From Kyrpidia sp. (GTDB taxonomy: Bacteria > Bacillota > Bacilli > Kyrpidiales > Kyrpidiaceae): 57,295 bases of DNA. The stretch spans positions 1 through 57,295 of the forward strand of contig JASBVV010000032.1 of assembly GCA_029960885.1 (NCBI GenBank). Direction: 5' to 3'. A model generated the notes under the pieces. That model worked only from the letters and a program-made list of their open reading frames with translations, did not search any database and had not been told where the DNA came from. Each line of letters opens with the position of its first letter. Position 1 is the stretch's first letter. The position numbers were made by a program, and so were the translations under genes. This document shows, piece after piece, positions 1 to 57,295 of this stretch.

Positions 1-1494
1 TCGCTGATTTCCCGGGAAATCGCGTTGTCCCGGGTGTTTGTGGCGGCGTTTACGGTGGGATTGCTGGTGTCCGCGGTGGCGCTGCTCATGCACCGGTGGC
101 CTGCGGCGGCGCGGAAAACCGCTTTGGCGGCGGCCGCCCTGGTGTGGATCGGGACGGCGACGGCGTATGTCCCGTATGGTCTGTGGTGGAAAGATCTGTA
201 TGCCGCTCGGGCGTCGGCCGAGCAAGCGGCCGGCAGCAATCCGGAACAGCGCCCTCCGGCCGCTTCCTTTCCCGTGGAGTCGTATGCCATCGCTCTGCAC
301 CGGGAGCCGGACGATGTCCTGAACGGAGCGGCCGATCTCACCTTTCGGACGGCGGACCTGGGACCCGGGCAAACGGTGACGTTTACGCTGAACCGACTGT
401 TCACCGTCAACCGTGTGGTGGTCAACGGGCAGCCGACGACGGTGGAACGGGACGGCGATCATTTCACGGTGGGGCGATCGGCGTTCGGGCCGTCGACGGG
501 GTCCGCGACGATGCACGTAGAATACCGGGGCCGGGTGTATGATTGGTTGGTCGGTCAGGGCGAACGGCTTGCCGCGTTTGTACGGGGGAAAGATGTCTAC
601 CTGCCGTATACCCAAGGGTGGTACCCCTTGCCGGGCCGCATGTACCTGAAGATGCAGTATCCGGGCTGGGTCCAACTCAGTACTCCGGATGATGACTCCA
701 TGATGGCCCGGCTGCAGACTTCGGGATACCGCGTGGCGATCAGCGGGTTCGCGGGGCCGGTTTATGCGAATGTGGAAGGGCGGCCGGGGCCCGGAGGGAC
801 CACCGTGTTTTCCGGCGACCGCCTGGACGGCGTCTCGCTGTTCGGCGGGTCGATCACGGAAGTGCGGGCTTCGGAGGGCGGGTCGGCGGTGGTGTGCAGC
901 CCTTCGAATGTGATGGAGGCCCTGCGTTTTGCAGCGAGGGTGGATCAGGCGAGAACCTATTTTCAAACTTGGCTGAACCCGTCGGCGAACCGGGCCCGGA
1001 GGGTCGTATACCTGCCGGTGCCGCCCTTTGGTGCGGTGGGGGATTATCCGGGCACCTTCTTCAGGCTCAGCGGGGACAGTTTTATCACCGGGGAAGGCCA
1101 GTACCACAATCTGGACGATTACCGGCTGGCCGAGGTGATGTCGGGGTGGTTGTTCGGGGATCTGTATCTTCGGGTATCAATGCCGTATGATCAGGCGGGC
1201 GGTGAGCCGGGACAGCACTCGCTCACCCAGGACATTCGCCGTGCGCTGATTTATGTCGGCTTGCAGGAGGGGTTGAAGATACCGCCCGGGCAAGCGGCGT
1301 CCGCCGCAGGTCCGATGGACGACGCGGTCCGCCGCCCCATCGACGGTGCCCTGGCCGCCGGGCGGGTGGACCAGGTGAAGCGGGTGCTCAAGGGATTTTA
1401 TGATCGGGGGTTGTCGATGAGCCCCGGTCCGCATCCGACCTTGCCGGTGATCTCGCTCCAGGACTGGCTGAGGGCGTGGGAGGTGGCGCCGTGA
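1..1494 (+). CDS. Membrane protein with M1-peptidase-like extracellular region, ABC-2 permease-type (5' end cut by window)
   Basis: The frame is open to the first base, so the true start lies upstream; a TTG at 25 is only an internal candidate. The visible part begins with two hydrophobic stretches (about residues 10-30 and 40-60 of the visible frame). A long soluble region of about 400 residues follows, with beta-rich patterns such as 'ESYAIALHREPD' and 'LNRLFTVNRVVVNGQ' that resemble the N-terminal beta domain of M1 aminopeptidases fused to ABC-2 permeases. No HExxH zinc motif is visible, so I do not call a peptidase. The stop overlaps the start of the next gene by four bases (GTGA), implying translational coupling. 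It probably belongs with the ABC ATPase at 3808. Family assignment is moderate, existence of the gene is firm. Confidence 0.7.
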   Translation, partial: SLISREIALSRVFVAAFTVGLLVSAVALLMHRWPAAARKTALAAAALVWIGTATAYVPYGLWWKDLYAARASAEQAAGSNPEQRPPAASFPVESYAIALHREPDDVLNGAADLTFRTADLGPGQTVTFTLNRLFTVNRVVVNGQPTTVERDGDHFTVGRSAFGPSTGSATMHVEYRGRVYDWLVGQGERLAAFVRGKDVYLPYTQGWYPLPGRMYLKMQYPGWVQLSTPDDDSMMARLQTSGYRVAISGFAGPVYANVEGRPGPGGTTVFSGDRLDGVSLFGGSITEVRASEGGSAVVCSPSNVMEALRFAARVDQARTYFQTWLNPSANRARRVVYLPVPPFGAVGDYPGTFFRLSGDSFITGEGQYHNLDDYRLAEVMSGWLFGDLYLRVSMPYDQAGGEPGQHSLTQDIRRALIYVGLQEGLKIPPGQAASAAGPMDDAVRRPIDGALAAGRVDQVKRVLKGFYDRGLSMSPGPHPTLPVISLQDWLRAWEVAP

Positions 1495-2183
1495 CCCTGT
1501 GGCTGCGGGAATGGCGGGGGCTCCGATCGGCGACGGCGGCGGTGATCGCCGGATACGGTTTTCTGCTCCTCCTCTCCTTGATTCTGTCGGACAAGCCGAG
1601 GAATGTGTTTTACTATAATGAAATGGGGATGGTTCCTCCTGCGGTGATGACGGCGGTTCTCTTGTTTCAGCGGGAGCTGGCGGGGAACCAGATGGAACTG
1701 CTCGCCGTGTGCCCGGCGTCCTTGGCCGGGATGGTGGTGCGAAAAGCGGTGTGGGCCCTGGGGTTGGTCCTGGTGTTCCACGTTCTCTGGACCCGGGTGT
1801 ATCTGTGGAAATTCGAAGAGATGGTTGCACCGATGTATTCCTTTTCGGAGCACGTGTTCAAACCGATGCCGGTCACCGAGGCCGAGCTTTTGGCCTTGGC
1901 CGTCCCCGAGTACCTGGCGGGGGCGGGAGTTGCGATGCTGGCGATGATCGCATTCAAACGGGCATTCGCCGGACTCCTGGTCGGCTTTGGGTTTTGGCTG
2001 CTGGAGAGCCTGGAAGGTGCGGGGATGGGGAGCGCCGCCCTGTTCACCGTCCACCTGCCGCCCGGCGTGCCGCCGATGGTGAACCGCCTGGCATGGGCGG
2101 CGGTGGGGCTCGGATGTATGGGAGTGGCGGCGGTCTGGGCGGAGCGTCGGGAGCGATGGATCGCCTCGGACACGCCGGAGTGA
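1491..2183 (+). CDS. Hypothetical multi-spanning membrane protein, probable ABC exporter partner
   Basis: This protein of about 230 residues has roughly six hydrophobic segments (starting 'WLREWRGLRSATAAVIAGYG' and ending near 'AWAAVGLGCMGVAAVWA'). The chosen start is the GTG at 1491, which overlaps the upstream stop as GTGA and has a GGGAGG-like ribosome site about six bases before it; a GTG at 1476 is an alternative. I recognise no named family. Position and topology resemble the small ABC-2-type membrane subunits that accompany ATPases such as the one at 3808. A GC-rich hairpin lies 29 bases after the stop and separates it from the sigma factor gene. Function is inferred from context only. 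Confidence 0.7.
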   Translation: MTLWLREWRGLRSATAAVIAGYGFLLLLSLILSDKPRNVFYYNEMGMVPPAVMTAVLLFQRELAGNQMELLAVCPASLAGMVVRKAVWALGLVLVFHVLWTRVYLWKFEEMVAPMYSFSEHVFKPMPVTEAELLALAVPEYLAGAGVAMLAMIAFKRAFAGLLVGFGFWLLESLEGAGMGSAALFTVHLPPGVPPMVNRLAWAAVGLGCMGVAAVWAERRERWIASDTPE

Positions 2184-2211
2184 AGCTCGAGGGAATCCGA
2201 GCGCGGTTTTG

Positions 2212-2234
2212 GGGGCGGCGGTATGCACCGCCCC
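2212..2234 (+). terminator. GC-rich hairpin between membrane protein and sigma gene
   Basis: GGGGCGG at 2212-2218 pairs perfectly with CCGCCCC at 2228-2234 around a nine-base loop, followed by CACCCCCTTT. The T tract is short, so this may be an attenuator or a weak terminator between 1491-2183 and the sigma factor gene. Confidence 0.4.
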
Positions 2235-2278
2235 ACCCCCTTTCCAAAAAGGCCGGGGCGGCGGAAAGGAGAGAGAAA

Positions 2279-2866
2279 ATGCAGAGCGACGAGGAGCTGG
2301 CCCGGGCATTCGCCGGGGGGAGTGTCACGGCTTTTGAAGCCTTGGTCTATCGGTATCATCGTCCGCTTTTAGCCTATGTACAGCGCCTTTTGGGGCGGGA
2401 ACAACCGGCGGAGGATTTGGTGCAGGAAACCTTCTTTCGGTTTGTGCGGCAGGTGCGGGAAGGTCGGGTGCCGGATCGGATCCGTCCATGGTTGTACCGC
2501 GTCGCCGGAAACCTCTGCCGGGATTATTGGAAGGCGGCCGAGCGGCGGTGTGATCGAGGCCTGCCTGAGGGATGGGGCGAGCGTCACGGGGAGCGCCCCA
2601 CGGTGGCGGACATCTATGAACGCTTGGAAACGCGGCAGCAAATTCGCAGTGCGCTGGATGAGCTTCCGGATGTCCAGCGCCGGATGGTGGTGTTGCGGTT
2701 TTACCATGATTTTACTTATCAGGAGATCGCCGATGTCCTCGAGATGCCGGTCGGCACGGTGAAGGCCTATCTGTTCAAAGCGCTTCGCCGGCTCCGGGAC
2801 ACCTTGGAGAACTCGGAATCGTCGTCCCGGACGGGAGGGGATTGGGTTGCGCGGTGGCAAGCCTGA
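2279..2866 (+). CDS. ECF-type RNA polymerase sigma factor
   Basis: Extracytoplasmic-function sigma-70 factor of 195 residues, a normal length. Region 2 is visible near residues 15-80 ('ALVYRYHRPLLAYVQRLLG', then 'AEDLVQETFFRFV' and 'IRPWLYRVAGNLCRDYWK'). Region 4 is near 125-180, with the helix-turn-helix 'FTYQEIADVLEMPVGTVKAY'. The ATG at 2279 is preceded by GGAAAGGAGAG. The gene overlaps the next one by 20 bases, the usual coupling of an ECF factor to its anti-sigma protein. It likely directs a cell-envelope response that includes this cluster. I did not find a convincing ECF-type autoregulatory promoter just upstream. Confidence 0.92.
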   Translation: MQSDEELARAFAGGSVTAFEALVYRYHRPLLAYVQRLLGREQPAEDLVQETFFRFVRQVREGRVPDRIRPWLYRVAGNLCRDYWKAAERRCDRGLPEGWGERHGERPTVADIYERLETRQQIRSALDELPDVQRRMVVLRFYHDFTYQEIADVLEMPVGTVKAYLFKALRRLRDTLENSESSSRTGGDWVARWQA

Positions 2867-3686
2867 CGCCGGGGGACCGGTGGATCGGGAGTTGGCTGAT
2901 CTCGAAAAGTTGGTGAGCCCCCGCTTGGCTCCGTATCCGGTCAGGGAAGCGACGGCCGAGGAGAGCCGGCGTCTCGCTGAGCGGGTCTTGCTCAGGGCCC
3001 AGGCGGAGGAGGATGCAGGTCTGCCCAAGGCCCGGCTCATTCGGTGCAAAGCGCGGGTCGCCCCGTCGCTGTGGACTCAGGTCCGCCTGCAGATGGGGAC
3101 CTACGGGGCGGGGTTCTGGATCATCAGTCTCGCCCTGTTCGCTCTGTTGGTTTTAGCCTCCACCGGCAGGCCGGCGGTGCCGGGCGAGCAGCCCGCGAAT
3201 CTGTTTTCCCTGGTTTTTCCGGGATACGTACTGGCTTCCATGACGTACGGGCATCTGTCCGGGAACCGCGGCATGCGCCTGGTGGAAAGTGTGACGTCCT
3301 TTCCCCCGGCGTTGATCTGGCTGACCCGGATCCTGATTGTGGCTGGGATGAACATCGTTCTCGGATTGGTGGGGACCGGATATCTGGCGCTGACGGTTCG
3401 CGGGGTGCAACCGCTGCCTTTCTTATTGCAGTGGCTGTCGGCGGTTTTCGCCGTGTGCGGATTTGTGGCCTGGGTGCTCTTTCACAAGGGATTTCGCCGG
3501 GCCCTGGTCGCCGGGCTCGCCGTCTGGGCGGTCACGGTGGGGGGACAGCAAGGGCTGTTGTGGACGGGATTCGATTGGAACGGCTGGGTTCAGGGAGTTT
3601 GGCTTCTCCTGGGATTCGCGTTGGGTGTGGCGGCTTGGCGCAGAGGGTGCAAATCTATGGATGTACGGCAGCGCCCGATCATCTAG
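2847..3686 (+). CDS. Multi-spanning membrane protein, putative anti-sigma factor
   Basis: The start is the TTG at 2847, with GGGAGGGG (2833-2840) in front of it and a 20-base overlap with the sigma gene. The 279-residue product has a charged cytosolic N-terminus of about 80 residues, rich in Glu and Arg, and then about six transmembrane segments (for example 'FWIISLALFALLVLASTG' and 'WLTRILIVAGMNIVLGLVG'). No zinc anti-sigma HxxxCxxC motif is seen. The N-terminal cytosolic stretch could bind the sigma factor, and overlap with an ECF gene is the main reason for the anti-sigma call. It could instead be a membrane subunit of the ABC exporter whose ATPase is encoded next. Confidence 0.75.
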   Translation: MRGGKPDAGGPVDRELADLEKLVSPRLAPYPVREATAEESRRLAERVLLRAQAEEDAGLPKARLIRCKARVAPSLWTQVRLQMGTYGAGFWIISLALFALLVLASTGRPAVPGEQPANLFSLVFPGYVLASMTYGHLSGNRGMRLVESVTSFPPALIWLTRILIVAGMNIVLGLVGTGYLALTVRGVQPLPFLLQWLSAVFAVCGFVAWVLFHKGFRRALVAGLAVWAVTVGGQQGLLWTGFDWNGWVQGVWLLLGFALGVAAWRRGCKSMDVRQRPII

Positions 3687-3807
3687 GGGCGTCGGGACGG
3701 TCGGCCCAGGAAGGCGGGGGCGGCGGTCTGCCGGACGTTGTTTCCGATTGTGATGATCAGAAAACCAGCGCCGCAAACCTCTGACCGTGTAAAGTGAGGG
3801 ATCATCC

Positions 3808-4680
3808 ATGATCATCCTCGAGGACGTCCGGTACATCCGAGGGCGGTTCTGTCTAGAGATCTCCGGCTCCCTTGGGTTGGGGCCCGGACTTGTCCTTGTC
3901 GTCGGCCCGAACGGAGCGGGGAAATCCACCCTTCTCGAAGTGCTGGCCACGGCTGCGCCGCCGGACGACGGGGAGATTCGGTACGACGGACAGAGGCTCG
4001 CCGGGGATCTGCCGGGGATCCGCGGACGAATCGGCTACCTTCCGGCAAAACTCGAGCCGTATGGACACATGACCCCTATCCGTTTTCTCAAGTATATGGC
4101 GCATCTCAAAGGCGTGGACCCCGGGCCGGAGGTGGAGCGGATATTGGGACAAATGGGGCTCGGCCCGGTTCGAGACGTCAAAATCGCCAGGCTCTCCAGA
4201 GGAATGCACCAGCGGTTGGGCATCGCCCAAGCTTTGCTCGGTTTCCCCGACATTCTGTTCCTCGATGAACCCCTGATTCATTTGGACAGCCCTGAGCGGC
4301 GCGAGGTGATCCGATTTTTGACCCGATATGCGTGCGGACGCACGGTGGTTGCCGTCAGCCACGAACTCGACGAGTGGGACGGGGTGGATACCATCCTGTG
4401 GCTGGAGGATGGACGGCCGGCGTTTTGCGGTCCTCCGGCGGTGTGGACCTCGGGGTTGTCGCAAGCGGTGTGGTCGGGAGTCGTGAAGCCGGACCGATTG
4501 GCCCGGCTGGATCCGGCGCGGCTGTTGCGCTGTCGGCGGGAGGGGCAGCATGTCGCTGTGCGCCTGTTTGCTCCGGAGTGCCCGGAGGACGGGTTTCGAA
4601 GGGAGGCACCCACCCTGGAGGAAGCGTATGTGATCCGGCGGTGGGAGCGCGGGAGGCCGGCCGGGCATTCTGCGGTGTGA
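3808..4680 (+). CDS. ABC transporter ATP-binding protein
   Basis: ATPase subunit of about 290 residues. Walker A is 'GPNGAGKST' near residue 34, the ABC signature is 'LSRGMHQRLGIAQAL' near 131, Walker B is 'DILFLDEP' near 150, and the switch His is in 'VAVSHE' near 181. The C-terminal 80 residues are an extension seen in drug/bacitracin-type (CcmA/NatA) exporters. The ATG at 3808 follows a GTGAGGGATC stretch. A 121-base gap separates it from the putative anti-sigma gene. With the membrane proteins at 1-2183 it likely forms an exporter controlled by the ECF factor at 2279; the substrate is unknown. Confidence 0.92.
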   Translation: MIILEDVRYIRGRFCLEISGSLGLGPGLVLVVGPNGAGKSTLLEVLATAAPPDDGEIRYDGQRLAGDLPGIRGRIGYLPAKLEPYGHMTPIRFLKYMAHLKGVDPGPEVERILGQMGLGPVRDVKIARLSRGMHQRLGIAQALLGFPDILFLDEPLIHLDSPERREVIRFLTRYACGRTVVAVSHELDEWDGVDTILWLEDGRPAFCGPPAVWTSGLSQAVWSGVVKPDRLARLDPARLLRCRREGQHVAVRLFAPECPEDGFRREAPTLEEAYVIRRWERGRPAGHSAV

Positions 4681-4907
4681 GCCGTTGTTTTGGCCCCGCC
4701 CGCCGGGTGTAGGACTGTCGGCCCCTTTCCCTTGACCGACGACCCGGGTTGCCGGTCTCCGGCCGTCCGGTCCGTCAGCCGCCGGACATACGCTGGGTCC
4801 GGGGCCGCGACCAGCCCCCGGAGCCACTTACTGCCGTTGATGGTGACCGCCTCGCCGTGGATACCGGGAACGGGCGACCCGGGGAAGCGGCGATCCCAGC
4901 GGCTGTC

Positions 4908-6239
4908 TCACTTTGCGCTGGGCAGGGCGTCCCATTGCGCCTCTTCCTGTGGCTTGATCCGTGTCACCCCTTCGTCTCCCGGCATGAGAGGCCGGCCGGT
5001 TTTCACCACATAGCGGAGCCAGGCGCCGGCCATCCACGAGGTGACCAACGCCAACATCACCAGAACCGCGAACAATCGCTCGTTGATGATCCCCAGCGAA
5101 TATGCCACCGTGGACAGGACGATGCCCGGTCCGCCCCGGGCGTTCATGGCGGCGGCCAGGTTCAGTCCGGTGAGCCGGTTCAGCCGGATCAGCCGACAGG
5201 TGCCGTATACCACCGCGCTCTGAATCATCGTGGCAAAGAGAAGGTACATCAGAAAAAAGCCCACGGGAAACTGTTTGGCCAAGTCCAATTGAAGTCCGAC
5301 CATGGCGAAGTAAAGGGGGATAAAAAACGAAAACGAGATTCCCCGGATGCTGTTGTCCAGCCGCTCCAACAAATGCGGCGGCAGCGTCAGTTTGACGGCG
5401 ATGCCGGCCAGCAGAGCGCCGAACATCACGTCCACCCCGAGATACCCGGCGAGCAGGGCGAGAAAAAGGAGAATGGCAAGGATATACCCGAGAAAAGACG
5501 TCCGGGCGAGAATGTTGAGTTTATGGCCGTTTATCCGCCGCAGGAGGTGCGGGAGGGCGAACAAACAGACAGCGATGAATCCCAGGGTGATGCCCGTGGT
5601 CCGCAGGACGGTCGCCGGTCCCTGGGTGCCCGGGGACTCCGCCGTTCCGGCCGCCACCGCCAAAGCCACCCATAACAATGTATCGTGGATTCCGGCAACG
5701 GCCACCACCAATTTCGCGAAGCGGGTGTGCATCACTCCCAGGTCACAAAGAATTTTGGAGATGACCGGGATCGACGTGACGGCGATGGAGATCGCCACCA
5801 CGATTTTTAGAGCGATCAAGCTCCGGGCGGGCCCCAAAAGTTCGGAGGGGTCGAACAATCCGGTGAACAACCACCCGGCGGCAAAAGGCAGGATGGTCGA
5901 TGCCGCGATGACCGCCGCTGCGACCGCCGCATCTTCCCGGTCGAATTTCGGCTGGACCTTCAGGCCCGAGGTGAACATGAGAAAAATCAGTCCCAATTGG
6001 TACACGAACCCGAGGATTTTTCCTTCAAATGGGAAAGTATGGAACAGCCGGTGAAACAGATCGGGGGACAGGTGCCCCAACAGGGTGGGCCCGAGCAGCA
6101 AGCCCCCGGCCACTTCGCCGATCACCCGGGGGATGGCCAGTCGTTCGGCCAGAGATCCCAACACATTGGCGGTGACCAACAGCGCGAGCAGGCTGAGGAG
6201 AAGTGTCGTCATCTCCGCGGCGTTCAAACCCATGATCAT
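4908..6239 (-). CDS. Cation:proton antiporter, Kef/CPA2-type
   Basis: Integral membrane monovalent cation/proton exchanger of about 443 residues with some 12 hydrophobic segments and the Na_H_Exchanger fold. Typical stretches are 'IPRVIGEVAGGLLLGPTLLG' near the N-terminus and 'AAMNARGGPGIVLSTVA' near the C-terminus. It ends shortly after the membrane domain, with no TrkA-N domain. The start is the ATG at 6239, closely preceded on the minus strand by GGGAGGG; ATGs at 6233 and 6251 are alternatives. It is divergent from the TPP enzyme gene across about 250 bases. Ion specificity (K+ or Na+) cannot be read from the sequence. Confidence 0.9.
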   Translation of the reverse strand: MIMGLNAAEMTTLLLSLLALLVTANVLGSLAERLAIPRVIGEVAGGLLLGPTLLGHLSPDLFHRLFHTFPFEGKILGFVYQLGLIFLMFTSGLKVQPKFDREDAAVAAAVIAASTILPFAAGWLFTGLFDPSELLGPARSLIALKIVVAISIAVTSIPVISKILCDLGVMHTRFAKLVVAVAGIHDTLLWVALAVAAGTAESPGTQGPATVLRTTGITLGFIAVCLFALPHLLRRINGHKLNILARTSFLGYILAILLFLALLAGYLGVDVMFGALLAGIAVKLTLPPHLLERLDNSIRGISFSFFIPLYFAMVGLQLDLAKQFPVGFFLMYLLFATMIQSAVVYGTCRLIRLNRLTGLNLAAAMNARGGPGIVLSTVAYSLGIINERLFAVLVMLALVTSWMAGAWLRYVVKTGRPLMPGDEGVTRIKPQEEAQWDALPSAK

Positions 6240-6485
6240 TCGCCCTCCCATTTCGTCGGATTTTTTGCTGATCGCATGTTGCGCTTGACACCATATTCCG
6301 GGACAAGGATCCGGGGACAGGGCGGACTTCCCTGAACACCGACACATTTTTCGAGGTCGGGGAAAGGCGGAAGTTTTGAATCGGCAGAAGGGATTGACCG
6401 AGCGGACGTCGAATAGGGAACAAGGGTACCGGCTTTGAAGCCGGAGGCCGATTCTGTCGAATTCCGGGAAGGAGGCGTCGTCGTT

Positions 6486-8120
6486 GTGAAGGCGGTCCGC
6501 GGGGTGATCGATTATCTGGCGGCGGGTGGAGTATCGTACATTTTCGGGATTCCGGCCGGTTCCGTAAATGCGTTTTTCGATGAACTCTACGACGTGGCGG
6601 AGATCGAACCGGTGGTCACGAAGCACGAGGGAGCGGCCGGCTATATGGCCGCGGCGTATGCCAAGGCGACGGGTCATCTGGGTGTCTGCATCGGGTCGAG
6701 CGGCCCGGGCAGTACGAATCTGTTGACCGGAGCCGCCAATGCCGTTCGCGAACATCTCCCGGTATTGTTTTTGACCGGGCATGTGCCGGTGGACACCATC
6801 GGACGGAATGCGTCCCAAGAATTCGACAGTGAGGCGGTGTATCGACCTCTGGTCAAGTACAGCGTGACTGTTAAAAAACCGGAAGATTTGGTCGATGAGG
6901 TGGCGAAGGCGGTGTCCGCAGCGCTGTCCGGGGTTCCGGGACCGGCTCACGTGGCGATGCCGATCGACGTCCAGTTGGCGGATATCGATGGGGTACCGGT
7001 GCCCGAGTTCCCCCGGAGGGAGAAAATCCTCCCGGACGAGGCGGCGGTTCGGGAAGCCGCGAAGAGACTGGCGGGGTCGCCCCGGGGGTGTGTGTTTGTG
7101 GGGCAAGGGGCCCGGGGGGCTGTCGCGGAGGTGATCGAAACCGCGGAACTGCTGCAGTGGCCCATTGTGACGACCCCCCAGGCCAAGGGGCTGATTCCCG
7201 AATCCCACCCCGGATACAGAGGGGTTTACGGTTTTGCCGGACACGAACGGGCGGCGGAGTTGATCAACGATCAGCCTGGAGGAACACTCCTCATCGTCGG
7301 TTCCAGTCTGGGGGAAACGGCCACGAGCAACTACAGCAACGCGCTGACCGATCGGCGGTTTGTCGTACAGATTGATTTTGACCCCACGGTGTTCGGCCGC
7401 ACCTATCCCTGCGACATTCCGTTGTGCGGGGACGCCGACGTCACCCTGAGCCGGCTCAATCAAGAGCTGCGGGAGTTCGGGCTCACACGTCATCCGCACA
7501 CGCCCCGTCCGGTGGATATCGATCCCGTGCCGCCGGAGTTTCAGACACAAAACGTCCTTCTGGAGCTGCAGCGCCAACTTCCCCGCAATACCCGATTCAC
7601 CGTGGACATCGGTGAACATATGTCCTATGTGATCCATCACATGCGCGTGCTCGATTTTGATTCTTATGACATCAATGTTCATTTCGGTCCCATGGGCATC
7701 GCCATCGGTTCGGCCCTGGGGTATGCCCTGGCGGATCCGACCCGTCCGGTGGTGTGCATCACCGGGGATGGGTGCTTCTTCATGCACGGGATGGAGGTGC
7801 TGACCGCCAAGGAATACCGTCTGCCCATCCTTTTCGTCGTGATGAACAATGCCCGGTTGGGCATGGTGCACCATGGCCATCTGTTGCAATACCATCGCGC
7901 CCATGCTCGTTTTCAACAGGCTCCCGTCGACATTGCGGGATTGGCCCGCCACATGGGTGTGCCGAGTGTACGGGTGGAGAGGTTCCAGGATCTGATGGAC
8001 GGACGGCTGGATGGCCTCATGCAGGCCGAAGGACCGGCGGTGGTGGATGTCGCGTTGATCGACGATCAAGTGCCGCCCATGGGTGATCGTGTGAAGTTCC
8101 TTTCATCCTTTGGTCGGTAG
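6486..8120 (+). CDS. Thiamine-pyrophosphate-dependent enzyme, acetolactate synthase-like
   Basis: A 544-residue ThDP enzyme of the acetolactate synthase/benzoylformate decarboxylase superfamily. The N-terminal pyrimidine-binding domain carries the activating Glu in 'VTKHEGAAGYMAAAYA' (near residue 48). The C-terminal domain has the ThDP/Mg motif from 'GDGCFFMHGMEVLTAKEY' to 'MNN' near 427-455. I chose the GTG at 6486 because GGAGG lies at 6471-6475 and the protein then begins with the usual 'AVRGVIDYLAAGGVSYIFG'; an in-frame TTG at 6435 would add 17 residues. No regulatory small subunit is adjacent, so a role in branched-chain amino acid synthesis is not assured; a 2-oxoacid decarboxylase is possible. 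Its last 18 bases overlap the convergent histidine kinase gene. Confidence 0.88.
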   Translation: MKAVRGVIDYLAAGGVSYIFGIPAGSVNAFFDELYDVAEIEPVVTKHEGAAGYMAAAYAKATGHLGVCIGSSGPGSTNLLTGAANAVREHLPVLFLTGHVPVDTIGRNASQEFDSEAVYRPLVKYSVTVKKPEDLVDEVAKAVSAALSGVPGPAHVAMPIDVQLADIDGVPVPEFPRREKILPDEAAVREAAKRLAGSPRGCVFVGQGARGAVAEVIETAELLQWPIVTTPQAKGLIPESHPGYRGVYGFAGHERAAELINDQPGGTLLIVGSSLGETATSNYSNALTDRRFVVQIDFDPTVFGRTYPCDIPLCGDADVTLSRLNQELREFGLTRHPHTPRPVDIDPVPPEFQTQNVLLELQRQLPRNTRFTVDIGEHMSYVIHHMRVLDFDSYDINVHFGPMGIAIGSALGYALADPTRPVVCITGDGCFFMHGMEVLTAKEYRLPILFVVMNNARLGMVHHGHLLQYHRAHARFQQAPVDIAGLARHMGVPSVRVERFQDLMDGRLDGLMQAEGPAVVDVALIDDQVPPMGDRVKFLSSFGR

Positions 8121-10361
8121 GCGGAATAAGCTCCCCGGTTTTCCCATACATGACAAGTCGGTTTCCAGGTCTCTTTGGTTCTGGTGGTGACGGGGATCGA
8201 CCGGGAGGAGAACCTCTACGGTGGTCCCCTTTCCCACCTCACTTTGAAACCGCATTTCTCCTCCGTGGGACTCAATGATCTGATAACTCATGGTCAGACC
8301 GAGTCCGACTCCCTTTTCTTTGGTGGTAAAAAAAGGTTCACCCAAACGGGGCAGTCTGTCGGAAGGAATGCCGGTCCCCTCGTCGACGATCCGAATGCGG
8401 ATGGTGCGATCCCCGGCCATCCGTGCCTGAATGAGGATTTGCCCGCCGTCCGGCATGGCCTCTATGGCATTTTTAAGGAGATTCACAAACACCTGTTTCA
8501 ACCGGTTGTCATCGCAGTGAATCCGGGGAATAGAGGAATCGCAGTCGGTGACGATCTGCACGTTGTTCAGTATCGCCTGGGTGCGCAACAGGGCCGCCAC
8601 CGTCTCGATCAATGTCCGGAGGTCGTGAAACTGAAACTGGACATCCACCGGTTTGGCCAGGATCAACAGCTCGTTGATGATCAGTTCGATCCGGTCCAGC
8701 TCGGATAACATAATGTGAAAATACTCTTCTTTACTGTTCGCGTTGGACTGCAAGAGTTGAATGAACCCTTTGAGGGCGGTCAGCGGGTTTCGAATTTCGT
8801 GGGCGACCCCCGCCGCCAACTGTCCCACCACCGAGAGCTTTTCCGATTTTAACATGAGTTCCTCGGAACGCTTGCGGTCGGTGACGTCCTTGAAAACCAC
8901 AACGGCTCCTTGGATCCGGCCGTTCTCCCGCATCGGGGTGCTGATGTAATCCACCGGAAAGGTGGAGCCGTCCTTTCTGCGAAACAGTTCATCGTTCACC
9001 TGGCTGGGAATGCCCGTGCGGATGGGTGCCAGGATGGGGCAGGCGGCCAATGGGCAGTCTTGGCCTTCCGACTTGCCGTGCCAGAAAATATCATGTTGGA
9101 GCCGGCCGATGATCTCAGTCTGATCCCAGCCGACAAGCCTGGCGGCGGACGGATTGCAGAAGGTGATCCGGCCCTCCGCATCCAATCCGTAGATCCCCTC
9201 GGTGACCGAGTCGAGAATCAGCGTGGTCCGCTCGGTCAGGCGCCGCAGTTCCTCCACCAGATTCTCCAGCATGCGGTTCTTTTCTTCGAGCTCCGTGGTT
9301 CGCTGGTGAATGATCGTTTCCAATTGCTCCGTCCGGAGGGTGTTCGACAGCGCGGTGGCCGTTGCGTCTACAATGGACTCGGCCAGGCGCATTTGCGCTT
9401 CGGTATAGGTGCGGGGCACGCCGAGGCTGACTACCGCCACCACCCCGAGAACGTCTCCGGCCACCACCAACGGGATCATGTAGACGCCCCGGATTCCGAA
9501 TCGCCGGCATGCTTCATGGTTGGGTCTGGGGTCTTTCTCGACATCCGGGACGAGTGCGGATCGTTTGTTCCGGATGACGTCCTGGAACAGAAGATCCTCT
9601 TCATAATTGAGTCGGAGTTTTTGATGGACCGCCTTCCAATCCTGCTCCGTCCAATCGGCATGGCGGCTTAATCTCACCGGCCGGAATCGGGCGCCGACGG
9701 CGTCGGCGATGTGAATCCCGATGTTTTGGTTGTTCAGGGCTTGTCCGACGAAGCGGAAGCAGACGTTGAGCACTTCCTCGGTGGACATGCACGAGGAGAG
9801 ATCATGGAGAGCGTCGACCAGAAGCTGTTTTTCCGACAGCAGCGTCTGAGTGTGCGTCAACAGGTTGGCATTGCGCAGGGCGACGGCGGTCATGTTGACA
9901 TAAGCGGTGATCGTTTCGATCTCTTCGCTGCTCAGGTACATGGGTGAACCGTGATTGAACAAAAAAACGAGGCCAAAGAGTTCGTTATCAAAGGAAATGG
10001 GCACGACCAGCAATGATTTCATTTGAAATCGATGAATCACTTCGCGATCCGGCCGAGGATCGAGGGAGGTGTCCGGTATGTACAGCATCTTTTTTTCCGC
10101 CACAACCTGGGCGATGAGCGTGTCGTTGGACGGGTCGGCCACCAACTGGTCCAGGGTGACCCCCGCGATTTGGTCGGGCTTGCCCACAAAACCGCGGAAG
10201 GTGCCGTCGGGTTGGGCCAGATAGATGCCCACCGCGGTGCACTGGATGATCTCTTCGGAGATCGCCGTCACAACATGTTCGAGCACCGATCTCAGGTCGA
10301 ACTTCGAATTGATCAATTGGGTGATCTGGGCCAGCCGCAGGTATCGGGTCTGATCAGACAT
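8103..10361 (-). CDS. Soluble GAF-GAF-PAS sensor histidine kinase
   Basis: Protein of about 752 residues without transmembrane segments. In order: GAF domain 1 (about 20-170), GAF domain 2 (about 200-345), a coiled coil ending 'EEKNRMLENLVEELRRL', a PAS domain (about 375-490), and a HisKA domain with the phosphoacceptor His in 'GVAHEIRNPLTALKGF' (near 520). The HATPase domain has N box 'NLLKNAIEAMPDGG', G1 'DEGTGIP' and G2 'GVGLGLTMSYQIIESHGG'. It resembles the soluble sporulation-type kinases of Bacilli (KinA/KinE-like). The ATG at 10361 is preceded by AGGAG nine bases away; the frame stays open further upstream but without typical kinase sequence. No response regulator is adjacent, so it is an orphan. 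It converges with the TPP enzyme gene and overlaps it by 18 bases. Confidence 0.9.
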   Translation of the reverse strand: MSDQTRYLRLAQITQLINSKFDLRSVLEHVVTAISEEIIQCTAVGIYLAQPDGTFRGFVGKPDQIAGVTLDQLVADPSNDTLIAQVVAEKKMLYIPDTSLDPRPDREVIHRFQMKSLLVVPISFDNELFGLVFLFNHGSPMYLSSEEIETITAYVNMTAVALRNANLLTHTQTLLSEKQLLVDALHDLSSCMSTEEVLNVCFRFVGQALNNQNIGIHIADAVGARFRPVRLSRHADWTEQDWKAVHQKLRLNYEEDLLFQDVIRNKRSALVPDVEKDPRPNHEACRRFGIRGVYMIPLVVAGDVLGVVAVVSLGVPRTYTEAQMRLAESIVDATATALSNTLRTEQLETIIHQRTTELEEKNRMLENLVEELRRLTERTTLILDSVTEGIYGLDAEGRITFCNPSAARLVGWDQTEIIGRLQHDIFWHGKSEGQDCPLAACPILAPIRTGIPSQVNDELFRRKDGSTFPVDYISTPMRENGRIQGAVVVFKDVTDRKRSEELMLKSEKLSVVGQLAAGVAHEIRNPLTALKGFIQLLQSNANSKEEYFHIMLSELDRIELIINELLILAKPVDVQFQFHDLRTLIETVAALLRTQAILNNVQIVTDCDSSIPRIHCDDNRLKQVFVNLLKNAIEAMPDGGQILIQARMAGDRTIRIRIVDEGTGIPSDRLPRLGEPFFTTKEKGVGLGLTMSYQIIESHGGEMRFQSEVGKGTTVEVLLPVDPRHHQNQRDLETDLSCMGKPGSLFRLPTKG

Positions 10362-10787
10362 GTCCACCCACTCCTGTCTACATTTGTGTGAAGACAGCGA
10401 ACACAACAGCGCAGTCGGGCACCGAAAGAAGTTGATAAAACTATGATACAACATTTTGAAGAATACCTGCATCCTCACTGATGACGGACGAGGAGGAGAG
10501 GGGCGCCGGTCACCTCTCTTTGAGCATATCAAAAAGCGTCATTGGTTGGCATCCGCGTTCTCAGAATTCTCCCGGGAGACAAAAAGTTTGACGGGCAAAA
10601 GCGGGAGGAATGCCCTTGGACGGCCAGAACGTGTAAGATAGGATTGACAGAGAAGAAGCCCCTCTGTCGGCGCCGTTCCGGGGACGGGGCGACGGGCGGC
10701 CGCAGTCTTCGGGCGACCGACTTTTCGGGCATGCCGGGATTCTCATCGGCATTTGTCGGCCATACAAACGGGAATTCAGGGAGAGTG
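10362..10787. other. Divergent intergenic region of 426 bases
   Basis: This lies between the histidine kinase (-) and the DUF169 gene (+). Visible structures are a perfect 12-base palindrome TCTCCCGGGAGA at 10568-10579 and a hairpin GACAGAG/CTCTGTC at 10646-10668. An open frame crosses part of it on the + strand, but its residues do not resemble a protein and a good start for the DUF169 gene lies at 10788. I see no convincing promoter pair. Confidence 0.4.
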
Positions 10788-11591
10788 ATGAGGATGCACG
10801 TTTGGCAAGAGTTGGGGAGTCAGTTGGAACAGTTTGTGCGTACTGAAACGTTTCCCCTGGGGATCAAGGTGATCCGGAACCCGGACGAGGTTCCGGCCAA
10901 AGCCAAGCGTCCGAAGCGAGATTTCGGGGAAAGGCTGACGATCTGCCAGGGCATCTCCATCGCCAGGCGGTACGGTTGGACGATGGCCATAGGGCCGGAG
11001 GATCTGTCGTGCCCCATTGCCGCCGTGGCGTTTGGGTTTGAGCCGTCCCTGCCGTATTATGAAGAAGGCAATCTGGCCTGCGGGATGTACACGGAGAGTC
11101 TCGAGGCGGGTGCCCGGAGCGAAGTAGAAGTGCCCAAGTTCACGCCTGAGGAGAGCGGCATTGTGGTGGCGGGTCCCCTCACCCGGCTGGAGGTGGAACC
11201 CGACACGGTCTTGGTGTATGGGAATTCGGCCCAGGTGATGCGGTTGGTGGCCGGGGCGCTGTACAAAACCGGGGGATCGCTTCCGTCGCAGTTTTCGGCC
11301 CGGGCGGACTGCGCCGACATCGTGATTCGCACGGCGCAGACCGAAAAGCCCCAAGTGATTCTCCCTTGTTACGGAGACCGGCTGTTCGGGCAAACCCAGG
11401 ATCACGAAATGGCCTTCACCCTCCCGTATCGCGACCTGCCCGCCCTACTGGAGGGATTGCGGGGTACGCACAAGGGCGGCGTCCGCTACCCCATTCCTCA
11501 TTATCTGCGGTACGAGGCCAGGTTCCCGGCCACTTATGAGAAATTGCAATTGTTGTTTGAGGAGGAAAAGTCCCGGACGGTGACTTCTTGA
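10788..11591 (+). CDS. DUF169 family protein
   Basis: A 267-residue protein matching the DUF169 (COG2043) family, known from archaea and bacteria without an assigned function. Conserved-looking segments are 'PLGIKVIRNPDEVP', 'RLTICQGISIARRYGW', 'EDLSCPIAAVAFGF', 'YGNSAQVMRLVAGALY' and 'ILPCYGDRLFGQTQDHEMAF'. Several Cys residues (in CQGI, SCPIA and ILPCYGD) could bind a metal or cofactor, which is inference. The start is the ATG at 10788, with AGGGAG at 10778-10783; an ATG at 10794 is equally possible. It converges with the CDF exporter gene with one base between the stops. The family is recognised from sequence pattern only. Confidence 0.8.
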   Translation: MRMHVWQELGSQLEQFVRTETFPLGIKVIRNPDEVPAKAKRPKRDFGERLTICQGISIARRYGWTMAIGPEDLSCPIAAVAFGFEPSLPYYEEGNLACGMYTESLEAGARSEVEVPKFTPEESGIVVAGPLTRLEVEPDTVLVYGNSAQVMRLVAGALYKTGGSLPSQFSARADCADIVIRTAQTEKPQVILPCYGDRLFGQTQDHEMAFTLPYRDLPALLEGLRGTHKGGVRYPIPHYLRYEARFPATYEKLQLLFEEEKSRTVTS

Positions 11592-11592
11592 T

Positions 11593-12528
11593 TCAGTGGC
11601 GGTGCCATTCCCGATCCAGGGCGAACATGTCCTCTTCATCATGGGGAGATTCGGGACATTCCACCTGGACGGTGACGTGTCCGATGCCGAAGCGGCCGGC
11701 GGCGACGGCCTCCACCTCCTGAATGATGCGCTGGGTCTCGGCCACTGTGAGACAGCCGTCCACGACCAGGTGGACGCTCATGGCGTGGCGGTTCGACGAT
11801 AGACTCCAGATGTGTAAATCATGGAGGCTGCGTATCCCCGGAATTTCCCGGATGGCCCCGGCCACCTGGCTGAATTCCACCGAAGGCGGAGTGGCCTCCA
11901 TGAGCACCAGGCAGGCATCCCGGGTGACCCGCCACGCCCCGACGGCGACGGTCAGCGCGATCAACACGCTGATGATCGGATCCACCGCCAACCACCCGGT
12001 TTGCATGATGATCAGCGCACCGACGATGACTCCGGCGGAGGCGGCGGCGTCGCCCAGTACGTGAAGCATGGCGCTGCGAATGTTCAGATTGTGGGAAGCG
12101 CCCCGCATCCCCCAGCCGATATACAGGTTGATCACGACGCCGACGGCCGCGGTGGCGAGCAGCACGGCGCTGTTGACCGGCTCCGGATGGGTGAACCGCC
12201 GATAAGCCTCGGTGCCGATCACGACGGCGATGACGATCAGCGTCAGCGCGTTGAACAAAGCGGCCAGGATCGCCGTTCGATGATAGCCGAAGGTCATCGA
12301 GCCGGTGGGCGGGCTTTGGGCTTTCCGCACCGCCCACCATGCGAGAAACAACGAGAAGACGTCGGTGAGCATGTGCACGGCGTCGCTGAGCAGAGCCAGA
12401 CTATTGGCCCAGAGTCCACCGGCGATCTCCGCGAGTAGGACGAGAAACGCCAAGGTCAAGGCTTGTTTGAGTTTGTCCTCGGCGATGTGCACATGGTGGG
12501 CCTCGCCGGGGGCGTGATGGTGTTGCAT
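11593..12528 (-). CDS. Cation diffusion facilitator family metal exporter
   Basis: A 311-residue CDF (CzcD/ZitB-like) exporter of Zn2+ or similar divalent ions by proton antiport at the cytoplasmic membrane. It has a His-rich N-terminus ('MQHHHAPGEAHHVH') and six transmembrane helices. The paired metal-binding HxxxD motifs are in 'LSDAVHMLTD' (TM2) and 'LHVLGDAAAS' (TM5). The cytosolic C-terminal domain runs from about residue 210 ('DLHIWSLSSNRHAMSVH'). The ATG at 12528 has GGAGA upstream. Placement beside the copper-type two-component system and oxidase suggests a metal-homeostasis neighbourhood, though the genes are not co-transcribed with it by strand or spacing alone. Confidence 0.93.
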   Translation of the reverse strand: MQHHHAPGEAHHVHIAEDKLKQALTLAFLVLLAEIAGGLWANSLALLSDAVHMLTDVFSLFLAWWAVRKAQSPPTGSMTFGYHRTAILAALFNALTLIVIAVVIGTEAYRRFTHPEPVNSAVLLATAAVGVVINLYIGWGMRGASHNLNIRSAMLHVLGDAAASAGVIVGALIIMQTGWLAVDPIISVLIALTVAVGAWRVTRDACLVLMEATPPSVEFSQVAGAIREIPGIRSLHDLHIWSLSSNRHAMSVHLVVDGCLTVAETQRIIQEVEAVAAGRFGIGHVTVQVECPESPHDEEDMFALDREWHRH

Positions 12529-12593
12529 AGGTCCCAGTCTCCTTCAACGCATGTTTCCCAGAGGGCGAGAACGCGGCACCCACCGGCCCCGCG

Positions 12594-13307
12594 TTATTCT
12601 CCCGGCCGGTCGGGTGCGAATTTATATCCCACTCCGAAGACCGTCACCACATAAGTCGGTTTTTTCGGGTCGGGCTCGATCTTTTGTCGCAAATTCTTCA
12701 CATGCTGATCAATGGTCCGCTCGTCGCCCTCGTAGTCGAACCCGCCGATTCTCGCAATCAATTCCTCCCGGGTGAACGGGCGATCGGGGCGGCGGGCGAG
12801 GGTCAGCAGAAGGCGATACTCAAACGGCGTCAAGGGGATTCGCTTGCCGCTCCGGTAGACTTCTTTTCGTCCGTCGTCGATGACCAGCTCCCCGTCGCGG
12901 AAGGTCACGGTGTCCGCCAACAGCTCGTCCGTCGAGACCCGGCGGAGAATGGCCCGGACCCTGGCGACCAATTCCCGGGGGCTGAACGGTTTGGTCAAGT
13001 AGTCGTCGGCGCCGAGGGATAGCCCGTTGACGCGGTCCATTTCGCCGGATTTTGCCGTGAGCATGAGGATGGGGATCGACATGTGGGCGCGTATCCGCCG
13101 GCACAATTCTTCCCCCGCCATGTCCGGCAGCAGGAGATCCAGGATGACCAAGTCCACCGGTTGCCGGGTCAAGAGGTTCCAGGCCTCGGCGCCGCCGGCT
13201 GCCTGAAGCGGCCGATACCCCGCTCTCTCCAGATACGAAGCGACCACATCGCGCAACTTCCGTTCGTCTTCAACGACCAATACCCATCGTTGCCTCCGCC
13301 GTTCCAC
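12594..13307 (-). CDS. OmpR/PhoB-family response regulator
   Basis: A 237-residue two-component regulator. The receiver domain has acidic residues 'VVEDE', phospho-acceptor Asp57 in 'VDLVILDLLLPDM', and the conserved Lys in 'DDYLTKPFSP'. The C-terminal winged helix has 'LTPFEYRLLLTLARRP' and 'TIDQHVKNLRQKIEPDP'. It starts at a GTG (13307) after an AAGAAGG-type site. The gene is divergent from its presumed kinase at 13405 and lies beside a multicopper oxidase, so a CopR/CusR-like role is inferred. The C-terminal 'VVTVFGVGYKF' is typical of the family. Confidence 0.93.
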   Translation of the reverse strand: MERRRQRWVLVVEDERKLRDVVASYLERAGYRPLQAAGGAEAWNLLTRQPVDLVILDLLLPDMAGEELCRRIRAHMSIPILMLTAKSGEMDRVNGLSLGADDYLTKPFSPRELVARVRAILRRVSTDELLADTVTFRDGELVIDDGRKEVYRSGKRIPLTPFEYRLLLTLARRPDRPFTREELIARIGGFDYEGDERTIDQHVKNLRQKIEPDPKKPTYVVTVFGVGYKFAPDRPGE

Positions 13308-13356
13308 GGCCTTCTTCCCACCCTTCCGACGCTCGGCCGTCGTCTCGCACTAGGAA

Positions 13357-13368
13357 TATGGTACCATA
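13357..13368. promoter_or_regulatory. Perfect palindrome in the divergent two-component promoter region
   Basis: TATGGTACCATA is a perfect 12-base palindrome in the 97-base gap between the response regulator (-) and kinase (+) starts. Read either way it offers a TATGGT-like -10, so one element may serve both genes or be an operator. It is the only AT-rich spot in the gap. No binding data are implied. Confidence 0.4.
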
Positions 13369-13404
13369 CCTGTACTTCGTGCACAGCGGAAAGGGTGACG
13401 GCAA

Positions 13405-14520
13405 ATGGTTCGTTTCCAAAGCCTGCGCAGCCGCTTGACGATGCTTTTTCTCGCTGTGGCGGCGGGAAGCGCGCTGGTGACCAGCCTGATCGTCCTCATC
13501 GAGGCCCATTACCATTTTCGCCTATATGAAAGGCAGGTGGAGACCGGGGGATACGCGGAACACGCCCTGAATGTTCATCTGGAACAAGCGTTGCAGCAGT
13601 CGGTGGCGTGGACGGCGGTCGGGATGGTGGTTCTCGCGGCCGCAGTGAGCTTTTTTGCGGCCAAGCGGATCGCCGGGCCCCTGGCGGAGATGACGCGCAG
13701 CGCCGAGCGGATGACCGCCGGAGAACTCGATGTGCGAACGGCCGTTGTGGGCCGGGATGAGGTGGCGGGTCTGGGGCGGGCGCTGAACCAGTTGGCCGAG
13801 GCACTCTCTCGTCAGGAGGCGTCGCGCAAGACGATGACCGCGGACATTGCCCACGAACTGAGAACGCCGTTGGCGACGCTAAAAAGCCACATTGAAGCGT
13901 TTTTGGACGGCGTGTGGGAGCCCGATTCAGCGCGGCTTCGCAGTTGCTATGAAGAGATCGAGCGGTTGACCCGGTTGGTGAGGGATGTGGAGGAACTTGC
14001 GAAACTGGAAGCCCCGGACTTTCGTCTGCAGCCGGAGGAGGTCGATTTATGCGGCGTGGCCGCCCGGGCCGTCGATTTGTACCGGCCGGGATATGTGCAA
14101 AAAGGTGTTGAACTTTTCTTCGAATGCGGCGGGCCGGTGCGGGTGACGGCGGATGGGGAGCGGCTGATTCAGGTGATGGCGAACCTCCTGTCCAACGCCC
14201 TCAAAGCGACGCCGCCGGGTGGGCGGGTGACGGTGAGCGTTGGCTCGGACGCCGGTCGGGGCGTGATTCGGATTCAGGACACCGGAAAAGGGATTCCCCC
14301 GGAGGAGATCTCGAAAGTGTTCGAACGGTTTTATCGTCTGGAAAAAGGCCGCTCGAATGGTGAAGGGTCGGGCATCGGCTTGACCATCGTCCAGCGGTTG
14401 GTCGAGGCGCACGGCGGAAGGGTGTGGATGGACAGCGAGCCGGAAGGCGGAACCACGGTCCGGGTTGAACTCCCTGCCCGGCGCTCTTCATGGGATCTTC
14501 ACAAGTCCCCTGTACCCTAA
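13405..14520 (+). CDS. Membrane sensor histidine kinase
   Basis: A 371-residue kinase. TM1 is near residues 12-33, there is a short extracytoplasmic loop of about 35 residues, and TM2 is near 68-88. A HAMP linker ('AAKRIAGPLAEMTRSAERM') follows, then HisKA with His in 'DIAHELRTPLATLKSH' near 150, and HATPase with N box 'NLLSNALKATPPGGRV', G1 'DTGKGIP', F box 'FERFYRLEK' and G2 'GSGIGLTIVQRLVEAHGG'. The very short sensing loop is smaller than in CusS-type copper sensors, so the signal may be sensed within the membrane. It precedes the multicopper oxidase by 33 bases on the same strand, probably in one transcript, and presumably phosphorylates the divergent regulator. Confidence 0.93.
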   Translation: MVRFQSLRSRLTMLFLAVAAGSALVTSLIVLIEAHYHFRLYERQVETGGYAEHALNVHLEQALQQSVAWTAVGMVVLAAAVSFFAAKRIAGPLAEMTRSAERMTAGELDVRTAVVGRDEVAGLGRALNQLAEALSRQEASRKTMTADIAHELRTPLATLKSHIEAFLDGVWEPDSARLRSCYEEIERLTRLVRDVEELAKLEAPDFRLQPEEVDLCGVAARAVDLYRPGYVQKGVELFFECGGPVRVTADGERLIQVMANLLSNALKATPPGGRVTVSVGSDAGRGVIRIQDTGKGIPPEEISKVFERFYRLEKGRSNGEGSGIGLTIVQRLVEAHGGRVWMDSEPEGGTTVRVELPARRSSWDLHKSPVP

Positions 14521-14553
14521 AGGGGAAGTTCTTTGGGATAGGGGGTTCATGCC

Positions 14554-16164
14554 ATGAAGATCCCGAGGCGCGGGTGGCGGCCCTTTCTGGCGGCGGTCGC
14601 CGCCCTGGTGGTCCTGGGGGGGATTTGGGCCGCTTATCGGCACTCTGCGGGTTCTTCGCGTCCGGCGGAGGTTTCCGGCGCGACAGTGGTCGAGTCCACC
14701 GATGACCAGGGACGGCCGCTGAAAACCTGGACGATTGTCGCCAAACCCGCCCGTTGGGAAATGGCCCCGGGGGTGAGCGTCCAGGCACTCACCTACGGGG
14801 GGACCGTTCCGGGGGCGACCATTCAAGTCAATCAAGGGGATCATGTGCGGGTGAAACTGATCAACCAGTTGCCCGTGCCGACCTCGATCCACTGGCACGG
14901 CTATCCCGTGCCGGCCGCGATGGACGGTGTGCCGGGCATCACCCAGGACCCCGTACAACCGGGGCAGAGTTTTGTGTATGATTTTGTGGCTGAAGTGCCG
15001 GGCACCTATTGGTATCATTCGCACATGGACAGCGCCAATCAGGTGGACCAAGGGTTGTATGGCCCGTTGATCGTCCTTCCGAAACAGGTTCCTGGGGATG
15101 AGAAAACGGACCGCGATTATACCCTGGTCTTCGATGAATGGTCCACGATGATGGGTGGGGCCGGCCAAACCATGATGGATCACGCAGGCATGGGCATGGG
15201 GCAAGGGACGATGGGGATGGCACACGATGGGATGCCCATGAACGGAAATGGGCCCGGGGGTCCGCCCGCACCGGATTCGCCCCTCCAGCAGCCCGGCTTC
15301 GCCATGGATCATGATCAAATGATGAAAATGATGTACAACATCTACACGGTGAACGGCCGGTCGGGCCCCAGGATCGCCCCGCTTGACGTGAAGCCGGGCG
15401 AGAAGGTTCGGCTGCGGTTGATCAACGCAGGATATCTCACACACCTCGTGCACCTTCAGGGTCAACCGTTTCGCATAGTGGCCACCGACGGGCGATCGAC
15501 GACCACCTCGCCGGAGGTCACCGACAGAGCCTTGGCCATCGGAGCCGGTGAGCGATACGATGTGATTTTCACCGCGGCGCACAGTTTTGCCGTCGACCTC
15601 CACGACGGCACGCCGGCGGCGCAGAACGCGGTGATTCCAGTACGGGTGACCGGTGATGCGAATGCCCTCGCGGCCCCCGATCACGACCCGGTGCCCATCT
15701 TGGATATGACGACCTACGAAAAGGGGTCCGGGGTGCAAGGGACCGGAACCTGGAATGCATCCTACACCTGGCACCTGAATTCCGCTGTCATGGGCGGGCA
15801 ACAGGTCTATACGATCAACGGGAAGGTCTGGCCCGACACCGATCCGATTCCGGTCAAGACCGGCGAGCGGGTGAAGGTCACACTGATCAACGACGGGCGC
15901 TCGGATCACCCGATGCATCTGCACGGTCATGTATTCCGGATACTGAGCCGCAACGGCGTTCCGGTTCAGGGGGACGTGGAAAAAGACACCCTTCTGGTGC
16001 GTCCCGGCGAGGCGTACGACATCGGCTTTGTCGCCGACAATCCGGGCATCTGGGTGTTCCATTGCCACGATCTGCATCATGCCGCCTCGGGGATGATGAG
16101 CGATGTGGAATACCGGGATTATCACAGTCCCTATCCCGTGGACAAGGCCAAAGCGGGGGAATGA
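14554..16164 (+). CDS. Multicopper oxidase (CueO/CopA-like)
   Basis: A 536-residue exported oxidase with an N-terminal signal/anchor helix (about residues 10-27). The copper ligands of types 1-3 are all present: 'HWHGYPVPA' near 112, 'WYHSHMDS' near 154, 'HPMHLHGHVFRI' near 451 and 'HCHDLHHAASGM' near 503, the last ending in the axial Met of type 1 copper. A Met/His-rich insertion near residues 200-230 ('MMDHAGMGMGQGTMGMAH') resembles the Cu(I)-binding segment of CueO. It likely oxidises Cu(I) outside the membrane and protects the cell, and the kinase gene just upstream fits copper control. The ATG has AGGGGG about eight bases before it. Confidence 0.93.
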   Translation: MKIPRRGWRPFLAAVAALVVLGGIWAAYRHSAGSSRPAEVSGATVVESTDDQGRPLKTWTIVAKPARWEMAPGVSVQALTYGGTVPGATIQVNQGDHVRVKLINQLPVPTSIHWHGYPVPAAMDGVPGITQDPVQPGQSFVYDFVAEVPGTYWYHSHMDSANQVDQGLYGPLIVLPKQVPGDEKTDRDYTLVFDEWSTMMGGAGQTMMDHAGMGMGQGTMGMAHDGMPMNGNGPGGPPAPDSPLQQPGFAMDHDQMMKMMYNIYTVNGRSGPRIAPLDVKPGEKVRLRLINAGYLTHLVHLQGQPFRIVATDGRSTTTSPEVTDRALAIGAGERYDVIFTAAHSFAVDLHDGTPAAQNAVIPVRVTGDANALAAPDHDPVPILDMTTYEKGSGVQGTGTWNASYTWHLNSAVMGGQQVYTINGKVWPDTDPIPVKTGERVKVTLINDGRSDHPMHLHGHVFRILSRNGVPVQGDVEKDTLLVRPGEAYDIGFVADNPGIWVFHCHDLHHAASGMMSDVEYRDYHSPYPVDKAKAGE

Positions 16165-16167
16165 AGC

Positions 16168-16201
16168 GAACAGCTCCGAGGGGGCGTCCCCCGGGCTGTT
16201 C
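16168..16201. terminator. Hairpin between multicopper oxidase and purU
   Basis: GAACAGC (16168-16174) pairs with GCTGTTC (16195-16201), with an inner GGGGG/CCCCC stem. It lies in the convergent 35-base gap and touches the purU stop codon. There is no T tract, so it may be a bidirectional stem rather than a strict intrinsic terminator. Confidence 0.45.
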
Positions 16202-17120
16202 ATACGAAGACCACCGTTTTGTTCTTGTACGTTAGAATCCGATCTTCCAGGTGCCAGGCCACGGCCCTGGCCAGCACCACCCGTTCGATGTGCCGCCCGA
16301 TCCGTTTCAGGTCCTCAATGCTGTCCCGGTGGTTCACCCGTTGAACGTCCTGTTCAATGATGGGACCCTCATCCAAATCGGCGGTGACATAATGAGCGGT
16401 GGCGCCGATGAGTTTGACGCCTCGATCGTACGCTCGTTCGTACGGGTTGGCCCCGACAAAGGCCGGCAAAAACGAGTGGTGGATATTGATGATGCGGTTC
16501 GGATAGGCCTGAACGAATCCGGGAGACAAAATCTGCATGTACCGGGCGAGCACCACCAGATCGACCCGGTGCTCCCGCAGGATCGCCAATTGCCGCTCCT
16601 CGGCCTCTCTCTTGGTCTCCCGGCTGACCGGCACGTGGTAAAACGGCAGGCCGAACGCGGCGGCGATCTCTCCGAGATCCGGATGATTGCTGATTACCGC
16701 CACCGGATCTCCCTGCAGATCCCCTGCCTCCCATTGCCACAGGAGCTCCCGCAGACAATGGTCCATTTTGGAGACGAAGACGGCAATCCGTTTGCGCTCC
16801 CGGGCGTATCGAATCTCCCAGTTCATCGCGAGCGGTTCGGCCACCCGGGCGAACTCTTCCTGAAGCCGGTGCCGACGGTCGGACAGGCCCGGCAGGTCGA
16901 ACTCCACCCGCATGAACAGGCGACCTCTGTCCGGATCGGTGGAATACTGGTCCATCTGCACGATGTTGGCGTCAAGACTGTAGAGGAACTGCGAAACCGC
17001 CGCCACCACACCGGGGCGGTCCGGGCAGGACAACAGGATCCTCGCCCGGTCCGCCAAGATGTTCTCCGCCCGGGTGCGTGCGGTGCGCGGCCGGTCGGCG
17101 GGCGTCTGGCCGATGGTCAA
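16200..17120 (-). CDS. purU: Formyltetrahydrofolate deformylase
   Basis: PurU hydrolyses 10-formyl-THF to THF and formate, balancing one-carbon pools. The 306-residue protein has an N-terminal ACT domain (about 27-105, 'ILLSCPDRPGVVAAVSQFLY'). The formyltransferase-like catalytic domain contains 'ARYMQILSPGF', 'NIHHSFLPAFVGANPY' and 'GATAHYVTADLDEGPIIEQ', including the catalytic Asn/His/Asp set of the family. The start is the TTG at 17120 after GGAAGGGG. The ACT domain together with the hydrolase signature separates it from PurN. It stands alone between the oxidase and asnB. Confidence 0.95.
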   Translation of the reverse strand: MTIGQTPADRPRTARTRAENILADRARILLSCPDRPGVVAAVSQFLYSLDANIVQMDQYSTDPDRGRLFMRVEFDLPGLSDRRHRLQEEFARVAEPLAMNWEIRYARERKRIAVFVSKMDHCLRELLWQWEAGDLQGDPVAVISNHPDLGEIAAAFGLPFYHVPVSRETKREAEERQLAILREHRVDLVVLARYMQILSPGFVQAYPNRIINIHHSFLPAFVGANPYERAYDRGVKLIGATAHYVTADLDEGPIIEQDVQRVNHRDSIEDLKRIGRHIERVVLARAVAWHLEDRILTYKNKTVVFV

Positions 17121-17252
17121 AGCGCTTACCCCTTCCTCGCCGTAGGATCATTGATCTTCTAATACTAGACCATTTTGGCGTTCTTGTGTACCGGCGTCCA
17201 ATCATGGGGCGGAAAGCAAGGTGCGCCTCGTTTCGGGCAGAAGTGGGATGGA

Positions 17253-19094
17253 TCACACGATCTGCACCCGATAATCCCGCAGCCACTGATCCACCTGGAT
17301 CAGGTAGGCGAACAGTTGGGGCAGGCGCATCAACTGGCCGAACCAGGGAATGTCGAACTCCTCTCCGGCTTTGAGCCATCTGGTGACGGTTTCACGGTCG
17401 ATCAATGGCCGGAGGGGAGAGGAGGGGTCTGCCAGCACCTCTTCCAGCGTCGTCCGGCATGCCCGGGTGAAATCCGGATGGTGGGTTTTCGGGAAAGGAC
17501 TCTTTTTTCGCCACAGCGCATCTTCGGGAAGCAGTCCTTTCACGGCCAAGCGCAAAAGCCCCTTTTCGCGGCCGCCGGCCATTTTCATCGACCAAGGAAC
17601 ATTCCACATGTACTCCACCAAGCGATGATCGCAGAAAGGCACCCGGACCTCCAGACCCGCCGCCATGCTCATGCGGTCTTTGCGATCCAGGAGAACGGGC
17701 ATCCAGTGGAACAGATTCAGGTAAAACATCTCGCGCATGCGGGCATTCTCAGGGTCTTCCCCGGGAAGGCGCGGAACGGCCTCCAGCGCCTCCAGGTACC
17801 GCCGACGGACATACTCTTCCGGCCGCAGGTGCGCCGCCAAGTCCGGGTGCAGAACGGAGACCCTTTCCCGCATTTTCAACGACCAGGGGAAAATATCCGC
17901 CTCAAGCGCTTCTTTCCGGTGAAACCAGGGATATCCTCCAAACACTTCGTCCGCGCATTCCCCGGACAGCGCCACCGTCGCCTCTTTTTTGATTTCCCGG
18001 CAAAAGAGCAAAAGCGACGAATCGATGTCGGTCATGCCCGGCAAATCCCTGGCACGAACGGCCTCTCGCAGGGATTGGGCCACCGCCGTGGGGGTCAGGG
18101 TCACCACCCGCTGTGTCACGCCCAAAAATTCCGCCACCCGTTTGGCCCACGGTCCGTCGGCTCCGGGTTGGAATGCATTGGGTTGAAAGTGCACGTCATT
18201 GCCGATGTAATCGATGGAAAACGCGCGCAGGGGGGGCCTGCCGTCCTTGCGGAAGGTCATGGCGGCAAGCGCAGTGATGGCGCTGGAATCCAGCCCTCCG
18301 GACAACAGCGTGCAGACGGGCACGTCGGACATCAACTGCCTATCCACGGTATCTTGAAGCAGGTTCCGAACCGCGGCGACGGTCGTCCGCAGATCATGCT
18401 CGTGGGGACGGCTCTCCAACTTCCAGTATTGGCGGCGGTGGATGGCTTGACGGTCAAACCGCAACGTCCATCCGGGTTTGACCTCGTACACGTTTCGGAA
18501 TACTCCGTGACCCGGTGTGCGTCCGGGGCCGAGTGCAAACACTTCGGCCAATCCCTCTCTGTCGATCTCCGCTTGAATCCGGGGATGGGCCAAAAGGCCT
18601 TTCAGTTCCGAGGCAAAGACCAGGGCGTCGGGCAGGGGGGAGTAAAAGAGCGGCTTCACCCCGAGACGGTCACGGGCCAAGAAGAGTTCCTCGCGCTGTT
18701 CGTCCCAGATTCCGAAGGCGTAAATTCCGTTGAAACGCTCGACACAGGCCGGTCCCCACTGTGCATAGGCGACCAGGACCACCTCGGTGTCGCAGCGGGT
18801 GGCAAAGGAATGGCCAAGAACTTTTAATTCCCTTCTCAGTTCACTCATGTTGTACAATTCGCCGTTGTACACGATGACCAGGGTTCGTTCACCCCGGTGC
18901 CACACCATGGGTTGGGCCCCGCCCTCCGGGTCGATGATCGAGAGCCGCCGATGTGCCAGCCCCGCCCGAGGGGACGCCCATAGGCCCTCCGCGTCGGGAC
19001 CTCGCCAATACTGGACACCGGCCATGGCTTTGAGCACCGAACGCTGTTCGGTGACATCCAGGTTCCAATCAATCCAACCGGCAATCCCGCACAT
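17253..19094 (-). CDS. asnB: Asparagine synthase (glutamine-hydrolysing)
   Basis: A 613-residue glutamine-dependent asparagine synthetase. The start is fixed by 'MCGIAGWIDW': Cys2 becomes the N-terminal nucleophile of the glutaminase domain (about 1-200), and GAAGGGGGG lies about ten bases upstream. The synthetase domain has the PP-loop 'LLSGGLDSSAITALAAM' near 258 and later 'SGECADEVFGGYPWF'. The protein converts Asp, Gln and ATP to Asn. Bacilli often carry several paralogues (AsnB, AsnH, AsnO), and I cannot say which role applies. It is monocistronic here. Confidence 0.93.
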   Translation of the reverse strand: MCGIAGWIDWNLDVTEQRSVLKAMAGVQYWRGPDAEGLWASPRAGLAHRRLSIIDPEGGAQPMVWHRGERTLVIVYNGELYNMSELRRELKVLGHSFATRCDTEVVLVAYAQWGPACVERFNGIYAFGIWDEQREELFLARDRLGVKPLFYSPLPDALVFASELKGLLAHPRIQAEIDREGLAEVFALGPGRTPGHGVFRNVYEVKPGWTLRFDRQAIHRRQYWKLESRPHEHDLRTTVAAVRNLLQDTVDRQLMSDVPVCTLLSGGLDSSAITALAAMTFRKDGRPPLRAFSIDYIGNDVHFQPNAFQPGADGPWAKRVAEFLGVTQRVVTLTPTAVAQSLREAVRARDLPGMTDIDSSLLLFCREIKKEATVALSGECADEVFGGYPWFHRKEALEADIFPWSLKMRERVSVLHPDLAAHLRPEEYVRRRYLEALEAVPRLPGEDPENARMREMFYLNLFHWMPVLLDRKDRMSMAAGLEVRVPFCDHRLVEYMWNVPWSMKMAGGREKGLLRLAVKGLLPEDALWRKKSPFPKTHHPDFTRACRTTLEEVLADPSSPLRPLIDRETVTRWLKAGEEFDIPWFGQLMRLPQLFAYLIQVDQWLRDYRVQIV

Positions 19095-19265
19095 GTCGTC
19101 GTTACCCCCTTCGGGCTTCCCGCATACCCCGGGCCATCGCCCAGTCTGTGGTAAGGTATGCACCGTTCCGAGAAAGGGTGACGTGTCGACGTCCCGGCGC
19201 GGCGAGGCCGGTATTGGGAAATCCAAGGAAGAAGGGAGCTGTCTTGTTTCGCCCTCATGCCGCGA

Positions 19266-19973
19266 TCAGGCCACCCATTTGGCGACCAGATACGCGACGC
19301 CGGCTGCGAGTCCGCCGACCACGGCGGTCTGCCATGCACTCTTCCACGGCTTCACTCCGGTGAATTTGCCTTTGACAAAACCGAAGACAAAAAGGGCGAT
19401 CAGGGTGACGACCACCGACACGATCAGGGCGGTGAAAGGGTTGGCCACGATCATGTACGGGGCCAGGGGAATGAACCCTCCGGCGATGTACGACAGTCCG
19501 ATGGTCAAGGAGCTGTTCCTGGCCCTCTTGGGTTCGGGCTCTTCCAGGCCGAGCTCAAATTTCATCATAAAATCGACCCACCGCTCCGGATCCCGACTCA
19601 GGGCCGCGACGACGAGTTCGGCCGCCTCGGTGTTCATTCCCCACTGGGTGAGTATGTCCCGCACTTCTTGTTTTTCGCGCTCGGGAAGTTCCGCCACCTC
19701 GGCCCGCTCCCGTTCCAATTCGGACAAATAGTGCTCGCGGTCGGTCTTTGCCGCCAAGTATCCGCCGAGTCCCATGGCGATGGACCCGGCGGCGATTTCC
19801 GCCAAGCCCGCCGTTACGACCAACGTGGTGGCGGAGACGGTGCCCGATAAGCCGGCGGCCAGGGCAAAGGGGACGGTGAGCCCGTCGGCCATCCCGATGA
19901 CGATGTCGCGGATCACGTCGGGCGCCATAAAATGTTCTTCGATGTGCGCAGATTTCTGGGCGGATGGCTTCAT
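19266..19973 (-). CDS. VIT1/CCC1 family membrane transporter
   Basis: A 235-residue protein of the vacuolar iron transporter family (Fe2+/Mn2+ transport in plants and yeast; bacterial role unclear). TM1-2 contain 'VIGMADGLTVPFALAAGLSG' and 'AGLAEIAAGSIAMGLGGYLA'. A Glu-rich cytosolic segment (about 78-140, 'ERERAEVAELPEREKQEVRD') follows, as in the metal-binding helices of VIT1, and then three more membrane segments. A near-ideal GAGAGGAGGTACCT precedes the ATG at 19973. No ferritin or rubrerythrin domain is fused. Confidence 0.92.
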   Translation of the reverse strand: MKPSAQKSAHIEEHFMAPDVIRDIVIGMADGLTVPFALAAGLSGTVSATTLVVTAGLAEIAAGSIAMGLGGYLAAKTDREHYLSELERERAEVAELPEREKQEVRDILTQWGMNTEAAELVVAALSRDPERWVDFMMKFELGLEEPEPKRARNSSLTIGLSYIAGGFIPLAPYMIVANPFTALIVSVVVTLIALFVFGFVKGKFTGVKPWKSAWQTAVVGGLAAGVAYLVAKWVA

Positions 19974-20177
19974 AGGTACCTCCTCTCTCGGGCGGCGTCA
20001 CCGCCCGCCTGTCTCACACGATGCGCCGCGTGATATCCGGTTTCCAACCCTTTCCCGGCCGGTTCCACGCCGATGATTTTGACCGATCTTCCGGCCCGCG
20101 GCGGAAGACGGGGTATACTCTCAATGCCGGATATGCTTCATCGTAGCAAATCCTTTCCGGTTTGTCGTGGTTTCGGC

Positions 20178-20204
20178 TGTAACGTTTTTCTTCGGGCCGG
20201 CGTC
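20178..20204 (+). promoter_or_regulatory. ECF-type promoter of the decayed sigma gene
   Basis: TGTAAC (20178-20183), exactly 17 bases, then CGTC (20201-20204). This matches the Bacillus SigX/SigW-type consensus (TGtAAC-N17-CGwC). It is correctly placed to drive the sigma remnant at 20263 and would be an autoregulatory promoter. Start of transcription would fall near 20211, so the TTG at 20263 rather than the ATG at 20212 fits as start codon. Confidence 0.6.
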
Positions 20205-20262
20205 CTTAAGGATGGAAAAGGAGCTCGGAAGGGACGGTCTGGGACACAGGGGGGCGGAGCCG

Positions 20263-20553
20263 TTGGACGGGGAGGAGCGCCGGAGGCAATTGGTCCGGTG
20301 GATGCGGGAATACGGGGAAGCCGTATTGCACCTGGCCTATTTTTACGTTCGGGACCGGGATGTGGCGGAGGACGTGTTTCAGGACGTGTTTCTGCGGGTC
20401 TACGCCGAGATGGATCGCCTTCGCGATGAGAGGGCAGTCCGGACTTGCCGCGTTCGCCTGCACCGAGCCCGACGGCGGTTGAAGGTCTTGTTGGCGAAGG
20501 AGGGCTCGCTCCATGAGCGACGATCTGACGCGGAAGCTGGAACGGATGGCTGA
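20263..20553 (+). pseudogene. ECF sigma factor with large internal deletion
   Basis: The product keeps region 2 ('GEAVLHLAYFYVRDRDVAED' followed by VFQDVFLRVYAEMDRL). It then jumps in frame to the very end of region 4 ('RVRLHRARRRLKVLL'). About 80-90 residues, covering the region 2-4 linker and the helix-turn-helix, are missing at the junction 'RDERAVRTC', so only 96 residues remain. The start is the TTG at 20263 with AGGGGGG upstream; an ATG at 20212 is in frame but close to the predicted transcription start. The stop overlaps the downstream membrane protein gene by 41 bases, preserving the original sigma/anti-sigma arrangement. It cannot bind -35 DNA by region 4 and is presumably non-functional or a decoy. 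Confidence 0.8.
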
Positions 20554-21910
20554 GGATGCCCGACAGACGTTGTTTCGAGGCTGGGGGATCTCTGAGGACC
20601 TCATGAAGCAAACCCTGGCGCGGGCGGACGAAACGTACCGTCGGCGTTCGCGCTTTGCGTCCCGATGGATTCTCGGGGTGGCCAGCCTGTTACTGGCTCT
20701 GGCCGGAGCAGGCGCCGTGGGAATTCGGATCGGCGTGCACCCGGCGGTGACACCCGGGGCCCAGGTGAATGCGGGAGTGTTCGGGGCCCAGCATGCGGAT
20801 CGGCGGGCGGGTGTTTTCCAACCGCCTTTTTCTCCGCCGCAACCCGAGTGGTTGATCGCCGGGCCGCTGCGGCCTATCGCCGGAGAGTTGGTGAGCCAAA
20901 GCCCGGTGCCGGTGGTGCTGCCGGAAGCGGTGCCGGCGCCGGCGGTGACCCACTCGCTGCTGCGGGGAGCTCCGACCCCTGGGGGCCGGATGGCGGTGAT
21001 CCACCAGATCCTCGCCGACGGCTATCGGGTGGAGATGGGCTGGCAGGCCGACGGGGAACCCGATTCCGGACCGATTTCCGAGGGCAACCGGGTCGTGTCG
21101 ATATCCGGCACCCTCCGGGATGCCCCGCCGCCGTCGTTCCTCGACACGGTTCGGAATCGGATCGCCTCAGCGGATCCCGTGACCTTGGACGGCGGGTTCC
21201 CGGCGAAGCGATTGGTGCTGAGAGACACCGGAGGAGACGTGGTGACCTGGAGCGCCGGGGGATGGACGTATCTCACGGCGGGGTTGTTCCGGAGCGGTCC
21301 GGAGGATGTGTCGGTGTCCGAGGCCACCGCACTGGTCCAGGACCTGGCGGCGGGCAGTCCCGTGGCTCCCGGGGCGGCGCGGGGCCGGATTCAAATGTTG
21401 GATCTCGGGAATCGCCCGACGGCGGAAGTTGTCTGGACGTATGACGGGAAGACCTGGTATTCGGTCCAGGGAAGTTCGCTTCCCACCGTCCTGACGGTGG
21501 CCAGGACCATGCACGCCGTGTCGAGCCCGGATATGCGGGAGGACATTCCTTTTCAGGTGGAGTGGCGGGATTCCGGCTGGCGCCCGGGTGCCTCCGCCTC
21601 ACCGCATGTTCCCGTGACGGCCCGCGTCTCCCGGGGCATCGGTGCGGACCGGGCTTGGCTCCAATCCCAAGGGATTCGCCCGGGAGCCTGGACTCAGGCG
21701 GACCATACCGGCAGCCGGGTGTATCTGGCCGGGGGGCACGTGGTCAAGGTCGCCTTTGACCAAGGGACGGTGGTGGTGACTGTTTCCGGCAATCCGGCGG
21801 GCGTCGGGGCCGAAAGTGTGATCTGGAGCGGATATGTTGAGCCGGTTACCAAGAGGGTGCGGATTGTGGACGAGGCGGGGAAGGTGCTGTACGAGGCCTC
21901 CGGTCTGTAA
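20513..21910 (+). CDS. Single-pass membrane protein, putative anti-sigma partner of the decayed ECF factor
   Basis: A 465-residue protein with a cytosolic N-terminus of about 45 residues ('MSDDLTRKLERMAEDARQTL'), one transmembrane helix (about 46-68, 'ILGVASLLLALAGAGAVGI') and a 400-residue extracytoplasmic region with beta-like repeats. GGAGGG precedes the ATG at 20513, and the start lies inside the sigma remnant. Topology and overlap are those of anti-sigma factors of the RsiX/YlaD type, though I recognise no zinc-binding motif. The reading frame is intact although its sigma factor is not. Function is inferred from arrangement. Confidence 0.75.
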   Translation: MSDDLTRKLERMAEDARQTLFRGWGISEDLMKQTLARADETYRRRSRFASRWILGVASLLLALAGAGAVGIRIGVHPAVTPGAQVNAGVFGAQHADRRAGVFQPPFSPPQPEWLIAGPLRPIAGELVSQSPVPVVLPEAVPAPAVTHSLLRGAPTPGGRMAVIHQILADGYRVEMGWQADGEPDSGPISEGNRVVSISGTLRDAPPPSFLDTVRNRIASADPVTLDGGFPAKRLVLRDTGGDVVTWSAGGWTYLTAGLFRSGPEDVSVSEATALVQDLAAGSPVAPGAARGRIQMLDLGNRPTAEVVWTYDGKTWYSVQGSSLPTVLTVARTMHAVSSPDMREDIPFQVEWRDSGWRPGASASPHVPVTARVSRGIGADRAWLQSQGIRPGAWTQADHTGSRVYLAGGHVVKVAFDQGTVVVTVSGNPAGVGAESVIWSGYVEPVTKRVRIVDEAGKVLYEASGL

Positions 21911-21958
21911 CGCGCATGACCGGGTGTGCGTACCCGGACCGTATCCGAGGAAAAAGGA

Positions 21959-21987
21959 TAGACTGTTCGACCGAACGATTGTATGGT
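21959..21987 (+). promoter_or_regulatory. Candidate promoter with inverted-repeat operator
   Basis: TAGACT (21959-21964), 17 bases, then TATGGT (21982-21987) form a weak SigA-type promoter. The spacer contains GTTCG-AC-CGAAC (21965-21976), a short inverted repeat of the kind bound by TetR-family regulators of acyl-CoA catabolism. It precedes the carboxylase/crotonase remnant operon. Confidence 0.35.
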
Positions 21988-22054
21988 AAATAAACAGGTG
22001 TAGATGATTGGCGCAGGCAGACAACCATCTCAGAGGCGGGGAGGCCGTGTTGCT

Positions 22055-22363
22055 TTGACATTTCGAAAAATTCCCGTCGCCAATCGGGGGGAGATTGCCG
22101 GACGCATTTTTCGCACCTGTCGAGCCCTGGGCGTCGGGACCGTGGCCGTGCACTCCGAGGCGGACAAGGGAGCGGCCCGCGATCGGGAAGCGGATGAAGC
22201 GGTACTTTCGGGCCGCCGACCGGGAACGAGGATCGTTCGCGCGGCCCTTCTTTGCCAGGACGGCAGCGACATGGGGTCCAACAGATCCATCCACTTTCCC
22301 GCCCGGGGGTTCCCGGGCCGAGGTCTCCCGTCGAAGGTCCACCGGGGCCGATCCCGGATCTGA
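22055..22363 (+). pseudogene. Biotin carboxylase, N-terminal fragment (YngH/LiuD-like)
   Basis: From the TTG at 22055 (GGGGAGG upstream) the first about 50 residues are a clear biotin carboxylase N-terminus: '[20 protein letters not shown]', then '[10 protein letters not shown]' and '[10 protein letters not shown]'. After about 22216 the similarity stops, and the frame runs through unrelated sequence to a stop at 22363. A full subunit has about 450 residues, so about 400, including the ATP-grasp and C-terminal domains, are gone. The following biotin carrier protein gene is intact. The remnant probably belonged to an acyl-CoA (methylcrotonyl- or propionyl-CoA) carboxylase. Confidence 0.75.
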
Positions 22364-22440
22364 AAGGAGGCGAAATCCTGGTGGGGAGACTGGTCTGCTC
22401 GAAAGCCGGTTCGGGCGGATTCATTGAACCAGGAGGAACG

Positions 22441-22656
22441 ATGGCAGAGGTCAGGGCAAGCATGAGTGGAACCGTATGGAAAGTGCTCGTCAAACCCGGC
22501 GATGTGGTGGAAGCCGGGCAGGACGTGGTGATCCTCGAATCCATGAAAATGGAAATTCCCGTCACGGCGGAAACGGGCGGCACGGTGGTGGAAATCTGCA
22601 AGGGTGAGGGGGAATTCGTCCAAGATGAAGAGACCTTGGTGCGCCTGGAGCCCTGA
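22441..22656 (+). CDS. Biotin/lipoyl carrier protein (BCCP-like, YngHB type)
   Basis: A 71-residue stand-alone biotinyl domain with the biotinylation motif 'ESMKMEIPV' (Lys36) and hairpin turns 'VLVKPGDVVEAGQ' and 'ICKGEGEFVQ'. It has the same size as Bacillus YngHB, the carrier of the acyl-CoA carboxylase in leucine degradation. AGGAGGAACG lies directly before the ATG. It follows the biotin carboxylase fragment, so its carboxylase partner in this operon is lost. It might be served by another carboxylase elsewhere. Confidence 0.9.
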   Translation: MAEVRASMSGTVWKVLVKPGDVVEAGQDVVILESMKMEIPVTAETGGTVVEICKGEGEFVQDEETLVRLEP

Positions 22657-22718
22657 ACCGGAAACCGAGGGGCGGGCGCGACCGGCGTCGGGGGAGACCA
22701 TACACAGTCGGGGTGGAG

Positions 22719-23525
22719 ATGATGATGGAATACGGGGAACATCAGGAGAATGAAAGAGCCGATCCGGTAGAGCTTCGGACGGAGGGCGGGATGGCGGTGG
22801 TCGCGCTGAACCGTCCCGAAGCGATGAACGCGCTGAATTACGACACCCTGCTCCGTCTCGATGAGGTTCTGGAGGATCTGCGGGGCCGTCGGGACATTCG
22901 GGCGGTGATCTTTGTTGGAAAGGGCCGGGCGTTCTGCGTGGGAGCGGACTTGAAGGAGCGGCGCACCCTTGATGAATGGCAGGTCCGGCGGAATGTGCGC
23001 AAGATCCGCGAGGTGTTTACGGCGGTGGAACACCTGCCCCAGCCGACCATCGCCGTGATTCACGGGTATGCCTTCGGCGGGGGATTCGAATTGGCGCTGG
23101 CGTGTGATTTTCGCTTTGCGGCGGAGGACGCGGTGATGGGTTTGACCGAGACCAGCTTGGCCATCATTCCAGGTGCGGGGGGAACCCAACGGCTGCCGCG
23201 GCTCATCGGCCCCATGCGGGCGAAAGAGTTGATTTTCACCGCTCGGCGGGTTCGTGCCAGGGAGGCGTACGATCTGGGAATTCTCACCGGTGTGGGGCCC
23301 GACCCGATGGCCGATGCCCGGAGTCTTGCGGAAGAGATCGCCGAAAACGGGCCCCTGGCGGTGGCCCAGGCGAAATTTGCCATTGATCGAGGGCTGGACG
23401 GGAGTCTGGCCACCGGGCTCGAGATCGAGTCGGCGGCGTACGAGGTGCTCATTCCGACCCGGGATCGGGTGGAAGCTTTGGAGGCATTCCGGGAAAAGCG
23501 GCGTCCCCGGTTCCGTGGAGAATGA
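22719..23525 (+). CDS. Enoyl-CoA hydratase/isomerase (crotonase), YngF-like
   Basis: A crotonase-fold hydratase of about 268 residues. The oxyanion-hole segments are 'GRAFCVGADLKE' and 'HGYAFGGGFELALACDFRFA'. The catalytic Glu region is 'GLTETSLAIIPGAGGTQRLP', holding both Glu positions expected for a hydratase. The closest context analogue is Bacillus YngF, 3-methylglutaconyl-CoA hydratase, found next to YngH/YngHB; the carrier gene upstream supports this. HMG-CoA lyase and the carboxylase beta subunit, which complete that operon, are absent. The start is one of ATG 22719, 22722, 22725 or GTG 22713; spacing to GGTGGAG favours the later ATGs. Confidence 0.9.
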   Translation: MMMEYGEHQENERADPVELRTEGGMAVVALNRPEAMNALNYDTLLRLDEVLEDLRGRRDIRAVIFVGKGRAFCVGADLKERRTLDEWQVRRNVRKIREVFTAVEHLPQPTIAVIHGYAFGGGFELALACDFRFAAEDAVMGLTETSLAIIPGAGGTQRLPRLIGPMRAKELIFTARRVRAREAYDLGILTGVGPDPMADARSLAEEIAENGPLAVAQAKFAIDRGLDGSLATGLEIESAAYEVLIPTRDRVEALEAFREKRRPRFRGE

Positions 23526-23631
23526 GCCGGCAGAGAGAGGGCGACACGCTGGCGGGGGTGACCCATGGGGGCGCCTCCGTTTTGTTTTTGTAAATCGGCA
23601 GGGGCGGAGGCGGCAGGCGAGAATAGTACAT

Positions 23632-24253
23632 ATGGAGCTCACCGTGGATTCGGCAGAGTTGACCCATCGGATCGCCGGGATGATTCAGGAAGTGGCGAGC
23701 GGCTCCCGAACCCAGGTGCGGCAATCGGAAGACAGTGCGGCGGCGGTTCGATCTCTCGACGAACTCCCCCCACTTGACCCTCAGGCACGAGGGGTGAAGC
23801 CGCTCAGCCCTCCACCTGGGTCTGAACGGGCACCTGATGAATTCGAGAGTCGATTCACCGCAGGTTGTCAACCTCAGCGTTTTTCAAACTGGTAGTCATC
23901 GACCCTCACCGTTTTTTCTGTGGATTGCCGTCCACGAGGTGATCTCCGGCATTGCCGCACAAACGAACCTGCTGGCTCTGAACCGCTATCGAGGCGGCCC
24001 GGGCGGTCGGGGCTTCGTGGTGGTGGCGGACGAGGTGCGCAAACTGGCGGAACAGTCCAAGGGATCGGCGGATCAGATCGCGGAACTGGTGGAGACCATT
24101 CAAACCGACACCGGCCGTTCGGTGGAGGCCATGGGCATGGTCACCCGTGAGGTGCGATCGGGCATTGAAGCGGTCCAGGAGGCCGGGCGGGCGTTTGACC
24201 ACAGTCGGACGGCCCAAGAGCTTCAGGAACTGATCCACCGGTTCAAGGTGTAA
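23632..24253 (+). pseudogene. Methyl-accepting chemotaxis protein fragment, interrupted by an inverted piece of a neighbouring gene
   Basis: The 5' part encodes an MCP signalling-helix segment ('RIAGMIQEVASGSRTQVRQS', then 'EDSAAAVRSL'). From about 23749 to 23934 the sequence is instead the reverse complement of the CNNM gene end at 25681-25869. MCP sequence resumes with 'EVISGIAAQTNLLALN' and 'GRGFVVVADEVRKLAEQS' to the stop at 24253. At 'LLALN' a two-base loss gives 'RYRGGPG' instead of the usual AAIEAARAG, a further frame scar. The sensory and transmembrane N-terminus is missing. It is clearly non-functional. Confidence 0.85.
23749..23934 (+). repeat. Inverted repeat copy A (inside the MCP remnant)
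   Basis: These about 186 bases match the reverse complement of 25681-25869 with only a dozen or so mismatches and small gaps. A long shared run covers 'AAGCCGCTCAGCCCTCCACC' and its continuation. It replaces roughly 60 codons of the MCP. The other copy is the native 3' end of the CNNM gene plus about 55 bases downstream. Confidence 0.85.
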
Positions 24254-24492
24254 CCGGTTGAACGATCATAACGAGCGGCGACGGGATCTGGCGAGCGCAC
24301 AGAGGGCGGTGCGCTCGCCCTTGCTCCGGCGCAAGCGGCGAGTCGAGGCCGTTGCGGATTTGACGGAAATCTTTACGGACATTTATAATAATTAGCAAGA
24401 AATCGGGTGTGCGAGCTTGCGTGCCGGGCACCGGCTCAGGGCGCCAAACTTTTTCTAAAGACGAGGTGGCCTCCCCGGGATGGGGATGATCA

Positions 24493-25815
24493 TTGGACAC
24501 ACCTGGTAGTTTGTTTATCAAGATTCTGGCTGTGTTCGGTTTGGTATTGGTGAACGCCTTTTTTGTGGCGGCGGAATTTGCATTGGTGAAGGTCCGCTCG
24601 ACTCGATTGCAGCAGCTGGCGGAGGAGGGGCAACTGCGGGCTCGTTTCGCCCAACGGGTGGTCTCGAGTTTGGATGCGTACTTGTCGGCGACGCAACTGG
24701 GCATCACTTTGGCGTCCCTGGGGCTGGGCTGGCTCGGTGAGCCGTCTGTTGCCGCTGTGTTAAAGCCGTTGTTTAGCTTGACCGGATTGCCCGATGCCAT
24801 TGTCCACACCGTTTCGTTTATTGTCGCTTTTTCCCTGATCACCCTGCTGCACATCGTGTTGGGAGAGTTGGCGCCGAAATCGTTCGCCATTCGGATGGCG
24901 GAATCGACCGCTCTCTGGACAGCCCTTCCCCTCGCGTATTTCTACAAGCTCATGTATCCCGCCATATGGCTGCTCAATTCCTTTGCCAACCTGTTGCTGC
25001 GATGGATCGGGATTGAACCGGTGGTATCCGGTCATCAGGCGGCGTATTCCGAAGAAGAGTTGTTGTTGCTGCTGTCCGAAAGCCACCGCAGCGGATTGAT
25101 AGACAGTACGGAAAAAGCCCTCATGGATAACATCTTTCACTTCTCGGATCGCGTCGCTCGGGAGATCATGGTCCCTCGGACGGACATGGTCTGTCTCTAT
25201 CTGGATCGTTCCGTGGAGGAGAATTTTGAGATCGCCCGGGCCAACCGGCACACCCGGTATCCGGTTGCCGTGGAGGACAAGGATCACATCGTCGGATTCA
25301 TACACGTGTCCGACCTGTACGTTCAAGGACTGCAGGCCGGACAGCGGGATCTCCATCCGATTATCCGCGAGGTCCTGCGGGTTCCCGAGTCGATGGAGAT
25401 CAGCCGGGTGTTGCGCCTGATGCAGAAACAACGCGGCCAGATTGCGGTGGTGGTGGACGAATACGGAGGTACGGCGGGGCTGATCACCCTTGAGGACATC
25501 TTGGAAGAAATCGTCGGGGAGATCCAAGACGAGTTCGATGAGGAAAGGCCTCCGATTGAGACCGTGGGTGAGGTCACTTATGTGGACGGCCGCGTCCTGG
25601 TTGAAGACATCAACGATCTGTTCGGCTTGGAGATCGACGATTCCGAAGTGGATTCCATCGGCGGATGGGTGGCCGCTCAATTGGACGGCAATCCACAGGT
25701 GGGAAAAACGGTGAGGGTCGATGACTACCAGTTTGAAATCGTCGAGGTTGACAACCTGCGGGTGAATCGACTTCGAATTCATCAGGTGCCCGTTCAGACC
25801 CAGGTGGAGGGCTGA
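24493..25815 (+). CDS. CNNM/CorC-family transport protein (hemolysin family, DUF21-CBS)
   Basis: A 440-residue membrane protein. DUF21/CNNM domain with three to four hydrophobic segments (about 1-190, including '[18 protein letters not shown]' and '[16 protein letters not shown]'). A CBS pair follows (about 215-335, '[14 protein letters not shown]' and '[20 protein letters not shown]'), then a CorC_HlyC domain (about 350-435). Family members such as Bacillus MpfA affect Mg2+ efflux; the 'hemolysin' name is historical. It starts at a TTG (24493) after GGGGATG. Its last 45 codons form half of the inverted repeat shared with the MCP remnant. Confidence 0.93.
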
Positions 25816-25869
25816 GCGGCTTCACCCTCATGCCTGAGGGTCAAGTGGGGGAGTTCGTCGAGAGATCGA
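25681..25869 (-). repeat. Inverted repeat copy B (3' end of CNNM gene)
   Basis: This is the native counterpart of copy A at 23749-23934, in opposite orientation and about 1.75 kb away. It covers the end of the CorC_HlyC domain and about 55 bases beyond the stop. It includes a hairpin ACCCTCA/TGAGGGT at 25824-25841 that may act as the CNNM terminator. The coding frame is intact here, so this is the source copy. Confidence 0.85.
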
Positions 25870-26148
25870 GGGCGGCATTCCCGCGATGCCTGGCGGCGTT
25901 CCGGAAAGTCGGCCGTCCACGTCTCATCGGGTGGGGTTCTCCCGCGGGATGCCTGTTGCTCCCGGGCGGCATCGAAAGATGCATGGCCGGGATTTTTTTG
26001 CGGGATTTCCTTGCGTTCGGGGCGACCCACTGGACAAAATTCTGTCAGAGACGGCGGGCCATGACGGCTTTAGTGATCGCCGACCTTCTATCTTCAATCT
26101 TTGATACAATAACAAAAGACGCCGGTGCGCGCAGGAGGTGCGGATCTC
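25816..26148 (+). other. Intergenic region of 333 bases
   Basis: After the CNNM stop come the hairpin at 25824-25841, the end of the inverted repeat, then GC-rich sequence without a recognisable frame. An AT-richer stretch near 26085-26120 holds a TACAAT (26105-26110), a possible -10 for the Lin0512 gene, but no good -35 is seen at the right spacing. Confidence 0.4.
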
Positions 26149-26517
26149 ATGACAATCATGTTCATTCAGTACGGAATGGGGATTGATCTGCACGGGCAGG
26201 ATGTGACCACGGCCGCTGTTCGCGCCGTTCGAGACGCCATTCACCGCAATTCGATGCCGGGGCTTCGGGGCGTGATCCCATCCGGTGATTTGCGGGACAT
26301 GGCGGTCAAGGTGCAGCTCGGCGTTCCCGCCGACCTGGAAAAGCTGGATCTCGAACGCGTTCGGGCGGAGTTCCCGTATGGGCGCATCGAGGTGGAAACG
26401 ATGTCGGGGGGATTGGCCGCCACCAGCGGTGTGGTGATGCCGGATGAAGGCGACCGCAACGACTTGGCGTTCATTGTGGTGGCGGCGGTTCAGGTGGGCT
26501 ACAACGAGGAGGCATGA
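26149..26517 (+). CDS. Lin0512 family protein
   Basis: A 122-residue protein of the Lin0512 family, conserved in Firmicutes and actinobacteria and of unknown function. Diagnostic stretches are 'FIQYGMGIDLHGQDVTTAAV', 'AIHRNSMPGLRGVIP' and 'MAVKVQLGVPADLEKLD'. The ATG at 26149 has AGGAGGTG at 26132-26139. The next gene (glutaredoxin) starts three bases after its stop, so the two are translationally linked. No catalytic motif is evident; the shape suggests a small alpha/beta oligomeric protein. Confidence 0.85.
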   Translation: MTIMFIQYGMGIDLHGQDVTTAAVRAVRDAIHRNSMPGLRGVIPSGDLRDMAVKVQLGVPADLEKLDLERVRAEFPYGRIEVETMSGGLAATSGVVMPDEGDRNDLAFIVVAAVQVGYNEEA

Positions 26518-26520
26518 GCC

Positions 26521-26814
26521 GTGTTTGTGGATGTCCAGCAGGCGACGGACCGTCCGAAGGTCGTTCTGTATACCGGCGCATTCTGTGGAAAGTGCCGCTT
26601 TGCCCGGGAGTTTCTCGCCCGGCAGGGAGTTCCGTTTGAAGAAGTCCCTGTTTATCGTCCGGGCGTGATCGAGGAACTGTTGAACCGCACCGGGATGATG
26701 GCGGCCCCGACCCTCAAGGTCGGGCAGGATTACGTGGCCGGCTACGATCCGATGCGATTTGCCGCTGTGCTCGTGAAGCACGGATGGATCAAGGATGAGC
26801 CGCCGTTGCCTTAA
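26521..26814 (+). CDS. Glutaredoxin-like protein
   Basis: A 97-residue thioredoxin-fold protein with redox motif Cys22-Gly-Lys-Cys25 in 'LYTGAFCGKCRFAREFLA', the cis-Pro in 'AAPTLKVG' and a C-terminal helix after 'GYDPMRFAAVL'. It starts with GTG at 26521, three bases behind the Lin0512 stop. This is a NrdH/glutaredoxin-type dithiol protein; the partner reductase is not visible. The next frame overlaps its end, but the likely downstream start is at 26885. Confidence 0.88.
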   Translation: MFVDVQQATDRPKVVLYTGAFCGKCRFAREFLARQGVPFEEVPVYRPGVIEELLNRTGMMAAPTLKVGQDYVAGYDPMRFAAVLVKHGWIKDEPPLP

Positions 26815-26884
26815 GAAACGGCGCTTTGGCGGGAAAAAGGTGGCCGGCGGAGGGGGATGGAGCCGTCGGAGGAGGGTTGGTGCG

Positions 26885-29020
26885 GTGGGTAAACCGGGAG
26901 AGACCCCTGCATTGGAGTTTCACCGCGAATTTCGACAGGAAGTACAAACCATATTAGCTATTATATGTAGATTGACCCGGGCGAAGGGAGGATGGATCAC
27001 CTTGCTGGCCCCTGATGGCACCTTTTCCCCCGCGGCTGCGGTTGATCTGCCCGACGTTCTCGCCCGGGACGATTGCTCCGGGTTGCGAAGCGGCCTCTGT
27101 TGCTGTCAAAGACAGCTTCTGGAAGGGCGGCTGTCTTCGACGGTCAACTATCTCGTGTGTGAGCGTTTGGAAGAACTGGAAGGGCAGGAGGCGAACACCC
27201 GGATTCACGCCAGCGTCCCGTTGGTTGTATGCGGAGAGCCAGCCGGGGTGATGAACCTGCTTTTGCCTCGGGATCAGTTTTTTTCCGAGTCGGATCTCGA
27301 GCTGGCGACCATGGTCGGCCGGGCGCTGGAGACCGTCTTGATGCGGCAGTTTCAGTATGCTTCGGTCGAATCTCGTAAAATGGAGGCAGAATACCAGCTC
27401 GCCGTCCTGCTCAATGAATTTCCCGGCCTGGTGATGTTCTGCGAACCTTCGGGCCGCATCTCGTTCATCAACGATATCGGAAAACAATATCTCGGCTTTC
27501 ACAAGCTTGAAGATATCCAGCGATATCGCATCTTTGACGATGTGCCGGTGTTGTTGGACTTGTTTTCCACGGAGGCGGCCGGAACGGGAGAGCGAGTGTG
27601 GAAAGGGGAGGCGGTGCTCCATTCCCTGGCCGGGGATCGCGTTCAGGTCCTGTTGACCGCGTTCTCTCCTTCCGCCCATGTGAAGTCCCGGTCGTTCGTC
27701 GTCATCGCCACGGACATCAGTGAACGCAAGCGTTTGGAAGAACGACTGCGTCAACTGGCCGATTACGACTCACTGACCGGGGTTTACAACCGTCGGCGCT
27801 TTCAGGAAGAATTGGCCCGGGTATTGACCGGGACCGATCGGGGCACCCTGCTCTTCGTCGATTTTGACAATTTCAAAGCCATCAATGATAACTTGGGGCA
27901 CCGGGCGGGGGACGAACTGTTGAATGCCTTGATCGGATCCTTGCGTGAGGTGGTGGATGGTCGGGGATTTGTCGGCAGGCTCGGCGGGGATGAATTCGCT
28001 CTGTTTGTTCCGGGTGCCACGGTGGAACAGGCCCGGGTGCTCGGGGAGGCCATCGAACGGGCTTTTCGCCGTCACCGGGTGTTCTTGGACGGAAGGCGGG
28101 TGATCATGACGGCGAGCATCGGGATTGCCGAATACCCATCCTCCGGGTCCACCGTCGAGCAGCTGCTGGCACATGCCGACACGGCCATGTACACGGCCAA
28201 GCGGACGGGGGCTCACGTGCACGTGTACGATCCCTTTCAACGGGAGGAGACCGCCACCACCCAGGAACTGTTGTGGGCGACCCGAATTCGCGAGGCGTTG
28301 GAAAAAGACGGATTGGTGCTGTATGCGCAGCCGATTTTGGACCTGCATTTGAGAACGGTGACGCGGTACGAGTTGTTGCTGCGGATGCGGGGAGACAACG
28401 AGGAGTTGATCAGCCCCAAAGCTTTCCTCGGAGTGGCGGAAAAAACCGATCTCATCCACCGTATTGACATATGGGTGGCCCGGGAAGCGATCCGGCTGCT
28501 CGATCGCATTCGTTCGTACCGGCCCGGGGTGTGTTTCCATGTCAACTTATCCGCCCGGGTTTTCAGCGACCGGCTGTTTCCGAATCTGTTGGCTGAGGAG
28601 CTTTCCCGCACGAACGTCGATCCGTCCCAATTGCTGTTTGAAATCACGGAAACGGCGGCCATCGAAGATTACGCACGGGCCCGCTCCTTTGTCCACACAG
28701 TCCGCAACATGGGGTTCCGATTTGCCCTGGATGATTTTGGGATTGGATTTTCGTCTCTGTACTCCTTAAAATATCTTCCGCTGGACTATTTAAAAATCGA
28801 TGGTGTGTTCATTCAAGATCTGGCGCGGAATCGGGTGGATCAGTCTTTGGTCAAAGGACTGACCGTCTCCATGCGGGAGTTGGGAATTCAAACCATCGCA
28901 GAGTTCGTCGAGGATGAGCAGACCATCGACCTCTTGTTGGAATATGGTGTGAATTATGCCCAGGGATTCCATGTAGGGCGACCTCAGCCGATCTCCGACA
29001 TCGTCGAACGGACGGCCTGA
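26885..29020 (+). CDS. GAF-PAS-GGDEF-EAL cyclic-di-GMP turnover protein
   Basis: A 711-residue soluble protein. The GAF domain (about 15-155) has a Cys cluster ('SGLCCCQRQL' at 69-78, with Cys64 and Cys92) that might bind metal or sense redox. A PAS domain spans about 165-285. The GGDEF domain has intact 'GRLGGDEFALF' near 367, but no RxxD inhibitory site at the usual position. The EAL domain starts 'YELLLRM' near 495 and has 'VNLSARVF', 'EITETAAIED', 'LDDFGIGFSSL', 'LKIDG' and 'QGFHVGRP'. Both domains look potentially active, so it may make and degrade c-di-GMP. The GTG at 26885 has GGAGGAGGG upstream; an ATG at 26795 would overlap the glutaredoxin gene. Confidence 0.9.
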   Translation: MGKPGETPALEFHREFRQEVQTILAIICRLTRAKGGWITLLAPDGTFSPAAAVDLPDVLARDDCSGLRSGLCCCQRQLLEGRLSSTVNYLVCERLEELEGQEANTRIHASVPLVVCGEPAGVMNLLLPRDQFFSESDLELATMVGRALETVLMRQFQYASVESRKMEAEYQLAVLLNEFPGLVMFCEPSGRISFINDIGKQYLGFHKLEDIQRYRIFDDVPVLLDLFSTEAAGTGERVWKGEAVLHSLAGDRVQVLLTAFSPSAHVKSRSFVVIATDISERKRLEERLRQLADYDSLTGVYNRRRFQEELARVLTGTDRGTLLFVDFDNFKAINDNLGHRAGDELLNALIGSLREVVDGRGFVGRLGGDEFALFVPGATVEQARVLGEAIERAFRRHRVFLDGRRVIMTASIGIAEYPSSGSTVEQLLAHADTAMYTAKRTGAHVHVYDPFQREETATTQELLWATRIREALEKDGLVLYAQPILDLHLRTVTRYELLLRMRGDNEELISPKAFLGVAEKTDLIHRIDIWVAREAIRLLDRIRSYRPGVCFHVNLSARVFSDRLFPNLLAEELSRTNVDPSQLLFEITETAAIEDYARARSFVHTVRNMGFRFALDDFGIGFSSLYSLKYLPLDYLKIDGVFIQDLARNRVDQSLVKGLTVSMRELGIQTIAEFVEDEQTIDLLLEYGVNYAQGFHVGRPQPISDIVERTA

Positions 29021-29107
29021 AGGGCTTCTGGCCGGCCGGGGATAATCGCCAAATTCTCTTGGTGCGGGGCGCTCGTCCAAACCGGTTTCCCCTTTCTCCC
29101 ATAGCTT

Positions 29108-29759
29108 GTGGGGAGAAGGGGGGACAGCATCGTGCAATTGCTGAACTGGGTGCATCAGTACGGCGGGAAACTGGATCTGCTCGCCGCAGGCGCTGGGGAT
29201 CCGCGTACTTTCCATGTCCCTGGGCAGTCCGCCCGCCGGGCCGCCTTCCGAGGATCCGGCGGTCCAGGCGGTGGAATCGGCCTGGGACAAGGGGATCGTG
29301 GTGACGGTAGCGGCCGGCAACGACGGACCTGGCAACGGCACCATCAGTTCGCCGGGGGACAGCCCCCGGGTGATCACCGTGGGTGCGGCGGACGACCGGC
29401 GCACAGTTCCCCAGGAGGACGATGTGGTGGCGTCCTTTTCCAGTCGGGGGCCGACGAACGAAGGCGTCACGAAACCGGATGTGACGGCGCCCGGTGTGGG
29501 CATCATCTCCCTGCGCGCTCCGGGATCGTTTCTCGACAAAGTCGTGAAAAATGCCCGGGTGGGCGATGCGTACTTTCGCCTGTCGGGGACGAGTATGGCG
29601 ACGCCCATTGTCGCGGGGACGGCGGCTCAGCTCTTGCAAAAAGACCCGGCCATGACCCCGGACGAGGTCAAGGCCGCGCTCATGAACAACGCCTTCGACC
29701 TTCGCGACGACCCGAGGGCCCAGGGGCGGGGCGAAGTCCGGGTGGGCGCTCTGTTGTAA
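29108..29759 (+). pseudogene. Subtilisin-like serine protease (S8) fragment with frameshift
   Basis: The C-terminal half of a subtilase is clear: oxyanion Asn in 'VVTVAAGNDGPGNGT', then 'FSSRGPTNEGVTKPDVTAPG', and catalytic Ser in 'LSGTSMATPIVAGTAAQLL'. Just upstream, 'IVQLLNWVHQYGGKL' (one frame) and 'LGIRVLSMSLGSPP' (another frame) are neighbouring pieces of the same fold. They are separated by an indel near 29170-29190. The domain carrying the catalytic Asp and His, and any signal peptide, is absent. A strong terminator follows. The intact C-terminal frame begins at ATG 29214, but no active protease could be made. Confidence 0.8.
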
Positions 29760-29801
29760 CGGAAAAGTTCAAAAAAGGGCTGTCTCCAAAGCCATCGTCA
29801 G

Positions 29802-29829
29802 AAGGGCCGGCGGAGAAGGGCCCTTTTTT
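29802..29829 (+). terminator. Intrinsic terminator after the subtilase remnant
   Basis: AAGGGCC (29802-29808) pairs with GGCCCTT (29819-29825), and a run of six T follows at 29824-29829. It lies in the gap before the convergent pfpI gene. Confidence 0.75.
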
Positions 29830-29870
29830 CTGCGTGCGTCGCGTCCGGGAGTCTCCGGATGCCGGCGAAT

Positions 29871-30422
29871 TCACCGTCCGAGCCGTTTCAGGAATTCCCT
29901 CATGAATCCGGGCAAATCCGGCCATGCGTGGCCAGAAACCAGGTTTCCGTCCACATGGACGGTTTCGTTCACATACCGGGCTCCCATCGACTCGACCGAG
30001 GGCCGGCATGCGATGTATGCGGTGAGAGACCGGTTTTTCATGAGATCGGGTACAGTCTCAAGAACCTGGGCCGCGTGACAAATCGCGCCCACCGGTTTAC
30101 CCGTTTCAAAAAAGTGGCGGACGATGGCCGGCAGGGCCGGATTGAGGCGGATGTATTCCGGCGCTCGCCCGCCGGGGATAATGAGGCCGTCGTATTCCTC
30201 GGGGTTCACTTCTTCGAAGGACAAATGGGCCTGAATCTGATAGCCCGGTTTTTCCGTGTAGGTCTCCCATGTTTCGAAATCGTGGACCACGGTATGGAGG
30301 GTTTTCGTTGAGGGGGCGGCGATCACAGCCTCGATGCTTTCTTCGAGAAGCCGGTAATACGGGTAGTAAATCTCCAGGGCTTCCACCGCATCGCCGGCGG
30401 TAATGAGTACTTTTTTCGCCAT
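29871..30422 (-). CDS. DJ-1/PfpI family protein
   Basis: A 183-residue class I glutamine amidotransferase-like protein. The nucleophile Cys sits in the elbow 'PVGAICHAAQVLE' followed by His. Other typical stretches are 'YDGLIIPGGRAPEYIR' and 'VHVDGNLVSGHAWPDLPGFM'. Members act as glyoxalases, deglycases or chaperones; older names call them proteases. The ATG at 30422 has GAGAGGAGGTAGG just upstream. It is monocistronic and convergent with the subtilase remnant. Confidence 0.92.
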   Translation of the reverse strand: MAKKVLITAGDAVEALEIYYPYYRLLEESIEAVIAAPSTKTLHTVVHDFETWETYTEKPGYQIQAHLSFEEVNPEEYDGLIIPGGRAPEYIRLNPALPAIVRHFFETGKPVGAICHAAQVLETVPDLMKNRSLTAYIACRPSVESMGARYVNETVHVDGNLVSGHAWPDLPGFMREFLKRLGR

Positions 30423-30619
30423 GATCCTACCTCCTCTCGGACGTGGTTTCATTGTATCATAGGTGCGGGGGACCGCCCAATGCGACTCCGCCGGCGCCTT
30501 GTCGGTGCGGTTTGTCGACCCGCTGCAGATGCGTACAGAAATGTGAGGAGATGTTTACATATTCTTTGAATCCGATTTGCAAGCGGCCGCTACAATGGTG
30601 ACGGAGGGGGAGATGCGCA

Positions 30620-31420
30620 GTGCGCTTTCGGGCGGCATTTTTCGATGTGGACGGGACGCTGCTGACCAAGGACATGCGGTTGCCGGAATCGGTCAAGCGA
30701 GCCGTGGCTCTTCTTCGGGAACACGGCGTGGTTGTCGGGATTGCCACGGGCCGTTCCTACGCTCACACTGAGGACGTCATGAGACGATTGGGTATTGACG
30801 TGGCCGTTCTCAACAACGGCGGCCTGGCTCTGCGGGAAGGGCGGATTCTTGGTCACCGCCCGATTCGGCCGGAGCGGATTGAACGGATTCTCGAGGACGT
30901 CCGGGAGGCCGGCCACGGAATCGTGCTGCATGGAAAGGATTTCACCGTGGTGAACAAGCCCGATGATGCGTACTTCCTTGAAGCGTACAACTATCTGCGC
31001 GTGCCTTTTCCCAACTTGCTCCGCGGCCCCTATCTCGGTGAACCGGTCTACCAAATCAATCTGTTTTGCCCCGAAAACGAGGTGCAGCGGTATATCGAGG
31101 CGTATCCTGATCTTGCCTTCCGCCGGTGGTTCCCGGGGTCTCACGACGTGAATGCGGCCGGGGTGCACAAGGCGGAAGGCATTGCGGCGGTCCTGGATGA
31201 GCTCGGGATTTCCTGGGACGAGGTGATCGCCTTTGGCGACGCCGATAACGATGTGCACATGTTGCGGGCGGCCGGGCTCGGGGTGGCGATGGACGGCGGG
31301 ATGAAAGTCGCCCGGGACGCGGCCGACGTGGTCATCGGTCGACCGGAAGAGGATGCGATATGGAATTTTGTCAGCCGGGAGCTTCTTCAGCCGGTCCCTG
31401 CCTGGCCCGACATGGGATGA
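30620..31420 (+). CDS. HAD-superfamily Cof-type phosphatase (YkrA-like)
   Basis: A 266-residue HAD hydrolase. Motif I is 'AFFDVDGTLLTKDM' with the nucleophile Asp, motif II 'VGIATGRSY', motif III Lys in 'GVHKAEGIAAVLDELGI' and motif IV 'IAFGDADNDVHML'. The type IIB cap lies between motifs II and III. It probably dephosphorylates small sugar phosphates or flavin/pyridoxal-type substrates; specificity is not readable. It starts with GTG (30620) after GGAGGGGG. It is followed by the small CDGSH gene on the same strand. Confidence 0.92.
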   Translation: MRFRAAFFDVDGTLLTKDMRLPESVKRAVALLREHGVVVGIATGRSYAHTEDVMRRLGIDVAVLNNGGLALREGRILGHRPIRPERIERILEDVREAGHGIVLHGKDFTVVNKPDDAYFLEAYNYLRVPFPNLLRGPYLGEPVYQINLFCPENEVQRYIEAYPDLAFRRWFPGSHDVNAAGVHKAEGIAAVLDELGISWDEVIAFGDADNDVHMLRAAGLGVAMDGGMKVARDAADVVIGRPEEDAIWNFVSRELLQPVPAWPDMG

Positions 31421-31475
31421 TGGTTTAGAATGGTGAGTAAGCCGCTGTCTGATGTGCAAAGAGAGGGGGTGGACC

Positions 31476-31676
31476 ATGGCGGATGTGACGATCCGGCTTC
31501 GGGACAATGGGCCGTACTTGGTGACCGGCCCGGTCGAGCTGGTGGATACGGAAGGTCGCGCTTTTGAGGTCGAGGCGTCTTTTGCCCTGTGTCGATGTGG
31601 ACATTCCGGCAAGAAACCGTTTTGTGACGGCACCCATCGCACCGTGGAGTTTCAGGATCAGACCCGAGCGAAATAA
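31476..31676 (+). CDS. CDGSH iron-sulfur domain protein
   Basis: A 66-residue protein with the complete [2Fe-2S]-binding motif of the CDGSH/mitoNEET family in 'CRCGHSGKKPFCDGTH': Cys39, Cys41, Cys50 and His54 are the three-Cys-one-His ligands. The N-terminal part forms the small beta strands of the fold. The ATG at 31476 is preceded by GAGAGGGGG. A strong intrinsic terminator follows. A redox or Fe-S transfer role is general for the family; nothing more specific is shown. Confidence 0.92.
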   Translation: MADVTIRLRDNGPYLVTGPVELVDTEGRAFEVEASFALCRCGHSGKKPFCDGTHRTVEFQDQTRAK

Positions 31677-31689
31677 CCGTTCATTGCAG

Positions 31690-31737
31690 GAAAAAGCCGT
31701 CGTGAGGGGCCAAGGTTGCACCCTCGCGGCGGTTTTT
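31690..31737 (+). terminator. Intrinsic terminator after the CDGSH gene
   Basis: CCGTCGTGAGGG (31697-31708) pairs with CCCTCGCGGCGG (31721-31732), using G-T wobbles, around a 12-base loop. TTTTT follows at 31733-31737. Confidence 0.8.
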
Positions 31738-31826
31738 GCTGTTTTGACTGCCCCATAACAGGTCCACAAAACTGTCACAGTTAATGATACAGATTTACAG
31801 ATTTCGCGAAACAGGTTGTCGGAGCG

Positions 31827-31855
31827 TTGACTTTTCACGGAATGTATACTACATT
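31827..31855 (+). promoter_or_regulatory. SigA-type promoter upstream of the pdh operon
   Basis: TTGACT (31827-31832), 17 bases, TACATT (31850-31855). The surrounding 31740-31990 stretch is unusually AT-rich for this window. A second candidate is an extended -10, TGCTATAAC at 31939-31947, closer to the gene. Either could start the pyruvate dehydrogenase transcript. Confidence 0.5.
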
Positions 31856-31979
31856 AATCACAACGAAAAACTCCTGTAAAAAAGGCATTTCTCGACCGAT
31901 CGTCCGTTTGGCCGCCCCTGTACCACGATGTGAAGGTATGCTATAACAGATCTTATCTGGAATATAACACAGGTGATAA

Positions 31980-33081
<1,102 letters not shown>

Positions 33082-33084
33082 GCC

Positions 33085-34065
33085 ATGGCGCAGATGACGA
33101 TGATCCAGGCGATTACTGACGCGATGCGGATCGAGTTGGAACGGGATCCGAATGTGTTGGTGTTCGGGGAGGATGTGGGGGTCAACGGAGGCGTATTCCG
33201 GGCGACGGCCGGGCTCCAGGAGCAGTTTGGAGAACAGCGGGTGTTCGACACGCCGCTCGCGGAGTCGGGCATCGGCGGGCTTGCGGTGGGGTTGGCGATT
33301 CAAGGGTTTCGGCCTGTGGCGGAGATCCAGTTTTTCGGCTTTGTGTTTGAGGCGTTCGATGCCATCGCTTCCCAGGCGGCCCGGCTGCGGTACCGGTCCG
33401 GGGGGCGGTACCATGCGCCCATTGTGTTTCGTTCCCCGTTCGGCGGGGGTGTAAAAACCCCGGAGTTGCACGCCGACAGCCTCGAGGGATTGTTTGCGCA
33501 GACTCCCGGGGTCAAGGTGGTCATTCCGTCGAATCCGTACGACGCCAAGGGATTATTGATTTCGGCCATTCGCGACAATGACCCGGTCATCTTTCTCGAG
33601 CACATGAAGCTGTATCGCTCGTTCCGCCAAGAGGTGCCCGAAGGCGAATATACGGTACCCTTGGGGAAGGCGGCCGTGGTTCGGCAAGGTGCGGATGTCA
33701 CCGTGGTGACGTACGGGGCCATGGTGCACACGGCGCTGAAGGCGGCGGAAAAAGCGGCGGAATCCCGGGGCGTCCAGGTCGAGGTGATCGATCTGCGGAC
33801 GGTGAGCCCGCTCGATATCGAGACCATCGTGGAGTCGGTGAAAAAAACGAACCGGGCCGTGGTGGTTCAGGAGGCTCAGCGAAAGGCCGGGGTAGCCGCG
33901 GAAGTGGCGGCGCAAATTAATGAGCGGGCGATTCTGCATTTGGAGGCGCCGGTATTGCGGGTGACCTCGCCGGACACGGTGTACCCCTTCGCGGCGATTG
34001 AGGATCAGTGGTTGCCCGGGGTGGGGCGGGTTGTCAAAGCCATCGAAGAAGTGCTCGATTTTTGA
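33085..34065 (+). CDS. pdhB: Pyruvate dehydrogenase E1 beta subunit
   Basis: A 326-residue transketolase-type beta subunit. Typical stretches are '[20 protein letters not shown]' near the N-terminus, '[19 protein letters not shown]' and '[20 protein letters not shown]'. The C-terminal domain has '[17 protein letters not shown]'. It forms the alpha2beta2 E1 heterotetramer with the product of the upstream gene. The ATG at 33085 lies three bases behind the E1-alpha stop, so translation is coupled. Confidence 0.95.
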
Positions 34066-34084
34066 AGGCGAGGAGGGGGCGGCC

Positions 34085-35413
34085 GTGGCGGATTTTGTGT
34101 TTCGTCTGCCGGACATCGGGGAAGGCATTCACGAAGGGGAGATCGTCCGGTGGCTGGTGAAGCCCGGTGACGAGGTGGAAGAAGACCAGCCGTTGTGTGA
34201 GGTGCAAAACGACAAAGCACTGGTAGAAATTCCTAGCCCAGTCAAAGGGAAGGTCAAAGAAGTGAAAGTGGAGGCGGGCTCCGTGGCCGTGGTGGGCGAC
34301 CCCTTGGTGGTCCTCGAAGCGGCGGACGGGACGGTTCGGAAGGCGCCGGGCGCAGATGGGGCGAAGGGAGCGGAAGGCGCACCCCCAACGGCTCAGGCCG
34401 TACCGGATGCCCGGGCGGACGGTCGGGCGAAGGCGGACATGGAGGTTGCGCGGGAGGGCGTCCCGGGGAAATCTGCGTCCAACGGGGCGTCCGAGCCGGG
34501 GGCCGCCACGATTCTGGCCACACCGGGGGTGAGGAAATTGGCCCGGGAGAGGGGCGTGGATCTCACCCGGCTTCGCGGTACCGGGCGCAACGGCCGCATC
34601 ACCCGGGAGGATGTGATCCGGGCGGCCGAAGGCCCCGCTCCCGAGGCGGTGCCGGCGGAGTCCGGGATGCCTGAAAGCGCCGGGGTGGAGGTTCCCCCGG
34701 CGGAGACCGGGGCCCGGGAAGAACGGGTGCCCTTGGCCGGGATCCGCAAGGTGATCGCCCAGGCGATGGTGAAATCGGTGTACACCGCGCCCCATGTGAC
34801 GGTGATGGATGAAGTGGACGTCTCGAAGTTGGTGGCCCTTCGGGAGAAGGCCAAACCCTTGGCGGAAAGGCGGGGGGTAAAGCTCACATACCTGCCGTTT
34901 ATCGTCAAAGCGGCCATCGCCGGGCTGCGCGTCCATCCATCGTTGAATGCGTCCATCGACGATGAGAAAGGTGAAATCGTCTATAAGAAATATTATAATA
35001 TCGGCATCGCCACCGATACGGACCGCGGTCTGCTGGTGCCGGTGGTCAAAGATGCGGAGCGGAAAAACGTGTGGATGCTGGCGGCGGAAATTCGCGATCT
35101 GGCCGAACGGGCCCGGGCCGGCAAGCTTGCGCCCCAGGACATGAAGGGCGGCACCTTCTCCATCACCAACATCGGGGTGGAGGGCGGATTATTTTTCACG
35201 CCGGTGATCAATTATCCGGAGGTGGCCATCCTGGGGGTCGGACGCATCACCGAGAAACCGGTGGTCCGGGACGGGCGGGTGGCGGTGGCACCGGTGATGG
35301 CCCTGTCGCTCAGTTTTGACCACCGATTGATCGACGGGGCGGAAGCCCAGCGGTATGTGAACGATGTGAAGCGGTTGTTGGAGGATCCCGATCTTTTAAC
35401 CCTGGAGGTGTAA
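34085..35413 (+). CDS. pdhC: Dihydrolipoamide acetyltransferase (E2) of pyruvate dehydrogenase
   Basis: A 442-residue acyltransferase core protein. One lipoyl domain (1-80) carries the lipoylated Lys44 in 'CEVQNDKALVEIPSP'. An Ala/Pro/Gly-rich linker follows, then a peripheral subunit-binding domain near 142-178 ('ATPGVRKLARERGVDLTRL', then 'TGRNGRITREDV'). The catalytic domain (about 215-442) has the active His in 'SLSFDHRLIDGAEAQRYV'. The start is the GTG at 34085 with GAGGAGGGGG upstream. It is intact and in the usual order after E1-beta. Confidence 0.95.
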   Translation: MADFVFRLPDIGEGIHEGEIVRWLVKPGDEVEEDQPLCEVQNDKALVEIPSPVKGKVKEVKVEAGSVAVVGDPLVVLEAADGTVRKAPGADGAKGAEGAPPTAQAVPDARADGRAKADMEVAREGVPGKSASNGASEPGAATILATPGVRKLARERGVDLTRLRGTGRNGRITREDVIRAAEGPAPEAVPAESGMPESAGVEVPPAETGAREERVPLAGIRKVIAQAMVKSVYTAPHVTVMDEVDVSKLVALREKAKPLAERRGVKLTYLPFIVKAAIAGLRVHPSLNASIDDEKGEIVYKKYYNIGIATDTDRGLLVPVVKDAERKNVWMLAAEIRDLAERARAGKLAPQDMKGGTFSITNIGVEGGLFFTPVINYPEVAILGVGRITEKPVVRDGRVAVAPVMALSLSFDHRLIDGAEAQRYVNDVKRLLEDPDLLTLEV

Positions 35414-35437
35414 CATGGTCGTCGGGGAACCACCGAG

Positions 35438-36823
35438 GTGGATCTGTTGATCATCGGCGGCGGTCCCGGAGGGTATGTCGCCGCCATTCGCGCCGCGCAG
35501 CTCGGGAAAAAAGTCACTTTGGTCGAGCGGGACAAACTGGGGGGCGTCTGCCTCAATGTCGGGTGCATTCCCTCGAAGGCGCTGATCGCCGCCGCCCACC
35601 GGTTTGAAGAGACAAAGAAACTGGATCAATTGGGGATTGCCGCCCAAGATGTCCGAGTGGATTTCGGCAAAGTTCAGACGTGGAAACAGAGCGTGGTGGA
35701 CAAACTCACCGGCGGGGTGGCCGGTCTTTTAAAGGCGAACAAGGTCGAGGTCCTGAAGGGGGAGGCGCTCTTTGCCAACGACCGCGAGGTCCGGGTGATC
35801 AACGGATATGAGGCCAACCGCTACCGGTTCAATCAGTGCATCATCGCCACCGGATCCCGTCCCGTTGAGCTTAAGGAACTTCCTTTCGGGGGGCGCGTCA
35901 TTTCGTCCACCGAAGCCTTGGCTATGCCGGAGATCCCCGAACGGCTTGCGGTGATCGGGGGCGGCTACATAGGCATCGAGCTCGGCACTGTGTTTGCGAA
36001 ATTCGGTACCCGGGTGACGGTGCTCGAGGGGACCGAGTCGATCCTGCCCACGTTCGAAAAAGAAGCGATCCGGCTGGTGGAGCGCCGCCTGAAGAAAAAC
36101 AACGTGACCATCGTAACCTCCGCCTTCGCCCGGGGCGTGGAAGAAACGGCGGACGGCGTGGTGGTCACGGCTTCGGTCAAGGGCGAGGAGCGCCGGTACG
36201 AGGCGGATTACGTCCTGGTTACCGTCGGCCGGCGGCCCAACACGGAAGAGTTGGGACTGGACCTGGCCGGAGTCCGGACGGACGACAGGGGATTGATTCA
36301 GGTGGACAAACAGGGGCGAACCAGCGTCGGTCACATCTTTGCCATTGGAGACGCGGCGCCCGGTCCTGCCCTGGCCCATAAAGCCTTCTATGAAGGAAAG
36401 GTGGCGGCCGAGGCGGCCGCAGGCGAAAGCACTGAAGTAGACTACAAAGTCATTCCGGCGGTGGTGTTTTCCGATCCGGAGATCGCTGTTGTGGGATGGA
36501 GTGAGACCGAGGCGAAAGAGAAAGGGTTCGATGTGGCGGTGGGGCGATTCCCGTTTGCCGCCAACGGCCGCGCCCTGTCCCTGACGGACGCCGAAGGATT
36601 TGTCAAGCTGGTGGCCGACAAATCCAGCGGAGAACTTCTGGGGGTTCAGATCGTGGGGCCCGAAGCTTCGGACCTGATTGCCGAGGCGGCCCTGGCCATC
36701 GAGATGGGAGCCACCCTTGAAGACGTGGCCCTGACCATTCATGCCCATCCCACCCTGGGCGAAGTGATGATGGAGGCGGCGGAGGTCGGGCTCGGCCGGC
36801 CGGTCCACATCGCGCCGCGGTAA
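35438..36823 (+). CDS. lpdA: Dihydrolipoamide dehydrogenase (E3), start region frame-disrupted
   Basis: A 461-residue flavoprotein that reoxidises lipoamide. FAD motif 'LLIIGGGPGGYVAAIRAAQL', redox disulfide 'GGVCLNVGCIPSKALIAA', NAD motif 'AVIGGGYIGIELG', FAD motif 'HIFAIGDAAPGPALAHKA' and catalytic His in 'IHAHPTLGEVMMEAAEVG'. The expected start is the ATG at 35415, which has a perfect GGAGGTG and would give the usual MVVGE start. However, an indel between about 35424 and 35434 puts it out of frame and it stops early. The listed GTG at 35438 (or TTG at 35447) is the best in-frame alternative. The enzyme core is complete. Confidence 0.88.
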   Translation: MDLLIIGGGPGGYVAAIRAAQLGKKVTLVERDKLGGVCLNVGCIPSKALIAAAHRFEETKKLDQLGIAAQDVRVDFGKVQTWKQSVVDKLTGGVAGLLKANKVEVLKGEALFANDREVRVINGYEANRYRFNQCIIATGSRPVELKELPFGGRVISSTEALAMPEIPERLAVIGGGYIGIELGTVFAKFGTRVTVLEGTESILPTFEKEAIRLVERRLKKNNVTIVTSAFARGVEETADGVVVTASVKGEERRYEADYVLVTVGRRPNTEELGLDLAGVRTDDRGLIQVDKQGRTSVGHIFAIGDAAPGPALAHKAFYEGKVAAEAAAGESTEVDYKVIPAVVFSDPEIAVVGWSETEAKEKGFDVAVGRFPFAANGRALSLTDAEGFVKLVADKSSGELLGVQIVGPEASDLIAEAALAIEMGATLEDVALTIHAHPTLGEVMMEAAEVGLGRPVHIAPR

Positions 36824-36865
36824 GGGCGGAACATGCGGCGGCCAAGCGCCGTCAAGCACGGATGA

Positions 36866-36894
36866 GGCCCGCACCGACCGGGGTGCGGGCTTTG
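36866..36894 (+). terminator. Intrinsic terminator of the pdh operon
   Basis: GCCCGCACC (36867-36875) pairs with GGTGCGGGC (36882-36890), followed by TTT. It is about 45 bases after the lpdA stop. Confidence 0.75.
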
Positions 36895-36949
36895 ACTCGG
36901 GGCCGCGGCGGGCCGGCCCGGTTTTTTTCCGCGTCGCAGCCCGTCGGGC

Positions 36950-37105
36950 TCAGCGGTCTTCTTGGTACTGCCGGCGCAACACGTGTTTTTGGATTTTGCC
37001 CACCGACGTGCGGGGCAGTTCGTCGACGAACTCGACGTGTTCCGGAACTTTGAACGGCGCCAGGCGAGCCCGGCAATGGGCGACGAGTTCTTCGGCGCGT
37101 CTTTT
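36950..37105 (-). pseudogene. C-terminal tail of an AMP-binding acyl-CoA synthetase
   Basis: Reading the minus strand to the stop at 36950 gives 'AEELVAHCRARLAPFKVPEH', then 'VEFVDELPRTSVGKIQKHVL' and 'RRQYQED'. This is the unmistakable C-terminal lid domain of fatty-acyl/AMP ligases, including the Lys of the 'GKIQK' motif. Only about 50 of some 530 residues remain. Upstream (higher coordinates) the frame meets a stop at once, where the tail of a transporter gene on the other strand begins. It is a deletion remnant. Confidence 0.8.
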
Positions 37106-37200
37106 TCATCGGCGGGTTGATCATCAGTCTGGTTCTGAGCTTTTTCTCGCCGGAGACAAAGGAACTTGCGTACTCTCGGTCCGAAGTGGAAGCGCACTGA
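37099..37200 (+). pseudogene. C-terminal tail of a major-facilitator transporter
   Basis: The + frame to the stop at 37198-37200 reads 'FFIGGLIISLVLSFFSPETK' and then 'ELAYSRSEVEAH'. This is a final transmembrane helix plus the SPETK-type end common in MFS metabolite transporters. Nothing of the other 11 helices is present. It abuts the acyl-CoA synthetase tail at about 37100, so two gene ends from opposite strands were joined. Confidence 0.65.
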
Positions 37201-37330
37201 TTTTCGATCCGCATGTGTGCCGGGCGGGGTCGGGAATTCGTCCGGGAGGACGGGCCGGTGACACCCGCCGGCCCGCTTGTTGGCTGAGTCTGCAACCTCC
37301 GTTCCACACCTCCGGATGTCGGTGGGACGC

Positions 37331-37344
37331 GGGGGGGGGGGGGG
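37331..37344. repeat. Run of 14 G
   Basis: A mononucleotide tract of 14 G (37331-37344) lies in non-coding sequence between the gene remnants and the rhodanese promoter, about 75 bases upstream of that promoter. Such tracts are prone to slippage and to base-calling error. Confidence 0.9.
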
Positions 37345-37419
37345 TCTTTTTCCCATTCCCGGGTGCCTGTGAAAGAGTCAAAAGGCGGAACACCCTGTGG
37401 TCCGTGTAGGCGATTTCAG

Positions 37420-37448
37420 TTGACAGAATGCCGGTGGGGGTATATACT
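37420..37448 (+). promoter_or_regulatory. Near-consensus SigA promoter of the rhodanese gene with G/C-tract operator
   Basis: TTGACA (37420-37425), exactly 17 bases, TATACT (37443-37448). A GGGGGTAT stretch (37436-37443) overlaps the -10. Further downstream an inverted CCCC-GGTAT-GGGG (37466-37478) occurs. G/C tracts flanked by AT are typical of CsoR-family operators, and such a regulator is encoded at 38018. Confidence 0.75.
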
Positions 37449-37568
37449 GCTTCCGTTAATACTCTCCCCGGTATGGGGGGTGCCGGATTGACCACTTCTC
37501 ATGCCGCAGGGCCATTGACGGCCATTCATCACAGCGCCTCGAATTTTTCTCGGCAGAGGAGGAGTCCG

Positions 37569-37895
37569 ATGCGTGAATTGAGCGGTGAGGCATTATGGCG
37601 ACGGATACAGGCCGGGGACCATGTCCGCCTGATCGATGTGCGCGAGCCGGAAGAGTATTATGGCTCCGGGCACATTCCCGGGGCCGAATTGATCCCCATG
37701 GGGGAGATACCGGCTGCCCTGAGTCGCATTCCCAAGCATGAAGAGGTCGTTTTTGTCTGCCGGTCCGGAAATCGGAGCGGGCAGGTGTGTCTGTTTCTGT
37801 CCCGGTTGGGCTACGAGCGGGTGGTCAATCTGGCCGGCGGCATGATCGAATGGCCGGGGCCGGTCGCCTATGGACCGGAGCCCGGGGAGTCGTAA
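37569..37895 (+). CDS. Rhodanese-like sulfurtransferase
   Basis: A 108-residue single-domain rhodanese. Active-site Cys lies in the loop 'VVFVCRSGNRSGQVCLFL', and the fold also shows 'VRLIDVREPEEYYGSGHIPG' and 'VVNLAGGMIEWPGP'. It transfers sulfane sulfur (persulfide) to thiols. The ATG at 37569 has GAGGAGGAG upstream. The CstR-like regulator gene follows on the same strand, and in staphylococci rhodaneses are the classic CstR targets, so a sulfide/persulfide detoxification role is likely. Confidence 0.92.
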   Translation: MRELSGEALWRRIQAGDHVRLIDVREPEEYYGSGHIPGAELIPMGEIPAALSRIPKHEEVVFVCRSGNRSGQVCLFLSRLGYERVVNLAGGMIEWPGPVAYGPEPGES

Positions 37896-37972
37896 CGGCG
37901 AAGCCGGCGAACGGCGTACGGCCGCCCGAAGCCCCGGATACCGACCCTCGGGATGGGATGCAGGTGTATCGT

Positions 37973-37997
37973 GAAACGTTTCGGGGTATGGTATAGT
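37973..37997 (+). promoter_or_regulatory. Candidate promoter/operator of the CstR-like gene
   Basis: TATAGT (37992-37997) could be a -10. Immediately before it are CGGGGTATGG (37982-37991), echoing the GGGGTAT element at the rhodanese promoter, and the palindrome GAAACGTTTC (37973-37982). No clear -35 is present. Confidence 0.4.
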
Positions 37998-38017
37998 CAA
38001 CAGTGAGGTGGCGAGCC

Positions 38018-38278
38018 ATGGAGTACAGCGATACGATGAAAAATCGCCTCAAGCGAATCGAGGGTCAGGTTCGGGGCATCATGGGCATGATGGAAAAACA
38101 ACAGTCGTGCCGGGATGTCGTGACGCAACTGTCCGCCGTTCGAGCGGCCATTGATCGGCTCATTGCGTATGTCATCGGCTCCAATATGGAAATGTGCATT
38201 CGCGACGAGGTGCAGAAGGGTCAGCCCGCTGATCGGGTGATTCAGGAAGCCATTGAACTTTTGATGAAAAGCCGCTGA
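38018..38278 (+). CDS. CsoR/RcnR-family repressor, persulfide-sensor (CstR) type
   Basis: An 86-residue all-helical DUF156 repressor. In copper-sensing CsoR the ligands are Cys-His-Cys. Here Cys31 ('KQQSCRDVVTQL') and Cys60 ('GSNMEMCIRDE') are present, but the His position is Asn56. Cys31/Cys60 without the His is the pattern of S. aureus CstR, which forms di- to tetrasulfide links on exposure to persulfides. The ATG at 38018 follows GAGGTGG. It lies between a rhodanese and a DUF302 remnant and probably controls the rhodanese promoter at 37420. Confidence 0.9.
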   Translation: MEYSDTMKNRLKRIEGQVRGIMGMMEKQQSCRDVVTQLSAVRAAIDRLIAYVIGSNMEMCIRDEVQKGQPADRVIQEAIELLMKSR

Positions 38279-38332
38279 TCCGCGCCGAAATCGCCGTGAA
38301 CCCGGAAGGAAAGTGAGTGGAGGAGGGGGAAT

Positions 38333-38727
38333 ATGTTTCACTATACCGTGACGACCGACAAATCGGTGGATGAGTCCGTCAAGGCTCTGGAAGAGGCGTT
38401 AAAAGAACGCCGTTTAGAAGCACGCGCTGGTGAGGATGGCCTGTACCCGGTACAGATCAGACACCTTTGCCACTGGCATCCGAAGGGACAGGATAATCGA
38501 TCTTGTAGTTTTTGATGAGTCAGGCTTTCTGCTGGTCATCCTGTTTTCTGCCATGTAAAATCGTCGTTTATCGGGACGGGGATCAGACGAAGATCGGTTT
38601 GCCGAGGCCGACGATGCTGCTGGGCCAGGCATCGGAAGACCCCGGGTTGCGAGAGATTGCCGGGCGCGTGGAGGAACAATTGTCTGCCGCGGTCAACGTG
38701 GCCGCGGGACAGTCGCGGCGGGGGTGA
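38333..38727 (+). pseudogene. DUF302 family gene split by an inverted thioredoxin-family fragment
   Basis: The 5' end gives a DUF302 N-terminus ('FHYTVTTDKSVDESVKALEE' then 'ALKERR'). The 3' end gives the DUF302 C-terminus in another frame ('LPCKIVVYRDGDQTKIGLPR', then 'EIAGRVEEQL'). Between about 38416 and 38551 the sequence aligns with the reverse complement of 39798-39926, the middle of the ResA/TlpA gene. On the minus strand it reads 'SDLYRVQAILTSACF' against ResA 'ADLYRVQAIPTSVF'. About 50 DUF302 codons are replaced. The gene has a good GGAGGGGG site and would yield only a truncated peptide. Confidence 0.82.
38416..38551 (-). repeat. Inverted, diverged copy of a ResA/TlpA gene segment
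   Basis: Matches the reverse complement of 39798-39926 at roughly 70 percent by eye, with shared blocks such as CTGTACCCG-TACAGATC, TCGATCTT-TAGTT and GGTCATCCT. Divergence is much higher than in the MCP case, so the source may be a different TlpA-family paralogue. Confidence 0.7.
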
Positions 38728-38731
38728 ACCC

Positions 38732-39304
38732 GTGGCTCACCGATTTCATCCCGATCGTTTGGACTGGTTGCTCGGGGAGGAGCGGCGTGCGGTGTTGCCG
38801 CCCGAGGCGGTGCTGAACCTGCTGGAGATCGGGCCTTCCGACACCGTGGCGGACATCGGCTCGGGGCCGGGGTATTTTACTGTGCCCATCGCCGAGCGAA
38901 CCGCCGGCACCGTTTATGCGGTGGACGTGGAACCCCGCATGTTGGAGGCGCTGCGGGAGCGATGGCCCGGCGGAATGCCGGAGCGCGTCCGCACCGTGCT
39001 TAGCCCCGCCCATGCGCTGGACCTGCCGGGGGCTGCGGCCGACCGGATGTTGTATTCTTTGGTATTGCACGAAGTGGAGGCGTTGGATCAAGCGTTGGTC
39101 GAAGCGAAGCGTGTGGTCAAGCCCGCCGGCAAGGTGGTGGTGGTGGAATGGCGACCGGACGCGACGAGGGAGGGAGGCCCTCCCAGGTCGGAACGGCTGG
39201 ATGCCGGTGTTCTGGCGCTGCGGATGCGCCAACACGGGTTCGCGGTGAGGGACCCGCTGAACCTGAACGAGGTTCACTACGCACTGGTGGGCGTGCCGCA
39301 ATGA
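38732..39304 (+). CDS. Class I SAM-dependent methyltransferase
   Basis: A 190-residue Rossmann-fold methyltransferase with motif I 'TVADIGSGPGYFTVPIA', acidic motif II residues in 'YAVDVEPRMLEAL' and post-motif 'LYSLVLHEVEALDQALVEA'. The UbiE/COQ5-like layout gives no clear substrate. The start is the GTG at 38732, four bases behind the DUF302 remnant, with GGCGGGGGTG upstream. Its stop overlaps the ATG of the next small frame (ATGA). Metalloid or thiol methylation would fit the island but is not shown. Confidence 0.88.
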   Translation: MAHRFHPDRLDWLLGEERRAVLPPEAVLNLLEIGPSDTVADIGSGPGYFTVPIAERTAGTVYAVDVEPRMLEALRERWPGGMPERVRTVLSPAHALDLPGAAADRMLYSLVLHEVEALDQALVEAKRVVKPAGKVVVVEWRPDATREGGPPRSERLDAGVLALRMRQHGFAVRDPLNLNEVHYALVGVPQ

Positions 39305-39435
39305 TGTGTTCTCTGAGGGCGGTCCGCCTGTGGCCGGCGCGGCAGTGGGATTGTCCACGTGTGGGTCGACGCGTCTTGTTTTTGGTGGCGGCGGTGGTCT
39401 TGGTCATGACCTTGGCGGCGCGGTTTCTGGAATAG
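39301..39435 (+). CDS. Small single-pass membrane protein (44 aa), hypothetical
   Basis: Starts at ATG 39301 in a four-base ATGA overlap with the methyltransferase stop and ends 18 bases before the ResA gene. The 44 residues are a basic N-terminus with two Cys and one hydrophobic helix ('VLFLVAAVVLVMTLAARFLE'). Coupling and compactness favour a real gene, but such a short frame could be chance. Confidence 0.4.
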   Translation: MMCSLRAVRLWPARQWDCPRVGRRVLFLVAAVVLVMTLAARFLE

Positions 39436-39453
39436 CCGAAAGGGGGGAGTGGG

Positions 39454-40020
39454 GTGGCCGGCAAGCGCACCAGCGGCATCGGATTCACCCTTTTCGTCGT
39501 CGTGGTGGTCCTGATCGCCGTGGCGGTGGTGATGAACACGCGGCAGATGAACAGCTTCGGAGAAGGGAGTGCGGGGGGCGGCACCGCACTTCCCATCAAG
39601 GGGTATCTGGCTCCGGATTTTACCCTGAAGAGCTTCGAAGGGCAGAGCGTGACCTTGTCCCTTGAGCGGGGCAAACCGGTGTTTCTGAATTTCTGGGCAT
39701 CCTGGTGCCCCCCTTGCCAGGCGGAGACGCCGGATTTGGTGGAGATGCACAAGAAATACGGGGATAAGATCGCCTTTTACGGCATTAATCTCACCCACGA
39801 GGATGACCGACAAAAGGCTCTGGATTTCATTCGGAACTATAAGATCGACTACCCGGTGCTTTCGGACGTGGAGGGGAAGGTGGCCGATCTGTATCGGGTA
39901 CAGGCGATTCCCACCAGTGTGTTCATCGGCTCCGACGGCAAAATCGCGGAGTTGGTCCAAGGCATGCTGACCAAGCAGGACATGGACAGGCTGTTTCAGC
40001 AACTTGAATCGGCCAAGTGA
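39454..40020 (+). CDS. resA: Thiol-disulfide oxidoreductase, ResA/TlpA family
   Basis: A 188-residue membrane-anchored thioredoxin-fold protein. An N-terminal helix (about 10-27) is followed by the AhpC/TSA-Redoxin domain with active site Cys-Pro-Pro-Cys in 'FLNFWASWCPPCQAETPDL' (near residues 79-82) and the cis-Pro in 'VQAIPTSVFIG'. ResA reduces apocytochrome c thiols outside the membrane, fed by CcdA, whose gene follows. It starts with GTG (39454) after AGGGGGGAG. Its middle part (39798-39926) is related to the inverted insert in the DUF302 gene. Confidence 0.92.
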   Translation: MAGKRTSGIGFTLFVVVVVLIAVAVVMNTRQMNSFGEGSAGGGTALPIKGYLAPDFTLKSFEGQSVTLSLERGKPVFLNFWASWCPPCQAETPDLVEMHKKYGDKIAFYGINLTHEDDRQKALDFIRNYKIDYPVLSDVEGKVADLYRVQAIPTSVFIGSDGKIAELVQGMLTKQDMDRLFQQLESAK

Positions 40021-40107
40021 CCGGGCCCCGGGTGCGCGGGGCCATGGGCTTCGGTCGGTCCGCTGTCGGGCACCCACCGATTCCGCGGCGCGAGGAAGGT
40101 GAAATCG

Positions 40108-40815
40108 ATGTCTGAACCGGTGAGCTTGTGGCTGGCTTTCGGTGCCGGCTTGCTGTCGTTCGTATCGCCGTGCGTGTTGCCGTTGTATCCTTCTTATATC
40201 TCGTATATTTCCGGTGTCTCCTGGGGGGAAGGGACGGATCGGGCCGAGGCGCGGCGCAGAGCCCTTCGGTATGCCGTTTTTTTTGTTCTCGGTTTTTCCA
40301 CCGTTTTTTTGGCGCTGGGTTGGTCGGCCAGCCTGGTCGGCCGACTGTTTATCGAATATAAGGCGTGGCTGCGAATCATCGGCGGCATCGTGGTGATCTT
40401 CATGGGAATGGTCCTCGCCGGGTGGATTCGGGCGAAATGGCTCATGCGGGAGAAAAAATGGACGGTGAGCCGGAAGCCGGTGGGGTATTTCGGCGCGTGG
40501 CTGATCGGAGTCAGTTTTGCCGCCGGGTGGACGCCGTGCATCGGTCCCATCCTCGCCTCGGTGCTGATCATGGCCGCCAACGAACCCGGTCGCGCGTTGG
40601 TGCTGATGGCCCTCTATGCGATCGGTTTCGCCTTGCCGTTTCTCGCTCTCGCCTACTCCTTGACGTCTTGGAAATGGCTCCAGAAGCAGGCCGGGATCGT
40701 GAGTAGGGCCGGCGGCGCGATCATGGTGGTGATGGGCTTTTTGCTGTTGACCGATTCGCTCAGCACGGTGACCGTCTGGTTGACCAAACTGTTCGGCGGG
40801 TTTACCGGTTTTTGA
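40108..40815 (+). CDS. ccdA: Cytochrome c biogenesis protein CcdA (DsbD-like)
   Basis: A 235-residue six-helix membrane protein that carries electrons from thioredoxin to extracytoplasmic ResA. The redox Cys pair is present: one in 'FVSPCVLPLYPSYISYISG' (TM1) and one in 'AAGWTPCIGPILASVLIM' (TM4). The ATG at 40108 has GAGGAAGGTG upstream; a GTG at 40099 is in frame. It follows resA by about 87 bases, probably in one transcript. Its stop abuts the convergent hydrolase stop. Confidence 0.93.
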   Translation: MSEPVSLWLAFGAGLLSFVSPCVLPLYPSYISYISGVSWGEGTDRAEARRRALRYAVFFVLGFSTVFLALGWSASLVGRLFIEYKAWLRIIGGIVVIFMGMVLAGWIRAKWLMREKKWTVSRKPVGYFGAWLIGVSFAAGWTPCIGPILASVLIMAANEPGRALVLMALYAIGFALPFLALAYSLTSWKWLQKQAGIVSRAGGAIMVVMGFLLLTDSLSTVTVWLTKLFGGFTGF

Positions 40816-41577
40816 TCATTTCACGGCCCCGCAGAACGTGCGGATGCGCGATACGAGGAGGTCCGGACACTCCACATGTAAAAAATGTCCATACCCCGGA
40901 AGCACTTCCAGCCGGGCGTTCGGGATGCCGGCCGCCGTTTCCCGAGCGGCTTCCAGGGGCGTGATCTTGTCCTCGTCACCTTGCAGGATCAAGACGGGGA
41001 CGTCGATGAGATGGAGGCGATCTCTCAGGTCGTAGTCGGCCAATGCCCGGCCGGCGATGCGGACCGTCTCGGGGTCGGGCCGCGGATAGCCTTTCATTCG
41101 CCCGATGACGGTCATGAGGGGCGTTTTCGTGCCGACGAACTCTTTGACCGGCACGCCTCCGCGCTCTCGAACCAAGCGGTCGGGCCGTTCGGGTGCCGCC
41201 GCCGACCGGGTGGAGATGAGAACCAGGGACCGGCATCGCCGGAGATGTTGGACCGCGAAAGCCTGGGCGATGAAGCTGCCCATGGAATGACCCACCACGT
41301 GAGCGGCATCGATTTGCAAATGGTCCAACAGGGCGGCCAGGTCGGCGACGTGGTCGTTCAGGGTGTAGGACGGTGGACGGGTGCTCTCACCGTGTCCGCG
41401 GCAATCATAAACAAGGGTCTCAAAGGCGGCGGACAGGGCCGGGGCCACATGATTCCAGACGATCCGGCTGCCCGCCATGCCGTGGATCAACACCATGGGC
41501 GGTCCCGAGCCCTCGCGGGTGTATGCCAGTTCAATGCCGTTGACCTGCGCTTTTCCTTCCACCGTGTATCCCCTCAT
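40816..41577 (-). CDS. Alpha/beta hydrolase
   Basis: A 253-residue alpha/beta hydrolase. The oxyanion motif is 'MVLIHGMAGSRIVWNH', nucleophile elbow Ser in 'AHVVGHSMGSFIAQAFA', acid Asp in 'VLILQGDEDKITP' and catalytic His in 'LPGYGHFLHVECPD'. It is close to the 3-oxoadipate enol-lactonase/esterase group; the substrate is unknown. The stop codon is adjacent to the ccdA stop with no intergenic bases. It begins at ATG 41577. Confidence 0.9.
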   Translation of the reverse strand: MRGYTVEGKAQVNGIELAYTREGSGPPMVLIHGMAGSRIVWNHVAPALSAAFETLVYDCRGHGESTRPPSYTLNDHVADLAALLDHLQIDAAHVVGHSMGSFIAQAFAVQHLRRCRSLVLISTRSAAAPERPDRLVRERGGVPVKEFVGTKTPLMTVIGRMKGYPRPDPETVRIAGRALADYDLRDRLHLIDVPVLILQGDEDKITPLEAARETAAGIPNARLEVLPGYGHFLHVECPDLLVSRIRTFCGAVK

Positions 41578-41808
41578 CTTCCGATGAAATCCAGCGGCAT
41601 CCAGCCATGTCCACTATATCCCGTCCCCGCTATGGTGTGCAAGTCGGCGCAAACGTTGTGCCGTGTTTTCGGTTCGGTTTTTTTGTGACATCTCCATAAG
41701 GCCGGATCGGAAAATCCGAACATCGTATGGACGGCTCGTCGGGGTTGGGGTAGGATAAAACTTGAGTTGTCCCCGGAAAGACCATGCCAAGAGGGAAAGG
41801 AGACGGCC

Positions 41809-43062
41809 ATGGGAGCGGAGGCGTCCGAGTTGGTTCATGAGGGTCTGCGGTTGCTGGCCGTAGCGTTGGCTGCGGGGATTGTCCTGGGCCGGGCGGCAAA
41901 CCAGCTCCGCATTCCGGATATCGTCCTTTACCTCGTCGGCGGGATGCTCCTCGGGCCGGCCGGGGTGGGACTGATCGACGTGCCGGCAGGCTCGGCCGTC
42001 AACCAGTTCATTCTGACGTTCGGGGCGTCCGCGATCCTGCTGGACGGCGGGTTGGCGACCGAGCTAAACATCCTCCGCAGGGTGTGGATCACCCTGATGC
42101 TCCTGGTCACGGCGGGAGTGCTGGTGACCGCTGTGGTGGTGGCCGGGACCGTTTCCGCCCTCATGGCGGTGCCGTTTCTCCCGGCTCTGCTGGTGGGATC
42201 GGTCCTTGCTTCCACCGATCCCGCGGCGCTCATTCCGATTTTCCGCAGGGTTCCGGTCAAACCCCAGTTGGCCCAGACGGTGATCTCCGAGTCGGCGTTC
42301 AACGACGCCGTCGGCGCCATCCTGGTGTCCGTGGTACTCGGTGCGATGGCCGGCGGCGGGTTTTCTCCGGAGGCGGCGCTTGGAGGGTTCGTTCGTTTGG
42401 CGGGTATCGGTCTGGTGGTGGGCGCGGCGGTGGGGTTCGCGGCGGCCTTTTTACTCGGGCACCGCAGTCGGTACTTTGCCAAGGATTACGAGGCGGCCAC
42501 AGCGATCGCCGCCATGGCGGGCGCGTATGTCTCGGCCGAATCGCTGGGCGGAAGCGGATTCATGGCGGTGTTCACCGCGGGGCTGATGATCGGCAACGCC
42601 GGACTGTTCGCAATTCACTACCAGCGGACGGGGCGGGAGCGGTTGTGTCTGTTCGTCGAGCATCTCGGGCTCAAGATGCGGATGCTCATCTTTCTGCTTC
42701 TCGGTTCCCAGGTGGATCTCGCCCAACTTTTTCGTTTCGGCTGGGGGGCGTCGGCGGTCATGGCGGCGTTCATCCTGATCGCCCGGCCACTTGCGGTTCT
42801 GGTCAGCGCACTGCCGGATCGCAGAGCGCACTGGGGCGCCAATGACGTGCTCTTTCTCATGTGGACCCGGGAAACCGGGGTGATCCCTGCCGCTCTGGCG
42901 GGGATGATCGCCGGTCGCGGCCTGACCGAGGCACCGCTCGTTTCGGCCATCACGTTCCTGGCCATTGTGACCACGCTGCTGATTCAGGCGACCTCCACAC
43001 CCTGGGTGGCCAAAAAGCTTCGGGTGTTGGCCGATCCGTCGTCCCCGAGCGAGTCGTCATAA
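41809..43062 (+). CDS. Monovalent cation:proton antiporter, CPA1/CPA2-type
   Basis: A 417-residue Na+/H+ exchanger-fold protein with about 12 hydrophobic segments. Recognisable parts are 'RIPDIVLYLVGGMLLGPAGV', the discontinuous-helix 'VLASTDPAALIPIF' with its Asp, and 'ISESAFNDAVGAILVSVVLG' with the ion-binding Asn-Asp pair typical of electrogenic exchangers. It has no cytosolic TrkA domain. The ATG at 41809 follows GGGAAAGGAG. It precedes metH by 19 bases, possibly sharing a transcript. Distinct from the Kef-like protein at 4908. Confidence 0.9.
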   Translation: MGAEASELVHEGLRLLAVALAAGIVLGRAANQLRIPDIVLYLVGGMLLGPAGVGLIDVPAGSAVNQFILTFGASAILLDGGLATELNILRRVWITLMLLVTAGVLVTAVVVAGTVSALMAVPFLPALLVGSVLASTDPAALIPIFRRVPVKPQLAQTVISESAFNDAVGAILVSVVLGAMAGGGFSPEAALGGFVRLAGIGLVVGAAVGFAAAFLLGHRSRYFAKDYEAATAIAAMAGAYVSAESLGGSGFMAVFTAGLMIGNAGLFAIHYQRTGRERLCLFVEHLGLKMRMLIFLLLGSQVDLAQLFRFGWGASAVMAAFILIARPLAVLVSALPDRRAHWGANDVLFLMWTRETGVIPAALAGMIAGRGLTEAPLVSAITFLAIVTTLLIQATSTPWVAKKLRVLADPSSPSESS

Positions 43063-43081
43063 CCATACCCGGAGAAAGCGA

Positions 43082-46000
43082 ATGGGAGTGAGTGCAGTGA
43101 GACAAGCCGGGCCGAGAGCCCAGCAGGCGGCCGCGCGGCGCAGAATCCTCGAAGATCGCCTTCGGCGGGCGATCCTGGTCCTTGACGGAGCCATGGGCAC
43201 CATGATTCAACAGCAGAACCTGTCGGCGGCGGATTTCGGTGGTGAAGCCCATGAAGGGTGCAACGAAATCCTCTGTCTCACCCGGCCGGACCTCGTCACT
43301 TCCATTCACGAGGCGTATCTCGAGGCCGGAGCGGATATCATCGAGACCAACACCTTTGGAGCCACCCGGGTGGTGCTGGCGGAATACGGTCTGGAGTCGA
43401 AGACATACGAAATCAACCGGACAGCCGCTTCGTTGGCGCGCCGGGTGGCCGGGCGATTCAGCACCCCCGATCATCCTCGCTTTGTGGCCGGCGCCATGGG
43501 CCCCACCACGAAGACCCTGTCGGTGACCGGCGGCGTCGATTTTGACACCCTCGCCGAGGCCTACTGCGAACAGGCCCGGGGTCTTTTGGACGGCGGCGCG
43601 GATCTGCTGCTGGTGGAGACCGCTCAGGACACCCTGAACGTGAAGGCCGCCGGGGTCGGGATTGAGAAGGCTTTCGCCGAAGTGGGGCATGAGGTCCCGA
43701 TCATGATCTCGGGCACCATCGAAGCCATGGGCACCACCCTGGCCGGACAGGCGATCGACGCCTTCTATGTTTCGGTGGAACACCTGCGCCCGTTGGCCGT
43801 GGGACTCAACTGCGCCACGGGGCCGGAGTTCATGACGGACCATCTGCGCACTTTGAGCCGGTTGGCAAAGACCGCGGTCAGCTGTTATCCCAACGCCGGT
43901 CTGCCCGACGAAGACGGCCATTACCACGAGTTGCCCGGGAGCTTGGCGGAAAAATTGGCGGGGTTCGCCCGGCAGGGGTGGGTCAATGTGGTGGGCGGAT
44001 GCTGTGGGACCACCCCCGATCATATCCGGGCCATCGCGGCGGCGGTTCGCGGCCTGCCTCCGCGAACGCCGGTTGCGGATCACCTTCCGGCGGTCTCCGG
44101 GGTTGAGGCGGTGTTTCTCGGGCAGGACAACCGTCCGCTGTTGGTCGGAGAACGCACTAATGTGATCGGTTCCAAGAAATTTCGCGGGCTGATCCAGGCG
44201 GGGCGCTTCGAGGAGGCTGCGGAGATCGCCCGGTCCCAGGTCAAAGGTGGCGCCCAGATCATCGATATCTGTCTGGCCGACCCCGACCGGGATGAGTATG
44301 CGGATATGGACCGTTTTCTTCGGTATGTGACGCGAATGGTCAAGGTGCCTCTGATGATCGACACCACCGATCCCCGGGTGGTGGAGTTGGCTCTCAAACA
44401 AACCCAGGGGAAGGCCATCATTAATTCCATTAATTTGGAAGACGGGGAGAAGCGGTTTGCCCAGGTGGCCCCCTTGGCCCGCCGGTACGGCGCGGCGGTG
44501 GTGGTGGGGACCATCGATGAGCGGGGCATGGCCGTCACCCGGGACCGGAAGATGGAGATCGCCGAGCGTTCGTATCAATTGTTGGTGGATGCGTACGGCA
44601 TTCCTCCGGCGGATATTATTTTTGACCCTCTGGTTTTCCCGGTGGGCACGGGAGATGTGAATTATCTGGGGGCCGCGGCCGAAACGGTGGCGGGGATCCG
44701 GGCTTTAAAAGAGCGATTTCCCCGGAGTCAGACCATCCTGGGGATCAGCAACGTCTCTTTCGGGTTGCCCCCGGCCGGCCGGGAGGTGCTCAATGCGGTT
44801 TTTCTGTATCACTGCACCAAGGCGGGTTTGGATTATGCCATCGTCAACCCGGAAAAGCTTCATCGTTACGCCTCGATTCCCGAGGAGGAGCGCCGCCTGG
44901 CCGAGGCGCTGCTCTTCGACACCCGCCCGGAGACGTTGGCGCAGTTTCACGCCCGGTACAAAGACCGGGCGGGGGCAGCGCCCGTCCAAAAGGAGAACCT
45001 CTCGCCGGAAGAGCGTTTGGCCCGCTGTGTGGTGGAGGGGTCGAAGGAAGGCCTGTTCGAGGACCTCGCCGAAGCGCTGCGCACGTCTTCTCCCCTGGAC
45101 ATCATCAACGGGCCGCTGATGGCCGGGATGGACGAGGTCGGACGTTTGTTTAACGACAACCAGTTGATCGTGGCCGAAGTGCTTCAGAGCGCCGAAGTGA
45201 TGAAAGCGGCGGTGGCGTTCCTGGAGCCGCACATGGAAAAAACCGACACGGTGAAAAAGGGAAAGATCCTCCTGGCCACTGTCAAAGGGGACGTTCACGA
45301 CATCGGGAAGAATCTTGTGGAGATCATCCTGGCCAACAACGGGTTCAATGTGGTGAACCTGGGGATCAAAGTGCCTCCCGAGGTCCTGATCGATGCGGCG
45401 CGCCGGGAGCGTCCGGATGCGATCGGCCTCTCCGGACTGTTGGTCAAATCGGCGCAACAAATGGTCGTCACTGCCCAGGATCTCCGGAACGCCGGAATCT
45501 CCGTGCCGCTCTTGGTCGGCGGCGCGGCTCTGACGGCGAAATTCGCGTACACCCGAATCGCCCCGGAATACGGAGATCTGGTCCTGTACGCCAAAGATGC
45601 CATGGAAGGGTTGGAATGGGCCAATCAACTGGCGGACCCGGAACGACGGCCCGAGCTGGAACGGAAAGTGGCCGGCCTCCGGGCTGAACTGGCCGAACGT
45701 TCCGCGGCGCCGCCGGTTGCGACGAGCGGCGCGGCGCCGAAGCGATCGGCGGTGAGTCGTACGGTGCCCGTGGCGGAGCCGCCGGATTGCCGGCGCCATG
45801 TGTGGCGGGACTACCCCTTCGATGACGTGCGGCCGTACATCAACCTGCAGATGCTTTTGGGCCGGCACATGGGTTTGCGGGGCAACGTGGAAAAACTGCT
45901 GGAGCAAAAAGACGAGAAGACGGTGGAGTGGATGGCCCGGCTGGATGAGCTGATCGCCGAAGCGAAGAGCGAGGGGTTGCTTCGTCTTCGGGCCGTGTAT

Positions 46001-46570
46001 CAATTCTTTCCCTGCCAGAGCCAGGGGGACGACGTCCTGGTGTACGATCCGGACGACCGGAACCGGGTGCTCGAACGGTTCACTTTTCCCCGCCAGTCCC
46101 GGGAGCCGTACCTATGTTTGGCCGATTACCTGCGCCCGGTGGACAGCGGCGAGATGGACTATGCGGCGTTTTTCGTGGTCACGGCGGGGACCGGGATTCG
46201 GGAGAAGGCCGAGGAGTGGAAAGCGCGGGGACAGTATGTCAAATCCCATTTCCTGCAGGCCCTGGCCCTGGAGACGGCCGAGGGGTTGGCGGAACGGCTT
46301 CACCGCATGATCCGGGATCGATGGGGATTTCCCGATCCGCCCGATATGACCATGAAAGAGAGATTCCATGCGAAATATCGGGGCATTCGGGTGTCTTTCG
46401 GTTACCCGGCCTGTCCGGATTTGGATGATCAAGAGAAGCTGTTTCGGTTGTTGCGTCCTGAGGATATCGGGGTTCGTCTCACCGAGGGGTACATGATGGA
46501 TCCCGAGGCATCGGTGTCCGCCTTGGTGTTCAGCCATCCGGAAGCTGTGTATTTTCGTGCGGACGTCTGA
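43082..46570 (+). CDS. metH: Cobalamin-dependent methionine synthase
   Basis: A 1162-residue enzyme that transfers the methyl of 5-methyl-THF to homocysteine through B12. The homocysteine-binding barrel (about 10-330) has zinc Cys in 'VGLNCATGPEFM' and 'VGGCCGTTPDH'. The pterin-binding domain (about 350-610) starts 'LLVGERTNVIGSKKFRGLI'. The B12 cap and binding domains follow (about 640-870), with the axial His in 'KGDVHDIGKNLVEIIL' near 739. The C-terminal AdoMet reactivation domain has 'RGIRVSFGYPACPDLDDQ'. All modules are present. No SAM or cobalamin riboswitch is visible in the short upstream gap. Confidence 0.96.
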   Translation: MGVSAVRQAGPRAQQAAARRRILEDRLRRAILVLDGAMGTMIQQQNLSAADFGGEAHEGCNEILCLTRPDLVTSIHEAYLEAGADIIETNTFGATRVVLAEYGLESKTYEINRTAASLARRVAGRFSTPDHPRFVAGAMGPTTKTLSVTGGVDFDTLAEAYCEQARGLLDGGADLLLVETAQDTLNVKAAGVGIEKAFAEVGHEVPIMISGTIEAMGTTLAGQAIDAFYVSVEHLRPLAVGLNCATGPEFMTDHLRTLSRLAKTAVSCYPNAGLPDEDGHYHELPGSLAEKLAGFARQGWVNVVGGCCGTTPDHIRAIAAAVRGLPPRTPVADHLPAVSGVEAVFLGQDNRPLLVGERTNVIGSKKFRGLIQAGRFEEAAEIARSQVKGGAQIIDICLADPDRDEYADMDRFLRYVTRMVKVPLMIDTTDPRVVELALKQTQGKAIINSINLEDGEKRFAQVAPLARRYGAAVVVGTIDERGMAVTRDRKMEIAERSYQLLVDAYGIPPADIIFDPLVFPVGTGDVNYLGAAAETVAGIRALKERFPRSQTILGISNVSFGLPPAGREVLNAVFLYHCTKAGLDYAIVNPEKLHRYASIPEEERRLAEALLFDTRPETLAQFHARYKDRAGAAPVQKENLSPEERLARCVVEGSKEGLFEDLAEALRTSSPLDIINGPLMAGMDEVGRLFNDNQLIVAEVLQSAEVMKAAVAFLEPHMEKTDTVKKGKILLATVKGDVHDIGKNLVEIILANNGFNVVNLGIKVPPEVLIDAARRERPDAIGLSGLLVKSAQQMVVTAQDLRNAGISVPLLVGGAALTAKFAYTRIAPEYGDLVLYAKDAMEGLEWANQLADPERRPELERKVAGLRAELAERSAAPPVATSGAAPKRSAVSRTVPVAEPPDCRRHVWRDYPFDDVRPYINLQMLLGRHMGLRGNVEKLLEQKDEKTVEWMARLDELIAEAKSEGLLRLRAVYQFFPCQSQGDDVLVYDPDDRNRVLERFTFPRQSREPYLCLADYLRPVDSGEMDYAAFFVVTAGTGIREKAEEWKARGQYVKSHFLQALALETAEGLAERLHRMIRDRWGFPDPPDMTMKERFHAKYRGIRVSFGYPACPDLDDQEKLFRLLRPEDIGVRLTEGYMMDPEASVSALVFSHPEAVYFRADV

Positions 46571-47022
46571 CGGCGATCATCGAACCGGGAAACGGACTGG
46601 CAGATTACGGCGAAAAAGAGATGTCTTCGGTGTTGCGGCAACGGTTGTGGTGCTGACACAATGTCCGGACCGCCATGCGCCTCTCGAGCCCGCCGATGGG
46701 CAGACGGACGGCATTGCGGGACATCTGTTGCCATGGTCTCCCATACGGATCACACCGAGCACGAAGTGGTTCTGGTGGTCACCGGGCACGGTCTGAAGGG
46801 CAGATTCCCCATGGGTTGGAGCGGGTTTTTTCTTCCACGAACGGCTTCGACGGGCGGGTTCGATGCGATCCGAGAGCCGACCGATCGGCAGACGCTGAGC
46901 CGTGGTCAGGGAGAGCGGGCCGGAGTTCTGCCGTGCCGCCCTGCATGCAGGAGGACGAAGGGGCGCAGAAGAGCCGCCGGCGAGAACCGACGGCTCGGCC
47001 CCTTTGGCCGAGGATGTCACGT
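46571..47022 (+). other. Intergenic region with a possible threonine-synthase-like tail
   Basis: These 452 bases hold no convincing complete gene. At 46757-46798 the + frame reads 'EHEVVLVVTGHGLK', which resembles the C-terminus of threonine synthase, but nothing upstream in that frame supports it. A short hairpin CTCGGCC/GGCCGAG (46994-47012) lies just beyond the stop of the minus-strand gene at 47023 and could help end that transcript, though it has no T tract. Confidence 0.35.
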
Positions 47023-47328
47023 TCAGTGGACGCCGACCTGGATCTCCCGGGCGTGGATCACAGTGGTGGCCCGGGGCCCGTCAAAAGACACGCGACAATA
47101 GTCCACCATGTAGTTCTTGCCGGATAATGAGGGTTCCGGGGTATGCCCGGAGGCGTCTTGGCTGTCAAACTCAAATCGGATGTGCTCGGTTTTGTCGAAG
47201 ACGGCCCGGGCACCGTGGGTTCCGTCTCCCCGGGCGTATACCTCCTCGAGAACGACGACGGTTTGGCGCGGCAGGACCACGATGCCGGGCAAGACGACTG
47301 TCAGATTCATCCCTTTCACCTCAGCCAT
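47023..47328 (-). CDS. Conserved-looking hypothetical protein (about 100 aa)
   Basis: A small soluble beta-rich protein ('LTVVLPGIVVLPRQTVVVLE', 'HIRFEFDSQDASGH', 'YCRVSFDGPRATTVIHAREI'). I recognise no family. ATG 47328 has AAGGGAG upstream; the internal ATG at 47310 has an equally good GAGGTG and would give 95 residues. It is divergent from ctaA. Regular codon use and good ribosome sites favour a real gene. The alternating hydrophobic strands suggest a beta-barrel or sandwich domain. Confidence 0.6.
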   Translation of the reverse strand: MAEVKGMNLTVVLPGIVVLPRQTVVVLEEVYARGDGTHGARAVFDKTEHIRFEFDSQDASGHTPEPSLSGKNYMVDYCRVSFDGPRATTVIHAREIQVGVH

Positions 47329-47534
47329 GCGAATTGTCTCCCTTCCCATGTTCCGTCAACAGCCATTCCTTGTCAAGCGACCCCGGCAGTCCACCGTCTG
47401 TGTCCACAATGTGACGATCCACTGGATCCGGATGCGCGTGCGTCTCACGGGACTGGCGGGAATGCTTCGGGGCGTGTATGATTATGATCAAGCGGGCGAA
47501 TGGCTACATCTTATCGATGAGGAGGCATTTCACC

Positions 47535-48500
47535 GTGGGGTACCGACTGCCGCTGGTGACAGCCATTGCCATTTATATCTCGATGATCATGGGGGCGTTG
47601 GTCGTAGGCCTGAATGCGGGATTTGTCTGCCCGGATTGGCCGTTGTGCAACGGAAAGCTCATTCCTCCCCTCGATGGGCTCGTTTTGGTCGAGTACACCC
47701 ACCGGCTGGTGGCGGCCGCGGTTTCGATCCTCGTGTTCGCGGTGGCCATCACGGGGTTTCTCCGGCGCAAGCGGCTCGATCGGCTTTCCAAATGGCTGGT
47801 CGGCATGACGGTCGTCACCATAGCACTCCAAGTGATCGTCGGCGCGCTGATTGTCGTTCTGGTGCTCCCCGGGGCTTTTACCACCATAGACGTGGGGAAC
47901 AGCATGCTCCTGTTGGGGACCATGGTAGCTCTGGCCGTGCACCGGCGGAGGCTGGCATCCGGGGGGAGCAACGCAGAGGAACGGCCCGGGGCCAAGGACC
48001 GGGGGCTTATGCGGGCGGCCTGGGCGTCTGCGGGAGCAACCTTCGCGCAGGCGGTGTTCGGCGGGTACTTCCGCCATTCCGGGGCGGGAGAGGCCCTGTT
48101 CGACAAAGGAACCTACCTGGCCAGCCACCAACAATTCGTACTACCGTCAAAAGTATTTTCCGCAGCCGTGTTTGCCGGACACATCATCTTTGGTATCCTG
48201 GTGATGGCATGCGCCGTGTGGTTATTGGCCGAGGCGGTGCGCAGGCACCGGCGCATCAAGGCGGTTGTCGTTTTCCTTGCCATCTTGCTGGCCGACATGG
48301 CGGCGGGAGCGCTTTCGTTCGTTCTGCAACTGAACCTGGCGGCGGTCACGGTGCACTGGGCAGGGGCGGCGTTGGCCGTGGCCTGGGCATCGTATTTGGT
48401 CTCCAGTGTGTGGCATGATGCCCGGTATCGGGCCGCCGGAACCGAGCCGGACGCCGAGGTGAACCAAGGGTCCCCCGTGGCGGCGGGCGGCCGGATCTAA
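47535..48500 (+). CDS. ctaA: Heme A synthase (CtaA/COX15)
   Basis: A 321-residue, eight-helix enzyme that oxidises the heme O methyl group to heme A for aa3-type oxidases. The extracytoplasmic Cys pair is in 'GFVCPDWPLCNGKLIPP'. Heme-ligand His residues are in 'LVEYTHRLVAAAVSILV', 'YLASHQQFVLP', 'FAGHIIFGILV' and 'AAVTVHWAGAALAVA'. The start is the GTG at 47535, with GAGGAGG nine bases before it; upstream ATGs at 47478 and 47517 are in frame but poorly placed. CtaB follows. Confidence 0.93.
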   Translation: MGYRLPLVTAIAIYISMIMGALVVGLNAGFVCPDWPLCNGKLIPPLDGLVLVEYTHRLVAAAVSILVFAVAITGFLRRKRLDRLSKWLVGMTVVTIALQVIVGALIVVLVLPGAFTTIDVGNSMLLLGTMVALAVHRRRLASGGSNAEERPGAKDRGLMRAAWASAGATFAQAVFGGYFRHSGAGEALFDKGTYLASHQQFVLPSKVFSAAVFAGHIIFGILVMACAVWLLAEAVRRHRRIKAVVVFLAILLADMAAGALSFVLQLNLAAVTVHWAGAALAVAWASYLVSSVWHDARYRAAGTEPDAEVNQGSPVAAGGRI

Positions 48501-48552
48501 ATCGAAAACGGTTCTGCGGTTTTTACAACGATGGTGGAAAGGAGGGGGAAGG

Positions 48553-49491
48553 ATGGAGCGGCCGATGGCCTATCAGTCTCCTACCCCCGCTCAGGCACGA
48601 TCCGATTCTGAAGCGGAGCCGTTAGAGACGACGAGTCGATCCTGGAAGGATTATGTCTCAATCACAAAGGTGGGGATCAATCTCGCGAATCTGTGGACGA
48701 CGTTCGCCGGACTTTGGTTGGCGGGACACGGTCGTCTTGACGGATACACCACCGTGGTGACACTGGCCGGAACGGCCTTGGTCGTGGGGGGCGGGGCCGC
48801 CCTGAACAATTGGATGGATCGGGATATCGACCGGGTCATGCCCCGCACCGCCAAGCGAGCTTTGGCGACAGGTCGCATACCGGCGGTGCAGGGATTGATT
48901 CTGGGCCTGGGCATTTCGGCGGCCGGCCTGGTGATCCTCGCGGCGGGGATTAATCTATTGGCCGCACTGACAGCCTTCGTGGGACTGTTCACGTATGTCG
49001 TGGTCTACACCCGATGGCTCAAGCGGACCACCACCCTCAATACCGTGGTGGGCGGCATTGCGGGTGCGATTCCGCCGATGATCGGATGGGCGGCCGCGAG
49101 AGGTACGCTGGATCCCGCAGCGTGGGTCTTGTTTCTCATCATCTTTCTATGGCAACCGCCGCATTTCTGGGCTCTGGCCATCAAACGGACCGAGGACTAC
49201 CGGGCGGCCGGCATCCCGATGCTCCCTGTGGTGCGGGGATTAGAAGCGACCAAACGACAGATGTTGTGGTACACGGCCGCCCTGTGGCCGGTGTCTCTTC
49301 TGCTTTACGGAACCGGTGCGGTGAACCGCATCTATTTGGCGGCGGCGGCGGTGCTCGGAGGTCTGTATGTGGGTCTCAGCCTCTGGGGATTTCGAACTTC
49401 GGACGTCATGAGATGGGCGGGCATCATGTTCCGCTATTCCTTGATCTATCTGATGTTGATTTGTGCGGTGGCGATCGCCGGGGTCGTGTGA
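48553..49491 (+). CDS. ctaB: Protoheme IX farnesyltransferase (heme O synthase)
   Basis: A 312-residue UbiA-family prenyltransferase that adds farnesyl to protoheme, giving heme O for CtaA. The first Asp-rich motif is 'ALNNWMDRDIDRVMPRTAKR' and the second region is 'AIKRTEDYRAAGIPMLPVV'; the 'WQPPHFWALA' signature of heme O synthases is present. There are about eight to nine membrane helices. The ATG at 48553 has AAGGAGGGGG upstream. It lies 52 bases after ctaA in one operon. No oxidase subunit genes (ctaCDEF) are in the window. Confidence 0.95.
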   Translation: MERPMAYQSPTPAQARSDSEAEPLETTSRSWKDYVSITKVGINLANLWTTFAGLWLAGHGRLDGYTTVVTLAGTALVVGGGAALNNWMDRDIDRVMPRTAKRALATGRIPAVQGLILGLGISAAGLVILAAGINLLAALTAFVGLFTYVVVYTRWLKRTTTLNTVVGGIAGAIPPMIGWAAARGTLDPAAWVLFLIIFLWQPPHFWALAIKRTEDYRAAGIPMLPVVRGLEATKRQMLWYTAALWPVSLLLYGTGAVNRIYLAAAAVLGGLYVGLSLWGFRTSDVMRWAGIMFRYSLIYLMLICAVAIAGVV

Positions 49492-49537
49492 CACGGGGCG
49501 AGACAACCGGATCGACGGACGGTGAGCGGCAAGGATG

Positions 49538-49573
49538 GAACGGGCGGCGGTCTTTCGAGATCGCCGCCCGTTC
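49538..49573 (+). terminator. Long GC stem after ctaB
   Basis: GAACGGGCGGCG (49538-49549) pairs perfectly with CGCCGCCCGTTC (49562-49573) around a 12-base loop. There is no T tract, so it is a terminator-like stem for the cta operon. Confidence 0.5.
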
Positions 49574-49707
49574 CCACTCGATTACCGGGGTGGCGCCGCC
49601 CGTCGTCCAAGGCGTACGGCCCGGCGGATCGGCGTGGTCATTGGCTGCTTTCGAACATGCCGGCCGTGTGAAGCGAGAGTCCGCAGAATCCCGACTCTGC
49701 AACGCGA

Positions 49708-49732
49708 CAAAAAACCTGCCTCCCCGAGGCAG
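49708..49732 (-). terminator. Intrinsic terminator of the glucosaminidase gene
   Basis: On the minus strand CTGCCTC-GGG-GAGGCAG (49732-49716) is followed by a G and a run of six T (49714-49709). It sits about 55 bases past the stop of the gene at 49786. Confidence 0.8.
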
Positions 49733-49785
49733 AGAGAAACATCCCGGGAGGCCGTTCTGTTGCACCGCGTGCCCATGTGGGGCGT

Positions 49786-51387
49786 TCAGGCCGATGGGGC
49801 CGGCGCGACGTAATCGCCGTATACCCACCCGTCCGATCCGTCCGAAAGGCGCACGTGATACCAGTTATTGACCAACGTCGGCTTGCCTCCGGCCCCTGTC
49901 ACCGGGCTCAGAATCGTCCGGTCGGGAACCCGGGTGATCACGCTGAACGATGTCCCGGGGCCTGAGCGGACGTTCAAGGCGTCATCGACCCGAACGATGA
50001 GGGCCTGCCCCGATCCGGCGTTCGGTGTCCCTGGCGGCGAAGATACGCCTGCGGTCGGTTCGGGCGGCTGGACGATCGGGCCCGGAGGCGCCTGGACGGC
50101 CGCAGGTGCAGGCAGGGGCGCGACCCCCCGATAGTCCGCCGGCTGATAGGGGCGCATGCGTTCCATCAGGGCGGCGATCTTTTCTCCCCAGTCGGGATCC
50201 GTGGCGTAATGGACGTTCATGCCGTCCAATGTGGGCGATCCGCCAAACCAGCGGCCGCCGGGTTCCAAATATTGATTGCGAACGAAATAGGCGATGAAAC
50301 GGATCGAATCCTCGAAACTGGCGAAGGTGGCCGCGGACCGGTAAGGGTCCTGATCATAAGCGCCGTACCCGAAGAGGTTCTTTTTGTTCACGGCGATGGA
50401 CGACAGGCCCCACCCGCTTTCCAGGATGGCGTGGGCGGCCAGATACTGGGCGTTCACGCCGTATTGCCGCTGGGCCTGGACAAACACGTCCCCCAACCCG
50501 ATCATCGGGCTCTCCGGATGGTTGGTGCGGATGAAATTGTCGATGTCCGCTCCGCTGATCTTTGAGGGCGTCCGCAGATCCAGGGTTTCATACGGTGGTT
50601 CCCAACTTCCCACCGGTTGATCTCCCGAAGGGCCGCGCAGGTAGAATCGGTGGGACGAATCGCGAACATACACTTGGCCGGACTTCATGAAATCGGGCGC
50701 AGGACCGATGACCACCGACGCCCGGGGAGGCGCTCCCGGGGTTCCGAAGATGTGGAGCAGAGTTCCCCCCTGAACTTGGTAGTAATCCGGGCCGTAGGGA
50801 GCCGGCCGGTCGGGAACGCGCCACACGGGTCCTGAGCCCGCTCCTTCTCCGGAACGAGAGGGAGGAGGGACCGCCGGTGCAGGTGCGGCTCCTCCCGATG
50901 GCGGGGTCCCGGATGCTTTCCCCGGTGACGGAATCGACCCTCTGGACGAAAGATCGTCCGGGGGAGCCGCCGGTTGCGGCGTCGTACCCGTGACCGGCTG
51001 GGCGGTTTCGGAATTCCGCCACACCACGGTACCGGTCAAGGCGTTGAGGACGATGGAGCCCGGAATGCGGGACGCTTTATTCTCCGCTTCGTCCCGGGTC
51101 CAGGCCGAATCCATCCGTTGTCCGCGTTGAACCACCCAGTAACCCAAGTCGGCGACCGGGGAGGGGTAGTTGTCCCATTCGTCGTCGCCGGTCTGGAGAT
51201 TGACGACGCGGCTGTGATCCCACAACCGGGCGTAGGCCACCGCGTCGGGCAAACGGTCAAATGCTTTTAAACGCACGCTGTACTGAAACACTGCGTAGGC
51301 CCCCTCCGCATGGGCAATGTGGGGGGCCGCGATACAACCGGCCGTTCCGATGAACAGCAGGGGCCACAGGTATCGCTTCCGGCTCAC
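49786..51387 (-). CDS. Secreted glucosaminidase (GH73-type) with SH3 domain
   Basis: A 533-residue exported cell-wall hydrolase. The signal peptide ends 'APHIAHAEGAYA' (cleavage after about residue 27). An N-terminal domain of about 100 residues is followed by a Pro-rich linker (about 135-185). The glucosaminidase domain (about 280-410) has the catalytic Glu in 'LAAHAILESGWGLSSIAV' and the segment 'NLFGYGAYDQDPYRSAATF'. A second Pro-rich linker precedes a C-terminal bacterial SH3 domain ('ALNVRSGPGTSFSVI' to 'DGWVYGDYV'). It cleaves peptidoglycan N-acetylglucosaminyl bonds. It starts with GTG (51387) after GGAGGGAGG. Confidence 0.92.
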   Translation of the reverse strand: MSRKRYLWPLLFIGTAGCIAAPHIAHAEGAYAVFQYSVRLKAFDRLPDAVAYARLWDHSRVVNLQTGDDEWDNYPSPVADLGYWVVQRGQRMDSAWTRDEAENKASRIPGSIVLNALTGTVVWRNSETAQPVTGTTPQPAAPPDDLSSRGSIPSPGKASGTPPSGGAAPAPAVPPPSRSGEGAGSGPVWRVPDRPAPYGPDYYQVQGGTLLHIFGTPGAPPRASVVIGPAPDFMKSGQVYVRDSSHRFYLRGPSGDQPVGSWEPPYETLDLRTPSKISGADIDNFIRTNHPESPMIGLGDVFVQAQRQYGVNAQYLAAHAILESGWGLSSIAVNKKNLFGYGAYDQDPYRSAATFASFEDSIRFIAYFVRNQYLEPGGRWFGGSPTLDGMNVHYATDPDWGEKIAALMERMRPYQPADYRGVAPLPAPAAVQAPPGPIVQPPEPTAGVSSPPGTPNAGSGQALIVRVDDALNVRSGPGTSFSVITRVPDRTILSPVTGAGGKPTLVNNWYHVRLSDGSDGWVYGDYVAPAPSA

Positions 51388-51589
51388 GACAAAAGCCTCC
51401 CTCCGGGAGCGTCACAATCTCGCATTCCGCTTCTCATTTCCAATCCTATAAGAACATTCGCCGGCCGGGTTCGGTTCTCCTCCCCATGGGCGGAATTTGC
51501 CCTGTACAGAACGTGCGGTTCGTGAGACACTGGTTTCTAGAGGGGTTGATATGAGAGGAAGACTTCTTCCTACAGAATGGAGGACGAGC

Positions 51590-52327
51590 ATGATCACCTT
51601 CGGATTTGCATCGGTGACCCATGCGGCCCTGGGGGAATTTCTGAACACGGTGGCGGAGATCTGGGCGGAGCGATTCTCCGGCGTGGCGATGATCCACAAG
51701 GACGTCGAACTGGTGGATTTGTCCGATTCCCTGCGAAAGCTCGACCTTGGACCCATTGATCGGGCCGACCGGCTGTTTCTGCTGTGTTCGGGGAATCCGG
51801 CCCTGGCGGCAGGACTCGCCGGGCTTTTGCACCATATCGAGTCCCTCCACGGCAGCCGGGTGAACCTGGTGCTCACTCAGCTTTCCGAGGAGGGGGTGGC
51901 TCAGGCGTTCAAACAGGCGGTGGACCGACCGATTTTCGGAATTGTGAAAGACGCCCAGGATGCGCGGCGAGAAATGGTGCAGTTGGTGGAAGCTTTGGTG
52001 TACGAATACGTGGCGGTGCGTCTGGAAGAGCGGCGCAAGGACGAAGTCCGGGATTTGGTGCTGCGGATTCTCGGCGCCCAGCGGCTGGTGATCGGGCCGA
52101 GCCGCGGCATCGAGGCCGGCTTGGACCAATTGGACCTCTCTTTCGGGGTTCGCTGGATTTTGCAGGAGTTCGTGCAATTGCGTGTGCAGTTGGGCCAACC
52201 GGTGGATAAGGCACTGGAAGATCTGCTGCCGTTGGCGTTCGCCGGGGACGGCGGCTCGGCCATGGCCAGACAACTGGCCCTGGAGACCGAGGTTTTGCGG
52301 GTTTTGCGGGGAGAACGGAAAAACTAG
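51590..52327 (+). CDS. Hypothetical protein of 245 residues
   Basis: I do not recognise a family. The N-terminal half looks alpha/beta ('MITFGFASVTHAALGEFLNT', 'DRLFLLCSGNPALAAGLAGL', 'SRVNLVLTQLSEEGVAQAF'). The C-terminal half is helical and charged ('YVAVRLEERRKDEVRDLVL'). The ATG at 51590 is six bases after GGAGG, and codon use matches the neighbours. It is divergent from the glucosaminidase and precedes an aldo/keto reductase by 63 bases. No transmembrane helix, signal or catalytic motif is evident. Confidence 0.75.
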   Translation: MITFGFASVTHAALGEFLNTVAEIWAERFSGVAMIHKDVELVDLSDSLRKLDLGPIDRADRLFLLCSGNPALAAGLAGLLHHIESLHGSRVNLVLTQLSEEGVAQAFKQAVDRPIFGIVKDAQDARREMVQLVEALVYEYVAVRLEERRKDEVRDLVLRILGAQRLVIGPSRGIEAGLDQLDLSFGVRWILQEFVQLRVQLGQPVDKALEDLLPLAFAGDGGSAMARQLALETEVLRVLRGERKN

Positions 52328-52390
52328 GTGCAGGCGAGCGGGGACCGTCGGGCGGCCGTCGCAAGGTTCGAATCGACAGGAGGGTTATGC

Positions 52391-53221
52391 GTGATTCGGG
52401 GGATTTCCGAGACGGCGATCTTGAGCAACGGTGTGCCGATGCCCTGGTTCGGGCTGGGCGTCTACAAAGCGGAAGACGGGGAGGAAGTGGAGCGGGCCGT
52501 TTTGACGGCGCTGGAGGTCGGCTACCGCAACATCGACACCGCGGCCATGTATGGGAACGAGGCCGGGGTCGGCCGGGCGGTCAAGGCGAGCGGCATCCCC
52601 CGGGAGCAGATGTTCCTCACCACCAAAGTGTGGAACACCGATCAGGGATACGACTCGACCTTGAAGGCGTTTGAAGAGAGCCGACGCCGCCTGGGTGTGG
52701 ACTATGTGGACCTCTATCTGATCCACTGGCCGGTGAAGGGGAAATACAAAGAGACGTGGAAAGCCCTGGAGAGATTGTACAGAGACGGATGGGTGCGGGC
52801 TATCGGAGTGAGCAATTTTCAGATTCACCATCTGGAGGACCTTCTGGCCGGTTGTGAAATCCCGCCGATGGTCAACCAGGTGGAGTACCATCCGAGGCTG
52901 ACCCAAAAACCGCTCTTGGCGTTCTGTGAAGAGCACCGAATCCAACTGGAGGCGTGGAGTCCCCTGATGCGGGGGCGGATCTTCGACGACCCGGTGGTGC
53001 GCAGGTTGGCGGAAAAGTATAACAAGTCTCCGGCCCAGATTGTTCTTCGGTGGGACTTGGAACACCGGGTGGCGACCATTCCAAAATCGGTGCGTCCGGA
53101 ACGCATCCGGGAGAACGCGGACATTTTCGATTTTCAACTGGCTCCCCAGGACGTGGCGAATCTCGATCAACTGAATCGAGACCAGCGGGTCGGTCCCGAT
53201 CCGGATCATTTCCATTTTTGA
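52391..53221 (+). CDS. Aldo/keto reductase
   Basis: A 276-residue NADPH-dependent reductase of the AKR5 type (2,5-diketogluconate reductase/glyoxal reductase-like, cf. Bacillus YvgN). The catalytic tetrad is visible: Asp and Tyr in 'NIDTAAMYGNEAGVG', Lys in 'FLTTKVWNTDQGY' and His in 'DLYLIHWPVKGK'. The cofactor loop is 'ATIPKSVRPERIREN'. The GTG at 52391 has AGGAGGG upstream. Length is normal, and it probably reduces reactive carbonyls. Confidence 0.93.
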   Translation: MIRGISETAILSNGVPMPWFGLGVYKAEDGEEVERAVLTALEVGYRNIDTAAMYGNEAGVGRAVKASGIPREQMFLTTKVWNTDQGYDSTLKAFEESRRRLGVDYVDLYLIHWPVKGKYKETWKALERLYRDGWVRAIGVSNFQIHHLEDLLAGCEIPPMVNQVEYHPRLTQKPLLAFCEEHRIQLEAWSPLMRGRIFDDPVVRRLAEKYNKSPAQIVLRWDLEHRVATIPKSVRPERIRENADIFDFQLAPQDVANLDQLNRDQRVGPDPDHFHF

Positions 53222-53277
53222 ACGACGCGGTGGCACAGGCCGGGTCCTCTCCCGGCCCTTTGTGGTATGCTGAATCC

Positions 53278-53685
53278 ATGAGGCATCCAGCTCACACCGG
53301 ACGGTTTGCCATTTTGGTGGAAGGAAAAAACGATCGGGCGAGGCTGCGGCGAATCGTACCCGATGATGTGCTGATCCTTTGCACCAACGGAATCCCGAGC
53401 CACGAAAAATTGATGGCCTTGCATAAACAGGTGGGGAACAGGCAGGCGGTGATTCTGACGGACAACGATGCGTCGGGGAAGCGCATCCGGCGGCTGCTGG
53501 CCGAAGTGTTTCCCGATGCGCTGCACGCCTACACCAAGGCGGGGTACGCCGGGGTGGAAGGGACCCCATTGGATTATCTGACGCGGCAGTTGGAAAAAAC
53601 GGGGGTGCTTGATCCCGAGTGGGACGAACACCGACCGGGCGCGGGTCGGGATCCGTGCGGAGGGACGAATGGAAAGCGGAAGTAG
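53278..53685 (+). CDS. Toprim-domain protein (YusF/RNase M5-like)
   Basis: A 135-residue stand-alone toprim domain with the catalytic Glu in 'FAILVEGKNDRARLRRI' and the metal-binding Asp-x-Asp in 'AVILTDNDASGKRIRRLL'. It resembles Bacillus YusF and the N-terminal half of RNase M5, a small nuclease-like family with no firm substrate. The start is ATG 53278, 56 bases after the aldo/keto reductase stop, without a strong ribosome site, so exact start is moderate. It precedes the GH2 gene. Confidence 0.85.
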   Translation: MRHPAHTGRFAILVEGKNDRARLRRIVPDDVLILCTNGIPSHEKLMALHKQVGNRQAVILTDNDASGKRIRRLLAEVFPDALHAYTKAGYAGVEGTPLDYLTRQLEKTGVLDPEWDEHRPGAGRDPCGGTNGKRK

Positions 53686-53777
53686 GCTTGGGGTCCGATG
53701 GGCCGCCGGGCCGTTGCGGGGATGGCCGCGCTCCAAGAGGGGCGCCGGTGGGCAAACGGATGACCGGGGTGGCTGTG

Positions 53778-56330
53778 ATGAGAGAAGAGCGCGCCATTGT
53801 CTCCTGGCGCATGGAGGGGTTTGAACCCGGGACCTTCCGGGATGTGGAGGTGGCGGGTCGGGAATATGTGGATCACTTCTGGCTCCGGGCCGACGTGCCG
53901 GGAGACGTGCACACCACGCTGCGAGAGGCCGGGGTGATTCCCGACCCGTTTGTCGGCCACAGCGACTGGGGGACGCGCTGGGTGGAGCAGAGGGTATGGT
54001 GGTATCGGGGGCATTTTTTCATGGAGGAAGGGGCTCTTCACAGCGGAGACACCCTGGAATTGGTGTTCGAAGGGCTGGATACCCTGGCGACGATTTACGT
54101 GAACGGCAGGGAGCTTGGAAGGCACGCGAACATGTTTGTCCCCGTCTCTTTTGATGTGACCCGGGAGCTCGTGGCCGGGGACAATGTGGTGGCGGTGAAA
54201 CTCGATCCGATCGCCGCGGCGGTGCGGGAGAAGGACCTTTCCCTCTGGGCGGCGTTTAACCGGGAGCGGGTCTGGGTGCGAAAAGCCCAGAGCCACTTCG
54301 GATGGGACTGGGGGCCGAATATCGTGCCCTGCGGGATTTGGCGGCCCGTGCTGCTGCGTCGCCACCGGGGGATGATCATCCGGTCCGCGCAGGTGCGGAC
54401 ATTGTCCGCCGGGGAAGAGCGGGCGCGGGTCCGAGTGGAGGTGGACGTGGAGGGGCCCCTGATCGGAGATGCGGCCGCCGGTGCCCGGGTTCGGGTCTGT
54501 CTTTGGGAGGGAGATCGGAAGGCGGCGGTGTCGGAGTGCTCCCTGGACGGGGATCGGGCGGCGGCCGATCTCGAGGTGCCCGAGCCCAGGCTGTGGTGGA
54601 CTTTCGATCTGGGAGAGCCGTATCTCTATCGGATGGAGATCACCCTGGTTGTCCGGGGAGAGGAGGTCGACCGGCGGGAGCACCCGGTGGGCCTGCGCAC
54701 GGTGACGCTTCTGCGAGAAGAGAACGGTGAGCCGAGGTTTACGTTTGTCCTGAACGGCCGGCCGATCTTCGCCAAAGGGGCGAACTGGGTTCCGGCGGAC
54801 CAGTTTGTCGGTGCCCTCCCGGACGGACGGTATGTCCGGCTGCTGCGGGCGGCCCGGAATGCGGGGATGAACATGATTAGGGTCTGGGGGGGCGGCCTGT
54901 ATGAGCGGGAGATTTTTTACGACACCTGCGACCGGCTGGGGATCCTGGTGTGGCAGGATTTCATGTTTGCCTGCGCCCTGTACCCGGATTACAATAAAGA
55001 TTTTTTGGAAAATGTGAAGATGGAGATCGAGAGCGTGGTTCGCCGCCTCCGGCGCCATCCCTCGCTGGCCCTGTGGTGCGGCAACAATGAAAATGACTGG
55101 CTCTGGGAAATGATGGTGTCCGACGGCCGGTTGCGGGAGCCGTTTTACGGGGAACGCATCTACCATCGTTTGATCCCGGAGACGCTTCGCCGGCTGGACC
55201 CGGAACGCCCCTATCGGCCGAGTTCTCCCTACGGGGGGACGGATCACAACAGCGCCGAAGAAGGGGACCGGCACAATTGGCAGGTGTGGCACGGCCACGT
55301 GTATCCCCGCCGCTTTGGGGAACCGGAACGGGTGGACAGGAGTGTCCCGGGGGTTTCTTTTAAGCAGTATCTGCGGGACACTGCACGGTTTGTGAGCGAG
55401 TTCGGGATTCAGGCATCGGCCAACCGGTACACTCTGGAGCGATGGATTCCGCCGGGAAAACTGGAATGGGGCGGCCCGGAGCTGGAGTACCGGAACAAAG
55501 ATGCGCATCCGGAGAAGGCGATGCTGCTCATGGCCGGGTATACCGGGATTCCGGAGACGTTCGATCAGTATCTGATGTACTCCATGCTTACCCAGGCCGA
55601 AGGTTTGCGCTTGGCGGTCGAACACTATCGGAGGCGAAAGTTTGCCACGTCCGGGGCGCTGATTTGGCAGTTGAACGACTGCTGGCCCGGGATCAGCTGG
55701 AGTATCATCGATTATGAAGGCCTGCCGAAAGCGGCGTATTATTACGCCAAACGGTTTTTTCACCCCTACCTGCTGACCCTGGAGGAGCAGGGGGACGAGT
55801 GGGTGCTGTGGGCGGTCTGGGACGGCTGGGGGCTATTGAGGGACGAGGTTCAGGTAGAAGTGGTGGATTTTCAAGGGAATCGTTTGAAAGTGGGGCGATG
55901 GCCGGTTCGGGTTCCGGACAACGGACGGCAGGAGGTCGTTCGCCTCTCCCGGAAGGAGTGGCTGGCCCGGGCGGACGTCCGGGAGGCGGCGGTGGCCCTG
56001 CGGTCAACATCCGGCCGGACTCCGGTGCGGTGGGTCTATCTTTGCGATCAAATGGAGATGCGGTTGCCGCCGGCCACGCTGCAGGCCCGGATCCTGCCCG
56101 GCGGCCGGGCTGTCCGTGTGGAGACGGACGTGCACGCCAGGATGGTGCTCCTGGAGACGCCCGGGCGGGCGGCGGTGTTTCGGGACAATTATTTCGACAT
56201 GGCGGCCGGCGAAAGCCGAACGGTCGAGCTGTCCCAGGACGATCCGAACCCGCTGGACCGAGTGACAGTTCGGTGCTTGAACAATTCGTGCGAGCCCCGC
56301 GGCGGGCCCCTCGCACAAGCCGGGATGTGA
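53778..56330 (+). CDS. Glycoside hydrolase family 2, beta-mannosidase
   Basis: An 850-residue GH2 enzyme without signal peptide, hence cytosolic. The N-terminal jelly-roll carries 'VPGDVHTTLREAGVIPDPFV' and 'FGWDWGPNIVPCGIWRPV', both typical of beta-mannosidases. Then come an immunoglobulin-like domain and a TIM barrel with acid/base Glu in 'LALWCGNNENDWLWEM' (near 437) and nucleophile Glu in 'ARFVSEFGIQASAN' (near 541). C-terminal beta domains follow. It releases terminal beta-mannose from oligosaccharides. ATG 53778 follows GGGGTGG; ATG 53760 is an in-frame alternative. Confidence 0.93.
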   Translation: MREERAIVSWRMEGFEPGTFRDVEVAGREYVDHFWLRADVPGDVHTTLREAGVIPDPFVGHSDWGTRWVEQRVWWYRGHFFMEEGALHSGDTLELVFEGLDTLATIYVNGRELGRHANMFVPVSFDVTRELVAGDNVVAVKLDPIAAAVREKDLSLWAAFNRERVWVRKAQSHFGWDWGPNIVPCGIWRPVLLRRHRGMIIRSAQVRTLSAGEERARVRVEVDVEGPLIGDAAAGARVRVCLWEGDRKAAVSECSLDGDRAAADLEVPEPRLWWTFDLGEPYLYRMEITLVVRGEEVDRREHPVGLRTVTLLREENGEPRFTFVLNGRPIFAKGANWVPADQFVGALPDGRYVRLLRAARNAGMNMIRVWGGGLYEREIFYDTCDRLGILVWQDFMFACALYPDYNKDFLENVKMEIESVVRRLRRHPSLALWCGNNENDWLWEMMVSDGRLREPFYGERIYHRLIPETLRRLDPERPYRPSSPYGGTDHNSAEEGDRHNWQVWHGHVYPRRFGEPERVDRSVPGVSFKQYLRDTARFVSEFGIQASANRYTLERWIPPGKLEWGGPELEYRNKDAHPEKAMLLMAGYTGIPETFDQYLMYSMLTQAEGLRLAVEHYRRRKFATSGALIWQLNDCWPGISWSIIDYEGLPKAAYYYAKRFFHPYLLTLEEQGDEWVLWAVWDGWGLLRDEVQVEVVDFQGNRLKVGRWPVRVPDNGRQEVVRLSRKEWLARADVREAAVALRSTSGRTPVRWVYLCDQMEMRLPPATLQARILPGGRAVRVETDVHARMVLLETPGRAAVFRDNYFDMAAGESRTVELSQDDPNPLDRVTVRCLNNSCEPRGGPLAQAGM

Positions 56331-56390
56331 TACACTGGAAATGTCCCGGGTCGGTTCCGGGAAACATTCCGGGAATGGGAGGTTGCTGCC

Positions 56391-57295
56391 ATGGAGTACA
56401 GAAGGCTGGGAAACAGCGGTCTCAAAGTATCGGCCATCGCTTTGGGAAGCTGGCTCACGTACGGCACGGTGACCGAAGAGCGGACGGCGGAGGCCTGTGT
56501 ACATAAAGCCTTTGAACTCGGCGTCAACCATTTTGATTGCGCCAATGTCTACGGGGCGACTCCGCACGCCGCCGAACGGGTTCTGGGACGTGCCTTGCGG
56601 GAGTATCCCCGGGAGAGCTATGTGCTGACGACGAAGGTATTCTGGCCGGTGGGCGACGGGCCGAACGACCGGGGGTTGAGCCGCAAGCACATCGTCGGGG
56701 AGGTGGAGAAAAGCCTGTCGGCCCTCGGGGTCGATTATGTGGATATTTTTTACTGCCACCGGTTCGATCCGGAAACCGACCTGGAGGAGACCCTCCGGGC
56801 CATCGACGATCTGATCACCCAGGGCAAGATCCTCTATGCCGGCTTTAGCGAATGGTCGGCTTTGCAAATCGCCGACGGCGTCCGGTTGCAAAAGGAATTG
56901 GGGCTGCACCGCTTCGCGGCCAGCCAGCCGCTGTACAACATGCTCAATCGGCAGATCGAGCGGGAGGTCGTTCCACTCTGCGCCCGGGAGGGAATCGGAC
57001 AGGTGGTGTTCTCTCCCTTGGCCCAGGGGGTGCTCACGGGAAAATACCGCCCGGGGCAGCGGCCGCCGGCCGGCAGCCGGGGCGCCACTCCTCAGGTTCA
57101 AGCGTTCATGCGGCGGTACATGCAAACGGATGTGCTGGAAAAAGTTCACCAGTTGGAGGCGGTGGCCCGGCGGTGTGATCTGACCCTGGCGCAAATGGCC
57201 CTGGCCTGGGTGCTGCGCCTTCCCCAGGTCAGCAGCGCCCTGATCGGCGCGTCGAAGCCGGAGCAGCTGGAGGAGAATGTGAAGGCGGTGGGGGT
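56391..57295 (+). CDS. Aldo/keto reductase, AKR potassium-channel-beta/YghZ-like (3' end cut by window)
   Basis: The frame is open to the last base, giving 301 residues of a normal 310-330. It starts 'MEYRRLGNSGLKVSAIALGS'. Catalytic Asp and Tyr are in 'NHFDCANVYGATPHAAE', Lys in 'YVLTTKVFWPVGDG' and His in 'DIFYCHRFDPETD'. The C-terminal cofactor region 'ALIGASKPEQLEENVKAVG' is reached before the window ends. The ATG at 56391 has GGGAGG eight bases before it. It is a different subfamily from the reductase at 52391 and may act with the mannosidase on sugar-derived carbonyls. Confidence 0.92.
   Translation, partial: MEYRRLGNSGLKVSAIALGSWLTYGTVTEERTAEACVHKAFELGVNHFDCANVYGATPHAAERVLGRALREYPRESYVLTTKVFWPVGDGPNDRGLSRKHIVGEVEKSLSALGVDYVDIFYCHRFDPETDLEETLRAIDDLITQGKILYAGFSEWSALQIADGVRLQKELGLHRFAASQPLYNMLNRQIEREVVPLCAREGIGQVVFSPLAQGVLTGKYRPGQRPPAGSRGATPQVQAFMRRYMQTDVLEKVHQLEAVARRCDLTLAQMALAWVLRLPQVSSALIGASKPEQLEENVKAVG

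Follow-up and report, generated by a model that had tools for sequence, protein, structure and literature searches.

The window analysed here, 57,295 nucleotides of a Kyrpidia sp. draft genome, carries inside a chemotaxis receptor (MCP) gene a 187-bp patch that matches, in inverted orientation, the end of the neighbouring CNNM gene. A second inverted patch lies in the same window and a third elsewhere in the draft, and all three are rich in small insertions and deletions. On balance, we lean towards reading these patches as misoriented, error-rich fill or chimeric sequence in a mixed-species draft, not as part of the living genome; genuine template switching in the cell is the main alternative, possible but less probable. 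The window is one contig (C30) of G000, a 2.04-Mb draft in 102 contigs that is 86.4% complete. It was compared with two closed genomes of the same genus, G001 (3,384,766 bp) and G002, and with a draft of the same family, G003; the locus is present in all of them.

An inverted gene end inside the receptor gene

The features at the locus are as follows.

23662..23747, + strand: MCP remnant left of patch 1; matches G001 283997-284082 with 77% identity and no indels; codon-position differences 5/4/11
23748..23934, - strand: patch 1, inverted CNNM gene end replacing 210 bp of MCP sequence; 93% identity to the reverse complement of 25682-25869
23935..24253, + strand: MCP remnant right of patch 1, signalling domain (PF00015 match), with an internal 3' deletion
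24493..25815, + strand: intact CNNM/CBS/CorC_HlyC gene, 440 aa (Pfam PF01595, PF00571, PF03471)
25682..25869, + strand: source of patch 1, comprising the final 134 bp of the CNNM frame and 54 bp downstream; the coding part agrees with the relatives

Patch 1 aligns with the reverse complement of its source at a local alignment score of 147; the highest score among 300 shuffles was 13. Over its 187 bp, 5 substitutions and 6 small indels separate the two (one 4-bp deletion, one 1-bp deletion and four 1-bp insertions), the single-base indels falling mostly within homopolymer runs. An earlier note on this DNA had described such a copy, at 23749-23934 against 25681-25869 with about a dozen differences, and the alignment bears it out. 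The note had also stated that the insert includes the CNNM stop codon with DNA beyond it, and that a similar length of MCP sequence was swapped out; both hold. The stop codon lies at 25813-25815 of the source, and the MCP match to G001 ends at 23747 and restarts at 23935, with 210 bp of MCP between these points in G001.

At the coding-part sites where patch 1 differs, the host CNNM copy has the relatives' state, which points to copying from the CNNM gene into the MCP gene. The note had suggested comparing the locus in related genomes: the relatives have an uninterrupted MCP, and in G001 an intact 576-aa gene is flanked by the genes for an enoyl-CoA hydratase and for CNNM. Judged against these relatives the patch 1 state is derived, and that is all the comparison establishes; it does not tell mutation from artefact.

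A mobile element or dispersed repeat at both places would account for two copies in the window. However, apart from the patch the genome has this sequence only at the CNNM end, and the three relatives hold no full copy; moreover, one of the two copies closes the reading frame of a conserved gene, and native sequence was replaced, not split. The lack of further copies effectively refutes this explanation, in agreement with the note. Gene conversion, which the note had offered alongside template switching, is rejected on the lack of homology between the insert and the MCP segment it replaced (91.5% of random segments score as well). No Rfam match was found in the window that would indicate an RNA element. 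A direct match between 22311-22399 and G001 258144-258232, considered as another patch, is instead a dispersed repeat of intergenic type, with diverged copies in all four genomes and no Rfam match.

A receptor gene with further losses

That MCP sequence resumes on both sides of the patch, as the note had it, is correct, but the gene is not otherwise whole. Deletions of 2 bp and 10 bp lie just right of patch 1, the two pieces stand in different frames, and compared with the G001 gene about 297 N-terminal codons are gone and part of the 3' end is deleted. By this comparison the MCP in the window is a remnant that lacks, besides the stretch taken by patch 1, the N-terminal half and some of the C-terminus; these further losses may mean that the gene is really in decay.

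From 20 to 43 kb of the window, several more genes are likewise absent or present only as remnants. Gene loss in the lineage of G000 is likely, though it does not account for patch 1. One of the remnants, at 22055-22363, is of a biotin carboxylase gene whose G001 copy is intact (457 aa). A run of about 13 G lies at 37331-37345, in a stretch between deleted genes.

Two further inverted patches

Comparison with G001 revealed a second inverted patch in the window, inside a DUF302 gene, and a third on another contig. The features around patch 2 are as follows.

38333..38415, + strand: DUF302 gene, left part; 27 of 27 codons open; codon-position differences to G001 4/1/15; DUF302 assigned by Pfam on the G001 protein
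38422..38545, - strand: patch 2, inverted fragment of a thioredoxin-like gene; 88% identity to G001 307130-307255, 77% to the host's own copy
38549..38730, + strand: DUF302 gene, right part, open to its end; codon-position differences 7/2/21 over 38549-38693
39454..40020, + strand: thioredoxin-like (AhpC-TSA/ResA-like) gene, Pfam PF00578, with the host homologue of the patch 2 source at about 39835-39960

The homologous source gene of patch 2 lies 1.3 kb away, and 124-133 bp stand in place of 143 bp. Patch and G001/G002 agree at 21 sites and patch and host copy at only 2; a three-branch comparison, with 21, 2 and 8 changes on the branches, groups the patch with G001/G002, which makes its donor relative-like. 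Patch 3 (contig C15, 19003-19229) lies inside spoIVA. Its 227 bp correspond in inverse orientation to G001 1779267-1779497 and occupy the place of the 233 bp at G001 1779315-1779547. It differs from G001 by 11 substitutions in 227 bp, against 23% in general, and is bordered by 54 and 52 bp identical to G001, runs that are missing at patches 1 and 2. Patch 3, too, is probably from a relative's DNA.

In about 200 kb of G000 anchored on G001, patches 2 and 3 were the inverted patches found; patch 1 is additional to this survey, its source being poorly conserved in G001. Exact inverted matches of at least 18 bp within 10 kb came from patches 1 and 3 only in 486 kb of G000, and the same scan of 420 kb of G001 gave two short single matches. 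A scan for clusters of small indels was too noisy at about 74% identity.

All three patches replace native sequence with an inverted copy of a nearby one (0.05-2 kb away), which is what template switching leaves behind. Under that explanation, a growing strand leaves the MCP template, crosses to the opposite strand at the CNNM end 2 kb away, copies about 187 nt there and returns about 210 bp further on, the differences being later neutral decay or the product of error-prone synthesis. The process needs no homology, and no mobile element is seen; the patch states are derived relative to the relatives, the MCP gene has other deletions in a lineage that lost many genes, and origin from the cell's own strand holds for patch 1. 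It does not hold for patch 2: a switch to the own strand would not yield a patch nearer to G001 and G002 than to the host copy, as patch 2 is, and patch 3 probably did not come from the cell's own strand either. Template-switch and quasipalindrome-associated mutations (examples in PMC7954356, PMC7202029) similarly have a nearby inverted copy supplanting native sequence, but they are short-range, whereas the patches span 120-230 bp from up to 2 kb away and carry many indels.

Differences inside the patches, signs of selection outside them

Over a combined 538 bp, the three patches carry 27 substitutions and 21 small indels, an indel-to-substitution ratio of 0.78, against 0.029 (about 1 to 34) in a 208-kb alignment of G000 and G001; this background is mostly coding, so that some indel excess is expected in dead DNA and local comparison is the stronger test. 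Locally, the error profile inside the patches is unlike that of the flanks. At the patch rate, 11.4 indels would be expected in the MCP pieces and 2 are present (P 0.0009), the events compared being few (8 for patch 1); both fall within 269 bp of the right MCP remnant, whose aligned pieces have codon-position differences of 5/4/39. Similarly, the 106 bp flanking patch 3 show 0 differences to G001 where 10.7 would be expected (P 2e-5). Beyond patch 3, SpoIVA (TIGR02836) has an open frame of 416 codons in which 398 residues are identical, and its codon-position differences are 17/5/186.

The gene pieces around the patches thus look selected, strongly so for SpoIVA and by a third-position bias for the DUF302 and MCP pieces. 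Had the differences inside the patches accumulated by later decay, the broken genes surrounding them should show it as well, which disfavours this part of the template-switch account: the indels are concentrated in the patches, and the flanks of the broken genes are clean. Error-prone synthesis fares no better, as we know of no polymerase that makes about 9% errors in one synthesis, whereas about 9% errors with many indels are usual for raw long reads.

Signs of mixing in the draft

The starts of contigs C45, C74 and C15 are identical to G001 over 54, 54 and 53 bp, against a background of 23% substitutions. Such starts would follow from a k=55 assembly graph sharing nodes with a co-occurring G001-like organism. 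Moreover, C45 and C74 overlap (C45:1-686 and C74:1-686) over 686 bp at 85% identity, and C20 and C3 over 852 bp at 85.6%. Both overlaps are clean alternative sequences, so that the bin, although its estimated contamination is low, seems to combine at least two sibling species. Within the window, an isolated 2-bp deletion at 32494-32555 frameshifts an otherwise conserved pdhA gene (pyruvate dehydrogenase E1 alpha), which is likely a sequence error. The start of contig C43 (4-187) repeats C45:59488-59667 at 92% identity, the differences clustering at one end.

Artefact or recombination

Under the assembly-artefact reading, the draft would break inside the MCP gene and the assembly would add a misoriented, error-rich piece there, from gap filling or from a chimeric or foldback read. 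The length added would be near that of the true missing stretch, and the true MCP would have its native sequence at this place. A filler that keeps the estimated gap size would give the near-matched lengths of inserted and replaced sequence (187/210, 124-133/143 and 227/233). We infer that the patches are fills, by what program or read type they arose, and that native MCP sequence occupies the site. We judge an artefact the better bet than template switching because of the indel excess in the patches, the selection on their flanks, the two sister patches, one of them clearly relative-like, and the signs of a mixed draft. Against it stand the donor of patch 1, which is the host's own DNA, the flanks of that patch, which lack runs identical to G001, and the other losses of the MCP gene. 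In the approximately 40% of the G000 genome that was read, none of the stretches missing from MCP, DUF302 and SpoIVA turned up intact elsewhere, a weak result. The weak point of the artefact reading is that we know of no single artefact that explains noise, inversion and donor together. Such noise is rare in short-read assemblies, and given the fidelity of phi29, multiple displacement amplification alone would not bring many indels.

Known artefacts offer partial parallels. Faulty sequence where gaps in draft genomes were closed has been described in general terms (PMC9575681). It resembles the patches as wrong, error-rich sequence that sits between two good pieces of contig and is about as long as the gap, whereas misorientation is, for the patches, our own reading. 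Among chimeras of multiple displacement amplification, 406 of 475 were inverted, 337 of these within 10 kb (PMC1855051). These are likewise inverted joins of nearby segments, but each involves one join and each patch two.

Of the processes that the note had proposed, template switching thus stands as a possible but less favoured explanation, behind the artefact. Another route is short-patch double illegitimate recombination, in which a short single strand, the cell's own or a relative's, anneals at microhomologies and replaces a similar length. Harms et al. 2016 reportedly described this process, with short heterologous segments of intragenomic or extragenomic origin substituted, and to that extent the patches are alike. 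The roughly length-matched replacement and the relative-like patch 2 agree with it, as do the presence of comEC and the apparent absence of dprA, whose loss would favour the process: DprA suppresses it in Acinetobacter baylyi. G001, G002 and G003 have the dprA gene; in G000 it was not found, and sucD and topA are contiguous there on contig C74 (4477-4669), with 193 bp between the aligned parts against 1717 bp; given the doubts about the draft, this loss needs confirming. Ectopic DNA would, however, be expected from anywhere and in either orientation, whereas all patches are inverted and lie within 2 kb of a homologous source, and they are larger than those of the described process. Furthermore, the junctions of patch 1 offer at most a few bases of microhomology, with the ancestral sequence reconstructed, and the indel excess is left unexplained. 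We consider this route very unlikely. A combined scenario strikes us as improbable: a gene-losing relative of G001 without dprA would acquire inverted, roughly length-matched patches of 120-230 bp, indel-rich copies of its own or a relative's DNA at the homologous place, through a mutagenic, gene-breaking short-patch template switch. Loss of mutS or recJ is rejected as a cause, both genes being present.

Meaning for the organism

A simple check for inverted patches in other drafts would look for an indel excess inside, selection in the flanks and, at contig ends, runs identical to a relative. Real patches would record a strongly mutagenic process of patch copying, for which we know of no counterpart. 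If, as we favour, they are artefacts, then the organism itself does not carry spoIVA, the DUF302 gene and perhaps the MCP gene as pseudogenes, and gene loss should be claimed from this draft only with caution.

Follow-up and report, generated by a model that had tools for sequence, protein, structure and literature searches.

Errors of gap filling in hybrid assemblies are among the described phenomena closest to the locus reported here, with which they share noisy sequence in a sharply bounded block, in our case in a draft genome of 102 contigs. The putative fill here is, however, reversed and drawn from a neighbouring place, an arrangement of which we know no previous description. In short-patch double illegitimate recombination (SPDIR) a short host segment is likewise swapped for a foreign or ectopic one, although the patches known from SPDIR are smaller than those considered here, which in addition carry indel noise and recur with a reversed, local source. 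Short template-switch mutations (e.g. PMC7954356) are similar in that a nearby reverse-complement copy replaces a stretch of sequence; they differ in that the template at our locus is an allele other than the window's own, and in the many indels that the copy contains.

The window analysed here is a 57,295-base stretch of a Kyrpidia sp. draft genome (G000), which is 86% complete. Comparisons were made with the finished genome G001, which we take to be Kyrpidia tusciae, with G002 from the same genus and with G003 from the same family. The features discussed are collected in Table 1.

Table 1. Positions of the interrupted DUF302 gene, the resA gene and the patches (window coordinates unless a contig is named)
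Feature	Position	Strand	Remarks
DUF302 gene overall	38333-38727		Interrupted at 38416-38548 by DNA aligning in reverse with resA
DUF302 N-terminal part	38333-38415	+	Undecayed and indel-free; colinear with G001-G003; 8 of 53 conserved sites carry private changes
Patch, very likely foreign	38416-38548	-	Reverse-complemented, noisy version of a resA segment of K. tusciae-like type, replacing DUF302 bases
DUF302 C-terminal part	38549-38727	+	Undecayed; PF03625 positions 41-63, E = 3.2e-4; indel-free, with changes at 12 of 98 conserved sites
resA/TlpA-family gene	39454-40020	+	Intact; AhpC-TSA E = 1.5e-26; 81% protein identity to G001
Second patch	23748-23934	-	Within MCP-like gene; aligns in reverse with 25682-25869 at 92.7% (6 indel events)
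Source-equivalent of second patch	25682-25869	+	End of CorC/CNNM-type gene (24493-25815) and DNA behind it
Third patch	G000 contig 15 (L050), 19003-19229	reversed	Sits where the spoIVA N-terminus belongs

A replaced segment in the DUF302 gene

The DUF302 gene starts at 38333 (MFHYTVTTDK...) and remains colinear with its orthologues in G001-G003 up to 38415, homology being picked up again at about 38541-38554 (CKIVVYRDGDQTKIGLP...). The intervening segment is intact in all three relatives. There it measures 143-148 bases, against 133-138 here, in agreement with the proposal of the first-pass annotation that a host segment has been replaced and not merely interrupted; the interval encodes no DUF302 residues. 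PF03625 is matched over positions 2-63 in the G001-G003 orthologues. In the interrupted gene only positions 41-63 of 63 are matched, at 21 bits and thus below the 23-bit cut-off, and the domain is not complete. The draft genome yielded no second DUF302 gene.

The inserted sequence (38417-38545) aligns in reverse with the window's own resA at 39800-39927, with around 72% identity over 129 columns, and its minus-strand reading SDLYRVQAILTSACF, aligned with ResA by the annotation, is correct. A DNA search of the draft genome with the patch returned a single other match, to the same resA gene (E = 2.7e-11, 77% over 83-84 bases). The correspondence is closer still with the resA genes of G001 (86-88% identity depending on the alignment, with E = 8e-38 at 88%) and G002 (85-87%, again depending on the alignment). 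At 24 diagnostic sites where G001 and G002 agree with each other and differ from the window's resA, the patch carries the G001/G002 base 21 times and the window's own base three times. Neither the window's resA nor any other TlpA gene of the draft was therefore retained as donor, and the earlier suggestion of a different TlpA donor holds in the form of a K. tusciae-like resA allele. Since only some 1% of 127-base windows of the contig reach 88% identity to G001, the patch is, judging from these alignments, very likely foreign to the lineage of the window. A scan of genome contigs turned up no Kyrpidia relatives.

The copy is also a poor one. Among 93 sites common to the resA genes of the window, G001 and G002, the patch differs at 10; it holds frame-breaking indels, and the codon for the conserved cis-proline is lost (IPTSVF becoming ILTSACF). 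A working donor gene would be expected to look different. At the right junction the resA strand and the DUF302 gene of the relatives share an 8-base match, CTGCTGGT, while the left junction has no clear short match; the window's own original sequence at the junctions is lost, and the right-hand match is read from the relatives.

These features bear on recombination, in which a single strand from a K. tusciae-like relative, taken up by transformation, would have paired through short matches within a replication gap and taken the place of part of DUF302. The process is described as SPDIR (Harms et al. 2016, cited in PMC7192050), and would explain both the replacement in place of simple insertion and the foreign allele; the genome encodes ComEC, and nothing speaks more strongly for a real event than the 8-base match. 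Recombination, however, copies existing strands, and leaves unexplained the indel-rich noise beside clean flanks, the position next to the window's own resA and the three length-matched cases described below. The patch is not a faithful copy of its donor, as judged against G001 and G002 in place of the exact donor. A search of the draft for DprA (PF02481) was negative, although at this completeness its absence may be a gap. Overall, we regard recombination as unlikely.

Two further patches of the same style

Two similar patches were found in the draft genome, one in the window and one on another contig. The source of the first, in the MCP-like gene, lies 1.75 kb downstream, and its 187 bases replace about 210 bases of the gene in G001 and other relatives. 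The MCP-like gene itself (23632-24250) is without its N-terminal 334 residues and shows two small deletions to the right of the patch, one of 2 bases and one of about 10; it may be decaying in earnest. The other patch consists of the N-terminus of spoIVA reversed almost in place, with 88% identity to G001 and G002 and 12 indel events relative to G002. Here 227 bases stand for 233 lost. One end lacks around 50 bases, and the other carries a duplication of 48, where the patch overlaps into the forward gene.

All three patches have a local, reversed source, with centre offsets of approximately 0.05, 1.4 and 1.9 kb, and in each the length of the patch is 89-97% of the length lost. A self-search of 523 kb of the draft for local reversed copies returned these three, an inverted pair on L156 (722 bases, 68.7%) taken as diverged paralogues and a weak 31-base match on L147 taken as chance; the same search in 580 kb of the finished G001 genome returned none. 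No further reversed ectopic patch was present in the roughly 219 kb of the draft that aligned with 1.8 Mb of G001. A stretch of low identity near L045 4001-4176 was taken as poorly conserved DNA ahead of a gene. A mobile element is unlikely, as searches of the draft with both window patches returned just each patch and its source.

The noise was assessed quantitatively by counting indel events, which number 2.3-5.1 per 100 bases in the three patches compared to 0.37-0.47 in ordinary alignments of the draft with G001. Of 21 such indels, 12 are of homopolymer type. Frame-shifting indels are rare in the 174 kb of coding DNA compared, which rules out poor sequence throughout the genome. Elsewhere in the window, the loss of 2 bases near 32492 shifts the reading frame of a pyruvate dehydrogenase E1-alpha-type gene (E1_dh, 31992-33081), which may be an assembly error that was left uncorrected. 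At 20436-20458 colinearity breaks for 23 bases where G001 has about 290, and the orthologue of a 185-residue ORF is truncated as a result.

Such noise might be thought a product of age, and the annotation had suggested an older event. The flanks do not bear this out: private changes affect 15% of the 53 conserved sites in the N-terminal part of DUF302 and 12% of the 98 in the C-terminal part, against 10-13.5% in intact neighbouring genes. Since these flanks are undecayed, age is not the explanation for the divergence of the patch. An old insertion followed by neutral decay would be compatible with the differences at shared resA sites, with the accompanying indels and with the further deletions in the MCP gene, but the DUF302 flanks would have been equally free to decay and show neither indels nor an excess of changes, and spoIVA adjoining the third patch is intact; this course of events is thus extremely unlikely.

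A template switch at the replication fork, in which synthesis would have jumped to the nearby opposite strand, copied it in reverse and returned, would account for reversed, local copies. Yet the allele copied at DUF302 is not that of this chromosome, as the diagnostic sites indicate, and the noise lies far above that of any polymerase known to us. Such changes are known to arise by template switching (PMC7954356), but we consider it very unlikely here.

Probable mis-oriented gap filling and its consequences

Three length-matched patches, alike in style and with indels of the kind that sequencing introduces, point instead to gaps filled in the wrong orientation, and 38416-38548 is most probably an assembly artefact of this kind, the product of a wrongly oriented, unpolished long read and not a feature of the organism. 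The patches themselves, with their geometry and noise, and the lack of decay in the flanks are observed; from them we infer a pipeline step and an origin for the read. A gap in the draft contig would have been filled with raw, unpolished long-read sequence, drawn from a read of the opposite strand whose coordinates had not been converted. The inserted stretch would then be the reverse complement of the read's mirror position, standing in place of the missing DUF302 bases, and a fill of this type should be reversed and of local origin, with a length close to that of the gap and the noise level of one read. If the read at DUF302 came from a K. tusciae-like organism co-occurring in the sample, the patch would be closer to the K. 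tusciae-like resA than to the window's own, as is seen.

The patches have the corresponding properties. Each is a reverse complement of sequence within read length of the gap, each insert is about as long as the segment lost, and the indel-rich noise is confined to the block, save that the MCP patch has its two small deletions just outside. The model leaves its plainest mark at spoIVA, where loss and duplication balance, as expected if a window of the same length had been mirrored. The spoIVA protein is also 95% conserved within the genus and would be broken if the patch were real, which counts for an artefact.

A suitable setting is illustrated by a study of a coal-fire vent (PMC10215811), in which three Kyrpidiaceae MAGs, including K. 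tusciae, were recovered from one sample. R9.4 nanopore sequencing there gave 8.44 million reads (4.88 Gbp, mean around 0.6 kb), which were mapped to the MAGs, with npScarf used for scaffolding and gap filling; the study states that Illumina consensus was used to fill gaps. It shows that such a sample setting exists, and is cited as an example of the setting, not as the source of the window.

Some points sit less comfortably with a gap fill. The mirror-coordinate step is a model that we adjusted in hindsight to the three cases, and would predict correctly oriented noisy fills as well, of which none was clearly found in the draft, unless polishing removed them. A K. tusciae-like read would have had to bridge flanks that are just some 75% alike, and the right-junction match could also be compatible with recombination. 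A laboratory chimera, arising by amplification or library ligation and retained by the assembler, is a further candidate: strand-displacement amplification is known to yield reversed local chimeras, and a single faulty molecule from a mixed sample would fit the noise and the foreign allele. Such an origin, however, requires two junctions back in register, three times over, with loss about equal to gain, which the fill step predicts and a chimera does not; we therefore hold a chimera to be barely credible.

With mis-oriented gap filling as the preferred reading, the first-pass interpretation stands in part. The replacement, the reversed resA sequence and the different allele are upheld, while the older event is not and, most likely, neither is a real genomic event of any kind.

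There is a slim chance that a real, error-prone process operates in this lineage, swapping short gene segments for noisy reverse copies of nearby sequence, sometimes from the same locus of another species; the patches would then represent an unusual type of mutation. If they are artefacts, the breaks in the DUF302 and spoIVA genes of the draft are false, those in the MCP gene are false in part, and patches like these can be mistaken for foreign insertions or inversions. Their signature, reversed, local, length-matched and rich in indels, offers a possible screen for other hybrid-assembled genomes.
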